From the NCBI RefSeq assembly GCF_019711315.1, contig NZ_CP081294.1:372001-436000 (forward strand): a stretch of DNA of 64,000 nt. The letters are read 5' to 3'. The DNA comes from Qipengyuania gelatinilytica (GTDB lineage: Bacteria; Pseudomonadota; Alphaproteobacteria; Sphingomonadales; Sphingomonadaceae). Positions within the stretch are counted from its first letter, which is position 1, and every line of letters begins with the position of its first letter. The notes under the pieces are model-generated. The model saw nothing but the letters and a program-made list of their open reading frames with translations, was not told where the DNA came from and searched no databases. Shown here piece after piece: positions 1 through 64,000 of the stretch. The translations under genes were made by a program, and so were the position numbers.

Positions 1-1
1 C

Positions 2-247
2 CTGGAGGCGACGGCGGCGGTCCTCATGGCCGGACGCATCCTGCCATGGCTATCGATACCCATTGCCCTCTTCATCGGGACAGTGGGCGCGGTCAGCGTC
101 TTTTACGCAGTCTACATCCAGAAGCGCGACATCAAGTGCGCCTGCGTTGGCGGAAGCGGGAATGTCCCGCTGGGCTTCGTGTCGCTGACGGAAAACCTTG
201 CCATGGTCGGCATGGGCATTTGGATGTTGCTTCGACCAATCGTGTGA
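2..247 (+). CDS. MauE/DoxX-like redox-associated membrane protein, C-terminal part
   Basis: The reading frame is open from the first bases of the window, so the start lies upstream and only about 81 C-terminal residues are visible. They form two hydrophobic segments separated by a short basic loop with a Cys-Ala-Cys motif (KCACVGG). This resembles the last part of MauE-type membrane proteins, which accompany thiol-redox or periplasmic maturation systems. The family is inferred from the CAC loop and the flanking membrane helices; the upstream half, which would decide the matter, is missing. A MaoC gene follows 15 bp later on the same strand. Confidence 0.6.
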   Translation: MEATAAVLMAGRILPWLSIPIALFIGTVGAVSVFYAVYIQKRDIKCACVGGSGNVPLGFVSLTENLAMVGMGIWMLLRPIV

Positions 248-262
248 GCCATCACCCGGCCC

Positions 263-721
263 ATGACGTTCTACGAAGATATCGAAGTCGGCACGAAGAG
301 CGCATTCGGCCGGTACGAGGTCACTCGCGAAGAGGTGATGGACTTCGCCTCCAGATACGATCCGCAACCCTTCCATCTCGATGACGAGGCTGCCGCACAA
401 ACCCATTTCGGCAGGCTCTCGGCCAGCGGCTGGCACACGTGTTCGATGACCATGGCGATGATGGTCGAGAACATGAAAGGCGAGAAGTCGGCCGGCCTCG
501 GCTCACCGGGCGTGGACCAGTTGCGCTGGAAAAAGCCCGTTTATCCCGGCGACACGCTGCGCTGCGAGACCGAGGTCATCGAAAAGCGCCGCAGTGCCTC
601 GCGGCCTGAAATGGGCATCTTCAAGAGCCTGATCCGGACCTTCAACCAGGACGGCGACATCGTCCTCGAAATGGTTTCGAACGGCCTGATCCGCACGCGC
701 GAGCCGGGCGGTTCGGACTAG
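263..721 (+). CDS. MaoC-family hot-dog dehydratase
   Basis: This 152-residue protein has the single hot-dog domain length of MaoC/(R)-specific enoyl-CoA hydratases. The hydratase motif is visible as YDPQPFH, giving the catalytic pair Asp33 and His38, followed by a Gly/Ser-rich stretch near residue 50 that begins the central helix. Such enzymes hydrate trans-2-enoyl-CoA or related thioesters in the cytoplasm. Members of this size in alphaproteobacteria are often of unassigned substrate, so acyl-CoA chemistry is known of the family and the exact substrate is not. It follows the MauE-like gene by 15 bp and converges with a minus-strand lipoprotein gene whose stop lies 1 bp away. Confidence 0.85.
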   Translation: MTFYEDIEVGTKSAFGRYEVTREEVMDFASRYDPQPFHLDDEAAAQTHFGRLSASGWHTCSMTMAMMVENMKGEKSAGLGSPGVDQLRWKKPVYPGDTLRCETEVIEKRRSASRPEMGIFKSLIRTFNQDGDIVLEMVSNGLIRTREPGGSD

Positions 722-722
722 T

Positions 723-1208
723 TCAGGCGCCGCACTGGACGAGGCCATCGGCCTCGTAGACCACCCGGTCGCTTGCATCTCTCACCACGAGTGAACCACG
801 GTAATCGGTGGTCTCGTAGCCGCTCTGCTCGCCGCCTTCTTCTTCGAGATCGAGGATGAAGCTGTACTCCAGCCCGGTATATTTGTTGCGCGCCAGATAG
901 GGCAATTCGCGGCTCCCGGTATCCGCCGCAAAGCGCAGCAGGTCGCCATTGCGAATGATATAGCCCTCGTCTGCCATGGCAATCGCCACCGCGCCGAGGC
1001 CACCGCCATCCGGTGCAAAGCTGCAACCGGCCCCGAACAGGTCGTATTTCTCGATTTCCCGATAGCGAATGGGATCGGGCTCGAACTCCTCGGCCGGCGG
1101 CTGCTGGTTGGCCTCGACCTCGGCGACATCCGCCTGTCGCTCTTCCTCGCTCGGCCCATCGCTGCATGCTCCAAGCACAAGCAGGGCGGACATCACCAAC
1201 AGTCGCAT
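723..1208 (-). CDS. Putative lipoprotein downstream of mutL
   Basis: This 161-residue protein starts with a short positively charged, hydrophobic leader and a lipobox LGAC with the lipidated Cys at position 15. An acidic linker of roughly 30 residues follows, then a mostly beta-predicted body. It should be anchored in the inner or outer membrane. No known domain was recognised. The ATG shares bases with the mutL stop codon (TGATG on the minus strand), so translation is probably coupled to mutL although no link to mismatch repair is evident. Confidence 0.75.
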   Translation of the reverse strand: MRLLVMSALLVLGACSDGPSEEERQADVAEVEANQQPPAEEFEPDPIRYREIEKYDLFGAGCSFAPDGGGLGAVAIAMADEGYIIRNGDLLRFAADTGSRELPYLARNKYTGLEYSFILDLEEEGGEQSGYETTDYRGSLVVRDASDRVVYEADGLVQCGA

Positions 1209-3010
1209 CAGTGTCTCCCGAACAGCTTCTCGACGTCTTCCATCGAGAGCTTAACCCACGTGGGCCGCCCGTGGTTGCACTGGCCCGAACGCGGCGTTCT
1301 TTCCATCTCGCGCAGCAAGGCGTTCATCTCGTCAACGCGCAGCACCCGCCCCGCCCTGACCGAGCCGTGACACGCCATGGTCGCAAGGACCAGGTCGAGC
1401 TTCTCACCGAGGTGCAGCGCCTCCCCGTTGAGCGCGAGATCGTCGTCGATATCGCGCAGGAGTTTTTCGGGATCGGTACGCGCGATCGCATGCGGCAGGC
1501 TGCGAACCAGCATCGCCGAGGGACCGAAACGTTCGATCGCAAGCCCGTGCTTCGCGAGCGTGTCGGCTGCTTCCTCGAGGCGGTCGCAGCTGGTCTCGTC
1601 CAACTCGACGACCTCGGGGATCAGCAACGCCTGGCTGCGCGCCACGGCTTCCTCGGCTCCGGCTGCTTTCAACCGTTCGAGGACAAGGCGCTCGTGCGCG
1701 GCATGTTGGTCGACGAGGACCAGACCGTCCTTCGCCTCGGCCACGATATAGGTGTTCGCAACCTGTCCGCGTGCAACGCCGAGCGGAAAATCCTGTGTTT
1801 CTGCGGCCACCGGCGCAGCTTCTTCTGCACGGCCTTGCGGCGCAGCCATCACGCCGCCTTCCGTTCCTCGCCACGGCTGTACGGGCTCGGACACGCGCGT
1901 TTGCGGAGCGGACCAGTCGCGGCTTTCGAAGATCGAGCGAAGCGCAGGCGAAGCCTCGTCGCGCACAGGTTCCTGTTGCCAGCGCGACATGGCGCTCGCA
2001 TCGGGAGATTGCGCGCTCCTGCGATCGCCGGTCGCCAGCGCCTGCCTGAGCCCCGAGACGATGAAACCGCGCACGCCTTGCGCATCGCGAAACCGCACCT
2101 CGGTCTTCGCCGGATGCACGTTCACATCCACGTCCTCGGGCGGAAGCTCCAGGAACAGCGCGAGGACGGCGTGCCGGTCACGCGCGAGCATATCGGCATA
2201 GGCGCCGCGCACAGCACCGGTCAGCAGGCGATCCTTCACCGGACGTCCGTTGACGAAGAGATACTGGTGATCGGCGATACCCCGATTGTATGTCGGCAGG
2301 CCGGCGATGCCCGTCAAGCGCATTGTGCCACGGTCGAGGTCGATCGCGACCCCGTTTTCCTTGAGTTCGCGAGCGACAACCTGCGCCACGCGGTTCGCCA
2401 GCCCTTCTCCGCCTTGGAGGCCGAGAATGCGCCTGTCGCCATGATCCAGGGTGATCGCGACATCGCTCCGCGCCATTGCGAGGCGCTTCACAACGTCGAG
2501 GCAGGCGGCGTATTCGCTGCGCGGCGTGCGCAGGAACTTGCGGCGCGCGGGTATCTTGCCGAAGAGGTTCTCCACCCGCACGCGCGTTCCGGGTGGCAGG
2601 GCAGCCGGTCCTTCCGAAACCAGTTCGCCATGATCGACGATGCGTTTCCACCCATCATCGGCCCCGCGCGGCCGGCTTTCCAGGGTGAACCGCGCGACAC
2701 TGGCGATGCTGGGCAGTGCCTCGCCGCGAAAGCCGAGCGTGGCGACCTGTTCGATAGCTTCGTCGGGCAGTTTCGAGGTGGCGTGACGTTCGAGCGCGAG
2801 CGCCATCTCATCCGGGGTCATCCCGCAACCGTCATCGGTCACTTCGAGGCTCGTCAGGCCACCTTCGACCAGCTTGATCGCGATCCGCGAAGCCCCCGCG
2901 TCGATCGCATTCTCGACCAGTTCCTTGAGCGCCGAAGAGGGGCGCTCCACCACCTCGCCAGCGGCGATGCGATTGACGAGATTATCGGGCAGTCGGCGTA
3001 TTTGTGGCAT
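1208..3010 (-). CDS. mutL: DNA mismatch repair protein MutL (endonuclease type)
   Basis: MutL bridges MutS mismatch recognition to strand incision. The start was set to the ATG at 3010 because the protein then begins with the family N-terminus (MPQIRRLPDNLVNRIAAGEV); the longer open frame adds 89 residues with no family resemblance. The GHKL ATPase motifs are present (Asn and Asp of ENAIDAG near residue 34, DDGCGM near 59, TLGFRGEAL at 91-99). A linker rich in Arg, Ser and Pro spans about 325-405. The C-terminal domain carries the metal-binding endonuclease motif DQHAAHE...E beginning at Asp434, and the protein ends in FGRH. At 600 residues it has normal length. This type nicks DNA itself, as expected in bacteria without MutH. 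It is the first gene of a minus-strand pair with the lipoprotein and diverges from mreB. Confidence 0.97.
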   Translation of the reverse strand: MPQIRRLPDNLVNRIAAGEVVERPSSALKELVENAIDAGASRIAIKLVEGGLTSLEVTDDGCGMTPDEMALALERHATSKLPDEAIEQVATLGFRGEALPSIASVARFTLESRPRGADDGWKRIVDHGELVSEGPAALPPGTRVRVENLFGKIPARRKFLRTPRSEYAACLDVVKRLAMARSDVAITLDHGDRRILGLQGGEGLANRVAQVVARELKENGVAIDLDRGTMRLTGIAGLPTYNRGIADHQYLFVNGRPVKDRLLTGAVRGAYADMLARDRHAVLALFLELPPEDVDVNVHPAKTEVRFRDAQGVRGFIVSGLRQALATGDRRSAQSPDASAMSRWQQEPVRDEASPALRSIFESRDWSAPQTRVSEPVQPWRGTEGGVMAAPQGRAEEAAPVAAETQDFPLGVARGQVANTYIVAEAKDGLVLVDQHAAHERLVLERLKAAGAEEAVARSQALLIPEVVELDETSCDRLEEAADTLAKHGLAIERFGPSAMLVRSLPHAIARTDPEKLLRDIDDDLALNGEALHLGEKLDLVLATMACHGSVRAGRVLRVDEMNALLREMERTPRSGQCNHGRPTWVKLSMEDVEKLFGRH

Positions 3011-3113
3011 GGATTTCCCGGTATAGCGGCGAAGTGCCGGAAATCCGAGACAATGCGTGTCACTTTCCCCCGCAGCTTTTACGGAAATTTTTGGCTTTCG
3101 GAGCGTAATATAG

Positions 3114-4250
<1,137 letters not shown>

Positions 4251-4266
4251 GGCAAGGGGGCAGGCA

Positions 4267-5157
4267 ATGGCGCCGAGTGGCCAGCGGCGCTCCAGCTATT
4301 CCAAGCGGGCGCAGTACAATCTGTTCACCGGCTATATCCTTGCCGGGATCGGCGCCCTGCTGGGCGCCATCCTGCTTGGGTTGTCCTTTTTCCAGCCAAC
4401 GCTGTTCGGAGGTCCGAGAGGCGCGGCGCAGGATGCCGCCTCACCAGCGACAGAAACCGTCGCGGCGGCGCGAACCGGATCGAAGGGCCTGTGGGACTCG
4501 ATCAGCGGCTACTACCGGGCCGGCTCCAAGAATGCCGAACTGCGCCGCGAGATGGAACTGGCGCGAATCCGCCTGCAAGAAGCCGAGGCCATTCGTCAGG
4601 AAAATCTTCGGCTGAAGGGCTTGCTGGACCTGCAGGACAAGGATCGCACGCCCGTTGCAGTTGCCCGCCTAATCGGCTCCTCTTCCACAAGCACGCGCCG
4701 GTTCGCCTACCTCGGCGCAGGTTCGGATGACGGTGTCACTGTCGGCATGCCCGTTCGCAGCCCGCGCGGCGTGGTCGGGCGCATCCTCGAAACCGGCGGC
4801 AGTTCCTCGCGCGTACTCCTGCTGACAGACAGCGAAAGCGTGCTTCCGGTCCGCAGGGCTGGCGACGAGATCGTCGCCTTTGCCGAAGGACGCGGTGACA
4901 GCCTGCTCAGGATCAAGCTCATCAATCTCGGGATCAACCCGCTCAGGCCCGGCGATATGTTCGTCACCAGCGGCGCGGGTGGATATTACCCGCCCGGTAT
5001 TGCCGTGGCGATCGTGACGGAGCTTACCGATGACGGCGGCCTTGCCCGCATCGTCAGCGATCCTGCCGCGACCGACTTCGTTGCCATCGAACCGATCTTC
5101 GAACCCGAGGCAGCCCAAGGGGCCACCACGCCGATCGAAGAAGAGCTGGGCGACTGA
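4267..5157 (+). CDS. mreC: Rod shape-determining protein MreC
   Basis: MreC is the bitopic periplasmic scaffold of the elongasome, linking MreB to PBP2-RodA. The 296-residue protein has a short basic cytoplasmic tail, one membrane helix at about 20-42, a coiled-coil-like helix at about 80-115 rich in Glu, Arg and Leu, and then the paired beta-barrel domain with the conserved segment around SSRVLLLTDSESVLPV. It begins 16 bp after mreB, and its TGA overlaps the mreD ATG by one base (TGATGG). The C-terminal 25 residues are acidic and Pro-rich and probably disordered. Confidence 0.95.
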   Translation: MAPSGQRRSSYSKRAQYNLFTGYILAGIGALLGAILLGLSFFQPTLFGGPRGAAQDAASPATETVAAARTGSKGLWDSISGYYRAGSKNAELRREMELARIRLQEAEAIRQENLRLKGLLDLQDKDRTPVAVARLIGSSSTSTRRFAYLGAGSDDGVTVGMPVRSPRGVVGRILETGGSSSRVLLLTDSESVLPVRRAGDEIVAFAEGRGDSLLRIKLINLGINPLRPGDMFVTSGAGGYYPPGIAVAIVTELTDDGGLARIVSDPAATDFVAIEPIFEPEAAQGATTPIEEELGD

Positions 5158-5708
5158 TGGAGCGTAACGATCCGCGCGCGCGAAGCGACGCATACGGCAG
5201 CAGGATCAATCGCTCGCACTCGCCGTTTCTCGCCAACGTCATTCCCTGGGCCAGTATCATGCTGGCATCGCTCCTCCCGGTATTCGCGATCGCGGCAGCC
5301 CTGCCCATGGTGCCGCCGCTCGGTTACCTGATGCTGGTCGGATGGAGACTTGTGCGTCCCGGACTGCTGCCTATCTGGGCAGGCTTCCCGCTCGGGCTGT
5401 TCGATGACCTGTTCAGCGGCCAGCCCTTCGGCTTCGCAATCCTGCTATGGTCGTTGACGATGCTGGTGATCGAGGCCATCGAACTGCGCCTCCCGTGGCG
5501 CGCTTTCTGGCAGGATTGGTTCACCGCCGGTATATTAACCGTGAGCTATCTGCTGTTCGGCTGGTTGTTGTCCGGCGCCACTCCTTCCATACCTTCGCTT
5601 GTCGCTCTCGTGCCCCAACTTGTCCTTTCAATCCTGCTGTTTCCCATCCTCGCCCGCATCGTTGCGCGGCTCGACGAATTGCGCCTGAAGCGCTGGAAGC
5701 GCGTCTGA
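5157..5708 (+). CDS. mreD: Rod shape-determining membrane protein MreD
   Basis: This 183-residue protein has about five hydrophobic helices spaced through the chain after a charged N-terminus of about 20 residues. That is the MreD architecture, and it lies directly between mreC and the PBP2 gene. Sequence motifs in MreD are weak, so position in the operon carries much of the assignment; the segment FPLGLFDDLFSGQPFG is typical of the family's helix 3 region. It overlaps mreC by one base and the mrdA start by one base, indicating coupled translation. Confidence 0.92.
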   Translation: MERNDPRARSDAYGSRINRSHSPFLANVIPWASIMLASLLPVFAIAAALPMVPPLGYLMLVGWRLVRPGLLPIWAGFPLGLFDDLFSGQPFGFAILLWSLTMLVIEAIELRLPWRAFWQDWFTAGILTVSYLLFGWLLSGATPSIPSLVALVPQLVLSILLFPILARIVARLDELRLKRWKRV

Positions 5709-7843
5709 TGGGTATCTTCGGACGTCGCAAGATCGGCGCGAAGCCGCGCGAGCTGGTGAGCCAGACCACGCTCGAGAACGCCTTCAACCGGCGTACTTTC
5801 GTGATCGGCGGGGCGATGGGCGGAATCGGTACCATCCTCGCCACCCGCATGGCTTATATCGCCATTGCCGAGAACGAGCGCTGGGTGCTCGAATCCGAGA
5901 GTAACCGTGTAAACCTCTCGCTCATTCCCCCGCGCCGGGGCTGGATTCTCGACCGCAACGGCGCCCCGCTCGCCTCCAACCGCGCCGACTTCCGTGTCGA
6001 CGTCATCCCCGACCGGATGAATGATCCGGAGCAGACGCTCTCGGCTCTCGCCGACATTCTCGACCTGCCCGATACGACCGTGGCCGACATCAGCAAGCGC
6101 ATCGATGACGCGCGCGGTTTCCAGCCTGTCGAGATCGCGGTCGGCCTGAATTACGATCAGTTCGCGGCCATCAGCGTGCGCCTTCCGGACCTGCCCGGCG
6201 TCGTGCCGCAAAGAGGCTTCTCGCGCTTCTATCCCACCGGGCCGAGCGTCGGGCATTTGCTGGGATACGTCGGACCGGCATCGGCAGAGGAATACGAGGA
6301 GCGCCCCGACCCGATCCTGATCACGCCCGGCTACAAGATCGGCAAGGACGCGCTCGAGCGACAGTTCGAGCAGGACCTCCAGGGCAAGCCCGGTGCAAGG
6401 CGCGTCGAGGTAACCGCCTCGGGCCGCATCGTCCGCGATCTCGAGACCCGCGAGGACGTCCAGGGCGAACCGGTCCGCCTCACGATCGATGGCCCCCTGC
6501 AAGATTATGCCGCCCGTCGCATCGGTCTCGAAAGCGGGTCATGCGTGGTGCTCGATTGCGAAACGGGTGACGTGCTGTGCATGTCCTCGATGCCGAGCTT
6601 CGACCCGAACAGCTTTTCTCAAGGCATCGGCCGCGTCGAGTATGCGATGCTGCGCGACGATGAACGCGTGCCGCTGCGCAACAAGGTCCTGAAGGGGCTT
6701 TATCCGCCCGGCTCAACCGTCAAGCCGATGCATTGCATGGCGTTCCTCGATGCGGGTGTGCGACCCGACGAGGCGATCATGTGCAATGGCGGGCGCCGGA
6801 TCGGCAATCGCTTCTTCAATTGCTGGAGCAACCACGGCCGCGTCGACATGGCGAAGGCGATTTACCAGAGCTGCGATAGCTATTTCTATCATTTCGCCCA
6901 GCAGGTCGGCTTCGAGAAAGTCGCCGAGTGGGCTCACAAGATGGGATTGGGTGAAGAGTTCGATCTGCCCGTGACCAGCCAGTTTTACGGCACCGTCCCC
7001 TCACCCGAATGGAAACTACGCCGGCGCGACAGCGAGTGGCAGCCCTATGACACGGTCAACTCGTCGATCGGCCAAGGGTATTATCTCGTCAATCCGCTTC
7101 AGCTGGCAGTTATGAGCGCAAGGCTCGCGACGGGCGACAGGGTCATGCCGCGACTGAGACTGACCGAAGACAAGCCAAAGTTCGAGCATTTCGCCTTCAG
7201 TGACGCGGAAATCGGATACGTTCGGCAGGCCATGAGTGATGTGGTCAACGGCCCGGGTACCGCAGGCCGTGCGCGGCTGCCTTTCGATGATATCAAGATG
7301 GCCGGCAAGACCGGTACCGCACAGGTCGTTTCGCTCAGCATCTCAAACGGCAAGACCGGCCCGTGGAAGTATCGCGACCACGGCTTGTTCGTGTTCTTCG
7401 CCCCCTTCGACAAGCCCAAGTATGCGGGCGCGGTCGTTATCGAGCACGGCGGCGGGTCGGGCTCTGCCTATCCGATCGCCCGCGATGTGATGACCTACCT
7501 GTTCGATCCGGCGAAGGGCATGGAAGCCCTGCGTGCCCTGGAAGAACAGTGGGGCGGTACGGCACAGCAACGCCTCGATTCCAAGTACCGTGCCTATGCA
7601 GCCGCGGCCGGCGCTTCGGTTCCACCGGTCCCGACACGCGACGAGGACATCTTCGACCAGGTCGAGGCGGAAGCCAGGATTGCAGCACGGCCCGACAAGG
7701 AACTGGCCGAAGGCACCAACCGGCGACGCGAGGATGACGAGACGAGCAGCCAGATAAGCCGCGCTCCGCCCTCCGCCCAAACTCCGGAGCGCCAGGCTGG
7801 AGCCGCAGCCGCAAACGAGGCAGCGCAGGATTCCGGCCAATGA
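5708..7843 (+). CDS. mrdA: Penicillin-binding protein 2 (elongasome transpeptidase)
   Basis: PBP2 cross-links peptidoglycan strands made by RodA during lateral growth. The start was placed at the ATG at 5708, which overlaps the mreD stop (TGATGG); the longer frame would read through mreD. The 711-residue protein has a membrane anchor at about 30-52, the non-penicillin-binding region to about 250, and the transpeptidase domain. The active-site triad is Ser336-Thr-Val-Lys339, Ser388-Cys-Asp390 and Lys534-Thr-Gly. A low-complexity Ala, Glu and Gln-rich tail of about 70 residues follows the domain and looks disordered. The last four bases overlap rodA. Confidence 0.95.
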   Translation: MGIFGRRKIGAKPRELVSQTTLENAFNRRTFVIGGAMGGIGTILATRMAYIAIAENERWVLESESNRVNLSLIPPRRGWILDRNGAPLASNRADFRVDVIPDRMNDPEQTLSALADILDLPDTTVADISKRIDDARGFQPVEIAVGLNYDQFAAISVRLPDLPGVVPQRGFSRFYPTGPSVGHLLGYVGPASAEEYEERPDPILITPGYKIGKDALERQFEQDLQGKPGARRVEVTASGRIVRDLETREDVQGEPVRLTIDGPLQDYAARRIGLESGSCVVLDCETGDVLCMSSMPSFDPNSFSQGIGRVEYAMLRDDERVPLRNKVLKGLYPPGSTVKPMHCMAFLDAGVRPDEAIMCNGGRRIGNRFFNCWSNHGRVDMAKAIYQSCDSYFYHFAQQVGFEKVAEWAHKMGLGEEFDLPVTSQFYGTVPSPEWKLRRRDSEWQPYDTVNSSIGQGYYLVNPLQLAVMSARLATGDRVMPRLRLTEDKPKFEHFAFSDAEIGYVRQAMSDVVNGPGTAGRARLPFDDIKMAGKTGTAQVVSLSISNGKTGPWKYRDHGLFVFFAPFDKPKYAGAVVIEHGGGSGSAYPIARDVMTYLFDPAKGMEALRALEEQWGGTAQQRLDSKYRAYAAAAGASVPPVPTRDEDIFDQVEAEARIAARPDKELAEGTNRRREDDETSSQISRAPPSAQTPERQAGAAAANEAAQDSGQ

Positions 7844-8958
7844 GCGGGATCGTACCGCAGCCGATTGCGCGGCAGCCGTGGCAAATGCTCTTTCCGCTGT
7901 TCGGGCTCATCGGCTTCGGCGCACTCGTGCTGACCTCCGCAGCGGCCGGCAATTTCGATCTCTACGCGAAATCCCACCTGGTCCGCTTTGTCGTGCTCTT
8001 CGCCATGGCGGTGGTGATCTCGCGCCTGTCCAAGCCTCTGGTCAGCTTCTTCACCTATCCGGCCTACCTCGTGATCCTGCTGTTGCTGATGGCGGTGGAG
8101 ATCGTCGGGCAAGTCGGCGGTGGTAGCCAGCGCTGGCTTGAAGTCGGCCCGATCCGTCTCCAGCCATCCGAGCTCATGAAACCTGCCGTCGTGGTGGCGC
8201 TTGCCCATTACTACGGCTCGCTCCCGGTAGGCATGATCCCGAACTGGCGCGCATTGCTGCCGGCGGGCGGGATTATCCTTGCGCCGATGGCCTTCGTACT
8301 CTTGCAGCCGGACCTGGGCACCTCGCTGGCGATCGCCTTCGGCGGCGGCGTCGTGATGTTCTTGGCCGGATTGCCGATCAGGTGGTTCATATTTGCCGGA
8401 ATAGCGGGCCTTGCGGCCATACCCCTGGCCTTTTTCTTCGCGCTTCAGCCCTATCAGCAGGATCGTGTGACGACATTCCTCGATCCCGAAAGCGATCCGC
8501 TCGGCGAAGGCTACCAGATCACGCAATCCAAGATCGCGATCGGATCGGGGGGAATATTCGGCAAGGGTTTCAACGAGGGTTCGCAGAGCCATCTCAATTA
8601 CTTGCCCGAACCGCATACCGACTTCGTGTTCGCCACCATGGCAGAGGAATGGGGATTCGTCGGCGGCCTTTTCGTTCTTGCCGCATTCGCGGTGATCCTG
8701 CGTTGGGGCCTGTCGGTCGCCCGCGCTGCGAATGACCGCTTCTCAAAGCTGCTCGCGGCCGGGATGACCGCGACGATTTTCTTTTACGTCGCGATCAACC
8801 TCTTGATGGTGATGGGTTTCGCTCCTGTGGTGGGCATTCCGCTGCCCTTCATCAGCCACGGCGGCAGTTCGATGATGACCAACATGATCTGCATCGGCGT
8901 GCTGATGATGGTGCACCGCTGGAACCGCAACGCACCGCGGACGGGACTGATAACCTAG
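7840..8958 (+). CDS. rodA: Peptidoglycan glycosyltransferase RodA (SEDS family)
   Basis: RodA is the SEDS glycosyltransferase that polymerises lipid II and works with PBP2. The 372 residues carry about ten membrane helices. SEDS signature segments are visible: QPDLGTS near residue 165, the long periplasmic loop with LNYLPEPHTDFVF, and FISHGGSS close to the C-terminus. The start ATG overlaps the mrdA stop (ATGA). It ends the elongasome operon and converges with a luxR-type gene whose stop is only 4 bp away, leaving no room for a dedicated terminator between them. Confidence 0.96.
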   Translation: MSGIVPQPIARQPWQMLFPLFGLIGFGALVLTSAAAGNFDLYAKSHLVRFVVLFAMAVVISRLSKPLVSFFTYPAYLVILLLLMAVEIVGQVGGGSQRWLEVGPIRLQPSELMKPAVVVALAHYYGSLPVGMIPNWRALLPAGGIILAPMAFVLLQPDLGTSLAIAFGGGVVMFLAGLPIRWFIFAGIAGLAAIPLAFFFALQPYQQDRVTTFLDPESDPLGEGYQITQSKIAIGSGGIFGKGFNEGSQSHLNYLPEPHTDFVFATMAEEWGFVGGLFVLAAFAVILRWGLSVARAANDRFSKLLAAGMTATIFFYVAINLLMVMGFAPVVGIPLPFISHGGSSMMTNMICIGVLMMVHRWNRNAPRTGLIT

Positions 8959-8962
8959 GTTG

Positions 8963-9673
8963 CTAGAAGTGGATCAGGCCGAGCCTTAGTCCCTTGACCG
9001 TTGCGGCGACCTTGTCGCCCACGCCGAGCTTCTCGTAGAGGCGCTTCACATAGGTCTTCACAGTGTCTGGCGATATCGAGAGGATCGTCGCAATATTGGC
9101 GGCACTCTTGCCCAACGACATCCAGTGCAGGACCTCCAGCTCGCGCTCGGAGAGATCCACTGCTTCCTCGCCATGCACCGTGATCTGGCAAATCTTGACG
9201 TGCGCGGCCTGCATTATGCCGTGAAGCAAAGTTATCAACCCTTCGGGCATTTCCCCTGGCGGCTTCTCGAACACCATCGCCGCATATCCATCGCGCGACT
9301 GTGGTCCATAAAGCGAAAAGCTGACGCCGTTCAGCTGGCCGAATTCGCGCATACGCTTGAAATAGTTCACGGCCACCGGATCATCCGCGGTCATGGCGAC
9401 AGCCTTGTGCCAGCTAAGGATGGGTGGATTTGCGAATACGAGCGCAGGTACCGGGTCGATTTTCATCAACCCCTCCTCGACGAAAGTCTCCAGCGCACCT
9501 TCCGGAAATCCTATGCCGTGTACGAATGTCCGCTCGGAGTTGGGCGTCTCGAACCGCGGGAAGCAGTGGTAGCTCAGGGCCGTAGCACCACGTTCCGAGG
9601 CAAACGCGTATACGTATGCGAGGATCTCCTCGCCATCGTCGATTTTCTCGAAATGTGCTGCAAATTCCTGCAT
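8963..9673 (-). CDS. LuxR-family regulator with autoinducer-binding domain (LuxR solo)
   Basis: This 236-residue protein has the two-domain layout of acyl-homoserine-lactone receptors: an autoinducer-binding domain at about 15-160 and a LuxR helix-turn-helix at 174-231 beginning LSERELEVL. In the first domain, Asp73-Pro74 and Trp88 sit where TraR has its invariant DP and Trp residues, whereas the upstream aromatic ligand positions are replaced (FVEEGLM). No luxI-type synthase occurs in the window, so this is a solo at least locally. Ligand identity cannot be told; altered pocket residues leave open a non-AHL signal. A dyad 12-36 bp upstream of the ATG could be an operator. Confidence 0.88.
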   Translation of the reverse strand: MQEFAAHFEKIDDGEEILAYVYAFASERGATALSYHCFPRFETPNSERTFVHGIGFPEGALETFVEEGLMKIDPVPALVFANPPILSWHKAVAMTADDPVAVNYFKRMREFGQLNGVSFSLYGPQSRDGYAAMVFEKPPGEMPEGLITLLHGIMQAAHVKICQITVHGEEAVDLSERELEVLHWMSLGKSAANIATILSISPDTVKTYVKRLYEKLGVGDKVAATVKGLRLGLIHF

Positions 9674-9684
9674 TTAACCTACGG

Positions 9685-9759
9685 CCTTGGACGATGTCAC
9701 CCACCAAGGGGACTTTATCCGTCCAATCATGAATATATCTGCCTCAAACTATCCAATCA
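9685..9759. promoter_or_regulatory. Candidate control region between luxR solo and the small plus-strand gene
   Basis: The 127-bp divergent spacer holds two repeat signals. CCTTGG (9685-9690) and CCAAGG (9704-9709) form a perfect dyad with a 13-bp spacer just upstream of the luxR start. The octamer TCCAATCA occurs at 9722-9729 and again at 9752-9759, exactly 30 bp apart, which would place both copies on the same face of the helix. Neither matches a lux box that I can name. Assignment as binding sites is inference from geometry. Confidence 0.4.
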
Positions 9760-9800
9760 AGCGAAGGGGGAGCGCGTTATGATTCGCGAAGGGAATTACC

Positions 9801-10127
9801 GTGCCCGATCGAAATCGCGCTCCGTCGGAACGCCCGATCAACATTGATGAATTAGACTGTGCTGCGATCGCCGATCTTGCAGGCGATGGCGCCTGCCGCG
9901 CAGTACTCGAAAGCGTGTGCGAGCGCTCCCGGACCGGACAGGAAAGCACCGTCTGGGAAATCCACCAGGTAACGGGCCTGCCGCTCCACGAAGCGTTCGC
10001 CGCCCTGCGCACGCTCGAATACGGCAAGGTCATCGACATCGTCGACAATCCCAGCGATCCTTTCGGCGCGAAAATCCGCCTTCTGCTCGAAGGTTTCGCA
10101 GCCATGAAACGACGCAATGTGGCCTGA
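9801..10127 (+). CDS. Small winged-helix-like protein, unknown function
   Basis: This 108-residue reading frame starts with GTG, preceded by GAAGGG at a 7-base spacing; there is no usable internal ATG before the C-terminus. Residues about 45-100 read as helix, turn, helix followed by a beta-hairpin (VWEIHQVTGLPLHEAF, then KVIDIVDNPSDPFGAKI), which resembles a small winged helix. That would make it a DNA-binding protein, but no named family was recognised. It diverges from the luxR solo across a shared control region and is followed by tRNA-Lys, so it may be controlled by that regulator. Confidence 0.65.
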   Translation: MPDRNRAPSERPINIDELDCAAIADLAGDGACRAVLESVCERSRTGQESTVWEIHQVTGLPLHEAFAALRTLEYGKVIDIVDNPSDPFGAKIRLLLEGFAAMKRRNVA

Positions 10128-10176
10128 TCGCATTTTGACCCTTTTATTCGTCGAGACAGCCGCTATATGAGCGCCT

Positions 10177-10191
10177 CCCCCGAGTCGGGGG
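10177..10191 (+). other. GC-rich hairpin in the leader of tRNA-Lys
   Basis: CCCCC and GGGGG arms enclose GAGTC, 44 bp upstream of the mature tRNA-Lys 5' end. No U run follows, so it is not a standard terminator. It may be part of the precursor removed by RNase P processing. Confidence 0.35.
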
Positions 10192-10234
10192 CCGCCCGCA
10201 ACACCGGGCGAAACGCGGAAATGACCGTGAGTGT

Positions 10235-10310
<76 letters not shown>

Positions 10311-10369
10311 TTTTTCCCCATCCAGATGATCCAGCCAGGCGCTTGTTCGTGCGCCTAACCCCTGCTGAT

Positions 10370-10413
10370 CACATACGATGTGTCACATCATTGCCTGTCA
10401 CATTCTGATGTGA
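10370..10413. promoter_or_regulatory. TCACAT repeat cluster upstream of ribBX, candidate operator
   Basis: Three related sites are packed into 44 bp. CACAT-ACG-ATGTG (10370-10382) and TCACAT-TCTG-ATGTGA (10398-10413) are inverted repeats, and TGTCACAT occurs as a direct repeat at 10381-10388 and 10396-10403. They end 14 bp before the ribBX ATG. Because the encoded protein has an N-terminal helix-turn-helix, autoregulation is an attractive inference. I did not see the conserved FMN-riboswitch core here. Confidence 0.5.
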
Positions 10414-10427
10414 TAGGCGCTCAAGGC

Positions 10428-11666
10428 ATGAACACGATCGAAAAGGTCCGCACCATCGTCGGCAACGGTCTCATGACCCGTGCCGGCCTCGCCCGCGCCG
10501 CCGGGCTCCATGCCAATACGCTCCGTGACTGCACCGAGGAAGGTTGGAACCCGACGGCCGAAACCCTCGGCAAGCTCGAGGCCTTCCTTGAAGCCAATGA
10601 CGAGACGCCTGTCATCGTCGGCGCGGAAGAGATTATCGACGAAGCCCGCAATGGCCGAATGTTCATCCTGGTCGATGACGAGGACCGCGAGAACGAGGGC
10701 GACCTGGTCATCCCGGCGCAGATGGCGACGCCCAATGCCATCAACTTCATGGCAACCCACGGTCGCGGGCTGATCTGCCTTTCGCTCGATACGAAGCGCG
10801 TGAAGGCGCTCGGCCTCGAGCCGATGAGCCGCGACAACCGGGAAAGCATGCAGACCGCTTTCACTATTTCCATCGAAGCCAAGACGGGTGTGACCACCGG
10901 CATCAGCGCGGCAGACCGCTCGCGCACCGTCTCGGTCGCAATCGACCCCACCAAGGGCCCCGACGACATTGTCACGCCGGGCCACGTCTTCCCGCTCACC
11001 GCACGCGATGGCGGCGTCCTCGTCCGTGCCGGTCATACCGAAGCTGCGGTAGATATCTCGCGTCTGGCCGGCCTCAATCCTTCTGGCGTGATCTGCGAGA
11101 TCATGAAGGACGACGGGACCATGGCGCGGCTCGATGACCTGGTGACCTTCGCGCGCAAGCACGACATGAAGATCGGCACGATCCGCGACCTGATCGAATA
11201 CCGCATGCGGTACGACCACCTGGTCGAGCGGATTGCAGAAGACACGTTCGATTCCGATTACGGCGGTGCTTGGCGCATGCTGACGTACCGCAACACGGTC
11301 GACGGCAGCGAAAGCTATGTCCTCCAGAAGGGCGAAGTGAAGGAAGGCGCGCCTACCCTCACCCGCGTACACCCGATTTCGATCTTCGATGACGTCCTTG
11401 GCAAGCCGGGGCCGCGCAAGCGCACACTGCAGCGCGCCATGCAGGCCGTCGGCGAACATGGCTCGGGCGTGATCGTGATCATCACCGGGCGTCCCGCCGC
11501 CGGTTACGGCGAAAGCGAGGCCGAACGTAATGTCGGCATCGGTTCGCAAATCCTTGCCGACCTCGGTGTCGAGGACATGATCCTGCTCAGCAATTCGCAA
11601 CCCAACGTCGTCGCGATCGAGGGCTACGGCCTCAATATCGTCGACCACATGCCCATTCCGGAGTGA
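10428..11666 (+). CDS. ribB: 3,4-dihydroxy-2-butanone-4-phosphate synthase with degenerate GTP cyclohydrolase II tail (RibBX type)
   Basis: RibB converts ribulose 5-phosphate to 3,4-dihydroxy-2-butanone 4-phosphate for riboflavin synthesis. The start at 10428 is preferred to the in-frame upstream codon because it gives a clean helix-turn-helix N-terminus (about residues 13-35) and leaves the TCACAT repeats untranslated. The RibB domain spans about 63-265, with the metal and substrate loop [10 protein letters not shown] at 83-92 and the later TPGHVFPL segment. Residues about 280-412 resemble GTP cyclohydrolase II. However, the Cys ligands of its zinc site and the GDVFGS-type loop are absent ([15 protein letters not shown]), so this half should not hydrolyse GTP. 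Proteobacterial RibBX proteins of this kind are known; a separate ribA would be needed elsewhere. ribH follows immediately. Confidence 0.93.
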
Positions 11667-11671
11667 ACCCC

Positions 11672-12094
11672 ATGGCCAATTTCCTGATCGTCGAAGCGCG
11701 CTTTTACGACCATCTGAACGACATGCTGGTCGCAGGTGCAAAAGCTGCGCTCGAGGCAGCCGGACACAGCGTGGAGGTACTCACCGTTCCAGGCGCGCTC
11801 GAGATCCCCGGTGCAATCGCCATGGCGGCCGAAACCGGACGTTATGACGGCTTCGTCGCTATTGGCGTGGTCATCCGCGGCGAGACTTACCACTTCGAAA
11901 TCGTGGCAGGCGAAAGCGCTCGCGGCATCATGGCGCTGACCATGGATGGCATCGCAATCGGCAACGGCATCATCACGGTCGAAAACGAAGAGCAGGCTAT
12001 CGTGCGGGCCGACCCGACCAAGAAAGACAAGGGCGGGGAAGCCGCGAAGGCAGCACTCGCATTGCTCGATCTCCGGGGCCGCTTCGCAGCCTAG
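11672..12094 (+). CDS. ribH: 6,7-dimethyl-8-ribityllumazine synthase
   Basis: RibH condenses the RibB product with the pyrimidine intermediate to give lumazine. The ATG at 11672 was chosen over a GTG 9 bp upstream because GGAG at 11660-11663 is then 8 bases away. The 140 residues are the normal length. The family landmarks are seen: the N-terminal FLIVEARFY strand, PGALEIP near residue 42, and [14 protein letters not shown] with the catalytic His near residue 70. It forms an operon with ribBX, and its stop codon shares bases with that of the convergent minus-strand gene. Confidence 0.96.
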
Positions 12095-13182
12095 GACGCC
12101 CCGTCGACCATGCCGGTAAGCCCCAGCGGGGCGAATGGGCCGATGATCAGCTGTTCGAAAACGCCGATCCCTTCGCTGCCGTCATTGCCGGATACCCTGA
12201 CGAGCGTCTGCACATGCAGGTTTTCGGGCGCGAGCGGGTCGAGCGCATCGAGGGCGATGTCCTCGCGCTCCACCTCCAGGGTGCCATGATGCAGGCCGTG
12301 ATTCCATTCCGGATGGGTGTATCCGAGCCCGCGCATCTGGAACCGCCCGAGCGGGTCGAACGTGACCTGTTCGGGCGCGCCCATGACCGCAAGCGAAAGC
12401 GTCCCGCCTGACGGCCAGCGCGTGTCCGGCTGGAGCCGCGTGCGCATGCTGCCGTGGCCTTCCGCGATATCCTGCGCATCCGCCCCGTCCGGCGCCCAGG
12501 CCGCGCGGGTGTTCCACGCCCTGCCCTGCGTGTCGTTATTGACGTGGAAGAACAGGCTTCCGTTCGGAAAGCTGATTGGCGTCCACTGCCAGAAAAAGCT
12601 CGGCAGCGGCGCCCCGGGCATAGGCTGCGGGTCACGTGCGCCGACAGGCCTGACGCCCCAACTGCGATCTCGCGTTCCCGCGGTCCCTTCCGCCATGTCA
12701 TGACGCTCGCCATCGAGTGAAATCCAGCCCTCGTAATGGCCGTTCTGGGTCATGCGCGTGTAATCCATGAAGGCACGCGGTCCGATGCGGTGGGTGAAGC
12801 GCGGCTCCTCGATCGGGAAAGCGCGTCCGGTGAAGGTAAACTCGCCCGCGATATCCTCCGTCTCGTCGATGGTAACCTTGAGGGCATGGAGCGGTTCGAT
12901 CACCTCGATCGCAATCGGGCCGACCCGCATCGACATCCGCTCCATCCCCATTTCGGCGCTGGCGTGTAGGCAATATTGGGTGTCGCCACGGATGAAGCTG
13001 AAATGCGCATCGGCGACATCCAGGTGCGGATAGACCCCGAATGCCAGCGCGAAGAAGCCGCTCCCGTCGGGCGCATAGCCATTGAAGAAATAGCGATCGT
13101 AGAAATTCCGGTCCGTGCCTGCGTAGGCGACCGGTTCGGCCGTCTGGTGGATCGGGAATTCATCACCTTTGGAAAGCGCCAT
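12091..13182 (-). CDS. Uncharacterised beta-rich protein paired with a kinase-like gene
   Basis: This 363-residue protein has no signal peptide and many short strands with conserved-looking Trp, Gly and His positions (for example [26 protein letters not shown]). The pattern recalls the lipocalin-like double barrel of AttH/CrtC-type hydratases, so a small hydrophobic ligand or substrate is possible, but I do not recognise a named family with certainty. It lies 11 bp downstream of an APH-fold kinase gene on the same strand, and the two probably form one transcript. Its 3' end overlaps ribH by four bases. Confidence 0.7.
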
Positions 13183-13193
13183 GATCAGGTCTC

Positions 13194-14228
13194 CTAAAGC
13201 ACGGACAGGCTATCGTGGCGGAGCGCCAGTGAACAGGCACCGCGGGCCATGGACAGGAAATTGTCATCCCCGCGCGGCGTCCTCTCGACAAAGGCCGCGC
13301 TGAACACGGCAGTCGAAACCCCGTGCAAAATGCCTAGGCTGTAATCGCGGGTCATCCGATCCGGATCGATCTCGACCCCGCGCTGCGCCATCTCGGCATA
13401 GTAGAGATCGAGCAGCTCGCCTTCATGATCGAGGCCGAGCTGGCCGATCCCGCAACCAAGAAAATAGCCGACATCGTTCATCGGGTTGCCGACTGTCGTC
13501 GTCTGCCAGTCGAGGATGGCGATGGGCTCCGCCCCGCCGCGTACATCGAAGAGCATGTTGTCGAGGCGGAAGTCGCCGTGGACGAGGCACCGGGGTTCCG
13601 CGTCGCGCTGGAAATATTGCGCGGCGCGTTGTGCCAGCCCGTCACACAAATCCATCAGTTCCGGCTCCAGCGATGAGGCGTAACGCTCGCGGAATATGGC
13701 CTGGGCCTGCGGATACATCATGCTGACTGTCGCGCCGAGATTTTCGGGCGGCTGGACCCACTCGGCCTGCAGGATGTCCGCCCTCCCCCAGCTCGGCGCA
13801 TGAATGGCGGCGGCCTGCCGAATGGCCTGCCGGGCATCTTCGATACCGCACCCCGCGATCTGGTCGCCCTGCCGTGCCGGAGCGAGATCTTCGAAGAGCA
13901 GGCAGAATTCCGCGCCATCTTCGGTAACGACTGCAAAGTGCACACCCGGCGCGCGTACGTCGACCAATGGCGCCGCCTGTCGGTAAAATTCCACTTCCTT
14001 GCGGTAGAGGCCGAACTGGACCGCAGTCCCGCGGCTAGCCGCATCGGCCGCTGGAAACTTGCCGGCCAATGTTGGCGGAACGCCTTCGCCTTCGAGATGG
14101 AAACGGACGCTGTCGCCGACCTGACCCGTTCCGATCGGCTCCCAGCGGACCGATGAAACCTGCGTGCCCAGAATGGCGCCGAGCCAGTCGGGCGTCACCT
14201 CGTCAGGAAGAACCGGAAAACCTGCCAA
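13194..14228 (-). CDS. Aminoglycoside phosphotransferase (APH)-fold kinase-like protein
   Basis: The protein kinase-like APH fold is shown by AGKFP (ATP Lys57), the catalytic loop HGDFRLDN at 217-224 and the metal motif ILDWQ with Asp240. The start is assigned to TTG at 14228: it follows a strong GGAG with 6-base spacing, and longer alternatives would run into the divergent gene at 14305. That gives 344 residues. Family members phosphorylate small alcohols, sugars or acyl compounds; nothing here suggests antibiotic resistance. The downstream beta-rich gene 11 bp away is probably a functional partner. The TTG start is inferred from the ribosome-binding site. Confidence 0.8.
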   Translation of the reverse strand: MAGFPVLPDEVTPDWLGAILGTQVSSVRWEPIGTGQVGDSVRFHLEGEGVPPTLAGKFPAADAASRGTAVQFGLYRKEVEFYRQAAPLVDVRAPGVHFAVVTEDGAEFCLLFEDLAPARQGDQIAGCGIEDARQAIRQAAAIHAPSWGRADILQAEWVQPPENLGATVSMMYPQAQAIFRERYASSLEPELMDLCDGLAQRAAQYFQRDAEPRCLVHGDFRLDNMLFDVRGGAEPIAILDWQTTTVGNPMNDVGYFLGCGIGQLGLDHEGELLDLYYAEMAQRGVEIDPDRMTRDYSLGILHGVSTAVFSAAFVERTPRGDDNFLSMARGACSLALRHDSLSVL

Positions 14229-14253
14229 GCCCCTCTCCCACAAGAGCAATTGC

Positions 14254-14278
14254 GGAACGCTAGCTTGCGGAAAGCGTC
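14254..14278 (+). promoter_or_regulatory. Imperfect EcfG-like promoter before the small membrane protein
   Basis: GGAAC (14254-14258) is followed after 16 bp by CGTC (14275-14278), one base from the EcfG -10 element CGTT. It lies 26 bp before the ATG at 14305. It is weaker than the two matches near 15.9 and 17.4 kb. Confidence 0.35.
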
Positions 14279-14304
14279 GTGGCAAACATGGGGAAGAGGA
14301 TATC

Positions 14305-14556
14305 ATGAACGGACCGGTGGAATGGATTGCCTCGATCGGCACCGTCCTTGCCGCGTCGATGATCGCATTCGATCTCGGACGCCGTGCGACTGGATGGGGC
14401 TTTGTCCTGTTCTGCCTCGTATCGACGCTGTGGATCTACATCGGCATCACGCAGGGCGCACTGCCCCTGGCCGCGATGAACGGCCTGCTGCTGCTCATCA
14501 ACGGCTGGGGTGTCTATCAGTACTGGTTGCACCCGAAGAACCGGGCCGACAACTAG
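14305..14556 (+). CDS. Small integral membrane protein, unknown function
   Basis: This 83-residue protein is almost entirely hydrophobic, with about three membrane helices separated by short basic turns (LGRRATGW, LHPKNRADN). The ATG at 14305 follows GAAGAGGA at a good spacing; the longer open frame upstream overlaps the divergent kinase gene and was not used. Its helix pattern is reminiscent of small PnuC-like or inner-membrane hypothetical proteins, but I cannot assign a function. It converges with eno, 4 bp away. Confidence 0.75.
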   Translation: MNGPVEWIASIGTVLAASMIAFDLGRRATGWGFVLFCLVSTLWIYIGITQGALPLAAMNGLLLLINGWGVYQYWLHPKNRADN

Positions 14557-14560
14557 GTCT

Positions 14561-15883
<1,323 letters not shown>

Positions 15884-15930
15884 TCAGTAAAACACCCCCA
15901 AGTCGAGGGTTGGAAAGCGCTCTATTCGTC

Positions 15931-15955
15931 GGAACAACGGCGCGCAAGTTGCGTT
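15931..15955 (+). promoter_or_regulatory. EcfG-type (general stress sigma factor) promoter
   Basis: GGAAC (15931-15935), 16 bp, then CGTT (15952-15955) fits the consensus GGAAC-N16/17-CGTT known for the alphaproteobacterial general stress sigma factor EcfG. Transcription would start near 15962 and leave a leader of about 64 nt before the gene at 16026. Confidence 0.7.
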
Positions 15956-16025
15956 GCACCATAGAACACCCGGTTTGTGACAAACGCCGGGGAATGAATA
16001 CGAATTGAGGGCAAGGACGAGAGCA

Positions 16026-16661
16026 ATGGCAGATTCCACCGCATCAGGCGCTTCGAAAAAGCGCAAGACTTCCACCGCAAAGAAAACAGGCACTGCGAAA
16101 AAGCCGCGCAAGACCGTGGCCAAGACCAGTACCGCCAAGGAGATGACACCCGTGACCAACACCGCAACCACCGACACCACCACCGCCAACCCGCATCGTG
16201 CCGAAGCCAAGAGCCGTTTCAATGCCGCTCTCGAAGAAGCCAAGGCAGGTGCAGCCGCGCTCAAGGCCGAAGGTCAGGAACGCGCCGCAGCTTACCGCGG
16301 CCAGGCCAAGGGCAAGAGCGAAGACTGGGTTGCCGATGCCAAGGCCTATGGCGCCGATGCCAAGGTCAAGGGCAAGGAACTCGCCACCGAAGGCAAGGTG
16401 AAGACCAGCGAAGGCCTGCGTTCGCTGAGCAAGACCATCACCGAAAACGCGCACCAGGTCGATGAGAAGCTCGGTGCGAAATATGGCGACTACGCACGTA
16501 GCGCCTCGAGCGCGCTCGACGATTACGCATCCAAGCTCGACCAGAAGAGCGTCGACGATCTCGTCGAAGACGGCCGCGAATTCGTCCGCAAGAGCCCGGG
16601 TACTGCAATCGGCATCGCTGCTGTTGCAGGCTTCCTGATCTCGCGCCTGTTCCGTCGCTGA
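16026..16661 (+). CDS. YqjD/ElaB-like (DUF883-type) membrane-anchored protein with Lys/Ala-rich N-terminal tail
   Basis: This 211-residue protein has three parts. Residues 1-45 are a Lys/Thr/Ala tail with KK repeats (STAKKTGTAKKPRK), like the C-terminal tail of histone H1. Residues about 65-180 are an Ala/Lys/Glu helical stretch with heptad character. The last 30 residues hold a single membrane helix with the DUF883-like ending RKSPGTAIGIAAVAGF and a terminal Arg pair. In E. coli YqjD the C-terminal helix anchors the protein and the rest binds ribosomes. The ATG at 16026 was chosen over a TTG 21 bp upstream. The EcfG promoter and the next genes suggest a stress role. Confidence 0.75.
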   Translation: MADSTASGASKKRKTSTAKKTGTAKKPRKTVAKTSTAKEMTPVTNTATTDTTTANPHRAEAKSRFNAALEEAKAGAAALKAEGQERAAAYRGQAKGKSEDWVADAKAYGADAKVKGKELATEGKVKTSEGLRSLSKTITENAHQVDEKLGAKYGDYARSASSALDDYASKLDQKSVDDLVEDGREFVRKSPGTAIGIAAVAGFLISRLFRR

Positions 16662-16685
16662 TAACGATCAGCAGCTGGGGGCCCG

Positions 16686-17117
16686 ATGGTAGATAGTGAA
16701 ACACAGGATCGGGCGGACTACGAAGGTCCGCTCGACCTGCCCGACGATTACGATCCGGAAGAGGATGGCGAGGGACAGCACGGTCCTTCGCTTACCGACG
16801 ACCTGTTCGCTCTTCTCGAAGACGGGAAGACTTACGCCGAGGCGGAAGTCGCCTACCAAAAGAGCCGCGCCGGCTTCACGGCCAATCGCCTTAAGGGCGC
16901 CATTGCTTTCGGGCTTGGCGCCTTTGGCGTGCTCCACCTAGCCCTGATCTCCTTCACCGTCGGTGCCGTCATCGCGCTCATGCCCTTGCTCGGCCCGTGG
17001 GGCGCAACGGGAGTGGTAACGTTGGCCCTGATAATTGCCGGAGTGGTCCTGCTCATGTTGCTCAAGGGCCGCATCGACGACATCCGCGATGCTTTCACGG
17101 ACGGCAACAATGAGTGA
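16686..17117 (+). CDS. YqjE-like holin-superfamily membrane protein
   Basis: The 143-residue protein has an acidic N-terminus of about 40 residues, an amphipathic helix, and two long membrane helices at about 70-95 and 100-125, ending in a charged tail. This is the layout of the phage-holin-superfamily proteins that include YqjE, which are ordinary chromosomal membrane proteins and not lysis proteins. It follows the YqjD-like gene by 24 bp and overlaps the next gene by 8 bp, mirroring the E. coli order yqjD-yqjE-yqjK. Confidence 0.75.
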   Translation: MVDSETQDRADYEGPLDLPDDYDPEEDGEGQHGPSLTDDLFALLEDGKTYAEAEVAYQKSRAGFTANRLKGAIAFGLGAFGVLHLALISFTVGAVIALMPLLGPWGATGVVTLALIIAGVVLLMLLKGRIDDIRDAFTDGNNE

Positions 17118-17436
17118 TCGCAAGGCTCGCATGCTCGAAGACAAGTACCTGCGCGACTCCGCGCGGGCGCTGGTCGAAGCCGATATCAAGCACATCAAGG
17201 CCGACTTCGCCCACAAGGGCCTTGGCGAACGCGCGATGGACCGCGTGACCGAGGGCGCGATGGACCTCTACGAAGAAGCCATCGACGTGGCGGAGGACAA
17301 CAAGGGCGCCCTCGCCGCCTTGGTCGCCGCCATCGTTGTGTGGTTCGCAAGGAACCCGCTGCTGGAGCTGTTGGGAATTGTGAACGACGAAGAGGACGAG
17401 GATTGGGACGAAACCTCAGACGGCTCGGAACGCTGA
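17110..17436 (+). CDS. Small protein with one membrane segment, third gene of the yqjDE-like set
   Basis: This 108-residue protein has a charged helical N-terminal half and a single hydrophobic segment (ALAALVAAIVVWFARNPLLELLGIV) at about 66-90, followed by an acidic tail of Asp, Glu and Ser. The ATG at 17110 lies inside the end of the preceding gene, an 8-bp overlap that implies translational coupling. It occupies the place of yqjK, although sequence likeness to YqjK is not obvious. No enzymatic motif is visible. Confidence 0.7.
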   Translation: MSDRKARMLEDKYLRDSARALVEADIKHIKADFAHKGLGERAMDRVTEGAMDLYEEAIDVAEDNKGALAALVAAIVVWFARNPLLELLGIVNDEEDEDWDETSDGSER

Positions 17437-17452
17437 CCCCCCGCGAACCGTT
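17427..17452 (+). promoter_or_regulatory. Second EcfG-type promoter
   Basis: GGAAC (17427-17431), 17 bp, then CGTT (17449-17452) again fits the EcfG consensus. It overlaps the last codons of the preceding gene and would start transcription near 17460, about 26 nt before the ATG at 17486. Confidence 0.7.
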
Positions 17453-17485
17453 ATAGCTACGAACACAAATTCAAGAGGTTTACCC

Positions 17486-17995
17486 ATGTCCGACACAGCA
17501 AAGACCAACGTCACCCCGATCAGCGCAGACAGCAAGCTGACCGACGCTGAAAAGCGCGATCAGCTGCGCGCGCGCATCGAAGCAGGCGAACGTCGCAATG
17601 AAGAACGCTCGTTTGCCGATCAGGCGAAGGACGTCGCCGACAGCGCCATCGAATTTGCAAAGAAGCACCCGGTTGCAACCGTTGCGGGCGCAGTCGTCGT
17701 CGGGCTTGCTATCGGCGCCATGACCCGCCGCGGCCGCGAGCTTGGCCGTCGTGGTGGATCGCTTGCATCCTATGCGACGGATGCCGCTATCGCCTACGGT
17801 CTTTCGATGATCGAAGGTGCCGGCGACAAGTTCGAAGATTTCAGCGACGCAGCCGGAACGCAGGCCCGCCGCATCAAGCGCGACGCCGGTTATCGGCTCG
17901 ACTCGATGGGCGACACCGTCCGCTCGAGCAGTCGCCGTGCAAGCCGCAAATCCTCGCGCGCCTATCGCGACCTTCGCGCGCGTCTGACCAACTAA
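17486..17995 (+). CDS. DUF883-like protein with mid-chain hydrophobic segment and basic tail
   Basis: This 169-residue protein begins with a polar helical region (SFADQAKDVADSAIEFAKKHP) leading into a short Gly/Ala-rich hydrophobic stretch at about 62-77. The segment AKKHPVATVAGAVVVGLAIG is DUF883-like, but here it sits in the middle. The final 35 residues are rich in Arg and Ser (SSSRRASRKSSRAYRD) and could bind nucleic acid. It has its own EcfG-type promoter and ends at a strong terminator, so it is a single-gene unit next to the yqjDEK-like set. Confidence 0.7.
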   Translation: MSDTAKTNVTPISADSKLTDAEKRDQLRARIEAGERRNEERSFADQAKDVADSAIEFAKKHPVATVAGAVVVGLAIGAMTRRGRELGRRGGSLASYATDAAIAYGLSMIEGAGDKFEDFSDAAGTQARRIKRDAGYRLDSMGDTVRSSSRRASRKSSRAYRDLRARLTN

Positions 17996-18019
17996 ACCGA
18001 ATCTAAACCAAAACCACGT

Positions 18020-18060
18020 AGCGGCGTGACGGGCTTGCCTGTCGCGCCGCTTTCGTTATT
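18020..18060 (+). terminator. Rho-independent terminator
   Basis: A 14-bp stem (arms 18020-18033 and 18038-18051, two G-U wobbles) with loop CTTG is followed by a T-rich tail (TTCGTTATT). It ends the transcript of the gene at 17486-17995. Confidence 0.8.
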
Positions 18061-18102
18061 GGCGTGGCCAAATTTCCTCCTCCCCAAGCGAAAGAACCGA
18101 TC

Positions 18103-18333
18103 ATGGAAGAAAAAGAGAGCAAGCAGACGCTTTACCTGGTGATGGGTGGCCGCGTGACCGATCCGCGCAGCGTTACCTTCTCGGATCCCGAGAGCATCCA
18201 CGTCGCCGGTGTTTACTCCACCTATGAAGATGCAGAAAGCGCATGGCGCGGTAACGCGCAGCGCACGGTCGACGATGCCGAAATGAAGTACGTTATCGTC
18301 CACCTCCACAAGCTGCTCGATCCCGACGCCTGA
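18103..18333 (+). CDS. DUF4170-type small protein
   Basis: The 76-residue protein has the pattern of small alphaproteobacterial DUF4170 proteins: a first strand YLVMGGRV, a VTFSDPE loop, VAGVYSTYEDAESAWRG and a final KYVIVHLHKL strand. The ATG at 18103 is used; a GTG 39 bp upstream would add residues that the family lacks. The function of the family is unknown. A GNAT acetyltransferase gene follows after 11 bp and is probably co-transcribed. Confidence 0.75.
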   Translation: MEEKESKQTLYLVMGGRVTDPRSVTFSDPESIHVAGVYSTYEDAESAWRGNAQRTVDDAEMKYVIVHLHKLLDPDA

Positions 18334-18344
18334 GGACAAACACG

Positions 18345-18845
18345 ATGGGTTATTCGATCCGCTCATTCGAGGACGGCGATGCGGAAGCGCTCGCCGAACT
18401 CGGCCGCGCTGCGATCGGAGCCATCGGACCGGACGCCTATAGCGAAGAACAGGTAGAGGCCTGGCTGGCGAATTTCGCCGGGCCCGAGGTCTACCAGGCG
18501 CAGGCAGATGCAGGTACGCAGATCTTCATCGCCACTGATGAGGACGATGAACCGGTTGCCTATGCGATGCTGGAGCAGACCGGCCATCTCGACCATCTCT
18601 ATTGCCATCCCGACCACACGAAGGAAGGGCTGGCCACCAGCCTGCTCGAGACGGCAGCGTTATACGCCAAGTATCACGGGATCACCCACCTCTTCACCGA
18701 GGCGAGCCACATCGCAAAGCCCGCTTTCGAAAAAGCCGGCTATAACGCGATGAAAAAGCGGACCTTCGAGATCGATGGTGTGGAAATCACGAACTGGGCG
18801 ATGGTGAAGACGATCGACCCGGCACGAGGCAGGCGCACCGCCTGA
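18345..18845 (+). CDS. GNAT-family N-acetyltransferase
   Basis: The 166-residue protein has the GNAT core. A strand and acetyl-CoA-binding helix are seen around LDHLYCHPDHTKEGLATSLLE, where the usual Q/RxxGxG/A loop is varied (H-T-K-E-G-L-A), and the last strand contains the FTEASHIAKPAFEKAGY segment typical of the family. It transfers an acetyl group from acetyl-CoA to an unknown amine. The gene ends at a terminator shared with greA. Confidence 0.85.
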   Translation: MGYSIRSFEDGDAEALAELGRAAIGAIGPDAYSEEQVEAWLANFAGPEVYQAQADAGTQIFIATDEDDEPVAYAMLEQTGHLDHLYCHPDHTKEGLATSLLETAALYAKYHGITHLFTEASHIAKPAFEKAGYNAMKKRTFEIDGVEITNWAMVKTIDPARGRRTA

Positions 18846-18849
18846 ACAG

Positions 18850-18876
18850 AAAAACCCCGCACGAGGCGGGGTTTTT
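18850..18876. terminator. Bidirectional terminator between the GNAT gene and greA
   Basis: CCCCGC (18855-18860) and GCGGGG (18866-18871) form a stem around ACGAG, flanked by five A on the left and five T on the right. It can stop both the plus-strand GNAT transcript and the minus-strand greA transcript. Confidence 0.9.
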
Positions 18877-18900
18877 GCATATTCGGTCGCGCTGAGAAGA

Positions 18901-19368
18901 TCAGATAAATTCGATCTTTTCGATCAGGTAGAACTTGTCGCCGCTGGGCACGGTGACTTCCACTTCATCTTCCAGCTGCTTGCCGATCAGGGCACGCGCA
19001 ATCGGCGAGGTGTAGCTGATGCGGCCCTTATTGGCGTCTGCTTCGGTCTGACCGACGATCTGGTATTTGACCGGCTTGTCGTCTTCGTCGAGCAGCGTCA
19101 CCGTCGCGCCGAAGATAACCTTGTCGCCCGACAGCGTGGTCGGATCGATGATCTGCGCGCGGCTGATCTTGTCTTCAAGGTCGCCAATCATCGCCTCTAC
19201 CTGGCCCTGGCGTTCCTTGGCGGCATGGTATTCGGCGTTTTCCGAGAGGTCGCCGTGCGCGCGTGCTTCCTCGATCGCGTCGACGATACGGGGCCGTTCC
19301 GCGCGCAGAAGCTTGAGGTCTGCGGTCAGCTTCTCATAGCCCTCTGCCAGCATGGGCACTTTATCCAT
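18901..19368 (-). CDS. greA: Transcription elongation factor GreA
   Basis: GreA rescues backtracked RNA polymerase by stimulating transcript cleavage. The 155 residues are standard, with the N-terminal coiled coil (about 1-75) that carries the acidic tip [13 protein letters not shown], and the C-terminal FKBP-like domain ending [13 protein letters not shown]. It lies downstream of carB on the same strand with a 114-bp spacer that contains a strong two-tier inverted repeat, so it may be separately regulated. Confidence 0.97.
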
Positions 19369-19409
19369 GGGGCTTCAATCCTTCCTGCTTTGCGAACCTT
19401 CCCCGGACA

Positions 19410-19454
19410 ATTCGACCCCGGTCCGCGAATTTGCGGAACCTTGCGCGGTCGAAT
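19410..19454 (-). promoter_or_regulatory. Two-tier stem-loop between carB and greA
   Basis: ATTCGACC (19410-19417) pairs with GGTCGAAT (19447-19454), enclosing a second perfect hairpin TCCGC/GCGGA (19422-19426 and 19433-19437). No T run follows on the minus strand, so a terminator is unlikely. It lies 42 bp upstream of the greA start and could be a leader structure or a protein-binding dyad. Confidence 0.5.
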
Positions 19455-19482
19455 GTGAGGAAGGGGTACGCGTGTGTTCTTG

Positions 19483-22400
19483 TCAGCTATAATAGTCTTG
19501 CAAGGAACGCACTTCAAGCTGCTCGGTCGAAACCTCCGCAATCGCACGTGCCGCGGCCAGGCTCCCGGCCGCGGTCGTGTAGTAGGGAAGCTTCTTTTCG
19601 AGCGCCGCTTCACGGATGGACTTGCTGTCCAGGAGCGACTGCCAGCCCTCTGTGGAATTGAAGATCAGCGCCACTTCGCCGTCGATGATCGCATCGACGA
19701 TATGCGGACGTCCTTCGGCGACCTTGTTGACCCGTTCCACGTCGAGCCCCTGCTCGGACAGGAACCGCTGGGTTCCGCCGGTCGCGATAACCTTGAAGCC
19801 CTGTTCGAGGATGGTCCTGACCGCCGGAAGGATGACTTCCTTGTCGCTGTCCTTGACCGAAACGAACACCGTCCCTTCGGTCGGCAGGCGCATACCGGCC
19901 CCGAGCTGCGACTTGTAGAAGGCTGCCGGGAAACTGCGGTCGATGCCCATCACCTCGCCGGTGGATTTCATCTCGGGCGAGAGCACGGGGTCCGCACCCG
20001 GGAAACGGGCGAAGGGGAAGACGGCTTCCTTCACGGCCATATGATCGGGCCGCAGGTTGAAGGGTTCGAAATTCGAAAGCGGCTCGCCTGCCATGACGCG
20101 TGCTGCCACCTTGGCGACCGGCTGGCCGATCGCCTTGGCGACGAAAGGCACGGTGCGGCTGGCGCGCGGGTTGACCTCGATCAGGTAGACCTCGCCATCC
20201 TTGACTGCGAACTGCACATTCATGAGGCCGCGTACGTCGAGCGCCTGGGCAAGCGCAGTGGCCTGGCGTTCCATTTCCTCCACGATTTCGTCGGGGAGGC
20301 TGTACGGCGGCAGCGTGCAGGCACTGTCGCCCGAGTGGACGCCCGCTTCCTCGATATGCTGCATGACGCCAGCAATGCGGACTTCGCTGCCATCCGAAAT
20401 GACGTCGACATCGCATTCGATCGCATCGCGCAGGTACTGATCGACCAGAACGGGGCTGTCGCCCGACACGTTCACTGCGGTGTTGATGTAGTCATCGAGC
20501 TGCGGTTCGCTGTCGACGATCTCCATCGCGCGGCCGCCCAGCACATAGCTCGGGCGGAGGAGGACCGGATATCCGATGCGCGCAGCGGCTGCGGCGGCCT
20601 CGTCACGGCTCTTGGCAATACCGTTGAGCGGCTGTTTGAGGTTGAGCTTGTTGACCAGCTTGGCAAACCGCTCGCGGTCTTCGGCGAGGTCGATCGCGTC
20701 CGGCGAAGTGCCGAGGATCGGGATGCCTTCCCGCTCAAGCGCAGCCGCAAGCTTCAGAGGCGTCTGGCCACCGAACTGGACGATCGTGCCGACCACTTCG
20801 CCCCTGGACATTTCCGTGCGCATGATTTCGAGGACGTCCTCCTCGGTCAGCGGCTCGAAATAGAGGCGGTCCGATGTGTCGTAGTCGGTCGAAACCGTCT
20901 CCGGGTTGCAGTTGACCATGATGGTCTCGAACCCGGCTTCGGCCAGCGCGAAACAGGCGTGGACACAGCAGTAATCGAACTCGATGCCCTGCCCGATACG
21001 GTTCGGGCCGCCGCCGAGGATGACGATCTTCTTGCGGTCGCTGGGGTCGGCCTCGTCCTCGCTCTCACCGAAACTGGGCGCTTCGTAGGTCGAGTACATG
21101 TAGGGCGTGATCGCCTCGAATTCGGCGGCGCAGCTGTCGATGCGCTTGTAGACCGGGTAGACGCCCAGCTTGTGGCGCAGCTTGCGCACTTCCTGTTCGC
21201 TCGTCGCGCCCGCCATGGCGCGCAGCGCGTCGTGCAGCAGGCCCGAGCGGCGGGCCTGCGTTTCAGCCATGCCGCCAGCCACACCCACCGAACGCACCGC
21301 AAGCGTTGCAAGACGCTTGTCGGAGAAGCCCATTGCCTTCAGGCGGCGCATCTCCGTCGCATCGCGCGGCAGGCCGTTGTGGCCGAGCATGTTCTCTTCG
21401 TAGATGATCGCTTCGATCTGGCGCAGGAACCAGGGGTCGAAGCCAGTGATCTGCGCGATTTCCTCGACCGTGAATTCCTCGCGGAATGCCTGCGCGATCT
21501 TGAGGATACGATCAGGGGTGCGCTGGCTGAGCGAGGCGGTGATCTTTTCCTTGGACACGCCTTCGAGCTCGGGAACACGATTGAACCCGTCGAGGCCGGT
21601 TTCCAGACCGCGCAGCGCCTTCTGCATCGATTCCGCAAAGCAGCGACCGATCGCCATGACCTCGCCGACCGACTTCATCGCGGTCGACAGCTCGTTCTTC
21701 GAACCCTTGAACTTCTCGAATGCGAAGCGCGGGATCTTGGTCACGACATAGTCGATGGTCGGCTCGAAGCTGGCTGGGGTCGCGCCGGTGATCTCGTTCT
21801 GGATTTCGTCCAGCGTGTAGCCGACGGCGAGTTTCGCGGCGACGCGAGCAATCGGGAAGCCGGTGGCCTTGGATGCGAGCGCCGAGGACCGCGAAACGCG
21901 CGGGTTCATCTCGATCACGATAAGGCGGCCATCCTTGGGATTGACTGCGAACTGTACGTTCGAACCACCTGTTTCCACCCCGATTTCACGCAGCACCTCG
22001 ATCGAGGCGGTGCGCATGATCTGGTATTCTTTATCGGTCAGCGTCAGCGCGGGAGCGACCGTGATGGAGTCGCCGGTATGCACGCCCATCGGATCGACGT
22101 TCTCGATCGAACAGATGATGATGCAATTGTCCTTGCGGTCGCGCACCACCTCCATCTCGTACTCTTTCCAGCCGAGGAGCGATTCCTCGATCAGGACCTC
22201 GGTGGTGGGCGATGCGTCGAGACCTTCGCGCACGATGCGTTCGAACTCGGCCTTGTTGTAGGCAATGCCGCCCCCGGTGCCGCCGAGCGTGAAGCTGGGG
22301 CGGATGATCGCGGGCAGGCCGGTGCGTTCGAGCACGGCATAGGCTTCCTCGACCGTGTTCGCGACGCCGCTGCGCGCGCTTTCCAGCCCGATCGCGTCCA

Positions 22401-22806
22401 TCGCCTCGCGGAAACGCTGGCGGTTTTCGGCCTTGTCGATCGCATCGGCATCGGCGCCGATCATTTGCACGCCGTATTTCTCCAGCGTGCCGTCATTGAA
22501 GAGCGACAGCGCGCAGTTCAGCGCCGTCTGCCCGCCCATCGTGGGCAGGACCGCGTCGGGGCGTTCCTTTTCGATGATCTTGGCGACGATCTCGGGCGTG
22601 ATTGGCTCGACATAGGTCGCATCGGCCATTTCCGGATCGGTCATGATCGTGGCAGGGTTCGAGTTCACCAGGATGACCCGGTATCCCTCTTCCTTCAGCG
22701 CTTTGATCGCCTGCGTGCCGGAATAGTCGAACTCGCAGGCCTGGCCGATGATGATCGGGCCGGCGCCGATTACGAGGATCGAGGAAATGTCTGTGCGTTT
22801 GGGCAT
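19483..22806 (-). CDS. carB: Carbamoyl-phosphate synthase large subunit
   Basis: CarB makes carbamoyl phosphate from bicarbonate, ATP and ammonia passed from CarA, feeding arginine and pyrimidine synthesis. The 1107 residues contain the duplicated ATP-grasp halves, each with its own Asn-Pro-Arg metal segment ([12 protein letters not shown] in the first half, [12 protein letters not shown] in the second), and a C-terminal MGS-like allosteric domain from about 960 ([12 protein letters not shown] onward). Length and motifs are normal. It is separated from carA by a small lipoprotein gene. Confidence 0.98.
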
Positions 22807-22818
22807 GGGAGCTTTCGT

Positions 22819-23313
22819 CTATGATCCGCTGATCGCTGCGCGCTGGCTGTCGGTGGAGAAATACTTGCCGTCGAAACCGGCGGTGATGTCGGTCCGGACC
22901 TCTTCCGGGATGCGGCATTTGGAAGCCACTCTTCCGATGACGCTGTCGATCCGGTCGCGCACGGTCATGATCTGGCCGCTCTCGTCATCGATGGGGGTGA
23001 AGCTTTCCTCCGCCATCTCGTTCCCCTCGCCGTTCATGCACGGGAACACCGAGGCCCGCACGGTAGCACGCGGGCCATCCGAACCGGGTGCGAGCGAGTA
23101 GGCCAGCGTAAGCTGGTTTAGCTGGCGCTTCAGCTGGAAGGCGCCATCATCGTCGGTCCCTACGGCCCAGCCGGTATCGACCTGAGGGACTGCTGCAGGA
23201 CCTGCCTCGCCATTTGCCGCATGCGACGCAGTATCGGAACTACCGCAAGCTGCGAGCGACAAAGCCAGTACCGCTGCTACGACAGCCGAGTGCGTGCGCT
23301 TGAAAGTAATCAT
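22819..23313 (-). CDS. Putative lipoprotein inserted between carA and carB
   Basis: This 164-residue protein has an 18-residue leader and the lipobox LAAC, followed by a Ser/Ala-rich linker. Two Cys residues lie in the mature part (PCMNGEG and SKCRIPEE) and could form a disulfide. The start at 23313 was chosen because its ATG overlaps the carA stop (TGATG) and gives a proper signal; the longer frame runs into carA. It ends 12 bp before carB. No family was recognised. A lipoprotein translated between the two synthase subunits is unusual. Confidence 0.8.
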   Translation of the reverse strand: MITFKRTHSAVVAAVLALSLAACGSSDTASHAANGEAGPAAVPQVDTGWAVGTDDDGAFQLKRQLNQLTLAYSLAPGSDGPRATVRASVFPCMNGEGNEMAEESFTPIDDESGQIMTVRDRIDSVIGRVASKCRIPEEVRTDITAGFDGKYFSTDSQRAAISGS

Positions 23314-24488
23314 CAAAGCATCCCCACGAATTTTTCGAAGAGGTAGAAACTGTCCTGCGGCCCGGGGCTCGCCTCGGGGTGATACTGGACCCCGAAGGCC
23401 TTCTTGCCCTTGATCGTGATCCCGCAATTGGTGCCGTCGAAGAGCGAGACGTGGGTCTGCTCGACCGTTTCCGGCAGCGTCTCGGCATCGATGGCGAAAC
23501 CGTGGTTCATGCTGGTGATCTCGACGAGCCCCTCGCTCTCACCCCAGCCCTCGCCTACACGCTGGACAGGGTGATTGGCGCCGCGATGGCCCTGGAACAT
23601 CTTGGCGGTCCTGGCGCCAGCCGCGAGGCCGAGCATCTGGTGACCAAGGCAGATACCGAACAGCGGGATATCGCGTTCAAGCAGGCCCTGGATGACCGGG
23701 ACAGCGTATTCGCCGGTTGCAGCCGGATCGCCGGGGCCGTTCGACAGGAACACCCCGTCGGGTTGCAGCGCGAGGATGTCCTCGAGGCTGGTGCGCGCCG
23801 GAACGACCGTGACCTTCGCACCGGCCTTCACGAGGTTGCGGAAGATGTTGTCCTTTGCGCCATAGTCGATGGCAACAACGTGGGGCTTGGCATTGTCGGC
23901 CTCTGCATAGCCTGTGCCGAGCTGCCAGTAGCCTCCCTTCCAGTCCTCGCGGTCGTCGCGGGTGACGCCGGGAACCAGGTCGAGGCCTTCAAGCCCGCTC
24001 CATTCCGCGGCCTGCTTTTTCAGAGCCTTCAGGTCGAACTGTCCGCGCGGGTTGTGCGCGATCACGGCATTGGGTGCGCCTTGCGCCCTGATACGGCGGG
24101 TAAGCGCGCGGGTATCGACGCCTGAAAGGCCGATCTTGCCGTGCTTGGCGCACCATTCGACGAACTCGTCGCGGGCGCGGAAATTCGAATGGCGGGTCAC
24201 GTCCTGCCGCACGATCAGGCCGACCGCGCCAAGGCCGCGGCTTTCGACGTCTTCCTCGTTCGCGCCGACATTGCCGATATGCGGGAAGGTGAAGGTGACG
24301 ATCTGGCTGTCATAGGAGGGATCGGTCATCACCTCCTGGTAGCCGGTCATGGCGGTATTGAAGCACACCTCGCCCACCGCGCTGCCGGTGGCGCCGAAGC
24401 CTTTGCCCCAGATGCAGGTGCCATCTGCGAGGACGATGACTCCCGTCGCGTCTTTAGGTTGCGCGTGCGAGAATGCGGACAGGGCCAT
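23313..24488 (-). CDS. carA: Carbamoyl-phosphate synthase small subunit (glutaminase)
   Basis: CarA hydrolyses glutamine and channels ammonia to CarB. The 391-residue protein has the N-terminal CarA-specific domain and a class I glutamine amidotransferase domain with the nucleophile elbow GICLGHQ and the His-Glu pair in QYHPEASPGP. The ATG at 24488 follows GGAG. It starts the minus-strand unit carA-lipoprotein-carB; the promoter should lie in the 163-bp spacer shared with yqeY. Confidence 0.98.
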   Translation of the reverse strand: MALSAFSHAQPKDATGVIVLADGTCIWGKGFGATGSAVGEVCFNTAMTGYQEVMTDPSYDSQIVTFTFPHIGNVGANEEDVESRGLGAVGLIVRQDVTRHSNFRARDEFVEWCAKHGKIGLSGVDTRALTRRIRAQGAPNAVIAHNPRGQFDLKALKKQAAEWSGLEGLDLVPGVTRDDREDWKGGYWQLGTGYAEADNAKPHVVAIDYGAKDNIFRNLVKAGAKVTVVPARTSLEDILALQPDGVFLSNGPGDPAATGEYAVPVIQGLLERDIPLFGICLGHQMLGLAAGARTAKMFQGHRGANHPVQRVGEGWGESEGLVEITSMNHGFAIDAETLPETVEQTHVSLFDGTNCGITIKGKKAFGVQYHPEASPGPQDSFYLFEKFVGML

Positions 24489-24651
24489 GGGCGCTCCGGG
24501 TCAGGGGGTTTCCAGCGATGTGTGCTAAGTCCCAGCCGCTAGGGTGCGCAGCGATTCCCGTCAACCCGCGATTGAGTGGAACTCTTGGCTTTCCGCGCCC
24601 TTCCATTACATGAGACGCGAACCATCCACAGTTTAACGAAAAAGAGAACCG

Positions 24652-25104
24652 ATGCTCCGCGATAAGATCCAGTCCGAAACCGTCACTGCCATGAAAGCGA
24701 AGGACAAGGAGCGCACGGCCGCGCTTCGCCTGATCGGCGCCAAGATCAAGGATCGCGACATCGAACTGCGCACCGCCGACAAGAAGCCCGGGGATGACGA
24801 GCTCGTCACCGATGTGCTGATGAAGATGGCCAAGCAGCGCAAGGAATCGATCGCCATGTACGAAGATGGCGGACGCCAGGAACTCGCCGACAAGGAAAAG
24901 GCAGAACTCGTCGTCATCGAGGAATTCCTCCCCCAGCAGATGAGCGAGGAAGAAACCCGCGCAGCCATCGCCCAGATCAAGGCCGATACGGGCGCGGAAA
25001 GCATGAAGGACATGGGCAAGGTCATGGGCGAGCTGAAAGCGCGCCACGGCGCCACCCTCGACATGACCAAGGCAAGCGGCCTGGTGAAGGAAGCTCTATC
25101 GTGA
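24652..25104 (+). CDS. GatB/YqeY-domain protein
   Basis: The 150-residue protein matches the YqeY family: an N-terminal helical region (LRDKIQSETVTAMKAKDKERTAALRLI) and the C-terminal helical domain that in GatB recognises tRNA (FLPQQMSEEETRAAI, then MGKVMGELKARHG). Free-standing YqeY proteins are thought to act on aminoacyl-tRNA-related targets; the precise role is unsettled. It diverges from carA and overlaps the next lipoprotein gene by four bases (GTGA). Confidence 0.93.
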   Translation: MLRDKIQSETVTAMKAKDKERTAALRLIGAKIKDRDIELRTADKKPGDDELVTDVLMKMAKQRKESIAMYEDGGRQELADKEKAELVVIEEFLPQQMSEEETRAAIAQIKADTGAESMKDMGKVMGELKARHGATLDMTKASGLVKEALS

Positions 25105-25787
25105 GGAAGTTGCTGCTGATCGCCCCGCTCGCGCTTGCTGCATGTTCGCAAGGTGAACCGGAACCCACCCCCACGCCGACACCCTCGGTGGCCCAGCCGC
25201 GCACGCTGGCGGCTGCCGATCTCGACATGGAAACGCTGGGCGCCAGGATCGTCGGCCCCCAGGGCCCCGAGGTCGAGACCATACTCAGCGCCGGCAACCG
25301 CGAAATCGGCAAGATGGTCAGCTTTGTCGCCTGCCCCGCCGACGTGACCGAATGCGAGCCGGGAGAAATGCCGGAAGGCACTGTCTACACCTATGTCCAC
25401 CAGGTGACCCTGTCGGACGATTGGACGCAGGCCGAGCAGCCCGCGCAAGGCCCCGAGGTCGTCGAAAGTCCGCCGACCCTCTTCCGCATGACGCAACAGG
25501 CACATGGTTTCACCCGCGCTGTCGGTTATTCGACCGAGCAGGCGGTGGAAGCTCTGGGCGGAGAAGATGCGATTTCGATCACCAGCGATGACGGGCGGAT
25601 CATCTGGCGCGTCGTCGAAGGCGACGGCTGGAAACCGGGCACGACGATCAGCTTTTGGTGGCAGTCCACGCTTCCCCCGGCAGGTCCTGCGGACGCCTAC
25701 CTGCTGGAAATCGACGGCAATCAGGCCATCGCGTTGGGTCCCTTTCCCGCAGAGGAAAATCCGGTAGCTGAGACGCCCGCAAGCTAG
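25101..25787 (+). CDS. Putative lipoprotein downstream of yqeY
   Basis: This 228-residue protein starts with GTG overlapping the yqeY stop. It has a lipobox LAAC with Cys15 and then a Pro/Thr-rich spacer (EPTPTPTPS). The mature region contains one Cys pair (FVACPADVTEC) and mixed alpha/beta character with a few Trp residues. No named domain was found. It lies between yqeY and dnaG and may be part of the same transcript. Confidence 0.75.
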   Translation: MRKLLLIAPLALAACSQGEPEPTPTPTPSVAQPRTLAAADLDMETLGARIVGPQGPEVETILSAGNREIGKMVSFVACPADVTECEPGEMPEGTVYTYVHQVTLSDDWTQAEQPAQGPEVVESPPTLFRMTQQAHGFTRAVGYSTEQAVEALGGEDAISITSDDGRIIWRVVEGDGWKPGTTISFWWQSTLPPAGPADAYLLEIDGNQAIALGPFPAEENPVAETPAS

Positions 25788-25819
25788 CGGTTTGGCGCGG
25801 CTCGCGGTAGGGACGCGGC

Positions 25820-27706
25820 ATGGCCCTCTCACCCCAATGGCTGGACGAATTGCGCATGCGGACCACGCTGTCCGCAGTGATCGGCCGCACTGTGCGCCTC
25901 ACCAAGGCGGGGCGTGAGTTCAAGGCCTGCTGCCCCTTCCACAACGAGAAGACACCAAGCTTCTACGTCAATGACGAGAAGGGGTTCTACCATTGCTTCG
26001 GTTGCGAGGCGCATGGCGATGCAATTCGCTGGCTGACCGACCAGCGCGGCATGCCTTTCATGGATGCGGTGAAGGAACTCGCGGCGGAAGCCGGGATGGA
26101 GGTCCCTGCCCCCGATCCGCGCGCTGCCGAACGTGCGGAAAAGCGCGCGAGCCTGCACGATGTGACGGCAGCCGCCCAGCAATGGTATGTCGACGAACTG
26201 GGCTCTGCCGAGGGTGCGGACGCGCGGGCTTACCTGAAGCGGCGCGGATTTTCGGCCGGGATCGTCAAGGAATTCGGTTTCGGTTTTGCCCCGTCCGATC
26301 GCCAGGCGCTCAAGCGGGCCCTGTCGAATTTCGACGAAGCCATGCTCATCGAGGCCGGGATGCGGATCGATGTCGAGGACAAGGATCCCTACGACAGGTT
26401 CCGCGGCCGCCTCATGCTGCCGATCCAGGACACCCGCGGGAGGGTCATCGCTTTCGGTGGCCGTATCCTCGACGATGACGCCTACGGGCCGAAATACCTC
26501 AACAGCCCCGATACGCCGCTCTTCGACAAGGGTCGCACGCTCTACAATTTGCACCGCGCAGCACCCGCCGCGCGCCAGAGCGGGCGGATCATCGTGGTCG
26601 AAGGCTATATGGACGCCATCGCGCTCGCGAATGCGGGTATCGCGGAAGCCGTTGCCCCGCTTGGGACCGCCCTCACCGAAAACCAGATCGAGCTGCTGTG
26701 GCGGCAGGTCGAGCGCCCCATCCTGTGCTTCGACGGCGACAATGCCGGCCAACGTGCAGCCATGCGCGCGATTGGCCGTGTACTGCCGATGCTGCGCCCC
26801 GGGCACTCGCTGTCGATCGTGCGCATGCCGGCCGGAATGGATCCCGATGACTTCATCCGCGACAAGGGCGTCGGGGCGATGGAGGAACTGCTTGGCTCTC
26901 CCGCAAGCCTGCTCGACACGCTCTGGGCTTTCGAGCGCGACGCCCTGCCGCTCAATTCGCCCGAAGAGAAGGCGGGCCTCAAGGAGCGCTTGCTGGCCCA
27001 TGTCGATACGATCCAGCACCCCGACATTCGGGCGCTCTACAAGAAGGAACTGCTCGAGCGGTTCTCTGCCTACGCATTCCCGCCTCGCGAATTCAAACCG
27101 CGCGGCGAATGGAAGAAGGGAGGCTTCAATGCCGCGCCCCCTCGCCTGTCGCCCGAGACCGCTGCCCGGTTGAAGCACGCCATGTCTGGCGGTTCGCGCG
27201 ATGCCTTGGCGGTGGCTGTCATCCACGGATTGCTGCGCTTTCCGGGCGAGATCGTCCGCCACGAGGAAGCCCTGTCGCGCTTTGCCGCGCGTGACCCGAA
27301 AGTCGGCCCTGCAATAGATTCGTTGATTGCCGCTGCGGAAACGCTTGATTCGCGCGCCGAATCGCCCATATCCCTCCCAGAAGGCCTACCCGCCCCACCG
27401 GCAAACACCTATTTCGCCTTTCTCGATAAAGGCACAGACCCGGTTGATGCGCGCGAGGATCTGGCTGAAGCCGTGTCGTTGCTGGTCGAAAGGCCGGCGC
27501 TCGAAGCCGCGCTTTCAGAAGCGACCGCGCGTTTCGAAACCGACCCCGAAGGAGCTTTTGCCGATCAACAGCGTTTGTTGAAGCGGAAGCTGGAATTCGA
27601 GGCGCGACTCGGCCAGATGGCAAGCCGAAAGGCCGCTTCGCCGGCCGCTAGAGAATCAGATACCGCGCGGAGCGAAGTCTCCGACAGCGCAGAAAATATG
27701 GACTGA
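25820..27706 (+). CDS. dnaG: DNA primase
   Basis: DnaG lays down RNA primers at the replication fork. The 628-residue protein has the zinc-binding motif C38-x2-H41-x17-C59-x2-C62, the core RNA polymerase domain from about residue 120, and the Toprim motifs VVEGYMDAIA and CFDGDNAGQRAA. A C-terminal domain for DnaB interaction follows a Pro/Arg-rich linker near 420-440. It is followed after 9 bp by rpoD, the common dnaG-rpoD arrangement. Confidence 0.97.
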   Translation: MALSPQWLDELRMRTTLSAVIGRTVRLTKAGREFKACCPFHNEKTPSFYVNDEKGFYHCFGCEAHGDAIRWLTDQRGMPFMDAVKELAAEAGMEVPAPDPRAAERAEKRASLHDVTAAAQQWYVDELGSAEGADARAYLKRRGFSAGIVKEFGFGFAPSDRQALKRALSNFDEAMLIEAGMRIDVEDKDPYDRFRGRLMLPIQDTRGRVIAFGGRILDDDAYGPKYLNSPDTPLFDKGRTLYNLHRAAPAARQSGRIIVVEGYMDAIALANAGIAEAVAPLGTALTENQIELLWRQVERPILCFDGDNAGQRAAMRAIGRVLPMLRPGHSLSIVRMPAGMDPDDFIRDKGVGAMEELLGSPASLLDTLWAFERDALPLNSPEEKAGLKERLLAHVDTIQHPDIRALYKKELLERFSAYAFPPREFKPRGEWKKGGFNAAPPRLSPETAARLKHAMSGGSRDALAVAVIHGLLRFPGEIVRHEEALSRFAARDPKVGPAIDSLIAAAETLDSRAESPISLPEGLPAPPANTYFAFLDKGTDPVDAREDLAEAVSLLVERPALEAALSEATARFETDPEGAFADQQRLLKRKLEFEARLGQMASRKAASPAARESDTARSEVSDSAENMD

Positions 27707-27715
27707 CCCCAGTTT

Positions 27716-29722
<2,007 letters not shown>

Positions 29723-29731
29723 CGATGAATT

Positions 29732-29768
29732 GGAGCCGGTTGGGACACTTCCTGACCGGCCTCTTTTT
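29732..29768 (+). terminator. rpoD terminator
   Basis: CCGGTTGGGA (29736-29745) pairs with TCCTGACCGG (29750-29759), two wobbles, loop CACT, followed by a T run at 29764-29768. It lies directly after the rpoD stop. Confidence 0.85.
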
Positions 29769-29774
29769 CGGGAC

Positions 29775-30215
29775 TCAGATCGCCGGGTCCACCAGCTTAC
29801 CGGTCACGACCTGGTAACTTTGCACTCCGCCAATGGGCGGCATGGCGATTTTCATTTCGAAGCTATCGTTGCGGTACCACCCCGAAACGGCCTGCGAGTG
29901 TTCGGGGAACGGTGCCACTGCCCCCTGATCGAGATGGCCCGAAATTTCGCCATCTTCGAAAGTGACGTTCGCAGCCTTGGCGCCGTGATAGAATTCGGAA
30001 AAGAAGACCGCTTTCGGAGAGGCCGATGCGAGGTCCTGCGGGATCGTGACGGTATCGGTCATCTCCCCTGCCCGGACACCCGGAGTATCTCCTTCGAGCC
30101 ACGCTTGAAGTTCCCAATCGCCCGGCTGGAAGGAATGCGGATCACTACCGCAGGCAGAAAGCATGGTAATCGCTCCTAGAAGGGCGGCGGCGGACTGGAA
30201 CCGTTTCACCTTCAC
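29775..30215 (-). CDS. Putative lipoprotein resembling DUF3617 proteins
   Basis: This 146-residue protein has a signal sequence ending in the lipobox LSAC and a mature part that opens with PGDWEL, as in DUF3617 proteins, and ends in a GKLVD strand. The Cys residues typical of that family are missing, so the assignment is tentative. It is expected in the periplasm or outer membrane. It lies 23 bp downstream of a GAF-EAL gene on the same strand and converges with rpoD. Confidence 0.65.
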   Translation of the reverse strand: MKVKRFQSAAALLGAITMLSACGSDPHSFQPGDWELQAWLEGDTPGVRAGEMTDTVTIPQDLASASPKAVFFSEFYHGAKAANVTFEDGEISGHLDQGAVAPFPEHSQAVSGWYRNDSFEMKIAMPPIGGVQSYQVVTGKLVDPAI

Positions 30216-30238
30216 ATCTCCGATAACAATGGGAGTTC

Positions 30239-31474
30239 TCAGCCCTTTTTTAGGTATTTGGCCGCATCCTCGACCGGCATGGGCTTTGCGTAGAAGAAGC
30301 CCTGCCCGTACTCGACGCCAAGCCTGCGAAGGACCTCGGCCTCTTCCTCGTACTCGATGCCCTCGGCGATCAGCTTCGAACCGATTGCCTCGGCGAATTT
30401 CACCATCGCACCGACCAGAGCGCAGCGCGCTACGTCCTTGTGGATGTCGCGGGTCAGCGTCATGTCGAGCTTGAGCAGGTCCGGCGCTAGGTCGACGAGG
30501 TGGCGCATTCCGGCATAACCCGAGCCGACGTCGTCGATGGCGATCCGCGCGCGTTTGCGGATAGGCTCGAGAGCGGCCTTCAGAGCGGGGAAATCCTCGA
30601 CCTGGTTATGCTCGGTGAGTTCGATGACGAGGTTGGTTTCGCCTGCCTTGTCGAGGATCGCCCCCAAGGCGCCCGACATGACCGCTTCGGGCGACACATT
30701 GACCGACAGGTAACAGTCATTCGGCACCTTCCGCATGCTCTCGAGCGCGCATTCGACGGCCAGCAATTCCAGCTCCACTCCGCGACCTATCTCGGCCGCC
30801 TCGTCGAACCATTTGTCGGGACCGCGCATCATCGCATCGGGAAAGCGCGCGAGGCATTCGGCACCAACCGGCTTACCCGTCTTGATGGCATGGATCGGCT
30901 GCTGGACGATCTGCATGCCCTTCTCTTCCACCAGCTTGTTGATGCGGGCATCGATCCGGGAATGGCGATAATCGCTGTCCAGTGTCGACTCAATCTGCTC
31001 GACGGCCAGGGCGGCAAAAGCCTTGAGAACGCCGAGATCGCGTTCGGTCATCGTGCGGTCCGGCGAACGGCTGAGACAGCAGAAGCTGCCGTAAAGCGTG
31101 CCGTCCGACAGGCGAAGCGGCGTGTTGAGATGGCAGCCGACCGGCAGGAAATGCGTGATCGCGATATCCTGCGTGAACGGAAAATCGGACGGATCCTGGA
31201 TCAGTTCGGGCAGGCGTCCTTCGGCGATGTGCCAGCAATAGCTGTTCTCTCTCGGATCGCGGAACCCGGGCCCCATCGGCAACTCGAAATCCGCATCGAT
31301 ATGCGTAAGTTCCTTCTGGCCATTCTCGATATAGCGCGAAGCGAAGGCGATCTCGGTGCCCAGATGGACGCGTACCGCATTCAGGATGCGGTCGATCGCA
31401 CCTCCACGCATGGGTTGACGGGCGACTCCCGGGGCAATCGCGGGGGCAAGCGATGGTTGCACAGACATATCCAT
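30239..31474 (-). CDS. GAF-EAL cyclic-di-GMP phosphodiesterase
   Basis: This 411-residue cytosolic protein has a GAF-like sensor domain at about 25-165, with several Cys residues (SYCWHIAEG, VGCHLNTP, SFCCLS), and an EAL domain from about 185. The EAL signature is ECL at 206-208, with the metal and catalytic residues still present in NVSPEAV, ELTEH, IDDVGSGY, KLDM and AEGIE. ECL variants are often active, so c-di-GMP hydrolysis is likely. The GAF Cys residues could sense redox state or bind a ligand, which is inference. It probably shares a transcript with the lipoprotein downstream. Confidence 0.88.
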   Translation of the reverse strand: MDMSVQPSLAPAIAPGVARQPMRGGAIDRILNAVRVHLGTEIAFASRYIENGQKELTHIDADFELPMGPGFRDPRENSYCWHIAEGRLPELIQDPSDFPFTQDIAITHFLPVGCHLNTPLRLSDGTLYGSFCCLSRSPDRTMTERDLGVLKAFAALAVEQIESTLDSDYRHSRIDARINKLVEEKGMQIVQQPIHAIKTGKPVGAECLARFPDAMMRGPDKWFDEAAEIGRGVELELLAVECALESMRKVPNDCYLSVNVSPEAVMSGALGAILDKAGETNLVIELTEHNQVEDFPALKAALEPIRKRARIAIDDVGSGYAGMRHLVDLAPDLLKLDMTLTRDIHKDVARCALVGAMVKFAEAIGSKLIAEGIEYEEEAEVLRRLGVEYGQGFFYAKPMPVEDAAKYLKKG

Positions 31475-31596
31475 ACCCCCGCGTTAACCTCGAAATCTTT
31501 AAGAATTGGACACCATGCACACGATTGGCCGGAATTCGTGTGCACGAGCGGGCAAACGGGGTGGAGAGAATCGCCCCAACGCCCTATGTGCGCGGC

Positions 31597-32058
31597 ATGC
31601 GTATCGCCCTTGCTTCCGACCATGCCGCCATCGAGCTCAAAGCAGCTCTGCGCGACTGGCTTATCGAACAGGGTCACGAGGTCGCCGACCTCGGGCCGGA
31701 GACCACCGACAGCGTCGATTATCCCGACTTCGGCTACAAGCTGGCCGGCGTCGTCGCCGATGGCACGGCTGAACGCGGCATTGCGCTGTGTGGCAGCGGC
31801 ATCGGAATCTCGATCAGCATGAACCGCAATCCCGCCGTACGCTGCGCGCTGGTTTCGGAACCGCTTTCGGCCAGCCTCGCCCGCGAACACAATGACGCGA
31901 ACTGCATCGCTATGGGCGCGCGCCTGACCGGCATCGACATGGCCAAGGCCTGCGTCACCGCCTTCCTCGAAACCGAATTCGCCGGCGGTCGCCACCAGCG
32001 CCGCGTCAATAAACTGTCGAACCCTTCACTCGCGCACGAATACACCAAGGACATCTGA
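31597..32058 (+). CDS. rpiB: Ribose-5-phosphate isomerase B
   Basis: RpiB interconverts ribose 5-phosphate and ribulose 5-phosphate; the latter is also the RibB substrate. The start at 31597 gives the family N-terminus [11 protein letters not shown]; the longer frame adds 48 unrelated residues. The 153 residues include the active-site loop [11 protein letters not shown] with the catalytic Cys, and the [11 protein letters not shown] segment. It lies 4 bp before glyA and is very likely co-transcribed with it. Confidence 0.95.
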
Positions 32059-32062
32059 TTCC

Positions 32063-33376
32063 ATGGCTACCCAGGCAAAAGACACCGCTCGCACACCGAT
32101 GGACCGTTTCTGGCACGACAGCCTCGCCGAAGCCGATCCCGAGATCTACGAAGCGGTCCGCAAGGAACTGGGCCGCCAGCAGGACAAGATCGAGCTGATC
32201 GCGAGCGAGAACATCGCCTCGACCGCGGTGCTCGAAGCGACCGGCAGCGTGTTCACGAACAAGTATGCGGAAGGCTATCCGGGCAAGCGCTATTACGGCG
32301 GCTGCGACTATGCCGACGTGGTCGAAACGCTCGCGATCGAGCGGGCCAAGAAACTGTTCGGCTGCAATTTCGCCAACGTCCAGCCCAATTCCGGCAGCCA
32401 GATGAACCAGGCGGTCTTCCTCGCGCTCCTGCAGCCGGGCGACACCTTCATGGGTCTCGACCTCAATTCGGGCGGTCACCTCACCCACGGTTCGCCCGTC
32501 AACATGAGCGGCAAATGGTTCAACCCTGTCAGCTACGGCGTGCGCAAGGACGACGAACTGATCGACATGGACGAAGTTCGTGCCACCGCGCTCGAACACA
32601 AGCCCAAGCTGATCATCGCCGGCGGCACGGCCTATTCGCGCGTCTGGGACTGGGAAGCCTTCCGCCAGATTGCCGATGAAGTCGGCGCGTATCTCATGGT
32701 CGACATGAGCCACATCTCCGGCCTCGTCGCGGGCGGTGCGCACCCCTCGCCCTTCCCGCACGCCCATGTCGTTACCTCGACCACTCACAAGAGCCTGCGC
32801 GGCCCGCGTTCGGGCATCATCCTGTGGAACGAGGAAGAATTCACCAAGCCGATCAACACGGCGGTCTTCCCCGGCATGCAGGGCGGCCCGCTGATGCATG
32901 TGATCGCCGCCAAGGCAGTTGCCTTCCGCGAAGCGCTGCGGCCCGATTTCAAGGACTATGCCGCCAAGGTCGTCGCCAATGCGCGCGCGCTGGCCCGCGG
33001 TATCGAGGCGAACGGCCTGCGCGTGGTATCGGGCGGGACAGACAACCACTCGATGCTCGTCGACCTCACGCCGAAGGATGTCACCGGCAAGGCCGCCGAA
33101 GCCGGTCTCGACCGTGCATGGCTGACCTGCAACAAGAACGGCATTCCCTACGACACCCGCAGCCCCTTCGTGACCAGCGGCATCCGCCTCGGTTCGCCTG
33201 CGGGCACGACGCGCGGCTTCGGCGAGGCCGAGTTCGAAACCATCGGCAAGCTGATCTGCGAAGTGGTCGATGGCATGTCGCGCAACGGCCCCGAGGGCGA
33301 TGGACAGGTCGAACAAAGCGTGCGTGACCGCGTGGCCGAACTGTGCAAGGCTTTCCCGGTCTATCCCGGACGCTGA
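32063..33376 (+). CDS. glyA: Serine hydroxymethyltransferase
   Basis: GlyA converts serine and tetrahydrofolate to glycine and methylene-tetrahydrofolate, a main source of one-carbon units. The 437 residues carry the PLP lysine in [12 protein letters not shown], the substrate segment SENIAS, and the YPGKRYYGG loop. It is preceded by rpiB and followed by a small membrane protein, nrdR and a TrmJ-like gene in one direction with short gaps. Confidence 0.98.
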
Positions 33377-33387
33377 GGAGAGCAATC

Positions 33388-33711
33388 ATGGGCAATATTC
33401 CAGACGACCGCGAACCGACGGGCTATCGTCGGTCCGACGACGAGCGGCCAGGCGGTCGCAACGACGACTTCGGCCGCAATCGCGATGATGAACCGTCGAA
33501 GCCTGCATATGGCGATCACGATCTCGTCCCGGACGCGACTGCCGAGATCAAGGCGATGGCAAAGGAAGGGCTCGATCATCCCTCGACCAAGCCCGTGCTC
33601 ACCGGTGCAGCCGTCGGCGCTATCGCAGGCGGTGTCCTGCCCATCGTGACCTGGCCCATCGGCCTTATCGCCGGTGCTGGCTTCATGCTCTACAAACGCC
33701 TGCGCCCCTGA
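33388..33711 (+). CDS. Small protein with C-terminal Gly-rich membrane hairpin
   Basis: The 107-residue protein has a hydrophilic N-terminal half rich in Asp, Arg and Asn and a C-terminal hydrophobic region (TGAAVGAIAGGVLPIVTWPIG) with a glycine-zipper look, followed by YKRLRP. The ATG at 33388 follows GAGGAGAG; the upstream frame overlaps glyA. It may insert in the inner membrane. No named family was recognised. It lies between glyA and nrdR in the same orientation. Confidence 0.7.
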   Translation: MGNIPDDREPTGYRRSDDERPGGRNDDFGRNRDDEPSKPAYGDHDLVPDATAEIKAMAKEGLDHPSTKPVLTGAAVGAIAGGVLPIVTWPIGLIAGAGFMLYKRLRP

Positions 33712-33725
33712 TTTACGGATAACCG

Positions 33726-34208
33726 ATGCGTTGCCCATTCTGTGCCCATGACGACAGTCAGGTAAAAGACTCTCGTCCGACCGAGGATTCCACCTCGATC
33801 CGCCGTCGCCGCCAATGTTCCAAATGCGGTGCGCGCTTCACCACCTTCGAACGTGTACAGCTGCGCGAAGTCACTGTCGTCAAATCGGGCACCGACGGCA
33901 AGGAAGCGCGACGCGAAGCGTTCGATCGCTCGAAGCTCGAACAGTCGATCTCGCTCGCCTGCCGCAAGCGCGACGTGGCACAGGAACAGATCGACCAGCT
34001 CGTCAGCGGCATCCAGCGCCAGGTCGAAACTGCCGGAGAGGCCGAAATCCCCTCCAAGCGCATCGGCGAGCTGGTGATGGACGGCCTGCGCCAGCTCGAC
34101 AGCGTCGCCTATATCCGTTTCGCCAGCGTCTATCGCGACTTCAGCGAAGCCCGCGACTTCGAGGAATTTGCGAGCACGGTGCAGGAAGCCGCCAATGAGC
34201 AAGGCTGA
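33726..34208 (+). CDS. nrdR: Transcriptional repressor NrdR
   Basis: NrdR represses ribonucleotide reductase genes in response to ATP/dATP. The 160 residues show the zinc ribbon with Cys3, Cys6, Cys31 and Cys34, followed by an ATP-cone domain from about 49 ([19 protein letters not shown]). It is one of a run of plus-strand genes after glyA and overlaps the TrmJ-like gene by 14 bp. Confidence 0.97.
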
Positions 34209-34926
34209 CAGCCGCAAACCAATCGTCGTGCTGGTACGCCCGCAACTGGGCGAGAACATCGGCAAGGCCGCGCGGGCCATGCTCAATTTCGGCCTTACCG
34301 AACTGCGCATGGTGAGCCCACGCGATGGCTGGCCCAATCCCGATGCCGGGCCTGCCGCAGCCGGTGCCGACATCGTGCTCGAGCAGGCACAGGTTTTCGA
34401 ATCCACGGCGGAGGCAGTCGCCGATTGCGCGCATGTGTATGCGACCACGGTGCGCAAGCGCGGTGTGACAAAGCCGGTCTACACACCTGAAGAAGCGAGC
34501 CGCGAAATGGCGGGCGCCGAGGGTCGCAGCGCCATCCTGTTCGGTCCCGAGCGCTCTGGTCTGGAAACCGAGGATGTTGCGCTTGCCCGCGCGATCCTGA
34601 CCGTGCCGATCAATCCCGAGTTCGGTTCGCTCAATCTCGCGCAGGCGGTGATCCTGTGTGCCTATGAATGGTCAAAGCACGAGGATCTGGTCCAGCCCAC
34701 GCAGGAAGACCTCCTGCCCCCCGCCCCGCAGGATGAGCTGGAAGGCCTGATCGCGCATCTGGAAGGGATGCTCGAACCCAAGGGATATTTCCTTCCCGAA
34801 CCGCGCGCCGATGCCACACGCCGCACGCTGCGCGGCGTTTTGACCAAGCCCGGCTGGAATCACCTCGAGGTGCGCACTTTGCGCGGGGTGCTTTCCTCGC
34901 TTCAGCGTGGCCCCAAACGCAGTTAG
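34195..34926 (+). CDS. TrmJ-like tRNA (cytidine/uridine-2'-O)-methyltransferase (SPOUT family)
   Basis: The 243-residue protein has the SPOUT knot: an N-terminal [19 protein letters not shown] segment typical of TrmJ and Trm[13 protein letters not shown] as motif 2, and [16 protein letters not shown] as motif 3. Such enzymes methylate tRNA position 32 using S-adenosylmethionine. The ATG at 34195 is used because it gives the TrmJ start; a longer frame reaches further into nrdR. Target nucleoside cannot be read from the sequence alone. Confidence 0.9.
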
Positions 34927-35006
34927 TCGATTAATCATCGCGCATTCATGGCACGCTCGCTAGCAGGCGGGCGAACGATTTTCCCCAGACAAAACGAGGA
35001 TTTACG

Positions 35007-35231
35007 ATGCGTTTCGCTTTGCCCGCAATTGCTCTTGCCGCCCTTTCCATGCCCGCAGTCGCCAGCGAGCCCGAAGAAAAGAAGGACGAGAAAAAGACCG
35101 AAGCGCAGCAGCCTGCCGAAGTGAAAGACAAGAAGATCTGCCGCTACATCCGCATGGACATGAGCAGCCGCCGCAAGGAAAAGGTCTGCCTGACCAAGGA
35201 AGGCTGGACCGACTTCAACCAGGGCAACTGA
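35007..35231 (+). CDS. Small secreted Lys/Glu-rich protein
   Basis: The 74-residue protein has a signal peptide with cleavage probably after AVASE or AVA (residues 17-19), then a charged segment EEKKDEKKTEAQQ, and two Cys residues (KKICRYIRM and KVCLTKEGW) that may pair in the periplasm. No known family was assigned. It follows an 80-bp gap after the TrmJ-like gene and converges with chorismate mutase. Confidence 0.75.
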   Translation: MRFALPAIALAALSMPAVASEPEEKKDEKKTEAQQPAEVKDKKICRYIRMDMSSRRKEKVCLTKEGWTDFNQGN

Positions 35232-35247
35232 TCGCCCTTATGCCTGG

Positions 35248-35559
35248 TCAGCTGCGGATACGGTCCCACTCGACCAGTTCGTAAGCGATCGAGGTTTCGA
35301 CCAGAAGGTCCCAGATTTGCGCGATTTTCCCATGCGGAAGGTCGCGCTTTTCTGCATCTGCGACCGCATTCTCGATCACTTCGGCCTTGCGCGCCTCATC
35401 GCGAACCACATTGCGGTCCTGCTTGATCCGGGCTGCGGCACGCATGTAGCCGAAGCGGCGGTCGAGCAGCTCCATCAGCTCGCGATCGGTAGTGTCGACG
35501 CCTATGCGCACTTCGCGCATGTCGGTGCAGTCTTCGGGCATCTTGAAATCGTCACTCAT
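35248..35559 (-). CDS. Chorismate mutase (AroQ type)
   Basis: Chorismate mutase converts chorismate to prephenate for phenylalanine and tyrosine. The 103-residue protein is all-helical and of the stand-alone AroQ class, with the substrate-binding Arg and Lys positions of helix 1 and the loop ([20 protein letters not shown], then [16 protein letters not shown]). The ATG at 35559 gives a normal length; a longer frame overlaps the trpB upstream region. It diverges from trpB, placing the two branches of chorismate use side by side. Confidence 0.92.
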
Positions 35560-35650
35560 GGCGAGGCCGAATGGCGGTTTGAATCTGGCTTGTCGAGGAC
35601 AAACGAAACCCACTCTCGACTTCACGCCCGCACCTCGGCATGGGGTGCCC

Positions 35651-36861
<1,211 letters not shown>

Positions 36862-36865
<4 letters not shown>

Positions 36866-37110
36866 AGCTTGATTGGCGACAGCCAGCAATCGCTGCCGGT
36901 CTATGCGGCCTGATTGCCGTTGGCGCCTATTTTCTGGATGAGCAGTGCGCTGATGTGTTCCGCGATGCTGGAATCGGAATCGCTGACCCACCGATCTACA
37001 ATTGCCCCGCCGACATTCCTCGTGAAATCCTGCAGTTGATATCTTTCTCGTTTCCCATTCTCGCACTAATTTTTCTCGCCGTAGCTTTCCGGAATAGCAT
37101 TACCCAATGA
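36862..37110 (+). CDS. Small two-helix membrane protein inserted between trpB and trpA
   Basis: This 82-residue reading frame starts with GTG overlapping the trpB stop (GTGA) and ends in the TGA that overlaps the trpA start (ATGA). It has two hydrophobic segments, at about 7-22 and 58-76, and a polar loop with two Cys residues between them. No family was recognised. Its GC content is lower than that of its neighbours: 26 of 60 bases in 37021-37080 and 33 of 60 in 36901-36960, against 43 of 60 in trpB at 36721-36780. The two perfect junctions support a real translated gene. Confidence 0.65.
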
Positions 37111-37898
37111 CCCGCCTCTCCAACGCCTTCTCCAAGCCCCACCCCGCGCTTGTCTGCTTCGTTACGGCAGGCGATGGCGACACTGCGGCCAATCTCGACG
37201 CGCTGGTCGAGGGCGGCGCGGATGTGATCGAGCTGGGGATGCCCTTCACCGATCCCATGGCCGATGGCCCTGCGATCCAGAACGCCAACCTGCGTTCGCT
37301 CGGTGCGGGGACGACGACGGCCGATGTCCTGCGCATCGCGCGCAAGTTCCGTGAGCGGCATCCCGATGTGCCGCTGGTGCTAATGGGCTATGCCAACCCG
37401 ATGATTCGGCGCGGGCCGGACTGGTTCGCCTCTGCTGCGAAGGAAGCGGGTGCTGACGGCGTAATCTGTGTCGATATTCCGCCTGAGGAAGACGATGCGC
37501 TCGGACCCCAGCTTCGCGAGGCCGGGATCGCTCCTATCCGCCTTGCCACGCCCACCACCGATGCAAAGCGCCTGCCCAAGGTGCTCGAAGGATCGGACGG
37601 GTTTCTTTACTATGTCTCGGTCGCTGGGATCACGGGCAAGCAGCAGGCCGCGCAGACTTCCATCGAGGAAGCGGTTGCGCGCTTCAAGGCGGCCACCGAC
37701 CTGCCCATCGCGGTCGGTTTCGGCGTCCGCACGCCCGAGCAGGCGGGTGCGATTGCCAAGGTTGCCGATGGCGTGGTCGTCGGCTCTGCGCTTGTCGAAC
37801 TCGTCGGCGAGCATGGCGAAAACGCTCCGGAAAAGCTGCGCGAATTGACGGCAAGCCTTGCCAAGGCAGTGCATTCGGCGGCAAAGGCGGGCGCATGA
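37107..37898 (+). CDS. trpA: Tryptophan synthase alpha chain
   Basis: TrpA cleaves indole-3-glycerol phosphate and passes indole to TrpB. The 263-residue TIM barrel shows the catalytic Glu in [14 protein letters not shown] and Asp in CVDIPPEED, and the phosphate-binding Gly segment ([10 protein letters not shown]). It overlaps the small ORF upstream (ATGA) and its TGA overlaps the accD ATG by four bases (ATGA), so the trp genes and accD form one tightly coupled unit. Confidence 0.98.
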
Positions 37899-38743
37899 AC
37901 TGGTTTACACGCGTAAGAAACAACATCAGCTGGCTGCCCAAGCGCACCACCGACAAGGATCTGTGGGTCAAATGCCCCGGCTGCCAGCAAATGGTCTTCG
38001 GGCAGGAATATGCCGACAATGGCGACGTCTGCCCGCGCTGCGACCATCATGGCCGCATCGGAGCCGATCGCCGTCTTGCACTGCTGCTCGACGAAGGCTT
38101 CGCCACGCTTCCCGTGCCGGAGGTAAAGGAAGACCCGCTCAAGTTCCGCGATTCGAAGAAATACACCGACCGCCTCAAGCAGGCGCGTGCCAAGAGCCCG
38201 CACAAGGACGCCTTCCTCGTCGGTGAAGGCACCATCGAGGGCAAGCCCGCGGTCGTTGGCGTGCAGGACTTCACCTTCATGGGCGGCAGCATGGGCATGG
38301 CCGTCGGCACCGCCTTCTGCCAGGGCGCCGAGCGCGCGCTGACCTTGCGCGCACCCTATATCGTCGTCACCGCCGCTGGCGGCGCACGTATGCAGGAAGG
38401 CATCTTAAGCCTGATGCAGATGCCGAAGGCGACCGTGATGACGCGCCGCCTGAAAGAGGCCGGCCTGCCCTATATCGTCGTGCTGACCGACCCGACCACG
38501 GGCGGCGTTACCGCAAGCTACGCCATGCTGGGCGATGTCCACATTGCAGAGCCCGGCGCGCTCATCGGCTTTGCCGGACAGCGCGTGATCCAGGATACCA
38601 TCCGCGAACAGCTGCCCGACGGCTTCCAGCGCGCCGAGTACCTGCACAAGCACGGCATGGTCGACATGGTGGTCCACCGCCACGACCTGCGCGACACGGT
38701 GGCGACGATCATCGACTATCTCGCGCCTGCGGAAGCGGCCTGA
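37895..38743 (+). CDS. accD: Acetyl-CoA carboxylase carboxyltransferase beta subunit
   Basis: AccD, with AccA, transfers the carboxyl group from biotin to acetyl-CoA at the start of fatty-acid synthesis. The 282-residue protein has the zinc ribbon (KCPGCQQ and CPRCDHH) at about 27-50 and the crotonase-like core with [10 protein letters not shown] and GGARMQEG. The trpB-trpA-accD-folC order is common in Proteobacteria. It overlaps trpA by four bases. Confidence 0.97.
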
Positions 38744-38751
38744 ACCCTCCC

Positions 38752-40065
38752 ATGCGGGACTTCGCCCGCTCCGAAAACGCCGCAGTGCAGGCCCAGCTCG
38801 ACCGGCTGGCGCAGTTGAATGTGCCCGACGGGCGTCTAGGTCTCGACACCATCCGCGCGCTGCTGGACCGGCTGGGTAACCCGCACCGCAAGCTGCCGCC
38901 CGTGTTTCATGTTGCCGGGACCAACGGCAAGGGCTCCACCTGCGCCTTCCTGCGCGCAATGCTGGAGGCGGAGGGCTACAAGGTCCACATGACCACCAGC
39001 CCGCATCTGGTGCGCTACAACGAGCGTATCCGCGTGGCAGGCGAGTTGATCTCCGACGAAAGACTGGCCGAACTGCTGGCCGAGGTTTTGGATGTTGGTG
39101 AAGACCTCAACCCCAGCTTTTTCGAAGTTACCATCGCCGCCGCCTTCACCGAGTTCGCGCGCGTGCCTGCCGATGCTTGCGTCGTGGAAGTCGGTCTGGG
39201 CGGACGCTTCGATGCGACCAATGTGCTGGAGCCGGATGTGCTCGCCGCTTGCGGGATTGCCGCGCTGGGGATCGACCACGAGCGATTCCTGCTGGCTCCA
39301 GAAGACGGAGTGCCACAGGAGCCGATTGCGCGGATTGCGTTTGAAAAGGCGGGTATCGCGAAGCGAGGTGTGCCCTTGGTGACAATGGGCAATGAATACC
39401 CCCCCGAAGCACGCGATGTGATCCGCAGGGTTGCGGCTTCGATTGGCGCACCGCTCCTTGAAAGGACGGACAATGCGATTGACGACCTGATGACATTCAA
39501 TATCGATGGCGAAGGCTTCACCTCCGATCAGGGTGACCAGGTCAGAAATCTGGCCCAGCTAGGCCCGCACCAACGCAGGAATGCGTGGCTCGCCAAGGAA
39601 ATGCTGCGCTCGCAGGATATCCTCCCCGTCGCCGAAAAATCATTCATTCGCGGGCTTCGTGTGGCTCACTGGCCGGCTCGGCTACAACTGCTTCGTCCCG
39701 GCCCTCTAACTGCACTCGTTGGCGAAGATCGCCTCTGGCTCGACGGGGGGCACAATTTGAGCGCCGGGAAGGCGATTGCCAAATATTTCAACGAGCCACT
39801 CCATCTCGTGTTGGGGATGCTGGAAGCAAAAGATCCGCAGGCCCTCATCGGACCACTCGGCGATTACGTGCAGACACTAACTGTCGTGCCGGTGCCGCAC
39901 CACGATGACCACCCTACCGAGGCATTTGGCCCCGATGCCCGTGCTGCAGGCAATGTCGAGGAAGCGTTGCTTATGCTGCCCGATGACGGATTACCCATCC
40001 TCATCGCAGGCTCGCTCTACCTCGCAGGCGAAGTCCTGCGACTCAACGACGAGCTCCCCGACTGA
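38752..40065 (+). CDS. folC: Folylpolyglutamate synthase / dihydrofolate synthase
   Basis: FolC adds glutamate residues to dihydropteroate and folates. The 437-residue Mur-ligase-type protein has the ATP loop GTNGKGST at about 63-70, the central GLGGRFDATN segment, and the C-terminal LWLDGGHN motif. It follows accD by 8 bp. Its stop codon abuts the stop of the convergent transporter gene with no spacer. Confidence 0.95.
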   Translation: MRDFARSENAAVQAQLDRLAQLNVPDGRLGLDTIRALLDRLGNPHRKLPPVFHVAGTNGKGSTCAFLRAMLEAEGYKVHMTTSPHLVRYNERIRVAGELISDERLAELLAEVLDVGEDLNPSFFEVTIAAAFTEFARVPADACVVEVGLGGRFDATNVLEPDVLAACGIAALGIDHERFLLAPEDGVPQEPIARIAFEKAGIAKRGVPLVTMGNEYPPEARDVIRRVAASIGAPLLERTDNAIDDLMTFNIDGEGFTSDQGDQVRNLAQLGPHQRRNAWLAKEMLRSQDILPVAEKSFIRGLRVAHWPARLQLLRPGPLTALVGEDRLWLDGGHNLSAGKAIAKYFNEPLHLVLGMLEAKDPQALIGPLGDYVQTLTVVPVPHHDDHPTEAFGPDARAAGNVEEALLMLPDDGLPILIAGSLYLAGEVLRLNDELPD

Positions 40066-41796
40066 TCACTCAGCCGGGACGCGCTCCCCAGCCTCGGGTG
40101 CGACGATGCCCGCAGCCGCCTTACCGCGGCTCTCGCGGTACCATTCGAAGCACACCAGCACTGCGGCAGCGAGCCCGATCCACGTCGTCAGGATGAAGAC
40201 GTCGTAATAGCCCTGGTTCTCGATCATCTCGCCCAGCGCGCCGCGTCCCAACGTGCCGACCAGCAGCGTCAGCGAGGACAGCAGCGCATATTGAACCGCG
40301 CTGAACTTCTTCGACACGATCGAGGACAGCCAAGCAATATAGGCTGCACCGGCGATGCCGATGGCGAGGTTTTCGAAGGCGATGGTGATGGTCAGCTTGG
40401 CCAGCTCGGGATCGCCGATCTCCGGGATTTGCGTGATGAGGTAAGTAAATCCGACGGTATCGCTGAATGCCTGCATGTTCGCTCCGCCTAGCGCCATGTC
40501 GGCGTAGAGAAGGTTGGTCAGCGCAGCCAGGATACCGCCGATCAGCAGCGTCGCCATGCGGCCGATCGTCGTCAGCATCAGGCCGCCCAATGCCAGCCCT
40601 GCGATAATCGCGCCCACTCCGAAGAACTTCGAGGCAAATGCCACGTCGTCATTCGTGTACTCGAGCTCGCCAAGGTAAAACGGATAGGCGAACGTTCCCC
40701 AGATCGCGTCGCAGATGCGGTAGGTGAGGACCACTGCCAGGATCAGCACCAGCGACCAGCCCAGGCGGCCGACGAATTCGACCAGCGGGAGGACTAGTGC
40801 CCGATATAGGTGGTCCAGCGCATAGGCGCCGCCGGTTGCCGGTGCCTCGTCAGCTGCAAGCAAGTGCTTGCCCTGCTTCTTCTGAGAAGCGAGCCAGCCG
40901 GCAATCAGGGCGGGAAGGATGATCGTGGCGACGATGATCCACGGGCCGATGTTCAGCGTGAAATCGGTCGGGTTGGGACGATCTTCGGGCGCGTTAGTCA
41001 TCGACATGATCATGAAGGTCAGCACGATGCCGATCGCGACTGCCCACAGCACGGCGACAAGCGCCAGCGCACGATTGCGGATCGACGGGACAAGTTCCCC
41101 CGCCTTGCGCAGCGCACGGACCTGAAGCTCGCTTTCGGTCGCGACATCTGCATCGCTTTGCGAGGCATTCGGAGCCCACAGGCCCACAAAACCGACTGCC
41201 AGCAGGATACCGCCCATCAGCATGTATGTTTCCGGCCAGCCGATGCGGGCGGCGATGATGAGGCCGAACGCGCCGCCCACGAGCGAGGAAAGCCGGTAGC
41301 CCATCTGGTAGACGGTCGAGAGGATGTCGATTGTCGCTTCCTCATCCGCGACGTCGATGCGCCAGGCGTTGATAGCGATGTCCTGAGTCGCGCTGGCGAA
41401 GGCGCCGATCCCGGCAAGCAGGCTGAACCAGCCGAGCTGGCTCTTGGGTTCGAGCAAGCTCATCGTGACGAGGATGGTGCCGAGGAGCACCTGCGCGGGC
41501 ACGATCCATTGCTTGCGCCGTCCGAGCTTGCGCAAGAGTGGGATATTGACCTTGTCGATCAGCGGGGACCACAGGAACTGGAAGGCATAGGCAAGGCCGA
41601 TGAGGCTGAAGATGCCCATCGTCTCCAAGTCGACCTCCGCTTCGGTCAGCCATGCGAACAGGGTGCCGAGGAAGAGCGCGAACGGCAGGCCGCTGGCAAA
41701 GCCGAACAGCAGCATGAAGCCGGTCTTGCGGTTGGTCAGCGCCAGCCCGAGGACCTTCCACGCCGACTTCTTCTCTTCTGCAACCGCTTCGGCCAT
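40066..41796 (-). CDS. AmpG-like major facilitator transporter
   Basis: The 576-residue protein has about 14 membrane helices and the AmpG/PAT subset pattern: an early GFASGLPFALF-like segment in helix 1, the loop WSPLIDK, and QDIAINAWRIDV. AmpG imports anhydro-muropeptides released during wall turnover. A long polar loop with Lys, Glu and Ala occurs mid-chain (SQKKQGKHLLAADEA). No ampC or ampR lies nearby, so the muropeptide substrate is inferred from the family. Confidence 0.85.
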   Translation of the reverse strand: MAEAVAEEKKSAWKVLGLALTNRKTGFMLLFGFASGLPFALFLGTLFAWLTEAEVDLETMGIFSLIGLAYAFQFLWSPLIDKVNIPLLRKLGRRKQWIVPAQVLLGTILVTMSLLEPKSQLGWFSLLAGIGAFASATQDIAINAWRIDVADEEATIDILSTVYQMGYRLSSLVGGAFGLIIAARIGWPETYMLMGGILLAVGFVGLWAPNASQSDADVATESELQVRALRKAGELVPSIRNRALALVAVLWAVAIGIVLTFMIMSMTNAPEDRPNPTDFTLNIGPWIIVATIILPALIAGWLASQKKQGKHLLAADEAPATGGAYALDHLYRALVLPLVEFVGRLGWSLVLILAVVLTYRICDAIWGTFAYPFYLGELEYTNDDVAFASKFFGVGAIIAGLALGGLMLTTIGRMATLLIGGILAALTNLLYADMALGGANMQAFSDTVGFTYLITQIPEIGDPELAKLTITIAFENLAIGIAGAAYIAWLSSIVSKKFSAVQYALLSSLTLLVGTLGRGALGEMIENQGYYDVFILTTWIGLAAAVLVCFEWYRESRGKAAAGIVAPEAGERVPAE

Positions 41797-41867
41797 TCCC
41801 TAGCGTCCTTCCTATTATCGAAATTTTTTGCGACACTAACGGTCGGAGAGTGAAAGGAACAGGCGCG

Positions 41868-43031
41868 ATGGCAAATCCATCCACGTTGCTCGACGGACGC
41901 CGGCCAACCGACGGTATGCTGGCGCTCGCGCAGGATATTGCGCAGAACAAGCAACGCGAGGGTCTCGGCCAGACGAGCGTGCCCGCGCATGTCTATACCG
42001 ACCCTGAATATTTCGCGCGCGAAAAGAGCGCGATTTTCGACCGGCTTCCGCAGATCATCTGCCCAACTGCGTTGCTGCCCGAACCCGGCATGGCCGTTCC
42101 GCACGACGCCACCGGTCGTCCGCTACTGATTACCCGCGATGCACAGGGACAGGCGCATGTGTTCCTGAACGTCTGCCGCCATCGCGGCACGCGATTGGTC
42201 GAGGGTGACGAGGTCCAGTGCACAAAGAAGCTGGTGTGCCCGTACCATGCGTGGACATATTCGGTGGACGGGCGCCTCCTTGCCCTGCCCCGCCCCGACA
42301 CGTTCCCCGATCTCGACAAGGGTTCGATGGGCCTGGTGGAGCTGCCCTCGAAAGAAACCGGCGGCATCATCTGGTTCTGCCCGAAGGAAGAGACCGCCGA
42401 TTTCACACTCGCCGAAAAGCTGGGTGAGGATTTCGACGCGCTGGGCATGGGTGAACACTTCCTGTTCCGCCGCAAGACCCACGAGGTTGCCGGCAACTGG
42501 AAGCTCATCATGGATGCCTTCCTCGAAAGCTACCATGTCACTCGCCTCCACGCGCAGACCATCGGCCCCTTCTTCAAGGACGGTGTGACCAGCGGCGACA
42601 TGATCGGCCCGCACGCCCGCAGCGCGGTGGGGCGGCTGGAGGAAATGGAAGGCGTCGATCTCACCGACATGACGCAAATGCGCCGTGTGGTGACTTTCGC
42701 TTACCAGACCATGCCCGGAGCGCTGGTCATCCCCAGCCCCGACTACATCAACCTCATGGTGATGATGCCCCAGGCGCATGATCGCACGCTGGTGGAAGAC
42801 TTCATGCTGATCCCGGAGGCCCCTGCCACCAACAAGGCCCGCGACCATTGGGAACGCAGCTGGGCACTGCTCGACGGCGGCGTATTCGCCAGCGAGGATT
42901 TCCGCGCGGCGGAACTCGGGCAGCAAGGCCTTGCGACCGGCGCGGTGCCCGAACTGACGCTCGGCTCGATGGAAGGCGGTATTCGCCGCTATCACGAGAC
43001 GGTCGAGGAAGCCTTGCGCGCCGCCAATTGA
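41868..43031 (+). CDS. Rieske-type aromatic ring-hydroxylating oxygenase, large-subunit-like
   Basis: The 387-residue protein has the Rieske iron-sulfur ligands C103-x-H105 and C124-x2-H127 (CRHRG, CPYHAW) and a mononuclear iron site with His223 and His228 (ESYHVTRLH). The ATG at 41868 is used; a GTG 18 bp upstream is the alternative. These enzymes hydroxylate or demethylate organic substrates with electrons from a reductase; neither reductase nor ferredoxin is next to it, so the electron supply is unknown. It diverges from the transporter gene. Confidence 0.88.
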   Translation: MANPSTLLDGRRPTDGMLALAQDIAQNKQREGLGQTSVPAHVYTDPEYFAREKSAIFDRLPQIICPTALLPEPGMAVPHDATGRPLLITRDAQGQAHVFLNVCRHRGTRLVEGDEVQCTKKLVCPYHAWTYSVDGRLLALPRPDTFPDLDKGSMGLVELPSKETGGIIWFCPKEETADFTLAEKLGEDFDALGMGEHFLFRRKTHEVAGNWKLIMDAFLESYHVTRLHAQTIGPFFKDGVTSGDMIGPHARSAVGRLEEMEGVDLTDMTQMRRVVTFAYQTMPGALVIPSPDYINLMVMMPQAHDRTLVEDFMLIPEAPATNKARDHWERSWALLDGGVFASEDFRAAELGQQGLATGAVPELTLGSMEGGIRRYHETVEEALRAAN

Positions 43032-43049
43032 GCGCCTAGCGCGCTTTCC

Positions 43050-43817
43050 ATGTCCGACAACAGACTCCCCGAAGCCGGCGACCGTATCGCCAAGCTGCTC
43101 GCGCGTGCGGGCGTTGCCAGCCGCCGCGAGGTCGAGCGCATGATCGCCGATGGTCGCGTGTCGCTCGACGGCAAGGTGCTCGATACGCCTGCTGTGAAGC
43201 TGGAAAGCCTGCGCGGCGTCACCGTCGATGGAAAGCCGGTGGGCGAGATCGAAGACACGCGCCTCTTCGCCTTTCACAAGCCTTCCGGTCTGATCACCGC
43301 AGAGCGTGATCCCGCCGGTCGTCCTACGATCTATGCGGCGCTGCGCAATGCACTGCCCAAGAATGCGGGCCGCGTCATGCCGGTGGGTCGTCTCGACTTT
43401 AACACCGAAGGCCTGTTGCTGCTCACCAATGACGGCGAGATGAAACGGGCGATGGAACTGCCCTCCTCCGGTGTTCCGCGCACCTATCGCGCGCGCGCAT
43501 TCGGCGACATCACGCAGGCCGATCTCGACCAGCTGATCGAAGGTATCGAAATCGACGGTGTGCGCTACGGCCAGATCGAGGCGAACCTCGAACGCGGTTC
43601 GGGTCGCAATCGCTGGATCGAGATGACCCTGCGTGAAGGCAAGAACCGCGAAGTTCGCCGCGTGCTCGAACATCTCGGGCTCGAAGTGAACCGCCTGCTG
43701 CGTATCGGCTATGGCCCCTTCCATCTCGGCGACCTTCCCCGCGGGCAGGCCGTCGAATTGAAGCGCGGCGATGTCGAGGCGTTCAAGCGTGACCTGTCGC
43801 GCGGTGGCCGCAAATGA
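43050..43817 (+). CDS. RsuA/RluB-family pseudouridine synthase
   Basis: The 255-residue protein has an N-terminal S4 RNA-binding domain (KLLARAGVASRREVERMI) and a pseudouridine synthase domain with the catalytic Asp in VGRLDFNTEGLLLLTNDG. This family modifies uridines in 16S or 23S rRNA; which site cannot be told from sequence here. It overlaps rsmD by four bases (ATGA), pairing two rRNA modification genes. Confidence 0.9.
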   Translation: MSDNRLPEAGDRIAKLLARAGVASRREVERMIADGRVSLDGKVLDTPAVKLESLRGVTVDGKPVGEIEDTRLFAFHKPSGLITAERDPAGRPTIYAALRNALPKNAGRVMPVGRLDFNTEGLLLLTNDGEMKRAMELPSSGVPRTYRARAFGDITQADLDQLIEGIEIDGVRYGQIEANLERGSGRNRWIEMTLREGKNREVRRVLEHLGLEVNRLLRIGYGPFHLGDLPRGQAVELKRGDVEAFKRDLSRGGRK

Positions 43818-44359
43818 GGATCATCGCTGGCGATTGGCGCGGACGGAAGCTCATCGCACCCAAAGGAGACAGCACCAGGCCAACAGCCGACCGCACGCGC
43901 GAAACCCTGTTCAACATGCTGAGCAGCCGCCTCGGCAGCTTTGAAGGCCTGTCGGTGACGGATCTGTTCGCCGGATCGGGCGCGCTGGGACTGGAAGCCC
44001 TCTCGCGTGGCGCGGCGCAATGCCTCTTTGTTGAGCAGGATGCCGAGGCTGTCAGGGCGATCAAGGCCAATATCGCCTCGCTCGATGCGCGAACGCGCAC
44101 TCAGGTCCAGCAAGGCTCGGTCATGAGCCTCGGCCCGGCCAAGGCGCCACACGACCTTATCCTGCTCGATCCGCCCTATGATACCGGCGCCGGCCAGGTT
44201 GCCCTCGACCGGATGACTCGGCTCGGATGGATTGGTCCTGCGACATGGATTGCGCTCGAGACGCACCGGAAAGAGGACATCAAGTTGAAAGCGCTCGAGA
44301 TCGATGCCGAACGTGTCGTGGGCAAGGCCAAGCTGACACTGCTTCGGCTGAAGGATTGA
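43814..44359 (+). CDS. rsmD: 16S rRNA (guanine966-N2)-methyltransferase RsmD
   Basis: RsmD methylates G966 of 16S rRNA. The 181-residue protein has the Rossmann S-adenosylmethionine loop DLFAGSGALGLEALSRGA and the catalytic motif LLDPPYDTG. The length is normal. It overlaps the pseudouridine synthase gene upstream and ends the plus-strand run; a hairpin with a minus-strand T run follows. Confidence 0.95.
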   Translation: MRIIAGDWRGRKLIAPKGDSTRPTADRTRETLFNMLSSRLGSFEGLSVTDLFAGSGALGLEALSRGAAQCLFVEQDAEAVRAIKANIASLDARTRTQVQQGSVMSLGPAKAPHDLILLDPPYDTGAGQVALDRMTRLGWIGPATWIALETHRKEDIKLKALEIDAERVVGKAKLTLLRLKD

Positions 44360-44367
44360 TCGCATGG

Positions 44368-44400
44368 AAAAGGGGCAGTCCCACCATGGTGGAACCGCCC
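44368..44400 (-). terminator. Terminator for the minus-strand secreted protein gene
   Basis: GGGGC and GCCCC form the base of a stem of about 12 pairs with two mismatches, closed around a palindromic centre (CCACCATGGTGG). Four A on the plus-strand left side read as a T run on the minus strand, so it fits the gene ending at 44447. Confidence 0.65.
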
Positions 44401-44446
44401 CCTCCAAGCGTCCGCGCTGGCGAACCAGCTGGGCTGGACATTTAAA

Positions 44447-45061
44447 TCAGTCGTTGGTGTCTGCCGGGCGCGTTGCCGGAAGCGGATGATCGATTTCGCT
44501 CGCCGGGCGTCCCGGCCAGTATTCGAGCGGACGCGTGCCGGTCTTGTTCTTTTCCCAGCTGTTGATGCAGCCTTCCTGCTGATCGGGCTTGCACACGGGG
44601 AGGTCGCTGGTGTCAGCTACTTCCTGATAGCCGCTAGGCAGCGTCTGGGTCACGGGGTTGCTCACGAAACGCGGTGCGGGCGTCGTAGTCGTGGCGGCCG
44701 CGGTGCGGGCCGTCATGCCAGTGGTGCTGGCATTGTTGGTGCCGCTCATCTGCGAGCTAATTTGCTGCCACGCCGTGGCGCGCTGCTCGGGCGTCATCTC
44801 GTAGATGCGCACGCGCTGGGGATCGGTCAGCACCCACCAGCCATCGGCCTGTGCCGGTTCGAGCGTCCAGTAATATTCCTGCACGCCGTAGGGCCATGCA
44901 TCATAGACGACGCGGCGTTCTTCGGGCCAGCTGTCATAGATGACGACCTGGTCTTCGCCGAGTTGGTAGACGGTGACTTCCGCATCCATGTGGTCATCTG
45001 CGGCAGCCGGCACGGCGGTAAAGGCCAGCGCTGCGGCGCCAGCAAGAATGATGTGCTTCAT
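44447..45061 (-). CDS. Secreted or periplasmic protein of unknown function
   Basis: The 204-residue protein has a signal peptide (AGAAALAFTAVPAAA) and an acidic mature part with several Trp and Tyr residues (VVIYDSWPEE, YYWTLEP, GWWVLTD). A Ser/Thr/Ala-rich linker follows at about 105-135, then a Cys pair (LPVCKPDQQEGCINSWEKN). The start at 45061 was taken as the first ATG with a signal; the long frame upstream overlaps the helicase gene. No family is known to me. Confidence 0.75.
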   Translation of the reverse strand: MKHIILAGAAALAFTAVPAAADDHMDAEVTVYQLGEDQVVIYDSWPEERRVVYDAWPYGVQEYYWTLEPAQADGWWVLTDPQRVRIYEMTPEQRATAWQQISSQMSGTNNASTTGMTARTAAATTTTPAPRFVSNPVTQTLPSGYQEVADTSDLPVCKPDQQEGCINSWEKNKTGTRPLEYWPGRPASEIDHPLPATRPADTND

Positions 45062-45178
45062 TGTTATGTCTCCTGAGAGGCTCATTGCCGATATTACTCT
45101 TTTACCCGCGTGATAGTTCCGGTCGGGCATTGCGGGGGGTTGTGTTGCAGCACAGCGTTCCCTAGCTGTTCCGAAGCA

Positions 45179-47491
45179 ATGTCCGACCTTCCCGCCCCCG
45201 CCCAATCGCCCGAAAACGGCGAGATTCCGCCCTATGCGGCGCAATTGAATGCGCCGCAGCGCGAGGCTGTGCTGACCACCGAAGGACCGGTGCTGATGCT
45301 CGCAGGTGCGGGCACCGGCAAGACGGCGGCACTTACCGCGCGGCTTGCACATCTCATCGCAATGCGCCGGGCGTGGCCGAGCGAAATCCTCTGCGTGACC
45401 TTCACCAACAAGGCCGCCCGCGAAATGCGCGAGCGTGTCGGACGGCATATCGGCGATGCGGTCGAAGGAATGCCTTGGCTCGGCACCTTCCATTCGATCG
45501 GAGCGCGGATGCTGCGGCGCCACGCCGAACTGGTCGGGCTGCAGAGCAACTACACGATCATCGATACCGACGATCAGCTCAGGCTGCTGAAGCAACTGAT
45601 CCAGGAAAACGATCTCGACGAGAAACGCTGGCCTGCGCGCCAGCTGGCCGGACTGATCGACCGCTGGAAGAACCGCGGTCTCAACCCGGGCGATCTCGAT
45701 GCGGTCGAGAACGAAGCCTACGCCAATGGTAAGGGCGCACAGTTCTACAAGCTGTATCAGGACCGCCTGAAGGCGCTGAACGCCTGCGATTTCGGCGATC
45801 TGCTGCTACACATGCTGAACATCTTCCGTCAGCATCACGACGTGCTCGCTCAGTACCAGCAGCGCTTCAAGTATATCCTCGTCGACGAGTATCAGGACAC
45901 CAACCAGGTCCAGTACCTCTGGCTGCGCCTGCTCGCCCAGACCCGCAAGAACATCTGCGTGGTCGGGGATGACGACCAGTCGATCTATTCGTGGCGCGGC
46001 GCAGAAGTCGCCAATATCCTCAAGTTCGAAAAGGATTTTCCGGGCGCTGCGGTCATCAAGTTGGAGCAGAATTATCGCTCCACCCCGCAGATCCTTGCAG
46101 CGGCCTCGGGCCTCATCAACGCCAATAGCGAACGGCTCGGCAAGACGCTCTGGACCGAATTGCCCGCAGGCGAGAAGGTCCGCATCGTCGGGGTCTGGGA
46201 TGGGCCGGAGGAGGCCCGCCGCGTGGGCGAGGCTATCGAACGGCTGGAAAGCGAAGGCGCCCCGCTCGACGAAGTCGCGATCCTCGTGCGCGCGCAGTAC
46301 CAGACGCGCGAATTCGAAGACCGCTTCATCCAGATCGGCCTCAATTACCGCATCGTCGGCGGTTTCCGCTTCTACGAGCGCGCCGAAATTCGCGATGCCC
46401 TCGCCTATTTGCGCACCATCGCCCAGCCAGCCGACGACCTTGCTTTCGAGCGCATCTATAACCAGCCCAAACGCGGCCTCGGCGCCAAGACGCTCGAAGC
46501 CATGCGTCGCCACGCGCGCAGGACGCAGACCCCGCTGGCCGCCGCATCGCTCGACCTTGCCGATAGCGACGAACTGCCGGCACGCGCGCGAAACACCCTC
46601 GTCGGCTTGCTCGGACAATTCGTGCATTGGCGCGAGATGGCCGAACAGGTGACGCCTTCCGAACTGCTGCGCACCGTCCTCACCGAAAGCGGTTACGAGG
46701 AAATGCTCCAGAAGGACCGCAGCGCAGAGAGCGCAGGCCGTCTCGAAAACCTCACCGAGCTTGCCCGCGCGATGGAGGAATATGAGACGCTGACCGACTT
46801 TCTCGAGCATGTCAGCCTCGTGATGGACAACGACCGGCGCGACGATGGCGAGAAGGTCACCATCATGACCATGCACGCGGCCAAGGGTCTTGAATTCAAC
46901 CACGTCTTCCTGCCCGGTTGGGAAGAAGGCGTGTTCCCGAGCCAGCGCTCGCTCGACGAAGGCGGACTTGCCAGCCTCGAGGAAGAGCGCCGCCTTGCCT
47001 ATGTCGCGATCACGCGCGCCAAGCGTCGCTGCACCATCTATCACGCTGCGAACCGGCGCATTTATGGCCAGTGGACCAGCTCCATTCCCAGCCGTTTCAT
47101 CGAGGAATTGCCCGACGAGCATATCGAGAGCGAGACCACGATGAGCGGCGGCGCATCGCTGTGGCGCGCCAACTGGTCCGAGAACGAAGACCCCTTCGCC
47201 CATGTCTCCAGCGCCCGCCCCGAGCGCAGCACCGCTCGCGGCCCCGGATGGCAGCGCGCCCTTTCGACCGGCTACGACACCAAGCCCAAGCGCATTGCGG
47301 AAAGCGGCCGAAGCGCGGCCAGCTTCGCCGCCAAACCGCGCACCGACATCGCGATCGGCGCGCGCGTCTTCCACGAGAAGTTCGGTTACGGTTTCGTGAT
47401 GGACCAGGAAGGCAACAAGCTGGAAATCGAGTTCGAGAAGGCCGGCACCAAGCGCGTGCTCGACAGCTTCGTCAAACTGTCTGAGGACTGA
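45179..47491 (+). CDS. UvrD/PcrA-family superfamily 1A DNA helicase
   Basis: The 770-residue protein has the SF1A helicase motifs: motif I AGAGTGKTA at 42-50, motif Ia VTFTNKAA, motif II DEYQDTN, motif III GDDDQSIYSWRGA, motif IV, and motif V MTMHAAKGLEF with VAITRAKR of motif VI. The C-terminal part resembles the PcrA/UvrD 2B and tail region, ending with a Tudor-like segment (GYGFVMDQEGNKLEIEFEKAG). It unwinds DNA in repair. UvrD versus PcrA cannot be separated from sequence alone. The ATG at 45179 gives the normal N-terminus. Confidence 0.92.
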   Translation: MSDLPAPAQSPENGEIPPYAAQLNAPQREAVLTTEGPVLMLAGAGTGKTAALTARLAHLIAMRRAWPSEILCVTFTNKAAREMRERVGRHIGDAVEGMPWLGTFHSIGARMLRRHAELVGLQSNYTIIDTDDQLRLLKQLIQENDLDEKRWPARQLAGLIDRWKNRGLNPGDLDAVENEAYANGKGAQFYKLYQDRLKALNACDFGDLLLHMLNIFRQHHDVLAQYQQRFKYILVDEYQDTNQVQYLWLRLLAQTRKNICVVGDDDQSIYSWRGAEVANILKFEKDFPGAAVIKLEQNYRSTPQILAAASGLINANSERLGKTLWTELPAGEKVRIVGVWDGPEEARRVGEAIERLESEGAPLDEVAILVRAQYQTREFEDRFIQIGLNYRIVGGFRFYERAEIRDALAYLRTIAQPADDLAFERIYNQPKRGLGAKTLEAMRRHARRTQTPLAAASLDLADSDELPARARNTLVGLLGQFVHWREMAEQVTPSELLRTVLTESGYEEMLQKDRSAESAGRLENLTELARAMEEYETLTDFLEHVSLVMDNDRRDDGEKVTIMTMHAAKGLEFNHVFLPGWEEGVFPSQRSLDEGGLASLEEERRLAYVAITRAKRRCTIYHAANRRIYGQWTSSIPSRFIEELPDEHIESETTMSGGASLWRANWSENEDPFAHVSSARPERSTARGPGWQRALSTGYDTKPKRIAESGRSAASFAAKPRTDIAIGARVFHEKFGYGFVMDQEGNKLEIEFEKAGTKRVLDSFVKLSED

Positions 47492-47492
47492 C

Positions 47493-47999
47493 CTAGTAAA
47501 GCTTGGGTTGCGCGCGCGTTACCTCAGGTGGGCAGTCCAGGTCCCACGGGTATAGTAAGGTGCGAGAGCTAGGCCACACGATCTGCATGACGTCGGGCCT
47601 ATCCCCTCGGCCACGGAACCGCGAATAGGCAATCGCGTCGAAGACATACCTGTCCCACACTTCAGAATGACGGGCCGTCCGAAAGGTGCATTCGAAACCG
47701 TTCGCTTCGGGATCGGGCTCACGGAAGACAAACCCATCGAAAAGTTCGCTGCCTGATTTTACGCGCTCGAAGGCTTCCCAAAACACGTAGTTCATTAAGA
47801 CTGGGTCGAGATCGAAAACGATCAGTTCAGGTGCTCCGAAGTCGCTAAAACCGATGGTGTAGGCAAATTCTGCCTGATCAGATCTCTCATCACCGACATA
47901 TGTGGCCGTCCACCCGTGTTTCGCGATAGCTCTCGCGGTCTTGTCACGGTGCGCGGCCAATTGGCTTTCGAAGTACCAATCCTTCAAACGCTGGAACAT
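47493..47999 (-). CDS. DUF4262-family protein, compositionally unlike its neighbours
   Basis: The 168-residue protein shows the DUF4262 pattern: an N-terminal HGWTATYVG, AYTIGFSDFGAPELIVF, then a conserved Trp/Tyr-rich C-terminal half. Its function is unknown. GC content is 29-30 of 60 bases in 47761-47880, against 42 of 60 in the adjoining helicase at 47281-47340, which suggests later acquisition. It ends 2 bp after the helicase gene and starts 3 bp before the next minus-strand gene, so it sits tightly between two host genes. Confidence 0.8.
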   Translation of the reverse strand: MFQRLKDWYFESQLAAHRDKTARAIAKHGWTATYVGDERSDQAEFAYTIGFSDFGAPELIVFDLDPVLMNYVFWEAFERVKSGSELFDGFVFREPDPEANGFECTFRTARHSEVWDRYVFDAIAYSRFRGRGDRPDVMQIVWPSSRTLLYPWDLDCPPEVTRAQPKLY

Positions 48000-48001
48000 A
48001 C

Positions 48002-48826
48002 CTAGCCCACTGCTTCCGTTGTCTGGTCAGCCTGCTTGGGTCGCTGCCAATAACGCCGCTCGAACGGGCGCAGCAATTCGCCCACGAAGCCGCGCGTTCC
48101 CTCCGCAATGCCGGTATCGCAATCGATATGGGGCGCGGGATCGACATACGTCCCGAAGAGCTTGTCCCACAGCGTTACCGTGTTTCCGTAATTGCTGCCC
48201 ATCAGCGCCTCGTCACGGATGTGGTGCAGCCGGTGCGCCGCCGGTGAGATCAGCACGCGTCCGAAGATGCCCAGCGTCCACGGCACGTCGCAGTGGATGA
48301 AGAACCCCCACCAACTCCGGATAAAGGCCGCGCCACCGACCGCCCATTCGGGCAGGCCGAGAAGCAGGAGCAGCCAGACGTCGAGGCACACGCTCAGCAG
48401 CTTGCTGAGGGGGTGTTTGCGCATGACAGTAAGCCAGTGCATTGCCGTGTCGGCATGGTGGGTCGCGTGGATCGCCCAGAGCAGCGGCGTGTGCTCCAGC
48501 CGGTGCCGCCAATAGACCACGAAATCGAAAATCAGGATCGCAGCCACCAGCGCGATTGGCTGGTTCACACTATTCCAGAAACCGGCAAGAAACTGCGGCG
48601 TACCGATGGCACTACGGATCGCACCTTCGGGCACGAGGAACAGCGGGGCGAGCAAGACGAGGTTGAAGAGCGTCAGCCCCAGATTGGTCGAGAACTCTTT
48701 GTGGCTGCGCTTGATGGCCGCGACAATTCCGCCACGTTTCATCACGAGCGCTAGCAGGCCGAACACAAGGCCCGTTGCGGCCAGGGTCAGCAGCGTGGAA
48801 CGCGCAGGATCGGCGAAAATTTCCAT
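48002..48826 (-). CDS. Sterol desaturase/fatty-acid hydroxylase superfamily membrane protein
   Basis: The 274-residue protein has about four membrane helices and three His clusters of the di-iron superfamily (HRLEH, HATHH, HRLHH), which bind the iron pair. The ATG at 48826 is used; a GTG 9 bp upstream is possible. Such enzymes oxidise lipids or carotenoid-type substrates; which one here is open. It lies upstream of the DUF4262 gene on the same strand, with a 2-bp gap, and could be co-transcribed. Confidence 0.88.
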   Translation of the reverse strand: MEIFADPARSTLLTLAATGLVFGLLALVMKRGGIVAAIKRSHKEFSTNLGLTLFNLVLLAPLFLVPEGAIRSAIGTPQFLAGFWNSVNQPIALVAAILIFDFVVYWRHRLEHTPLLWAIHATHHADTAMHWLTVMRKHPLSKLLSVCLDVWLLLLLGLPEWAVGGAAFIRSWWGFFIHCDVPWTLGIFGRVLISPAAHRLHHIRDEALMGSNYGNTVTLWDKLFGTYVDPAPHIDCDTGIAEGTRGFVGELLRPFERRYWQRPKQADQTTEAVG

Positions 48827-48867
48827 GGCGCGCACGTTCGCACGCGCATGGTTAGGGAAGCGTTAAA

Positions 48868-50226
48868 TCAGGTCGCCGAAACGTCGAGGAAACCCGGCTT
48901 CGGGCCGTTCCATTCGCCTGCGGCTACCGGAGCGTCTTCCTCGTGGTCGCGACGGCGCGAACGCTTGGGCTTTTCGGCCGGAGCCTCTTCAGCCTTCTTC
49001 TCGCGCTTGGGCTTGTCCGATTTCTTCGGCTCGTCCTCGTCGCGCTTTTTCGAACGGCGAGGCTTGCTTTCCGCTTCTTCGGCGGGCTTTTCGACCAGCT
49101 CGACGCGAACGTCCTTCTTCCCGAAGACCGGGATCTCGTTCTTGGTCAGCTTCTCGACGTTCTGGATTGCCTCGGCATCTTCCTTCGAGACGAAGGTGAA
49201 TGCGCGCCCCTTGGCCCCTGCACGGCCCGTCCGGCCGATACGGTGGACGTAATCGTCCGGATGCCAGGGAGTGTCGAAATTGAAGACGTGGCTGACACCC
49301 TTGATGTCGAGACCGCGCGCTGCAACGTCGGATGCCACCAGGATATTCACATCGCCCGACTTGAACCGGTCAAGTTCCTTGATGCGGCTCGCCTGGTCCA
49401 TGTCTCCGTGGATTTCGCTGCTGGCAAACCCGTGGCGCTGGAGGCTCTTGTTGAGCTCGCGAACGGTGGTCTTGCGGTTGGCGAAGATGATAGCGGTTTC
49501 GACGTGGTCGTTCTGCAGCAGCCAGCGCAGCGTTTCGCGCTTCTTGCGGGTCTCGACCGGGATCTTGAACGCGGTGATGTCCTTGTTCGTCGTCGCCGCG
49601 CGAGTCGTCTCGATCCGCTTGGGATTGCTCATGAATTTATTGGCGAGCTTTTCGATCGGCGGCGGCATGGTGGCCGAAAACAGCATCGTCTGGCGGTTTT
49701 CGGGAAGCTTGTCGCAGATGAACTCGATGTCGGGGATAAATCCCATGTCGAGCATGCGGTCGGCTTCGTCGATCACGAGCAGTTCGCAGCCGTTGAGTAG
49801 GATTTTGCCGCGCTCGAACAGGTCCATCAGGCGGCCGGGCGTGGCGATCAGGACATCGACGCCTTCGTTGAGCGCCTTGACCTGGTCACCCATCTGAACG
49901 CCGCCGATGAGCAGTGCCATCTTGAGATCGTGGTTCTTGCCGTATTTCTCGAAATTCTCCGCGACCTGTGCGGCAAGCTCGCGGGTCGGCTCGAGAATGA
50001 GGCTGCGGGGCATCAGCGCGCGGCGACGACCCGAAGCCATCACGTCGATCATCGGAAGGACGAAGCTGGCGGTCTTGCCGGTGCCCGTCTGGGCAATACC
50101 GATGATGTCCTTCATCATCAGGATCGGCGGGATGGCCTGCGCCTGGATCGGAGTCGGCTCGGTATAGCCGGCTTCTTCGACGGCTTTCAGCAGGTCTTCG
50201 GATAGGCCGAGATCGGCAAAACTCAT
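48868..50226 (-). CDS. DEAD-box RNA helicase (RhlE-like)
   Basis: The 452-residue protein has the DEAD-box set: Q motif PTPIQAQAIP, AQTGTGKT, PTRELAAQ, VIDEADRMLDMG, SAT and HRIGRTGRAG. A basic, Lys/Arg/Glu-rich tail of about 75 residues follows, as in RhlE-like proteins that act in ribosome assembly or RNA decay. The start at 50226 (MSFADLG) gives the family N-terminus; the longer frame adds 20 residues. A terminator of the upstream gene lies just before it. Confidence 0.92.
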   Translation of the reverse strand: MSFADLGLSEDLLKAVEEAGYTEPTPIQAQAIPPILMMKDIIGIAQTGTGKTASFVLPMIDVMASGRRRALMPRSLILEPTRELAAQVAENFEKYGKNHDLKMALLIGGVQMGDQVKALNEGVDVLIATPGRLMDLFERGKILLNGCELLVIDEADRMLDMGFIPDIEFICDKLPENRQTMLFSATMPPPIEKLANKFMSNPKRIETTRAATTNKDITAFKIPVETRKKRETLRWLLQNDHVETAIIFANRKTTVRELNKSLQRHGFASSEIHGDMDQASRIKELDRFKSGDVNILVASDVAARGLDIKGVSHVFNFDTPWHPDDYVHRIGRTGRAGAKGRAFTFVSKEDAEAIQNVEKLTKNEIPVFGKKDVRVELVEKPAEEAESKPRRSKKRDEDEPKKSDKPKREKKAEEAPAEKPKRSRRRDHEEDAPVAAGEWNGPKPGFLDVSAT

Positions 50227-50273
50227 GCGGTTTTCGGGTGCCCCCAGATTTGGAATGCTAAATTGGAAATACG

Positions 50274-50299
50274 AAAAAGGCCGCATTGCCGCGGCCTTT
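50274..50299 (-). terminator. Terminator upstream of the DEAD-box gene
   Basis: AAAGGCCGC (50276-50284) pairs with GCGGCCTTT (50291-50299) around ATTGCC, and the plus-strand A run at 50274-50278 reads as five T on the minus strand. It ends the minus-strand gene at 50350-51018. Confidence 0.85.
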
Positions 50300-50349
50300 A
50301 CCGTGTGCGCCCTTCGCCAATTTGGCGCTTCAAGTCAAGGAAAAGCGCC

Positions 50350-51018
50350 TTAGTCCAGCTCTTCTGCGACCAATTGGCTGAATCGGTCGATCTGGCATTT
50401 GGCGCCCGAGCGGCTCATGATCCGGTCGCGGTTCACACAAATTTTGCCGTCGTCGCTGCGTTCGACGTAGAATCCGCGGTAGAAATCCCTCGGCGAACAG
50501 CCTTTTTCCAGCCGCGCCGTCATCATGCTGCGGTCACGCATCAGGATCAGCAGGCGATCACCGCGGTCGGACACGCCGCCGATGCGCGCGCTTTCGATGC
50601 AGTTACCCGCCTTGCGTTCGACCAGGCGCGTTCGCGGACGCTCCTGCTGCGGAACTTCCGCGGTAAGGTTCTGTCGCGAAGGTCCGGCCGGCCTTGCCGG
50701 CGAAATGCGCAGGATGACGCGCCGCTCGATGCGGACCTGCTGGGCCGGGCCCGGCATGATGCTGTCCACAATCGCGTTCCAGTCATCGCGGCGCGCCGAT
50801 ACCGTGTTCCCATCAAGGGCACGATCGCCCTCACGCACCTGCTCTGCCACAGGCGCATCACCGGCGTCTTCCGGCGAAGCCAGATTCATGAGCCCGAACG
50901 GCAGCACGAGGGCCAAAGGCGCAATCAGGGCGGCAGGTGTTGGCATGTCCGGTGCGAAAAGCTCCTTCGGGCCGCGCGAGGGACCGCACGACATTCGCTT
51001 GCCGCCCATGCCCCCCAT
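50350..51018 (-). CDS. Hypothetical protein with N-terminal membrane anchor
   Basis: The 222-residue reading frame has a hydrophobic stretch at about 25-47 (PTPAALIAPLALVLPFGLMNLA), preceded by a Lys and Arg, so the protein is probably anchored with its bulk in the periplasm. The C-terminal part holds Cys residues in KAGNCIES, EKGCSPRD, KICVNRD and GAKCQID. The start is uncertain: ATG codons at 51018, 50994 and 50946 are all possible and ribosome-binding sites do not decide. No family was identified. Its own terminator follows. Confidence 0.6.
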   Translation of the reverse strand: MGGMGGKRMSCGPSRGPKELFAPDMPTPAALIAPLALVLPFGLMNLASPEDAGDAPVAEQVREGDRALDGNTVSARRDDWNAIVDSIMPGPAQQVRIERRVILRISPARPAGPSRQNLTAEVPQQERPRTRLVERKAGNCIESARIGGVSDRGDRLLILMRDRSMMTARLEKGCSPRDFYRGFYVERSDDGKICVNRDRIMSRSGAKCQIDRFSQLVAEELD

Positions 51019-51099
51019 CGGTTGAATATCGGCTTAATTGTTTGAGCGCTCTTGGCAAGTGGTGGCATTTGCCCGGCAGAGTGTGGCATGGGCGCATCC

Positions 51100-52548
51100 A
51101 TGAGCGATACCACCGCCTTCTGCGACGCTGCCGCCCGGCTGCTGGGCCCCAAGGGCTTCACCACGGACCCAGAACTTGTCGATCCGTGGCTGACCGATTG
51201 GCGCGGTCGCTATACCGGACGTGCCATCGGCCTCGCCTCGCCCGCAAGCACAGCCGAAACAGCCGAACTGGTAAGGCTCTGTGCGAAGCACGGTGTGCCG
51301 ATTGTCCCGCAGGGAGGAAACAGTGGCATGTCGGGCGGAGCCACGCCTGATGAGAGCGGAGACGCTGTCCTCATCTCGCTGCGCCGGATGGACAAGATAA
51401 CCTCCCTCGATCCCGAAGCTATGCAGGTCACCTGCGAGGCGGGCGTCATTCTGCAGAACCTTCACGAGGCTGCCGAAAAGCACCGGTTGCGCTTCCCGCT
51501 GACACTGGGCGGCAAGGGTTCGGCGACAATCGGCGGGTTGATCTCGACCAATGCGGGCGGGACGCAGGTGCTGCGCCACGGGACCATGCGTGCGCAAGTC
51601 CTCGGCATTGAGGCCGTCCTTGCCGACGGCAGCGTTCTCGACACGCTCACCCCGCTCAAAAAGGACAATCGCGGCTTCGACCTGAAGCAACTCCTGATCG
51701 GATCGGAAGGCATACTGGGGATCGTCACGGGTGCAACGCTGCGCCTGTTGCCTGAAATCTCGGGTCGCACCGTGATCTGGGCGGGCCTCGCATCGATCCG
51801 GCAGGCGCGCGAATTGCTGGTCCATTGCGAGCGCGTGGCGGGAGAGGCGCTTGAGGGGTTCGAGGTCCTGCCCAACCACTGCCTTGCCGCAGTACTCGAC
51901 CACCTGCCCGATGCACGCGCCCCCCTTGCTCAGCCTCACGCATGGAACGCGCTGATCGAACTCGTTTCGACAAAGCCTAGTGGAGAAGACCTGGCCTCTC
52001 TCGCCGAGACCATGCTGGAGGGCGCGCTCGACCTGGGCTTGCTCGAGGATGCCGTCATCGCGGCCAACGAGACGCAGGCAGAGGCGTTCTGGCTTCTTCG
52101 CGATTCGATCTCGCCGGCCGAGCGGGCGATCGGCCCCGCCATGCAACACGACATTTCGGTGCCGGTGAAACGCATGGCCGATTTCGTCACCGCGGCAATT
52201 CCCGAGGTCGAGAAACGCTTCCCCGAGACCCGCGCCCTGGCCTTCGGTCACCTTGGCGACGGCAACGTCCATTTCCACGTCCTCGCCCCTGCCGGTGTCA
52301 CTCCCGGACGCTGGGAGGACAGCGAAGGCAAGCAAATCAGCAGCTTCGTGCATGACCTTGTCACCGAGTGGGGCGGATCGATCAGCGCAGAGCATGGAAT
52401 CGGGCAGATGAAACGCGACGAACTGGGCCGTTTGGGAGACCCGGCAGCGCTGGCGGTCCTCCGCAGCGTCAAACAGGCGCTCGACCCCCGGGGATTGCTC
52501 AATCCCGGCAAGCTCCTACCGCTTGCGCAATCGGGTACAAATCCGTAA
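51100..52548 (+). CDS. FAD-linked oxidase / D-2-hydroxyacid dehydrogenase-like flavoprotein
   Basis: The 482-residue protein has the VAO-type FAD-binding domain (PQGGNSGMSGGA, then TLGGKGSATIGGLISTNAGG) and a C-terminal substrate domain with the metal-binding HLGDGNVHFH and EHGIG motifs. This is the pattern of GlcD, D-lactate and D-2-hydroxyglutarate dehydrogenases. The specific substrate is not clear. The start at 51100 (MSDTTAF) was chosen over two upstream in-frame starts. It diverges from the hypothetical anchored protein. Confidence 0.9.
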   Translation: MSDTTAFCDAAARLLGPKGFTTDPELVDPWLTDWRGRYTGRAIGLASPASTAETAELVRLCAKHGVPIVPQGGNSGMSGGATPDESGDAVLISLRRMDKITSLDPEAMQVTCEAGVILQNLHEAAEKHRLRFPLTLGGKGSATIGGLISTNAGGTQVLRHGTMRAQVLGIEAVLADGSVLDTLTPLKKDNRGFDLKQLLIGSEGILGIVTGATLRLLPEISGRTVIWAGLASIRQARELLVHCERVAGEALEGFEVLPNHCLAAVLDHLPDARAPLAQPHAWNALIELVSTKPSGEDLASLAETMLEGALDLGLLEDAVIAANETQAEAFWLLRDSISPAERAIGPAMQHDISVPVKRMADFVTAAIPEVEKRFPETRALAFGHLGDGNVHFHVLAPAGVTPGRWEDSEGKQISSFVHDLVTEWGGSISAEHGIGQMKRDELGRLGDPAALAVLRSVKQALDPRGLLNPGKLLPLAQSGTNP

Positions 52549-52631
52549 AGCGCGCAGCTTCTGGCGGATGGGGTCGCAAGGGTCCTTCGCCTCATCCCAT
52601 CCTAATCTAGAAGATTTTTCGGAGAGTATTC

Positions 52632-53414
52632 ATGGCGAGCGCGCCGAAGCAGCCTCAACTGCCCCTGTTTTTCAACGACCTGATGCCGCTGAACAGCAAG
52701 GACCACAAAAATTTCCGCACCCGTTCGGTCGACAGCGCACCGTGGCTCTCGAAGGCCCACGCCATTCCGCTGACCGTCGACGAGTTCGTGCAGTCGCAGC
52801 GTCACTTCCCGATCGTCTTCTCGAGCGGCGAAAACCCGCTTCCGCTGGCTCTCATGGGCCTCAACGAAGGCGTGAACACCTTCGTCGATGATGCCGGCAA
52901 GGTTACCGAAGCCGTTTACATCCCGGCTTACATCCGCCGCTATCCGTTCATGCTCGCCAAGCTGCAGCAGGACGCGACCGATCTTTCGCTGATGTTCGAC
53001 CCGACCTCCGATGCCGTGGGCGAATTCGAAGAAGGCGAGCGTCTGTTCGACGACGAAGGCAACACCACCGACGCCACCAAGCGCGTCCTGGAATTCTGCC
53101 AGCACTTCGAACAGGCCGCCCAGCGTACGCAGGCTTTCCTGACCGAACTCAAGGACAACAACCTGCTCATGGACGGCGAAGTCGCCATCCAGCGCGAAGG
53201 CGAAGAGCAGCCCTTCATCTACCGCGGCTTCAAGATGGTCGACCAGGAAAAGCTGCGCGAGCTGAGCGACGAAAAGATCATCGAATGGCACAAGAACGGC
53301 ATCCTGATGCTGGTCCACGCCCACATCTACTCGCTCGAACTGATGCGCACGATCTTCGCGCGCCAGGCACAGCAGGGTAAGGCTCCTCAGCCGAACGCCC
53401 AGGCAAGCGCCTGA
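52632..53414 (+). CDS. SapC-family protein
   Basis: The 260-residue protein matches the SapC family: N-terminal LFFNDLMPLNSKDHKNF, then HAIPLTVDEFVQSQRHFPIVFS, and a C-terminal helical region. Despite its name, taken from a Campylobacter surface-array locus, the alphaproteobacterial function is not established. No signal peptide is visible. It is a single-gene unit with its own terminator. A candidate small RNA starts about 120 bp downstream. Confidence 0.85.
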   Translation: MASAPKQPQLPLFFNDLMPLNSKDHKNFRTRSVDSAPWLSKAHAIPLTVDEFVQSQRHFPIVFSSGENPLPLALMGLNEGVNTFVDDAGKVTEAVYIPAYIRRYPFMLAKLQQDATDLSLMFDPTSDAVGEFEEGERLFDDEGNTTDATKRVLEFCQHFEQAAQRTQAFLTELKDNNLLMDGEVAIQREGEEQPFIYRGFKMVDQEKLRELSDEKIIEWHKNGILMLVHAHIYSLELMRTIFARQAQQGKAPQPNAQASA

Positions 53415-53422
53415 TCCAAGGT

Positions 53423-53440
53423 CCCTGCCCCTAGGCAGGG
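53423..53440 (+). other. Hairpin immediately after sapC
   Basis: CCCTGCC (53423-53429) and GGCAGGG (53434-53440) form a perfect seven-pair stem with loop CCTA. No T run follows, so it is a stability or pausing structure ahead of the real terminator. Confidence 0.5.
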
Positions 53441-53449
53441 ATAGCGACG

Positions 53450-53495
53450 AAAAGTGGTGGAATCGCGCCGAGAAGGCCGATTCCGCCACTTTTTC
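53450..53495 (+). terminator. sapC terminator
   Basis: A long stem (5' arm 53450-53465, 3' arm 53479-53495) containing AAAAGTGG and CCACTTTTT closes around an internal loop and ends in a T run. It separates sapC from the small RNA candidate. Confidence 0.85.
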
Positions 53496-53533
53496 TTTGC
53501 TTGAAACGCAGCTGCGCGATGCCCATCTTCAAT

Positions 53534-53638
53534 GTGTCGGCAGCGCTCCCCTCATAGCCTGCCGGCATGGTGCATGAGAGTGCACCAACCTCCCTGAACC
53601 TTGGCCACCTCGTGCGACTTAGCACGGGGTGGTTTTTT
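53534..53638 (+). ncRNA. Candidate small RNA with anti-Shine-Dalgarno-like segments
   Basis: This 105-nt segment has no coding potential and folds into three hairpins. Hairpin 1 is GTCGGCAG (53536-53543) with CTGCCGGC (53559-53566), one G-U wobble, enclosing a loop with CTCCCCTC. Hairpin 2 is GGTGCA (53569-53574) with TGCACC (53581-53586), loop TGAGAG. A single-stranded AACCTCCCTGAAC follows. Hairpin 3 is an 11-pair terminator (53605-53615 with 53622-53632, one G-U wobble) followed by six T. A promoter-like TTGAAA (53501-53506), 17 bp, then CATCTT (53524-53529) lies upstream. The two C-rich stretches could pair with ribosome-binding sites, as in alphaproteobacterial anti-SD small RNAs. A TSS near 53536 is inferred. 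Confidence 0.65.
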
Positions 53639-53665
53639 CATGGGCACGGGGTGGTTTTTTCATGG
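53622..53665 (+). repeat. Perfect 22-bp tandem duplication of the small RNA terminator arm
   Basis: Bases 53622-53643 are repeated exactly at 53644-53665. Each copy holds the 3' arm GCACGGGGTGG, six T and CATGG. The single 5' arm at 53605-53615 could pair with either copy, so the second copy acts as a spare terminator half. Confidence 0.9.
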
Positions 53666-53676
53666 TGCTCGCAAGG

Positions 53677-54573
53677 CTATTCGGCAGCCTGCGGCAATTG
53701 CCCGCGGCTGCCGAGTTCGGCGGTTTCGGAAGCCAGTTTCCTCACCAATCCGGACAACAGCTTGGCAATCGCCGGCTGGCGCGCGCTTTCGCTTTCTAGG
53801 CGTGCATCGAGATAGGTAGCGCGGCAAACCTCGACCTGCATCGCATGGATCCCGCGCAGCGGCGCGCCATGCCGGTCGAGGACATATCCTCCCGAATAGG
53901 GCCGGTTGTGCGCCACCGGCCTTTCCGCCTCCCCGAAATGGTTGAGGGCGCAGGCAATCAGACGGCTGTCGCAGCTTGATCCGAACCGGTCTCCGATGAC
54001 GAATTCCGCCGTCACCTCTTCGGGATGCCTCCGGCGGAGCGGCGGCATGGAATGCAGGTCGATAAGCAGCGCCGCCCCCCAATGGTCGCGCAACTGTTCC
54101 AGCGTCTTGCCAAGCGCCTGGTGATAGGGGCGATGGATAGTTTCGATCCGTTCGTCCAGATCGGTGCGCTCGAGCGGTCTCTTCCATATCTCGCCCAGTC
54201 CGGGCAGGCGGCGAGGAACCAGTCCGAGCCCGCTGCGCGCCCTGCGATTTGCCAGCGAGTGGCGCACCTTCGCAGCTTTCGCACCACGGACCATGGTCCA
54301 ATCGATATCGTCTGGCGCACGGTTGAGGTCGATCACTGCCCTTGGTGCATGTGCCAGCAGCAGGGACGCGCCCGTTTCCTCGGCAATGCTGCGGGCAAGG
54401 CCGTCGACGTGCCTGTCTTCGAGCCTCAGGCGGCTAGCGGGATCACGGAAATTGCCGAGGATCTCATCAGAATAGGCCCGCCCGCCATGCGGCGCTGCAA
54501 TTATTACCGGCAGGGCCGGCTGGTTGGCGATTTCCAGTGTGAATCCCGGTCCATCCATGGTGGCCGCGTCCAT
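53677..54573 (-). CDS. N-formylglutamate amidohydrolase-family protein
   Basis: The 298-residue protein fits the N-formylglutamate amidohydrolase family: APHGGRAYSDEI near the N-terminus, LEDRHVDGLA, the Zn-type His in LIDLHSMP, and DRHGAPLRGIHAMQVEV. The family hydrolyses N-formylglutamate in histidine breakdown or related amides; no other hut gene is here. The ATG at 54573 was chosen; a TTG at 54648 would add 25 residues. It diverges from cpdR. Confidence 0.88.
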   Translation of the reverse strand: MDAATMDGPGFTLEIANQPALPVIIAAPHGGRAYSDEILGNFRDPASRLRLEDRHVDGLARSIAEETGASLLLAHAPRAVIDLNRAPDDIDWTMVRGAKAAKVRHSLANRRARSGLGLVPRRLPGLGEIWKRPLERTDLDERIETIHRPYHQALGKTLEQLRDHWGAALLIDLHSMPPLRRRHPEEVTAEFVIGDRFGSSCDSRLIACALNHFGEAERPVAHNRPYSGGYVLDRHGAPLRGIHAMQVEVCRATYLDARLESESARQPAIAKLLSGLVRKLASETAELGSRGQLPQAAE

Positions 54574-54724
54574 CCCGAGTTGCAGCGAATCATACGGTAA
54601 TCCGCCAAGAATTTGCTTGATGCTGGCCGCTCGGTCGGGGCAAGTCAAAGAAACCGGTCTCGATTAGGGACATTAGTGAACGCGACGGAAGATTTGTTAA
54701 GCCATTTGAGCTAAGGACATGCGC

Positions 54725-55114
54725 ATGAGTGAGCTGCATCAGAAACGAATCCTGCTGGCCGAAGACGACGAGGCCATGCGCACCTATCTCGAGCGCGCGC
54801 TGGCAAATGCCGGGTATTCTGTTGATGCAGTCGATCGCGGTACGTCCGCCCTGCCCCTGCTCGAAGACGATCATTACGACCTGCTGCTGTCGGATATCGT
54901 CATGCCCGAAATGGACGGCATCGAACTGGCACAGCGCTGCAACGAGATCAGCCCGACCACGAAGGTGATGTTCATCACGGGCTTCGCAGCGGTCACTCTG
55001 AAGGCAAGCCGCGAGCAGCCGAACGCCAAGGTCCTGTCCAAGCCGTTCCACCTGCGCGACCTCGTCCTCGAGGTCGAACGCGTACTCGAAGACCGGGTCA
55101 GCGCCCAACTCTGA
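54725..55114 (+). CDS. cpdR: CpdR-type single-domain response regulator
   Basis: The 129-residue receiver domain has Asp14-Asp15, the phospho-acceptor Asp57 (LLLSDIVMPEMDG) and the Lys in LSKPF. It has no output domain. In Caulobacter CpdR, controlled by the CckA-ChpT phosphorelay, primes the ClpXP protease for selected substrates in the cell cycle; the name is given for high likeness in MRTYLERALANAGYSVD and FITGFAAVTL. The ATG at 54725 is favoured over the one at 54719 because AAGGA is then spaced at 7 bases. tRNA-Val follows. Confidence 0.88.
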   Translation: MSELHQKRILLAEDDEAMRTYLERALANAGYSVDAVDRGTSALPLLEDDHYDLLLSDIVMPEMDGIELAQRCNEISPTTKVMFITGFAAVTLKASREQPNAKVLSKPFHLRDLVLEVERVLEDRVSAQL

Positions 55115-55201
55115 CAATTTACATGAGATTGCCTCTTGCGCGGTCTCTGCGCCCTCGCTAAAGGGCGCGCCTGCCGCACAAAACGGCCTGTTCGATAGCG
55201 T

Positions 55202-55276
55202 GGGCGTATAGCTCAGTGGTAGAGCACTATGTTGACATCGTAGGGGTCCCAAGTTCGAACCTTGGTACGCCCACCA
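55202..55276 (+). tRNA. tRNA-Val (anticodon GAC)
   Basis: The 75 nt form a cloverleaf with acceptor GGGCGTA/TACGCCC and D arm GCTC/GAGC. The anticodon stem CTATG/CGTAG has one G-U pair around the loop TTGACAT (anticodon GAC), and the T arm contains AGTTCGAACC. CCA is encoded at 55274-55276. It decodes GTC and GTT. Confidence 0.98.
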
Positions 55277-55283
55277 TCGAACG

Positions 55284-55306
55284 AAAACCCGCCCTCACCG
55301 GCGGGT
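55284..55306. terminator. Terminator after tRNA-Val, shared with the polysaccharide operon
   Basis: ACCCGCC and GGCGGGT form a stem around a short loop, with four A on the left and six T on the right (T run to about 55311). It can stop both the tRNA transcript and the minus-strand operon ending at 55329. Confidence 0.88.
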
Positions 55307-55328
55307 TTTTTGTTGCCTGACGCCTAAG

Positions 55329-56267
55329 TTACCAGGCTTCGCGCTGGCGGCGGATTTCCGGTTCGAGTTCGGCCCACAGCTCGTCATTGAGGTCGCGGCA
55401 GAAGGCGACCTGCTCTTCGCTCAGGGTCTTTTTCCAGTACTGCGTAATGCTCTCGAGCGAGCGGTTCTGGATATGCGCTTTTTCCGGTAGCGGCTCAGCA
55501 CTGGCAGCCTTGTCCTCGGCAGCCTCGGCGGGCTTGGGAACCGCAAGACCGGTGACCGCGATCAGCCGCGCACGAACCGCCTCCGGATCGACCATGAGAT
55601 CGGAATTCACGAGGACCGTTGCGGGCAATCCTTCGCGCATCTCACGTAGCAGGACCGAATAGAGCAGGTTCCACGCGACAGCCCCTGCCTTGGCCGCATC
55701 GATCCCACCTTCGAGGAGCCCCGTTATGCGCGCATCGACAGGCATTCCGACAGACCGCATGCGTGAGACCAGCCCTTCGACCGGCGGACGCCAGGACATG
55801 CGTTCGAAACTCGACGCAAGGCTCAGGGGATCGCGCACGGTGATGATGACGGGCACGTCGGTCGTCCGGGCGACCCTGGGCGCAACAAAGAAGGCCATGG
55901 GGTCCTTCCAGACCTGTGTACGCTTCCACGGCTGCAACCTCGCGAGGATTGCCGTGCGGCGGCTCCTGTTGAGGTATTTGTTGCGCCCGAGGTTGCCGAG
56001 GATGTTCTCCGGCCGGAAGGTATTCCGCACCCTCCTGCGTAGAATGCGGTCGATCAGGTCGTCGGCCGTTGCGAGGTCGAAGTCCTCCTGGCCGGGAACG
56101 GGAAACCAGTCGCGCACGGCGCGGTCGCCCACGATGTCGCTCATCGGCTCGTAAAGCTCGATCGCTCCCGGCGAACCGCTCAGCAATTCACCGACCGGCG
56201 TTGTACCGCTGCGGGGAGCACCCGTTACCAGAACCGTTCGTGCAGGCTTTGCAGCTGTCTCAGACAT
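55329..56267 (-). CDS. Sulfotransferase family protein (distal gene of polysaccharide operon)
   Basis: The 312-residue protein has the PAPS-binding loop TGAPRSGTTPVGEL near residues 14-28 and the 3'-phosphate segment VRDPLSLASSFERM near 140, both typical of sulfotransferases that move sulfate from 3'-phosphoadenosine 5'-phosphosulfate to a sugar hydroxyl. It overlaps the flippase gene by 8 bp and is the last gene of the operon. The sugar substrate is unknown. Confidence 0.85.
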   Translation of the reverse strand: MSETAAKPARTVLVTGAPRSGTTPVGELLSGSPGAIELYEPMSDIVGDRAVRDWFPVPGQEDFDLATADDLIDRILRRRVRNTFRPENILGNLGRNKYLNRSRRTAILARLQPWKRTQVWKDPMAFFVAPRVARTTDVPVIITVRDPLSLASSFERMSWRPPVEGLVSRMRSVGMPVDARITGLLEGGIDAAKAGAVAWNLLYSVLLREMREGLPATVLVNSDLMVDPEAVRARLIAVTGLAVPKPAEAAEDKAASAEPLPEKAHIQNRSLESITQYWKKTLSEEQVAFCRDLNDELWAELEPEIRRQREAW

Positions 56268-57654
56268 CGTTGGAGGTTTTCTTGCCCTTGTTGGTCATTA
56301 TGGATTTCAGCATGGCCGGAGCCTTCAGATATTCGCGCGGGTCGAGATAGGCCCGTGTGTCGACGCCCAGGCTCTTGCGGACTGCGCGGACCAGAAGGGC
56401 CTGTTGCAGGATCATCGAGACAGCAAGGCCGATAGACAGGCCATAGGGGCCAACCCAATAGGCCAGCACCACGTACAGCGGGGTCGTGATGGCCAGGACC
56501 TTGATCATTACCGCGCGCTGGACCGACGTATCGCCGAGCAGCAACAGCGCCTGCCCCGACAAGCCGCAATAGATGAAATAGGATATGCCCACCGCCATGA
56601 TGACGAAGTGGTAATAGGCGTCGCCATAGTCGGCGCCGAACAGCAGCCTGAAACCCCAAGGCCCGATAAGGGCGAGGAAACCGCAGGCCGCGAGGCACAC
56701 CGCGAAGGCGGCAGAGGCGGTCGAACGCAGCACTTTCTCCAGCTCTTCCCTGTCACCTTCACGGTGCAACCGGATGAGGATGTTGGGGACCGCCCCTGCC
56801 ACGATAGTCAGCGGGCTGGTGATGACGTTGCGCAGCTGGAAGGCGGCTACCATTCCCGCCATCAACGCAGCCTCCACGATCATGCCGCCGATAACCAGGG
56901 CGGCAGAGGCGGAGGTCCAGTAGACCAGCGCCTCGCTCAGCATCATGTTGAAATTGTCTTTCTTGCGGGCATCGGCTGTCGCGATGACCTCGCGCGGGCT
57001 GGTCGCAAACCCGGTGTGGCGCAGGACCATCACGAGCGCGCCCAGGGTACAGAGCACCGAGGCCACTATCGAGATCCAGATCGCGCTCTCCAGCGTCAGG
57101 TCTGAATAGTGGGTCGCCAGAGCGAATCCGGCGAGGATCAGCACGCAGCGCACGATACCGCCTTGCGGCCCCTGCCCGCTGAAATTCGCCGACATGCCGA
57201 CGCGCCCGATCCCGCGAAGGGCCTGCGCTGTCACGGTGTTCACCGAACGCGCCACGAGCAGTCCGGCGGCGAGCAGGAACAGCCAGTCGCCCTTTACGCC
57301 GATGTCCGGCAGCACGCCCCTACCCGCTACATAGAACAGGGCGGCGAGCAGCAGGCTGAAGACCAGTGTGACGAGAACCGATGCGTAGACGATCGAGGGC
57401 TTGGGATGGCTCTTGTCGCCAGCCTCGGCCTCGCCCAGCATGCGCACGACGCCGGTCTGGAACCCTGCCTGTGCGAACATGCTGAACAGGATCGAGAAGG
57501 TTGCGAGAACGCCGAAGAACGCAAATTCGTCGCGCGGCAGCACGCGCGTAAGCCACATGCTGACAAGCAGGGCCAAGGGAAAGCCGAGCGCGCGGCTGCC
57601 GGCGACGGCTGCCGTGGCCATCACGAGTTTCCGCCGATCGGAGGCACGCGACAT
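56260..57654 (-). CDS. Polysaccharide flippase-like membrane protein (Wzx/MATE fold)
   Basis: The 464-residue protein has about 12-14 membrane helices, starting LVMATAAVAGSRALGFPLALLV, and the PST/MATE-type flippase layout for lipid-linked oligosaccharide export. The ATG at 57654 overlaps the upstream stop (TGATG on the minus strand), which supports this start over one 12 bp upstream. It lies between two sulfotransferase genes, so the lipid-linked repeat units are probably sulfated on one side of the membrane before or after flipping. Confidence 0.85.
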   Translation of the reverse strand: MSRASDRRKLVMATAAVAGSRALGFPLALLVSMWLTRVLPRDEFAFFGVLATFSILFSMFAQAGFQTGVVRMLGEAEAGDKSHPKPSIVYASVLVTLVFSLLLAALFYVAGRGVLPDIGVKGDWLFLLAAGLLVARSVNTVTAQALRGIGRVGMSANFSGQGPQGGIVRCVLILAGFALATHYSDLTLESAIWISIVASVLCTLGALVMVLRHTGFATSPREVIATADARKKDNFNMMLSEALVYWTSASAALVIGGMIVEAALMAGMVAAFQLRNVITSPLTIVAGAVPNILIRLHREGDREELEKVLRSTASAAFAVCLAACGFLALIGPWGFRLLFGADYGDAYYHFVIMAVGISYFIYCGLSGQALLLLGDTSVQRAVMIKVLAITTPLYVVLAYWVGPYGLSIGLAVSMILQQALLVRAVRKSLGVDTRAYLDPREYLKAPAMLKSIMTNKGKKTSNDV

Positions 57655-58574
57655 CAGCGTTTCCATTCCGAAAGATCGCGGCCGATCAGGTCTTCGGTCG
57701 CCTCGATATGCGCTGCGTAATGCGCCTGAAGCCTTTCGCGCTCGCCGGCGCCGAGCTTTTCCGGTTTCTTCCCGAGGCGCGCGAGGAGGAATTCGTAGGG
57801 CCTGCGGAACAGCGGAAGCTCGAAGAGGCCGGGAGCGGCACGGCGCAGGCGCTTGGCCGTCATCCGGAATGCGCGGGCGACGGGATTGGAAATCTCCACG
57901 CTGGCGTTCTTGTGCGATGCTTGCTCTGTTGCAAGCACCTGAGGAGGCAGGCCGAGATGGCCGAGCACTTGATCGAATGCCGCTTGCGGGTCGGCGATCA
58001 GGTCTTCGAACAGGAGGACCAGCAACCGGTCACCGAAGCTCGCCTTCCAGTTTGCGAGATGGCCTTCGTATTCGCCCTCGGCCACGTAATTCGTTGCGAA
58101 CGAGGTGGCACGAGCGCCCCTGTCACATTTGTCCAGCGCATCTGCGAATTGCGCGCAGCCGTCCTCACCGCGCGAGCGGGCGTGGAGCCAGGCGGAGTAG
58201 GCCCGACCCGCAGGTTCGCGGAGAACCACGATGATCTTCGCATCGGGCCGGACCTTCGCGATGGCGCCGGGTACGGTCTCGTTGACGAGATAATTCGTGC
58301 TCGCATCGCCGCGCAGTGCCCCTTCAGGCGCACTACCGTAGAGTTTCAGATAGCCTGCTTCGTCACCATAGGGCAGCGTCTCGCGAAGCGCGCGCTTCTT
58401 CGATCCGTCGAGGATGGTCCAGTCGCGCTCGTCTTCACGCAGGAAGAAGTGATGGGGTTCCTTCTCATGCGGGAAGAAAACGCCTTCGTGCTGGCGCAGC
58501 ATGTCGACAAGGGACGTAGTCCCCGCCTTGGCAGCGCCGATGATGTAGAAATCGGGGAAGCGACTGTCGGTCAT
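57654..58574 (-). CDS. Sulfotransferase domain protein
   Basis: The 306-residue protein has the PAPS loop IIGAAKAGTTSLVDML at about 9-24 and the 3'-phosphate motif VLREPAGRAYSAWLH, as in heparan-sulfate-type and NodH-like sulfotransferases. The start at 58574 (MTDSRFPDF) places the loop at the N-terminus; a longer frame adds 55 residues. It ends in the TGATG overlap with the flippase. A second sulfotransferase in the same operon differs strongly in sequence and may act on another sugar position. Confidence 0.88.
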   Translation of the reverse strand: MTDSRFPDFYIIGAAKAGTTSLVDMLRQHEGVFFPHEKEPHHFFLREDERDWTILDGSKKRALRETLPYGDEAGYLKLYGSAPEGALRGDASTNYLVNETVPGAIAKVRPDAKIIVVLREPAGRAYSAWLHARSRGEDGCAQFADALDKCDRGARATSFATNYVAEGEYEGHLANWKASFGDRLLVLLFEDLIADPQAAFDQVLGHLGLPPQVLATEQASHKNASVEISNPVARAFRMTAKRLRRAAPGLFELPLFRRPYEFLLARLGKKPEKLGAGERERLQAHYAAHIEATEDLIGRDLSEWKR

Positions 58575-58597
58575 GGCGAGTTCGAGCCTTGCGCCCG

Positions 58598-59875
58598 TTA
58601 TGCGCGCGCCGGTCGCGCAGCCTGCGGCCCGGGCAGGAAAACGCCGCTTTCCCTGTTCGCCTCGTCGACCCTTGCCGCTCTGACCCTGCGATCCGCCATG
58701 ATCGCCTGCAACGTCGCAAACATCATCACCCCGAACCACGGAGAGTCGATCTGCGGATCGAGCAAGTTGATCGCAATCAGGAACAGGAATGCTGCTCTGC
58801 CGAAATCGCCCTGCCCGCTTCGCCAGAACAGCAGGTAGGCGGAATAGAGCAGCAGCACGGTGAGGGGGATGCCGAGTTCCGCGAAGAGCTGGCTGATCCC
58901 GCTGTACGGCTTATTCGCCGACGACTCGATTGCATACTTGTTGTTCTTGAAGCGGACGAGCATCGGCGCGACATGCTGCTCGTGTACGTCGGCCGAGAAC
59001 ATGCCCGGCAGCTTTGGCAGGTTGTGGGTACTCACATAGCGGTTGATCGGGCTGGTCCAGATCGCCGGCTGGCTCGAGAACTGTCCCGCCCCCGCGCCGA
59101 CCAGAGCGGTATGCGGCTCGTCGAGATAGAGCTTGCCCACCGCCACGAAGGCATAGAGCTTGGGGTTCGCCCCGTAATACTCCTGGAACGCGTCGTTCTT
59201 CACCTCGGCGCGATATTGGAGATAGGGCACGACCACCATCGCCACAGCGGCACCGGCAAACATCACCGCGCGGTTCTTGCGCACGAAGATCACCAGTGCC
59301 GCAGCGCCCGCCACGATGCCGAGGATGAAGTTGGGCATCAGGAAGTTGAGCCCCGAGATAATCAGCGTGGCATTGTCCCTAACGTTGAGCGCGCGTTTGC
59401 GCGACAAAGCCTCGGCGACCCCGAAAAAGCCGATGACGGTGACAATCTTCGCACCGCCATTGCCGTAGCCCCCGTTGTAGAAATCGGGGAGGAAGTGAAT
59501 GTAAGGCAAGCGGAACGGGAAACCGTGCTGGGTCAAGCTGATCAGGCTGGTGATGAGCACCAGCACGTTAAGTATCTTGATGAAGCTGCGCCCGTTGAAA
59601 TGGCGCGAGGGCACGAAGCCCAGCACCGCCGCCATGAAGGGCAGGAACAGCGCCAGCTCCAGCGCCCATGAGGTGAAGGAAAAACTCAGCCCCATCGCGA
59701 TGTTGACCACGGCGCCCACGGCGAGGAAGCCAAGCAGGAAGATCATCCGCGTATAGCTGCGCTTAGCCAGCCAGTTGATCATGAAGATCGGCGTGGCGAC
59801 ATAGCCCGCATAGCTCGGTGCCGTGCGAGGCAGCGCCATCACCAGCGCGAAGGGTGCCGATTTCGGAATTCTCAC
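58598..59875 (-). CDS. O-antigen ligase/polymerase-like (Wzy-type) membrane protein
   Basis: The 425-residue protein has about ten membrane helices and one large polar loop at about 230-330 (KNDAFQEYYGANPK, then VGAGAGQFSSQPA and KPYSGISQLFAELG), the usual layout of Wzy polymerases. Such proteins join repeat units in the periplasm. The start is a GTG; an ATG 36 bp further in is the alternative. It is separated from the next upstream gene by 109 bp with no clear signal. Confidence 0.75.
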   Translation of the reverse strand: MRIPKSAPFALVMALPRTAPSYAGYVATPIFMINWLAKRSYTRMIFLLGFLAVGAVVNIAMGLSFSFTSWALELALFLPFMAAVLGFVPSRHFNGRSFIKILNVLVLITSLISLTQHGFPFRLPYIHFLPDFYNGGYGNGGAKIVTVIGFFGVAEALSRKRALNVRDNATLIISGLNFLMPNFILGIVAGAAALVIFVRKNRAVMFAGAAVAMVVVPYLQYRAEVKNDAFQEYYGANPKLYAFVAVGKLYLDEPHTALVGAGAGQFSSQPAIWTSPINRYVSTHNLPKLPGMFSADVHEQHVAPMLVRFKNNKYAIESSANKPYSGISQLFAELGIPLTVLLLYSAYLLFWRSGQGDFGRAAFLFLIAINLLDPQIDSPWFGVMMFATLQAIMADRRVRAARVDEANRESGVFLPGPQAARPARA

Positions 59876-59984
59876 CTAACTACTCGCATTTTTCCCGAGC
59901 CCAATCCCGCTACGTTGCCGCCTGCGCAGCCCGCCGCTGTCGTTCTCGCATCCCTCTTGAACATAGGCAAGGCGCGCTGCCCCG

Positions 59985-61142
59985 TCAGTCGATCTCGATC
60001 CGCAGTCCCTCGATCCGCCCCTGCGACGCAGTCAGCGCCACATACTGCGCAGGGCAATCGGCCGGAACGGTGAACTCGACAGGTCCGCGATAACGCTCGC
60101 CGACGAGTGCACCCGCCGCATTGCCGGCACTGCGATCGCACCGCAGCAAGACGGAGACCTCCGCACGCGGGCCCGAACCCGGACGCCTCGTGCCGCCTTC
60201 GTCCTCACGGCGAAGGGAGAGCCTGTGAGTGCCTTCTTCCAATGTGAGGAAGCGAAATGCGAATTGGCGGCGCAGCGGGTCGCGATTGCGGACATCGAGC
60301 GTGCCCTCGGCATCTCCGGACCGGATCGAAATGCCTGCTCCGGAGGGATAGGTCCAACCGAAGGGACTCGGTTCACCCTCGGCAAACAGGAACTGTGTGC
60401 TGCGGTCTTCATCGGTGAGGCAGCGTTGCGGCCACACTTCGAGCGCTTCGGTGGCCTGAGAATTGCCCAGAAGCGTTCGCACCACGCGCGCATAGTCCTC
60501 GCATTCTAGCGAGCTTTCCATTCCGCCGGTCATCACGAAGGTTTCCGCCACCGCCGGTCCGAATGTCGGATTGGCACGCAGGAATTCGGCAATCGAGGCC
60601 ACCAGCGGCCCGCTTTGCACCATGCGTTCTGCCAGAGCGCGGCGACCTTCAGGCTCGTTGATCAGCAGGCTGATCGTGCCGAATACCGCCTCTTCCTCGC
60701 GGCGCATGCGGGCAAGAGCATCGACGCGCTGCGCTGCGACTTCCCATTGCTGATTTGTCAGTGCGCTGCCGATGACAGTGACCTGCGTATAAGCATCGCG
60801 CCAGCCACGCTGCGCGGCCAGCGTCAGCGCCTGTCCGGCCTGGGCAACGTCGTCGGCTTCCACAGCCGCGAGAGCGTAGGCCGAGAGGTTCGCTGCCTCG
60901 ATCGGGCGCTGGCGCAACAGAGCCTCACCGCGCGCCATCGCGCTCTCGGGATCGGTGACGGAGAGCAGGCGCGCCGCTTTCTCGTCTGCGAAACCGCCGA
61001 ACCCTTCCGGCACATAGGCGATCAGCGCGGGCCTTACGCGCGCGCTGCGGTCGATCTGCGAGACGACCGCAACAGCCGCAATCGCAAGGAACAGGGCGCC
61101 GCGCAGGATCCAGCCAAGGGTTCCAGGCTCGCGCGGTGTCAT
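59985..61142 (-). CDS. Uncharacterised membrane-anchored protein in the polysaccharide operon
   Basis: The 385-residue protein has one N-terminal membrane helix at about 10-28 and a helical region of about 60-230 with Ala-rich, TPR-like repeats (EALLRQRPIEAANLSAYALAAVEADDVAQAG). From about 265 it has a beta-rich region (TYPSGAGISIRSGDAEGTLDV, HRLSLRRE) that ends in VTLTASQG-like strands and resembles a carbohydrate-binding or jelly-roll fold. A Cys pair occurs (SLECEDYARV, WPQRCLTDED). The ATG overlaps the stop of the tyrosine kinase gene (ATGA), so the two are translated together. No family is known to me. Confidence 0.7.
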   Translation of the reverse strand: MTPREPGTLGWILRGALFLAIAAVAVVSQIDRSARVRPALIAYVPEGFGGFADEKAARLLSVTDPESAMARGEALLRQRPIEAANLSAYALAAVEADDVAQAGQALTLAAQRGWRDAYTQVTVIGSALTNQQWEVAAQRVDALARMRREEEAVFGTISLLINEPEGRRALAERMVQSGPLVASIAEFLRANPTFGPAVAETFVMTGGMESSLECEDYARVVRTLLGNSQATEALEVWPQRCLTDEDRSTQFLFAEGEPSPFGWTYPSGAGISIRSGDAEGTLDVRNRDPLRRQFAFRFLTLEEGTHRLSLRREDEGGTRRPGSGPRAEVSVLLRCDRSAGNAAGALVGERYRGPVEFTVPADCPAQYVALTASQGRIEGLRIEID

Positions 61143-63382
61143 TCTTCGTCGCTACCGTGCTCGTAGGTGTAATAGTCGGTGCCGTAATAGGCGTATTCAC
61201 CGCTGATATTGCGCGGGTTGAACTTGGTGAGCACCGCGCCGAGCACGTTGGCCCGGACCATGTCGAGCCTGCGCAGGGCGGCCTTCACCGCGCCGCGATG
61301 ACCGGAATCGGCATCGATGACCATGATCACGGCATCGGTGTGCGCGGCCAGGGTCGGTGCGTCGGACAGGCCGAGCATCGGCGGTGCGTCGAAGACCACG
61401 CATTCGTACTGGGTCAGCAGTTCGGCGATCAGTTCATCGAGCCTCGTCGAGCTGAGCAGCGCGGCCGGATCGGGCGGCATCGGCAGAGCCGTCATGTAGC
61501 TGAGCTTGGGATGGCCCGAAGGGAGGATAACCTCTTCCTTGGTACGCTCACCTGCCAGCAGGGCCGTAAAGCCCTCCTGCTTGCGGTTCTCCAGCTTGCG
61601 ATGCAGCGTCGGACGACGAAGGTCGGCATCGATCAGCAGCGTGGTACGGCCCAGTTCAGCGAATTCGAGCGCCAGCTTGCCCGCGGTAGTCGTCTTGCCC
61701 TCACCCGCCTTGGACGAAGTGATCGTAAGCGTGCGCGGAATGCCATCTGCGGTGCTGTAGCGCAGGTTGGTGACGAGCGACTGGTAGGATTCGCTCACCG
61801 GCGATTTGGGATCTTCGAGATCCTCTGCCGGATTCTCGCCCTGGATCATCGGGATCAGGCCGAGCAGCGAGACGCCGAGCTTGTTCTCGACATCTTCCGG
61901 CGTGCGCAGGACATCGTCGAACTGTTCGCGCAGGAAGACGACGCCCGCCGCCACGATCAGGCCTCCGAGCAGCGCGACCACGAGGTTGATGATGAGGTTC
62001 GGCGAAGACGGCTGGCGCGGCACCTGCGCGGTATCGACCATCGAGACATTGTTCGACGTCGCACCGGCGGTGGCGTTGAGTTCGTTATAGCGCGTCAGCA
62101 GCGTGTTATAGAGCGCACGATCGGTCTCGGCCACACGCTTGAGCACGTTGTACTGGACGCCGCGATCCTGCTCGTCGAGCGCCGCATCGCGAACCTGCGC
62201 AACCTGCGCCTGAATTTCGTTCTCACGGTCACGGACGGCCTCATACCCTAGTCGGATCGAATTCTTGATCGAGTTGCCGACCTGGTCGAGTTGCTGCTCG
62301 ATCCGGTCCACCTGCGCCTGCAGCGCCTGCACATTGGGGTGATCGTCGAGATGGCGGGTGCGTTCGTCGGCCAGACGGGCTTCCGCCAGCGAAAGCTCGC
62401 GAACGAGGCTGCTGTAAGCCGGGTTCTGCAGGACCTGCGGGATCGAGGAAATCGGCTGGTTGGCGACATTCTGCCACACGTTCTCAGCGGCGATACGCTC
62501 TGCCGTGGCGAGGCTGGCTGCCTCATTCAGCTGCTGCAGCGTATCGTTGGTAACCGAAAGCGTGGTTTCCTGGTCAGCGTTCTGCCCCTGCCCCGTTACA
62601 CGGATCAGGCCGGCAGCGCGCGAGAAGGTGTTGAGGTCCTTCTCGCTCTGTTCGAGCTTCTGGCGCGCATCTTCCAGCTGCTGGGCGAGGAATTCACGCG
62701 CATAGGCGGAACTGTCGAACTTGCGCGCGAGATTGCTCTCTATGAAGTTCTGCGCGATCGAATTGGACATTTCCGCGGCAATGCGGGGATTGCCGCTGGT
62801 GAAGCCGATCGAAACGAGGCGGCTGTCGACGGGCAGCGTTACCCAGAGGCCGTCCATCACCATGGCGATCGCCGTGTCGCGGCGATAGCGCGCTAGGCCT
62901 TCGGGGCCGGAGTAACCGGTGCCCTCGAGCGTATCGAGCTGGGGCATTTCGACGCCCTGTGCCTCGTAGAATTCTTCGCGTTCCGACAGGTCTTCGGATT
63001 CCACCACGCGTTCGGCGAGGCTGCGGCTCTCGATCACGTCGACCTGCGTCTGCAGGAAGCGCTCGGTCTCCTGATACGGCGTGACGGCCTGTGTTTCGGA
63101 GTCCTCGATAATCGAATCTGCTTTCTGCTCGATCAGGACCTGCGAAATCGCCTGGTATTGGGGCCGCATCAGCAGGGTCACGAGCACGCCGAGGCCGACC
63201 GCGATGATGAGGATTGCAGCAATCGGCAGCAAGTTGCGCCGGATGGCCGCCCACACGCGCCGCAGGTCGATGTCCATGAAGGCATCGCCATCGGTCGCCG
63301 TCTCAGCGGGATAGCGTCCAGGTTTTACGCCTTCGAACTGCGAAGCGTCCTGCGCACCGGATGCCGGGTAAGTGCTAGCCAA
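61139..63382 (-). CDS. Wzc-like polysaccharide co-polymerase with tyrosine autokinase
   Basis: The 747-residue protein has two membrane helices (about 45-75 and 455-475) enclosing a periplasmic coiled-coil-rich domain, as in chain-length regulators. It also has a C-terminal BY-kinase domain with Walker A KAGEGKTTTAGK (about residue 560), Walker A' LLIDADLRRP, and a tail with six Tyr residues (YAYYGTDYYTY). It controls chain length and export of the polysaccharide; Tyr phosphorylation is known for the family. It follows the export protein gene by 3 bp and overlaps the next by four bases. Confidence 0.93.
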   Translation of the reverse strand: MASTYPASGAQDASQFEGVKPGRYPAETATDGDAFMDIDLRRVWAAIRRNLLPIAAILIIAVGLGVLVTLLMRPQYQAISQVLIEQKADSIIEDSETQAVTPYQETERFLQTQVDVIESRSLAERVVESEDLSEREEFYEAQGVEMPQLDTLEGTGYSGPEGLARYRRDTAIAMVMDGLWVTLPVDSRLVSIGFTSGNPRIAAEMSNSIAQNFIESNLARKFDSSAYAREFLAQQLEDARQKLEQSEKDLNTFSRAAGLIRVTGQGQNADQETTLSVTNDTLQQLNEAASLATAERIAAENVWQNVANQPISSIPQVLQNPAYSSLVRELSLAEARLADERTRHLDDHPNVQALQAQVDRIEQQLDQVGNSIKNSIRLGYEAVRDRENEIQAQVAQVRDAALDEQDRGVQYNVLKRVAETDRALYNTLLTRYNELNATAGATSNNVSMVDTAQVPRQPSSPNLIINLVVALLGGLIVAAGVVFLREQFDDVLRTPEDVENKLGVSLLGLIPMIQGENPAEDLEDPKSPVSESYQSLVTNLRYSTADGIPRTLTITSSKAGEGKTTTAGKLALEFAELGRTTLLIDADLRRPTLHRKLENRKQEGFTALLAGERTKEEVILPSGHPKLSYMTALPMPPDPAALLSSTRLDELIAELLTQYECVVFDAPPMLGLSDAPTLAAHTDAVIMVIDADSGHRGAVKAALRRLDMVRANVLGAVLTKFNPRNISGEYAYYGTDYYTYEHGSDEE

Positions 63383-63385
63383 TGG

Positions 63386-64000
63386 TTAGAACCTTGTGAA
63401 AAGATTGAGGATCGGCGCTGCGCGCAGGAAGTCCTGATAGGCTCCGCGGACTGCCGAGTAGCCGACGACGATACGGTCGCCGCCAAGAATTTCGGGATCG
63501 GGCGCACGGCCTTCGCGGATCTGCTTCAGGTTGAAAACCGCACCATAGCGTTCGCCGTCGATTTCACGGAAAACGATGACTTCATCGTCCACAGCCGTGA
63601 ACTGGAGACCCTGCGCACGCGCGATGGCCTCGAGAAGCGAGGACGTACCGGCGATCTCGTAGACACCCGGCGAATTGACCATGCCATCGACGGTGACACG
63701 CTGAGCGGCGGAGCTGACGACGCCCACCACGACCTGCGGGTTGCGGATGTAACGGCTACCGAGGCCTGCTTCGAGCTCTCGGCTGAGTTCGATCGGGGTC
63801 TTGCCCTCGGCCGCCACTTCGCCAACGAAGGGATAGTTGAACGTCCCTGCCGAATTGACCGAGATTTCGTCGAAGGTCAGCTCGGGTTCCTGGAAAACGC
63901 GGATCGAGAGGGTGTCGAGCACGCCGATGCGATATTCGACGAGACCGTTTTCCTCCGATGCCGGCGGCACGATCCGATAGGCCTCATCACCCTTCGGCAG
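63386..64000 (-). CDS. Polysaccharide export protein (Wza-like), N-terminal part cut by window end
   Basis: The frame is open to the end of the window, so the true start and signal peptide lie outside; 204 residues are visible. They show the poly-export domain (EYRIGVLDTLSIRVFQEPELT, with VNSAGTFNYPFVGEV) and a SLBB-like domain (VTVDGMVNSPGVYEI). Wza-type proteins form the outer-membrane channel for the polymer. It is the first visible gene of the operon and lies 3 bp before the Wzc-like kinase gene. Confidence 0.9.
   Translation of the reverse strand: MPKGDEAYRIVPPASEENGLVEYRIGVLDTLSIRVFQEPELTFDEISVNSAGTFNYPFVGEVAAEGKTPIELSRELEAGLGSRYIRNPQVVVGVVSSAAQRVTVDGMVNSPGVYEIAGTSSLLEAIARAQGLQFTAVDDEVIVFREIDGERYGAVFNLKQIREGRAPDPEILGGDRIVVGYSAVRGAYQDFLRAAPILNLFTRF

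Follow-up and report, generated by a model that had tools for sequence, protein, structure and literature searches.

A probable small RNA beside the N-formylglutamate amidohydrolase gene of Qipengyuania gelatinilytica, most likely a sphingomonad alphaR8 RNA with an additional C-rich hairpin

The alphaR8 RNAs, which comprise MmgR of S. meliloti, the Rfam family suhB (RF00519) and SisA-D of Caulobacter crescentus, are described in PMC12559287 as present in all Alphaproteobacteria except Rickettsiales, usually in one copy adjoining a gene for an N-formylglutamate amidohydrolase (FGase), and as built of a weak hairpin, followed by UUUCCUCCCU in single-stranded form and by a terminator. According to the same source, the 10-mer of SisA pairs upstream of start codons and several mRNAs are repressed together with Hfq (PMC12559287). 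MmgR is reported to limit polyhydroxybutyrate (PMC8401924, PMC7143759), and SuhB of Sphingopyxis granuli TFA, a sphingomonad small RNA bearing the same Rfam family name, is reported in PMC6563040 to repress thnR in an Hfq-dependent manner. C-rich pairing sites are also known from GsrN of C. crescentus, where the site is a 5' loop, of which the RNA described here has a candidate counterpart; in PMC5869019, predicted GsrN homologs typically lie near general stress genes, and a figure legend indicates no apparent gsrN-like gene in Erythrobacter litoralis.

The locus examined here belongs to a window of 64,000 nucleotides (positions 372001-436000 of a single 2.83-Mb contig, which is chromosome-sized) and occupies the non-coding stretch between sapC (+) and a convergent gene of the FGase family (-), followed by cpdR (+). 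We conclude that a separate small-RNA gene, equipped with a conserved promoter, very probably lies at 53536-53638 (+), and that it is in all likelihood the Sphingomonadaceae ortholog of the alphaR8 RNA (MmgR/suhB/SisA) at its usual site beside the FGase gene. The sequence-only reading from which this analysis started had proposed a small RNA of anti-Shine-Dalgarno character with two C-rich segments, which conservation, covariation and synteny support, and had left its family open; most likely this family is alphaR8 (MmgR, Rfam suhB RF00519, Caulobacter SisA). The features of the locus are as follows.

52632..53414, + strand: sapC gene, the upstream neighbour (Pfam SapC PF07277, 242 bits)
about 53449-53495, + strand: terminator-like hairpin and T-run after sapC (fold z -7.6)
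53501..53506, + strand: -35 box TTGAAA (from the sequence; kept in relatives)
53524..53529, + strand: -10 box CATCTT after a 17-nt spacer (from the sequence; TATCTT-like in relatives)
53536..53638, + strand: probable alphaR8-type small RNA gene, predicted 103 nt (conservation, covariance model R1, fold)
53536..53566, + strand: SL1, the extra 5' hairpin (fold, swapped-arm control)
53548..53555, + strand: C-rich loop of SL1, CCCCUCAU (as DNA CCCCTCAT), candidate first pairing site (fold, conservation)
53568..53587, + strand: SL2, probable counterpart of the first hairpin of alphaR8 (compensatory changes)
53588..53602, + strand: single-stranded linker ACCUCCCUGAACCUU holding the alphaR8 anti-Shine-Dalgarno core CCUCCCU (fold, alignment)
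53603..53638, + strand: intrinsic terminator, hairpin 53603-53634 plus T-run (fold, terminator scan, covariation)
53644..53665, + strand: exact repeat of the 3' arm (22 bp) of the terminator (repeat search)
53677..54648, - strand: FGase family gene, convergent with the small RNA (Pfam FGase PF05013, 213 bits)
54719..55114, + strand: CpdR-type response regulator gene, next after the FGase gene (NCBIfam CpdR 187.9 bits, cut-off 180)

The segment 53536-53638, whose 5' end is predicted (7 nt past the -10 box), folds at -55.2 kcal/mol against -33.6 +/- 3.6 for shuffled sequences (z -6.0), and none of 200 shuffles is as good. The predicted order is SL1, SL2, the single-stranded linker ACCUCCCUGAACCUU and a 13-bp terminator, which bears out the two hairpins, the single-stranded CCUCCCU and the strong terminator seen initially. 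The C-rich first loop and the second C-rich segment proposed at the same time were also recovered, the latter as CCTCCCT at 53589-53595, single-stranded in the fold.

A DNA similarity search with 53490-53665 gave a match in 142 of 199 genomes of Sphingomonadaceae, where the match in one genome (G128) consists of 26 promoter bases only and may be due to chance. In a MAFFT alignment of 30 copies, the best matches of this family search, CCTCCCTGAACCTTGGCC is invariant, the linker part CCUCCCUGAACCUU is without any change, and the linker CCUCCCUGAACC stands out as the invariant single-stranded element of the family copies. In SL2 and the terminator 98.2% of the cells pair and 10 of 20 pairs are changed on both sides, a covariation signal that none of 500 shuffles reached by any of five measures. 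SL1 was not recovered by RNAalifold from the MAFFT alignment, in which its arms are misaligned, and a control with swapped arms was therefore used: over 165 sequences with 149 distinct 5' arms, the own arms of SL1 pair with a mean of -17.8 kcal/mol against -9.7 for arms exchanged between sequences, and 3.2% of the swaps reach the own-arm mean. The helices show the compensatory changes that the sequence-only reading had proposed to look for, directly in SL2 and the terminator and by arm swaps in SL1.

Of 205 loci compared, 199 carried sufficient flanking sequence and a core with no more than 3 substitutions, leaving 177 distinct sequences; 103 of these came from a search that demanded CCCTCAT and the core. 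The 74 others were not chosen by this motif, although they too had been retrieved through their likeness to the window or by the covariance model described below. Among these 74, two hairpins lie 5' of the core in 71, with CCC in the first loop of 68 of them, and of the 74, CCCTCAT occurs in 55 and CCCTTTC in 10 others. In several copies from further families and orders the stretch 5' of the core can likewise form a hairpin, whose loop is C-rich in L097, L109, L127 and L134 but not in L136-L138. In 168 of the 177 distinct sequences an open frame of at least 15 codons begins within the RNA; a small protein encoded there is unlikely, since in the 30-sequence alignment the core is unchanged at all bases, third positions included, and the spacing from loop to core is independent of frame.

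The covariance model R1, built from the 30 family copies with a structure that does not include SL1, has one full match in the source genome (102.4 bits) and matches in 186 of 246 genomes of the order Sphingomonadales, in 25 of 289 genomes of the class (22 of them outside Sphingomonadaceae) and in 5 of 150 genomes of the phylum, four of which belong to Sphingomonadaceae and the fifth to the same class; among the genomes listed, which leave out 40 further unmatched ones, 5 of 21 of the same genus are without an R1 match. One sphingomonad RNA (L187) was found in a record titled Actinobacteria bacterium, which is probably a mislabelled metagenome bin.

As in the described alphaR8 RNAs, the gene adjoins that of a putative N-formylglutamate amidohydrolase (Pfam FGase at 53677-54648), a synteny retained in relatives; with the NCBIfam hutG model this neighbour scores 101.9 bits, under the cut-off of 278.75. 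An FGase gene is convergent downstream of the RNA at 29 of 30 near loci, at 10 of the 14 loci taken from the order's other families and at 20 of 23 further family loci with core, a count that leaves out three fetched loci without core within 4 substitutions (L139 and L140, which have no matching neighbour genes, and L144, whose neighbours are present). It also lies within the fetched flanks at 8 of the 25 class loci outside Sphingomonadaceae. The structural likeness extends to a hairpin just 5' of the core, a single-stranded CCUCCCU and an intrinsic terminator on the 3' side, as indicated by fold and covariation. The RNA differs from MmgR in its extra 5' hairpin with a conserved C-rich loop and in its predicted length of 103 nt, against 77 nt for MmgR.

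The alphaR8 10-mer UUUCCUCCCU reads CAACCUCCCU in the window, with 7 of 10 letters kept, whereas some copies of the same genus share the exact 10-mer with alphaR8; the unaltered 10-mer is present in 13 of the 14 fetched loci of other families and, among the 74 distinct copies of the family, in 6. With RF00519 the window copy went unreported in a 301-base scan and in a scan with the family loci, both at E up to 10, and in a whole-genome scan at E up to 1, and of 35 family copies 14 were reported at E up to 10, 21 failed that limit and 2 exceeded the 41-bit cut-off. The window RNA is thus below the RF00519 cut-off, which is a detection threshold and no biological feature; we have lowered the strength of the alphaR8 claim on account of this miss. 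A gathering scan of the whole window with Rfam returned two tRNAs only, and the Rfam scan proposed by the sequence-only reading placed no family over its cut-off at the RNA, the best being RNAI at 30.9 bits.

These misses, together with the extra hairpin and the different flank of the core, would also be expected if an unrelated small-RNA family had converged on a CCUCCC anti-Shine-Dalgarno linker, a solution that is common, and adjoined an FGase gene by chance. We consider this improbable, because gene neighbourhood and orientation are the same, and because the two models meet in relatives. In the same genus, the copy L141 passes RF00519 (42.0 bits, cut-off 41) and has the exact 10-mer TTTCCTCCCT, and a longer core, CCUCCCUGAAC, is common to the family copies and several RF00519 members. 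Among the matches listed for the order's other families, RF00519 places coincide with 19 of 21 R1 places, 17 of them over the cut-off, the remaining 2 having no coinciding RF00519 place among those matches. Outside the order, at 25 R1 loci from the 22 class genomes not belonging to the family (two of the loci overlap on one contig), RF00519 is found at the same place in 20, over the cut-off in 17, and is absent at 5. The present data show synteny, a conserved promoter and three conserved hairpins, an invariant linker, and continuity of sequence and structure with RF00519. The new element of this probable alphaR8 RNA is its conserved additional 5' hairpin, whose C-rich loop would give an AbcR-like layout with two possible pairing sites. 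Largely missed by the public model, the RNA would bring a large sphingomonad branch, with Erythrobacter, Qipengyuania and Novosphingobium among its members, to a very widely conserved small RNA of Alphaproteobacteria. No description of the window RNA appeared among the listed results of our literature search; an earlier mention, for instance of sphingomonad copies in the 2016 alphaR8 phylogeny (Lagares et al.), is possible.

Membership in the AbcR (alphar15) or alphar14 family is very unlikely. AbcR, which may work alike, forms three stem-loops and exposes a pair of C-rich motifs (PMC5461406, PMC7143759). The first, CUCCCA, sits in hairpin 1, the position of the first C-rich loop in the window RNA; the second, GUUCCC, follows between hairpins 1 and 2 (PMC5461406), whereas the second motif of the window RNA lies between hairpins 2 and 3. 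AbcR of S. meliloti occupies another locus (PMC7143759), its motifs are different, and ar15/AbcR was listed neither for the window nor for the 35 family loci. Rfam ar14 reaches up to 31.5 bits on relatives, but the cut-off of 58.8 bits is not attained and the window copy is without any ar14 match. Gene neighbourhood and linker are those of alphaR8 in both comparisons. GsrN was rejected as the family since its locus is different, and EcpR1 because loop motif and locus differ (PMC4414408).

Since the region lies directly 3' of sapC on the same strand, it could also contain no small RNA of its own and be a sapC 3' untranslated tail or a pair of stacked terminators, which we regard as very doubtful. 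The gene has its own strong hairpin and T-run, separate from the terminator of the small RNA and located upstream of the small-RNA promoter; the RNA core is present at 14 loci of other families of the order with no SapC match in their fetched flanks; and the promoter is conserved. The TTGAAA-N17-CATCTT that had been called promoter-like is present, and the best match to TTGAAA/TATCTT attains at least 9 of 12 positions in 136 of the 177 distinct sequences, compared with 2 of 177 after base shuffling, the consensus having been derived from the same sequences that were scored. A generic sigma-70 promoter scan reported none in the small-RNA region. CTTGAA is similar to promoters of both the heat-shock and the housekeeping type; the strict pattern CTTGAA-N14-19-CYTAT occurs 4 times in the genome against 6 for the control pattern, and the promoter of the small RNA is outside these 4 because it reads CCCAT.

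A plasmid-type antisense RNA such as ColE1 RNAI, the best Rfam match of the window copy (30.9 bits, E 0.00041), can be dismissed almost entirely, as the score is below the cut-off of 47 with pairs of the middle stem broken, only the window copy and one other of the 35 family loci match at E up to 10, and the locus is syntenic on a chromosome-sized 2.83-Mb contig; the match reflects the shared three-hairpin shape. Matches to RNAI, Bp1_781 and SorX were all below cut-off and were set aside as resemblances of shape or motif.

The exact direct repeat of the 22-bp terminator arm (53622-53643 and 53644-53665), noticed from the start, is real and occurs in 1 of the 177 distinct sequences, that of the source genome only. 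Its interpretation as a source of two functional 3' ends is unsupported, the repeat having been seen in the source genome only, the second copy having no 5' arm and the first hairpin forming alone; the preferred reading is a recent local duplication.

As to function, the alphaR8-type RNA would be transcribed from its own promoter and would bind Hfq, which is encoded in the source genome. There, two Hfq domains (L341/L342, G000:C1:288106-288531) lie 48 bases apart in the same frame, each in a 294-codon open frame, and the genome may therefore encode a tandem-domain Hfq. By analogy with SisA in Caulobacter, the exposed CCUCCC could pair with GGGAGG-type Shine-Dalgarno sequences of several mRNAs and block their translation, the conserved C-rich loop of SL1 offering a possible second pairing site, and by analogy with MmgR, SisA and Sphingopyxis SuhB the targets are likely to be metabolic or transport genes tied to carbon supply. 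The genome holds 164 sites of the form GGGAGG-N3-14-ATG, whereas its reversed counterpart is found 59 times, which implies many possible targets. The extended target TCAGGGAGG-N2-12-ATG was found at 21 places in 10 genomes, 7 of which are the small-RNA gene read backwards; the other 14 compare with 16 for the reversed pattern, and no conserved extended target was thus found.

A more speculative reading, which we hold to be rather unlikely, joins these elements: in this family the ancestral alphaR8 RNA would have gained the SL1 site and become a two-site regulator resembling AbcR. With CCUCCC on the Shine-Dalgarno sequence and SL2 looped out, CCCUCAU, complementary to AUGAGGG, could mask a start codon or another G-rich site, and another RNA of RF00519 type in the same genome might have taken over some of the plain anti-Shine-Dalgarno task. 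An AGG second codon did not stand out around the GGGAGG start sites of 30 fetched loci, which leaves the start-codon idea without support so far. The extra conserved loop offers a test case for the acquisition of a second seed by a small RNA.

The source genome does contain a second RF00519 RNA, at L088 1501-1578 (G000:C1:1946910-1946987; 54.1 bits), with a core, AUCCUCUCCCAA, that is unlike the window core and common to L114, L117, L121 and L122; its presence weighs against the assignment of the window RNA to alphaR8. The gene just downstream resembles that of a CDC48-type AAA ATPase. From first hairpin to U-run this RNA measures roughly 60 nt, and because of this length it may correspond to the SuhB of Sphingopyxis, which at 61 nt (PMC6563040) is nearer to it in length than to the window RNA. 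Conceivably, the SuhB that has been studied in sphingomonads is a paralog and not the syntenic ortholog. Repeats rich in TTGC/GCAA (for example TTTCGCACTTGC in L117) were observed upstream of the second RNA in L114, L117, L121 and L122 and might be regulator sites. Outside the order, L077 and L087 carry tandem RF00519 copies about 200 bases apart on one contig. Finally, in L063 (1912-2127) tandem glycine riboswitch aptamers, the second just under the cut-off, lie about 300 bases from an alphaR8 RNA.
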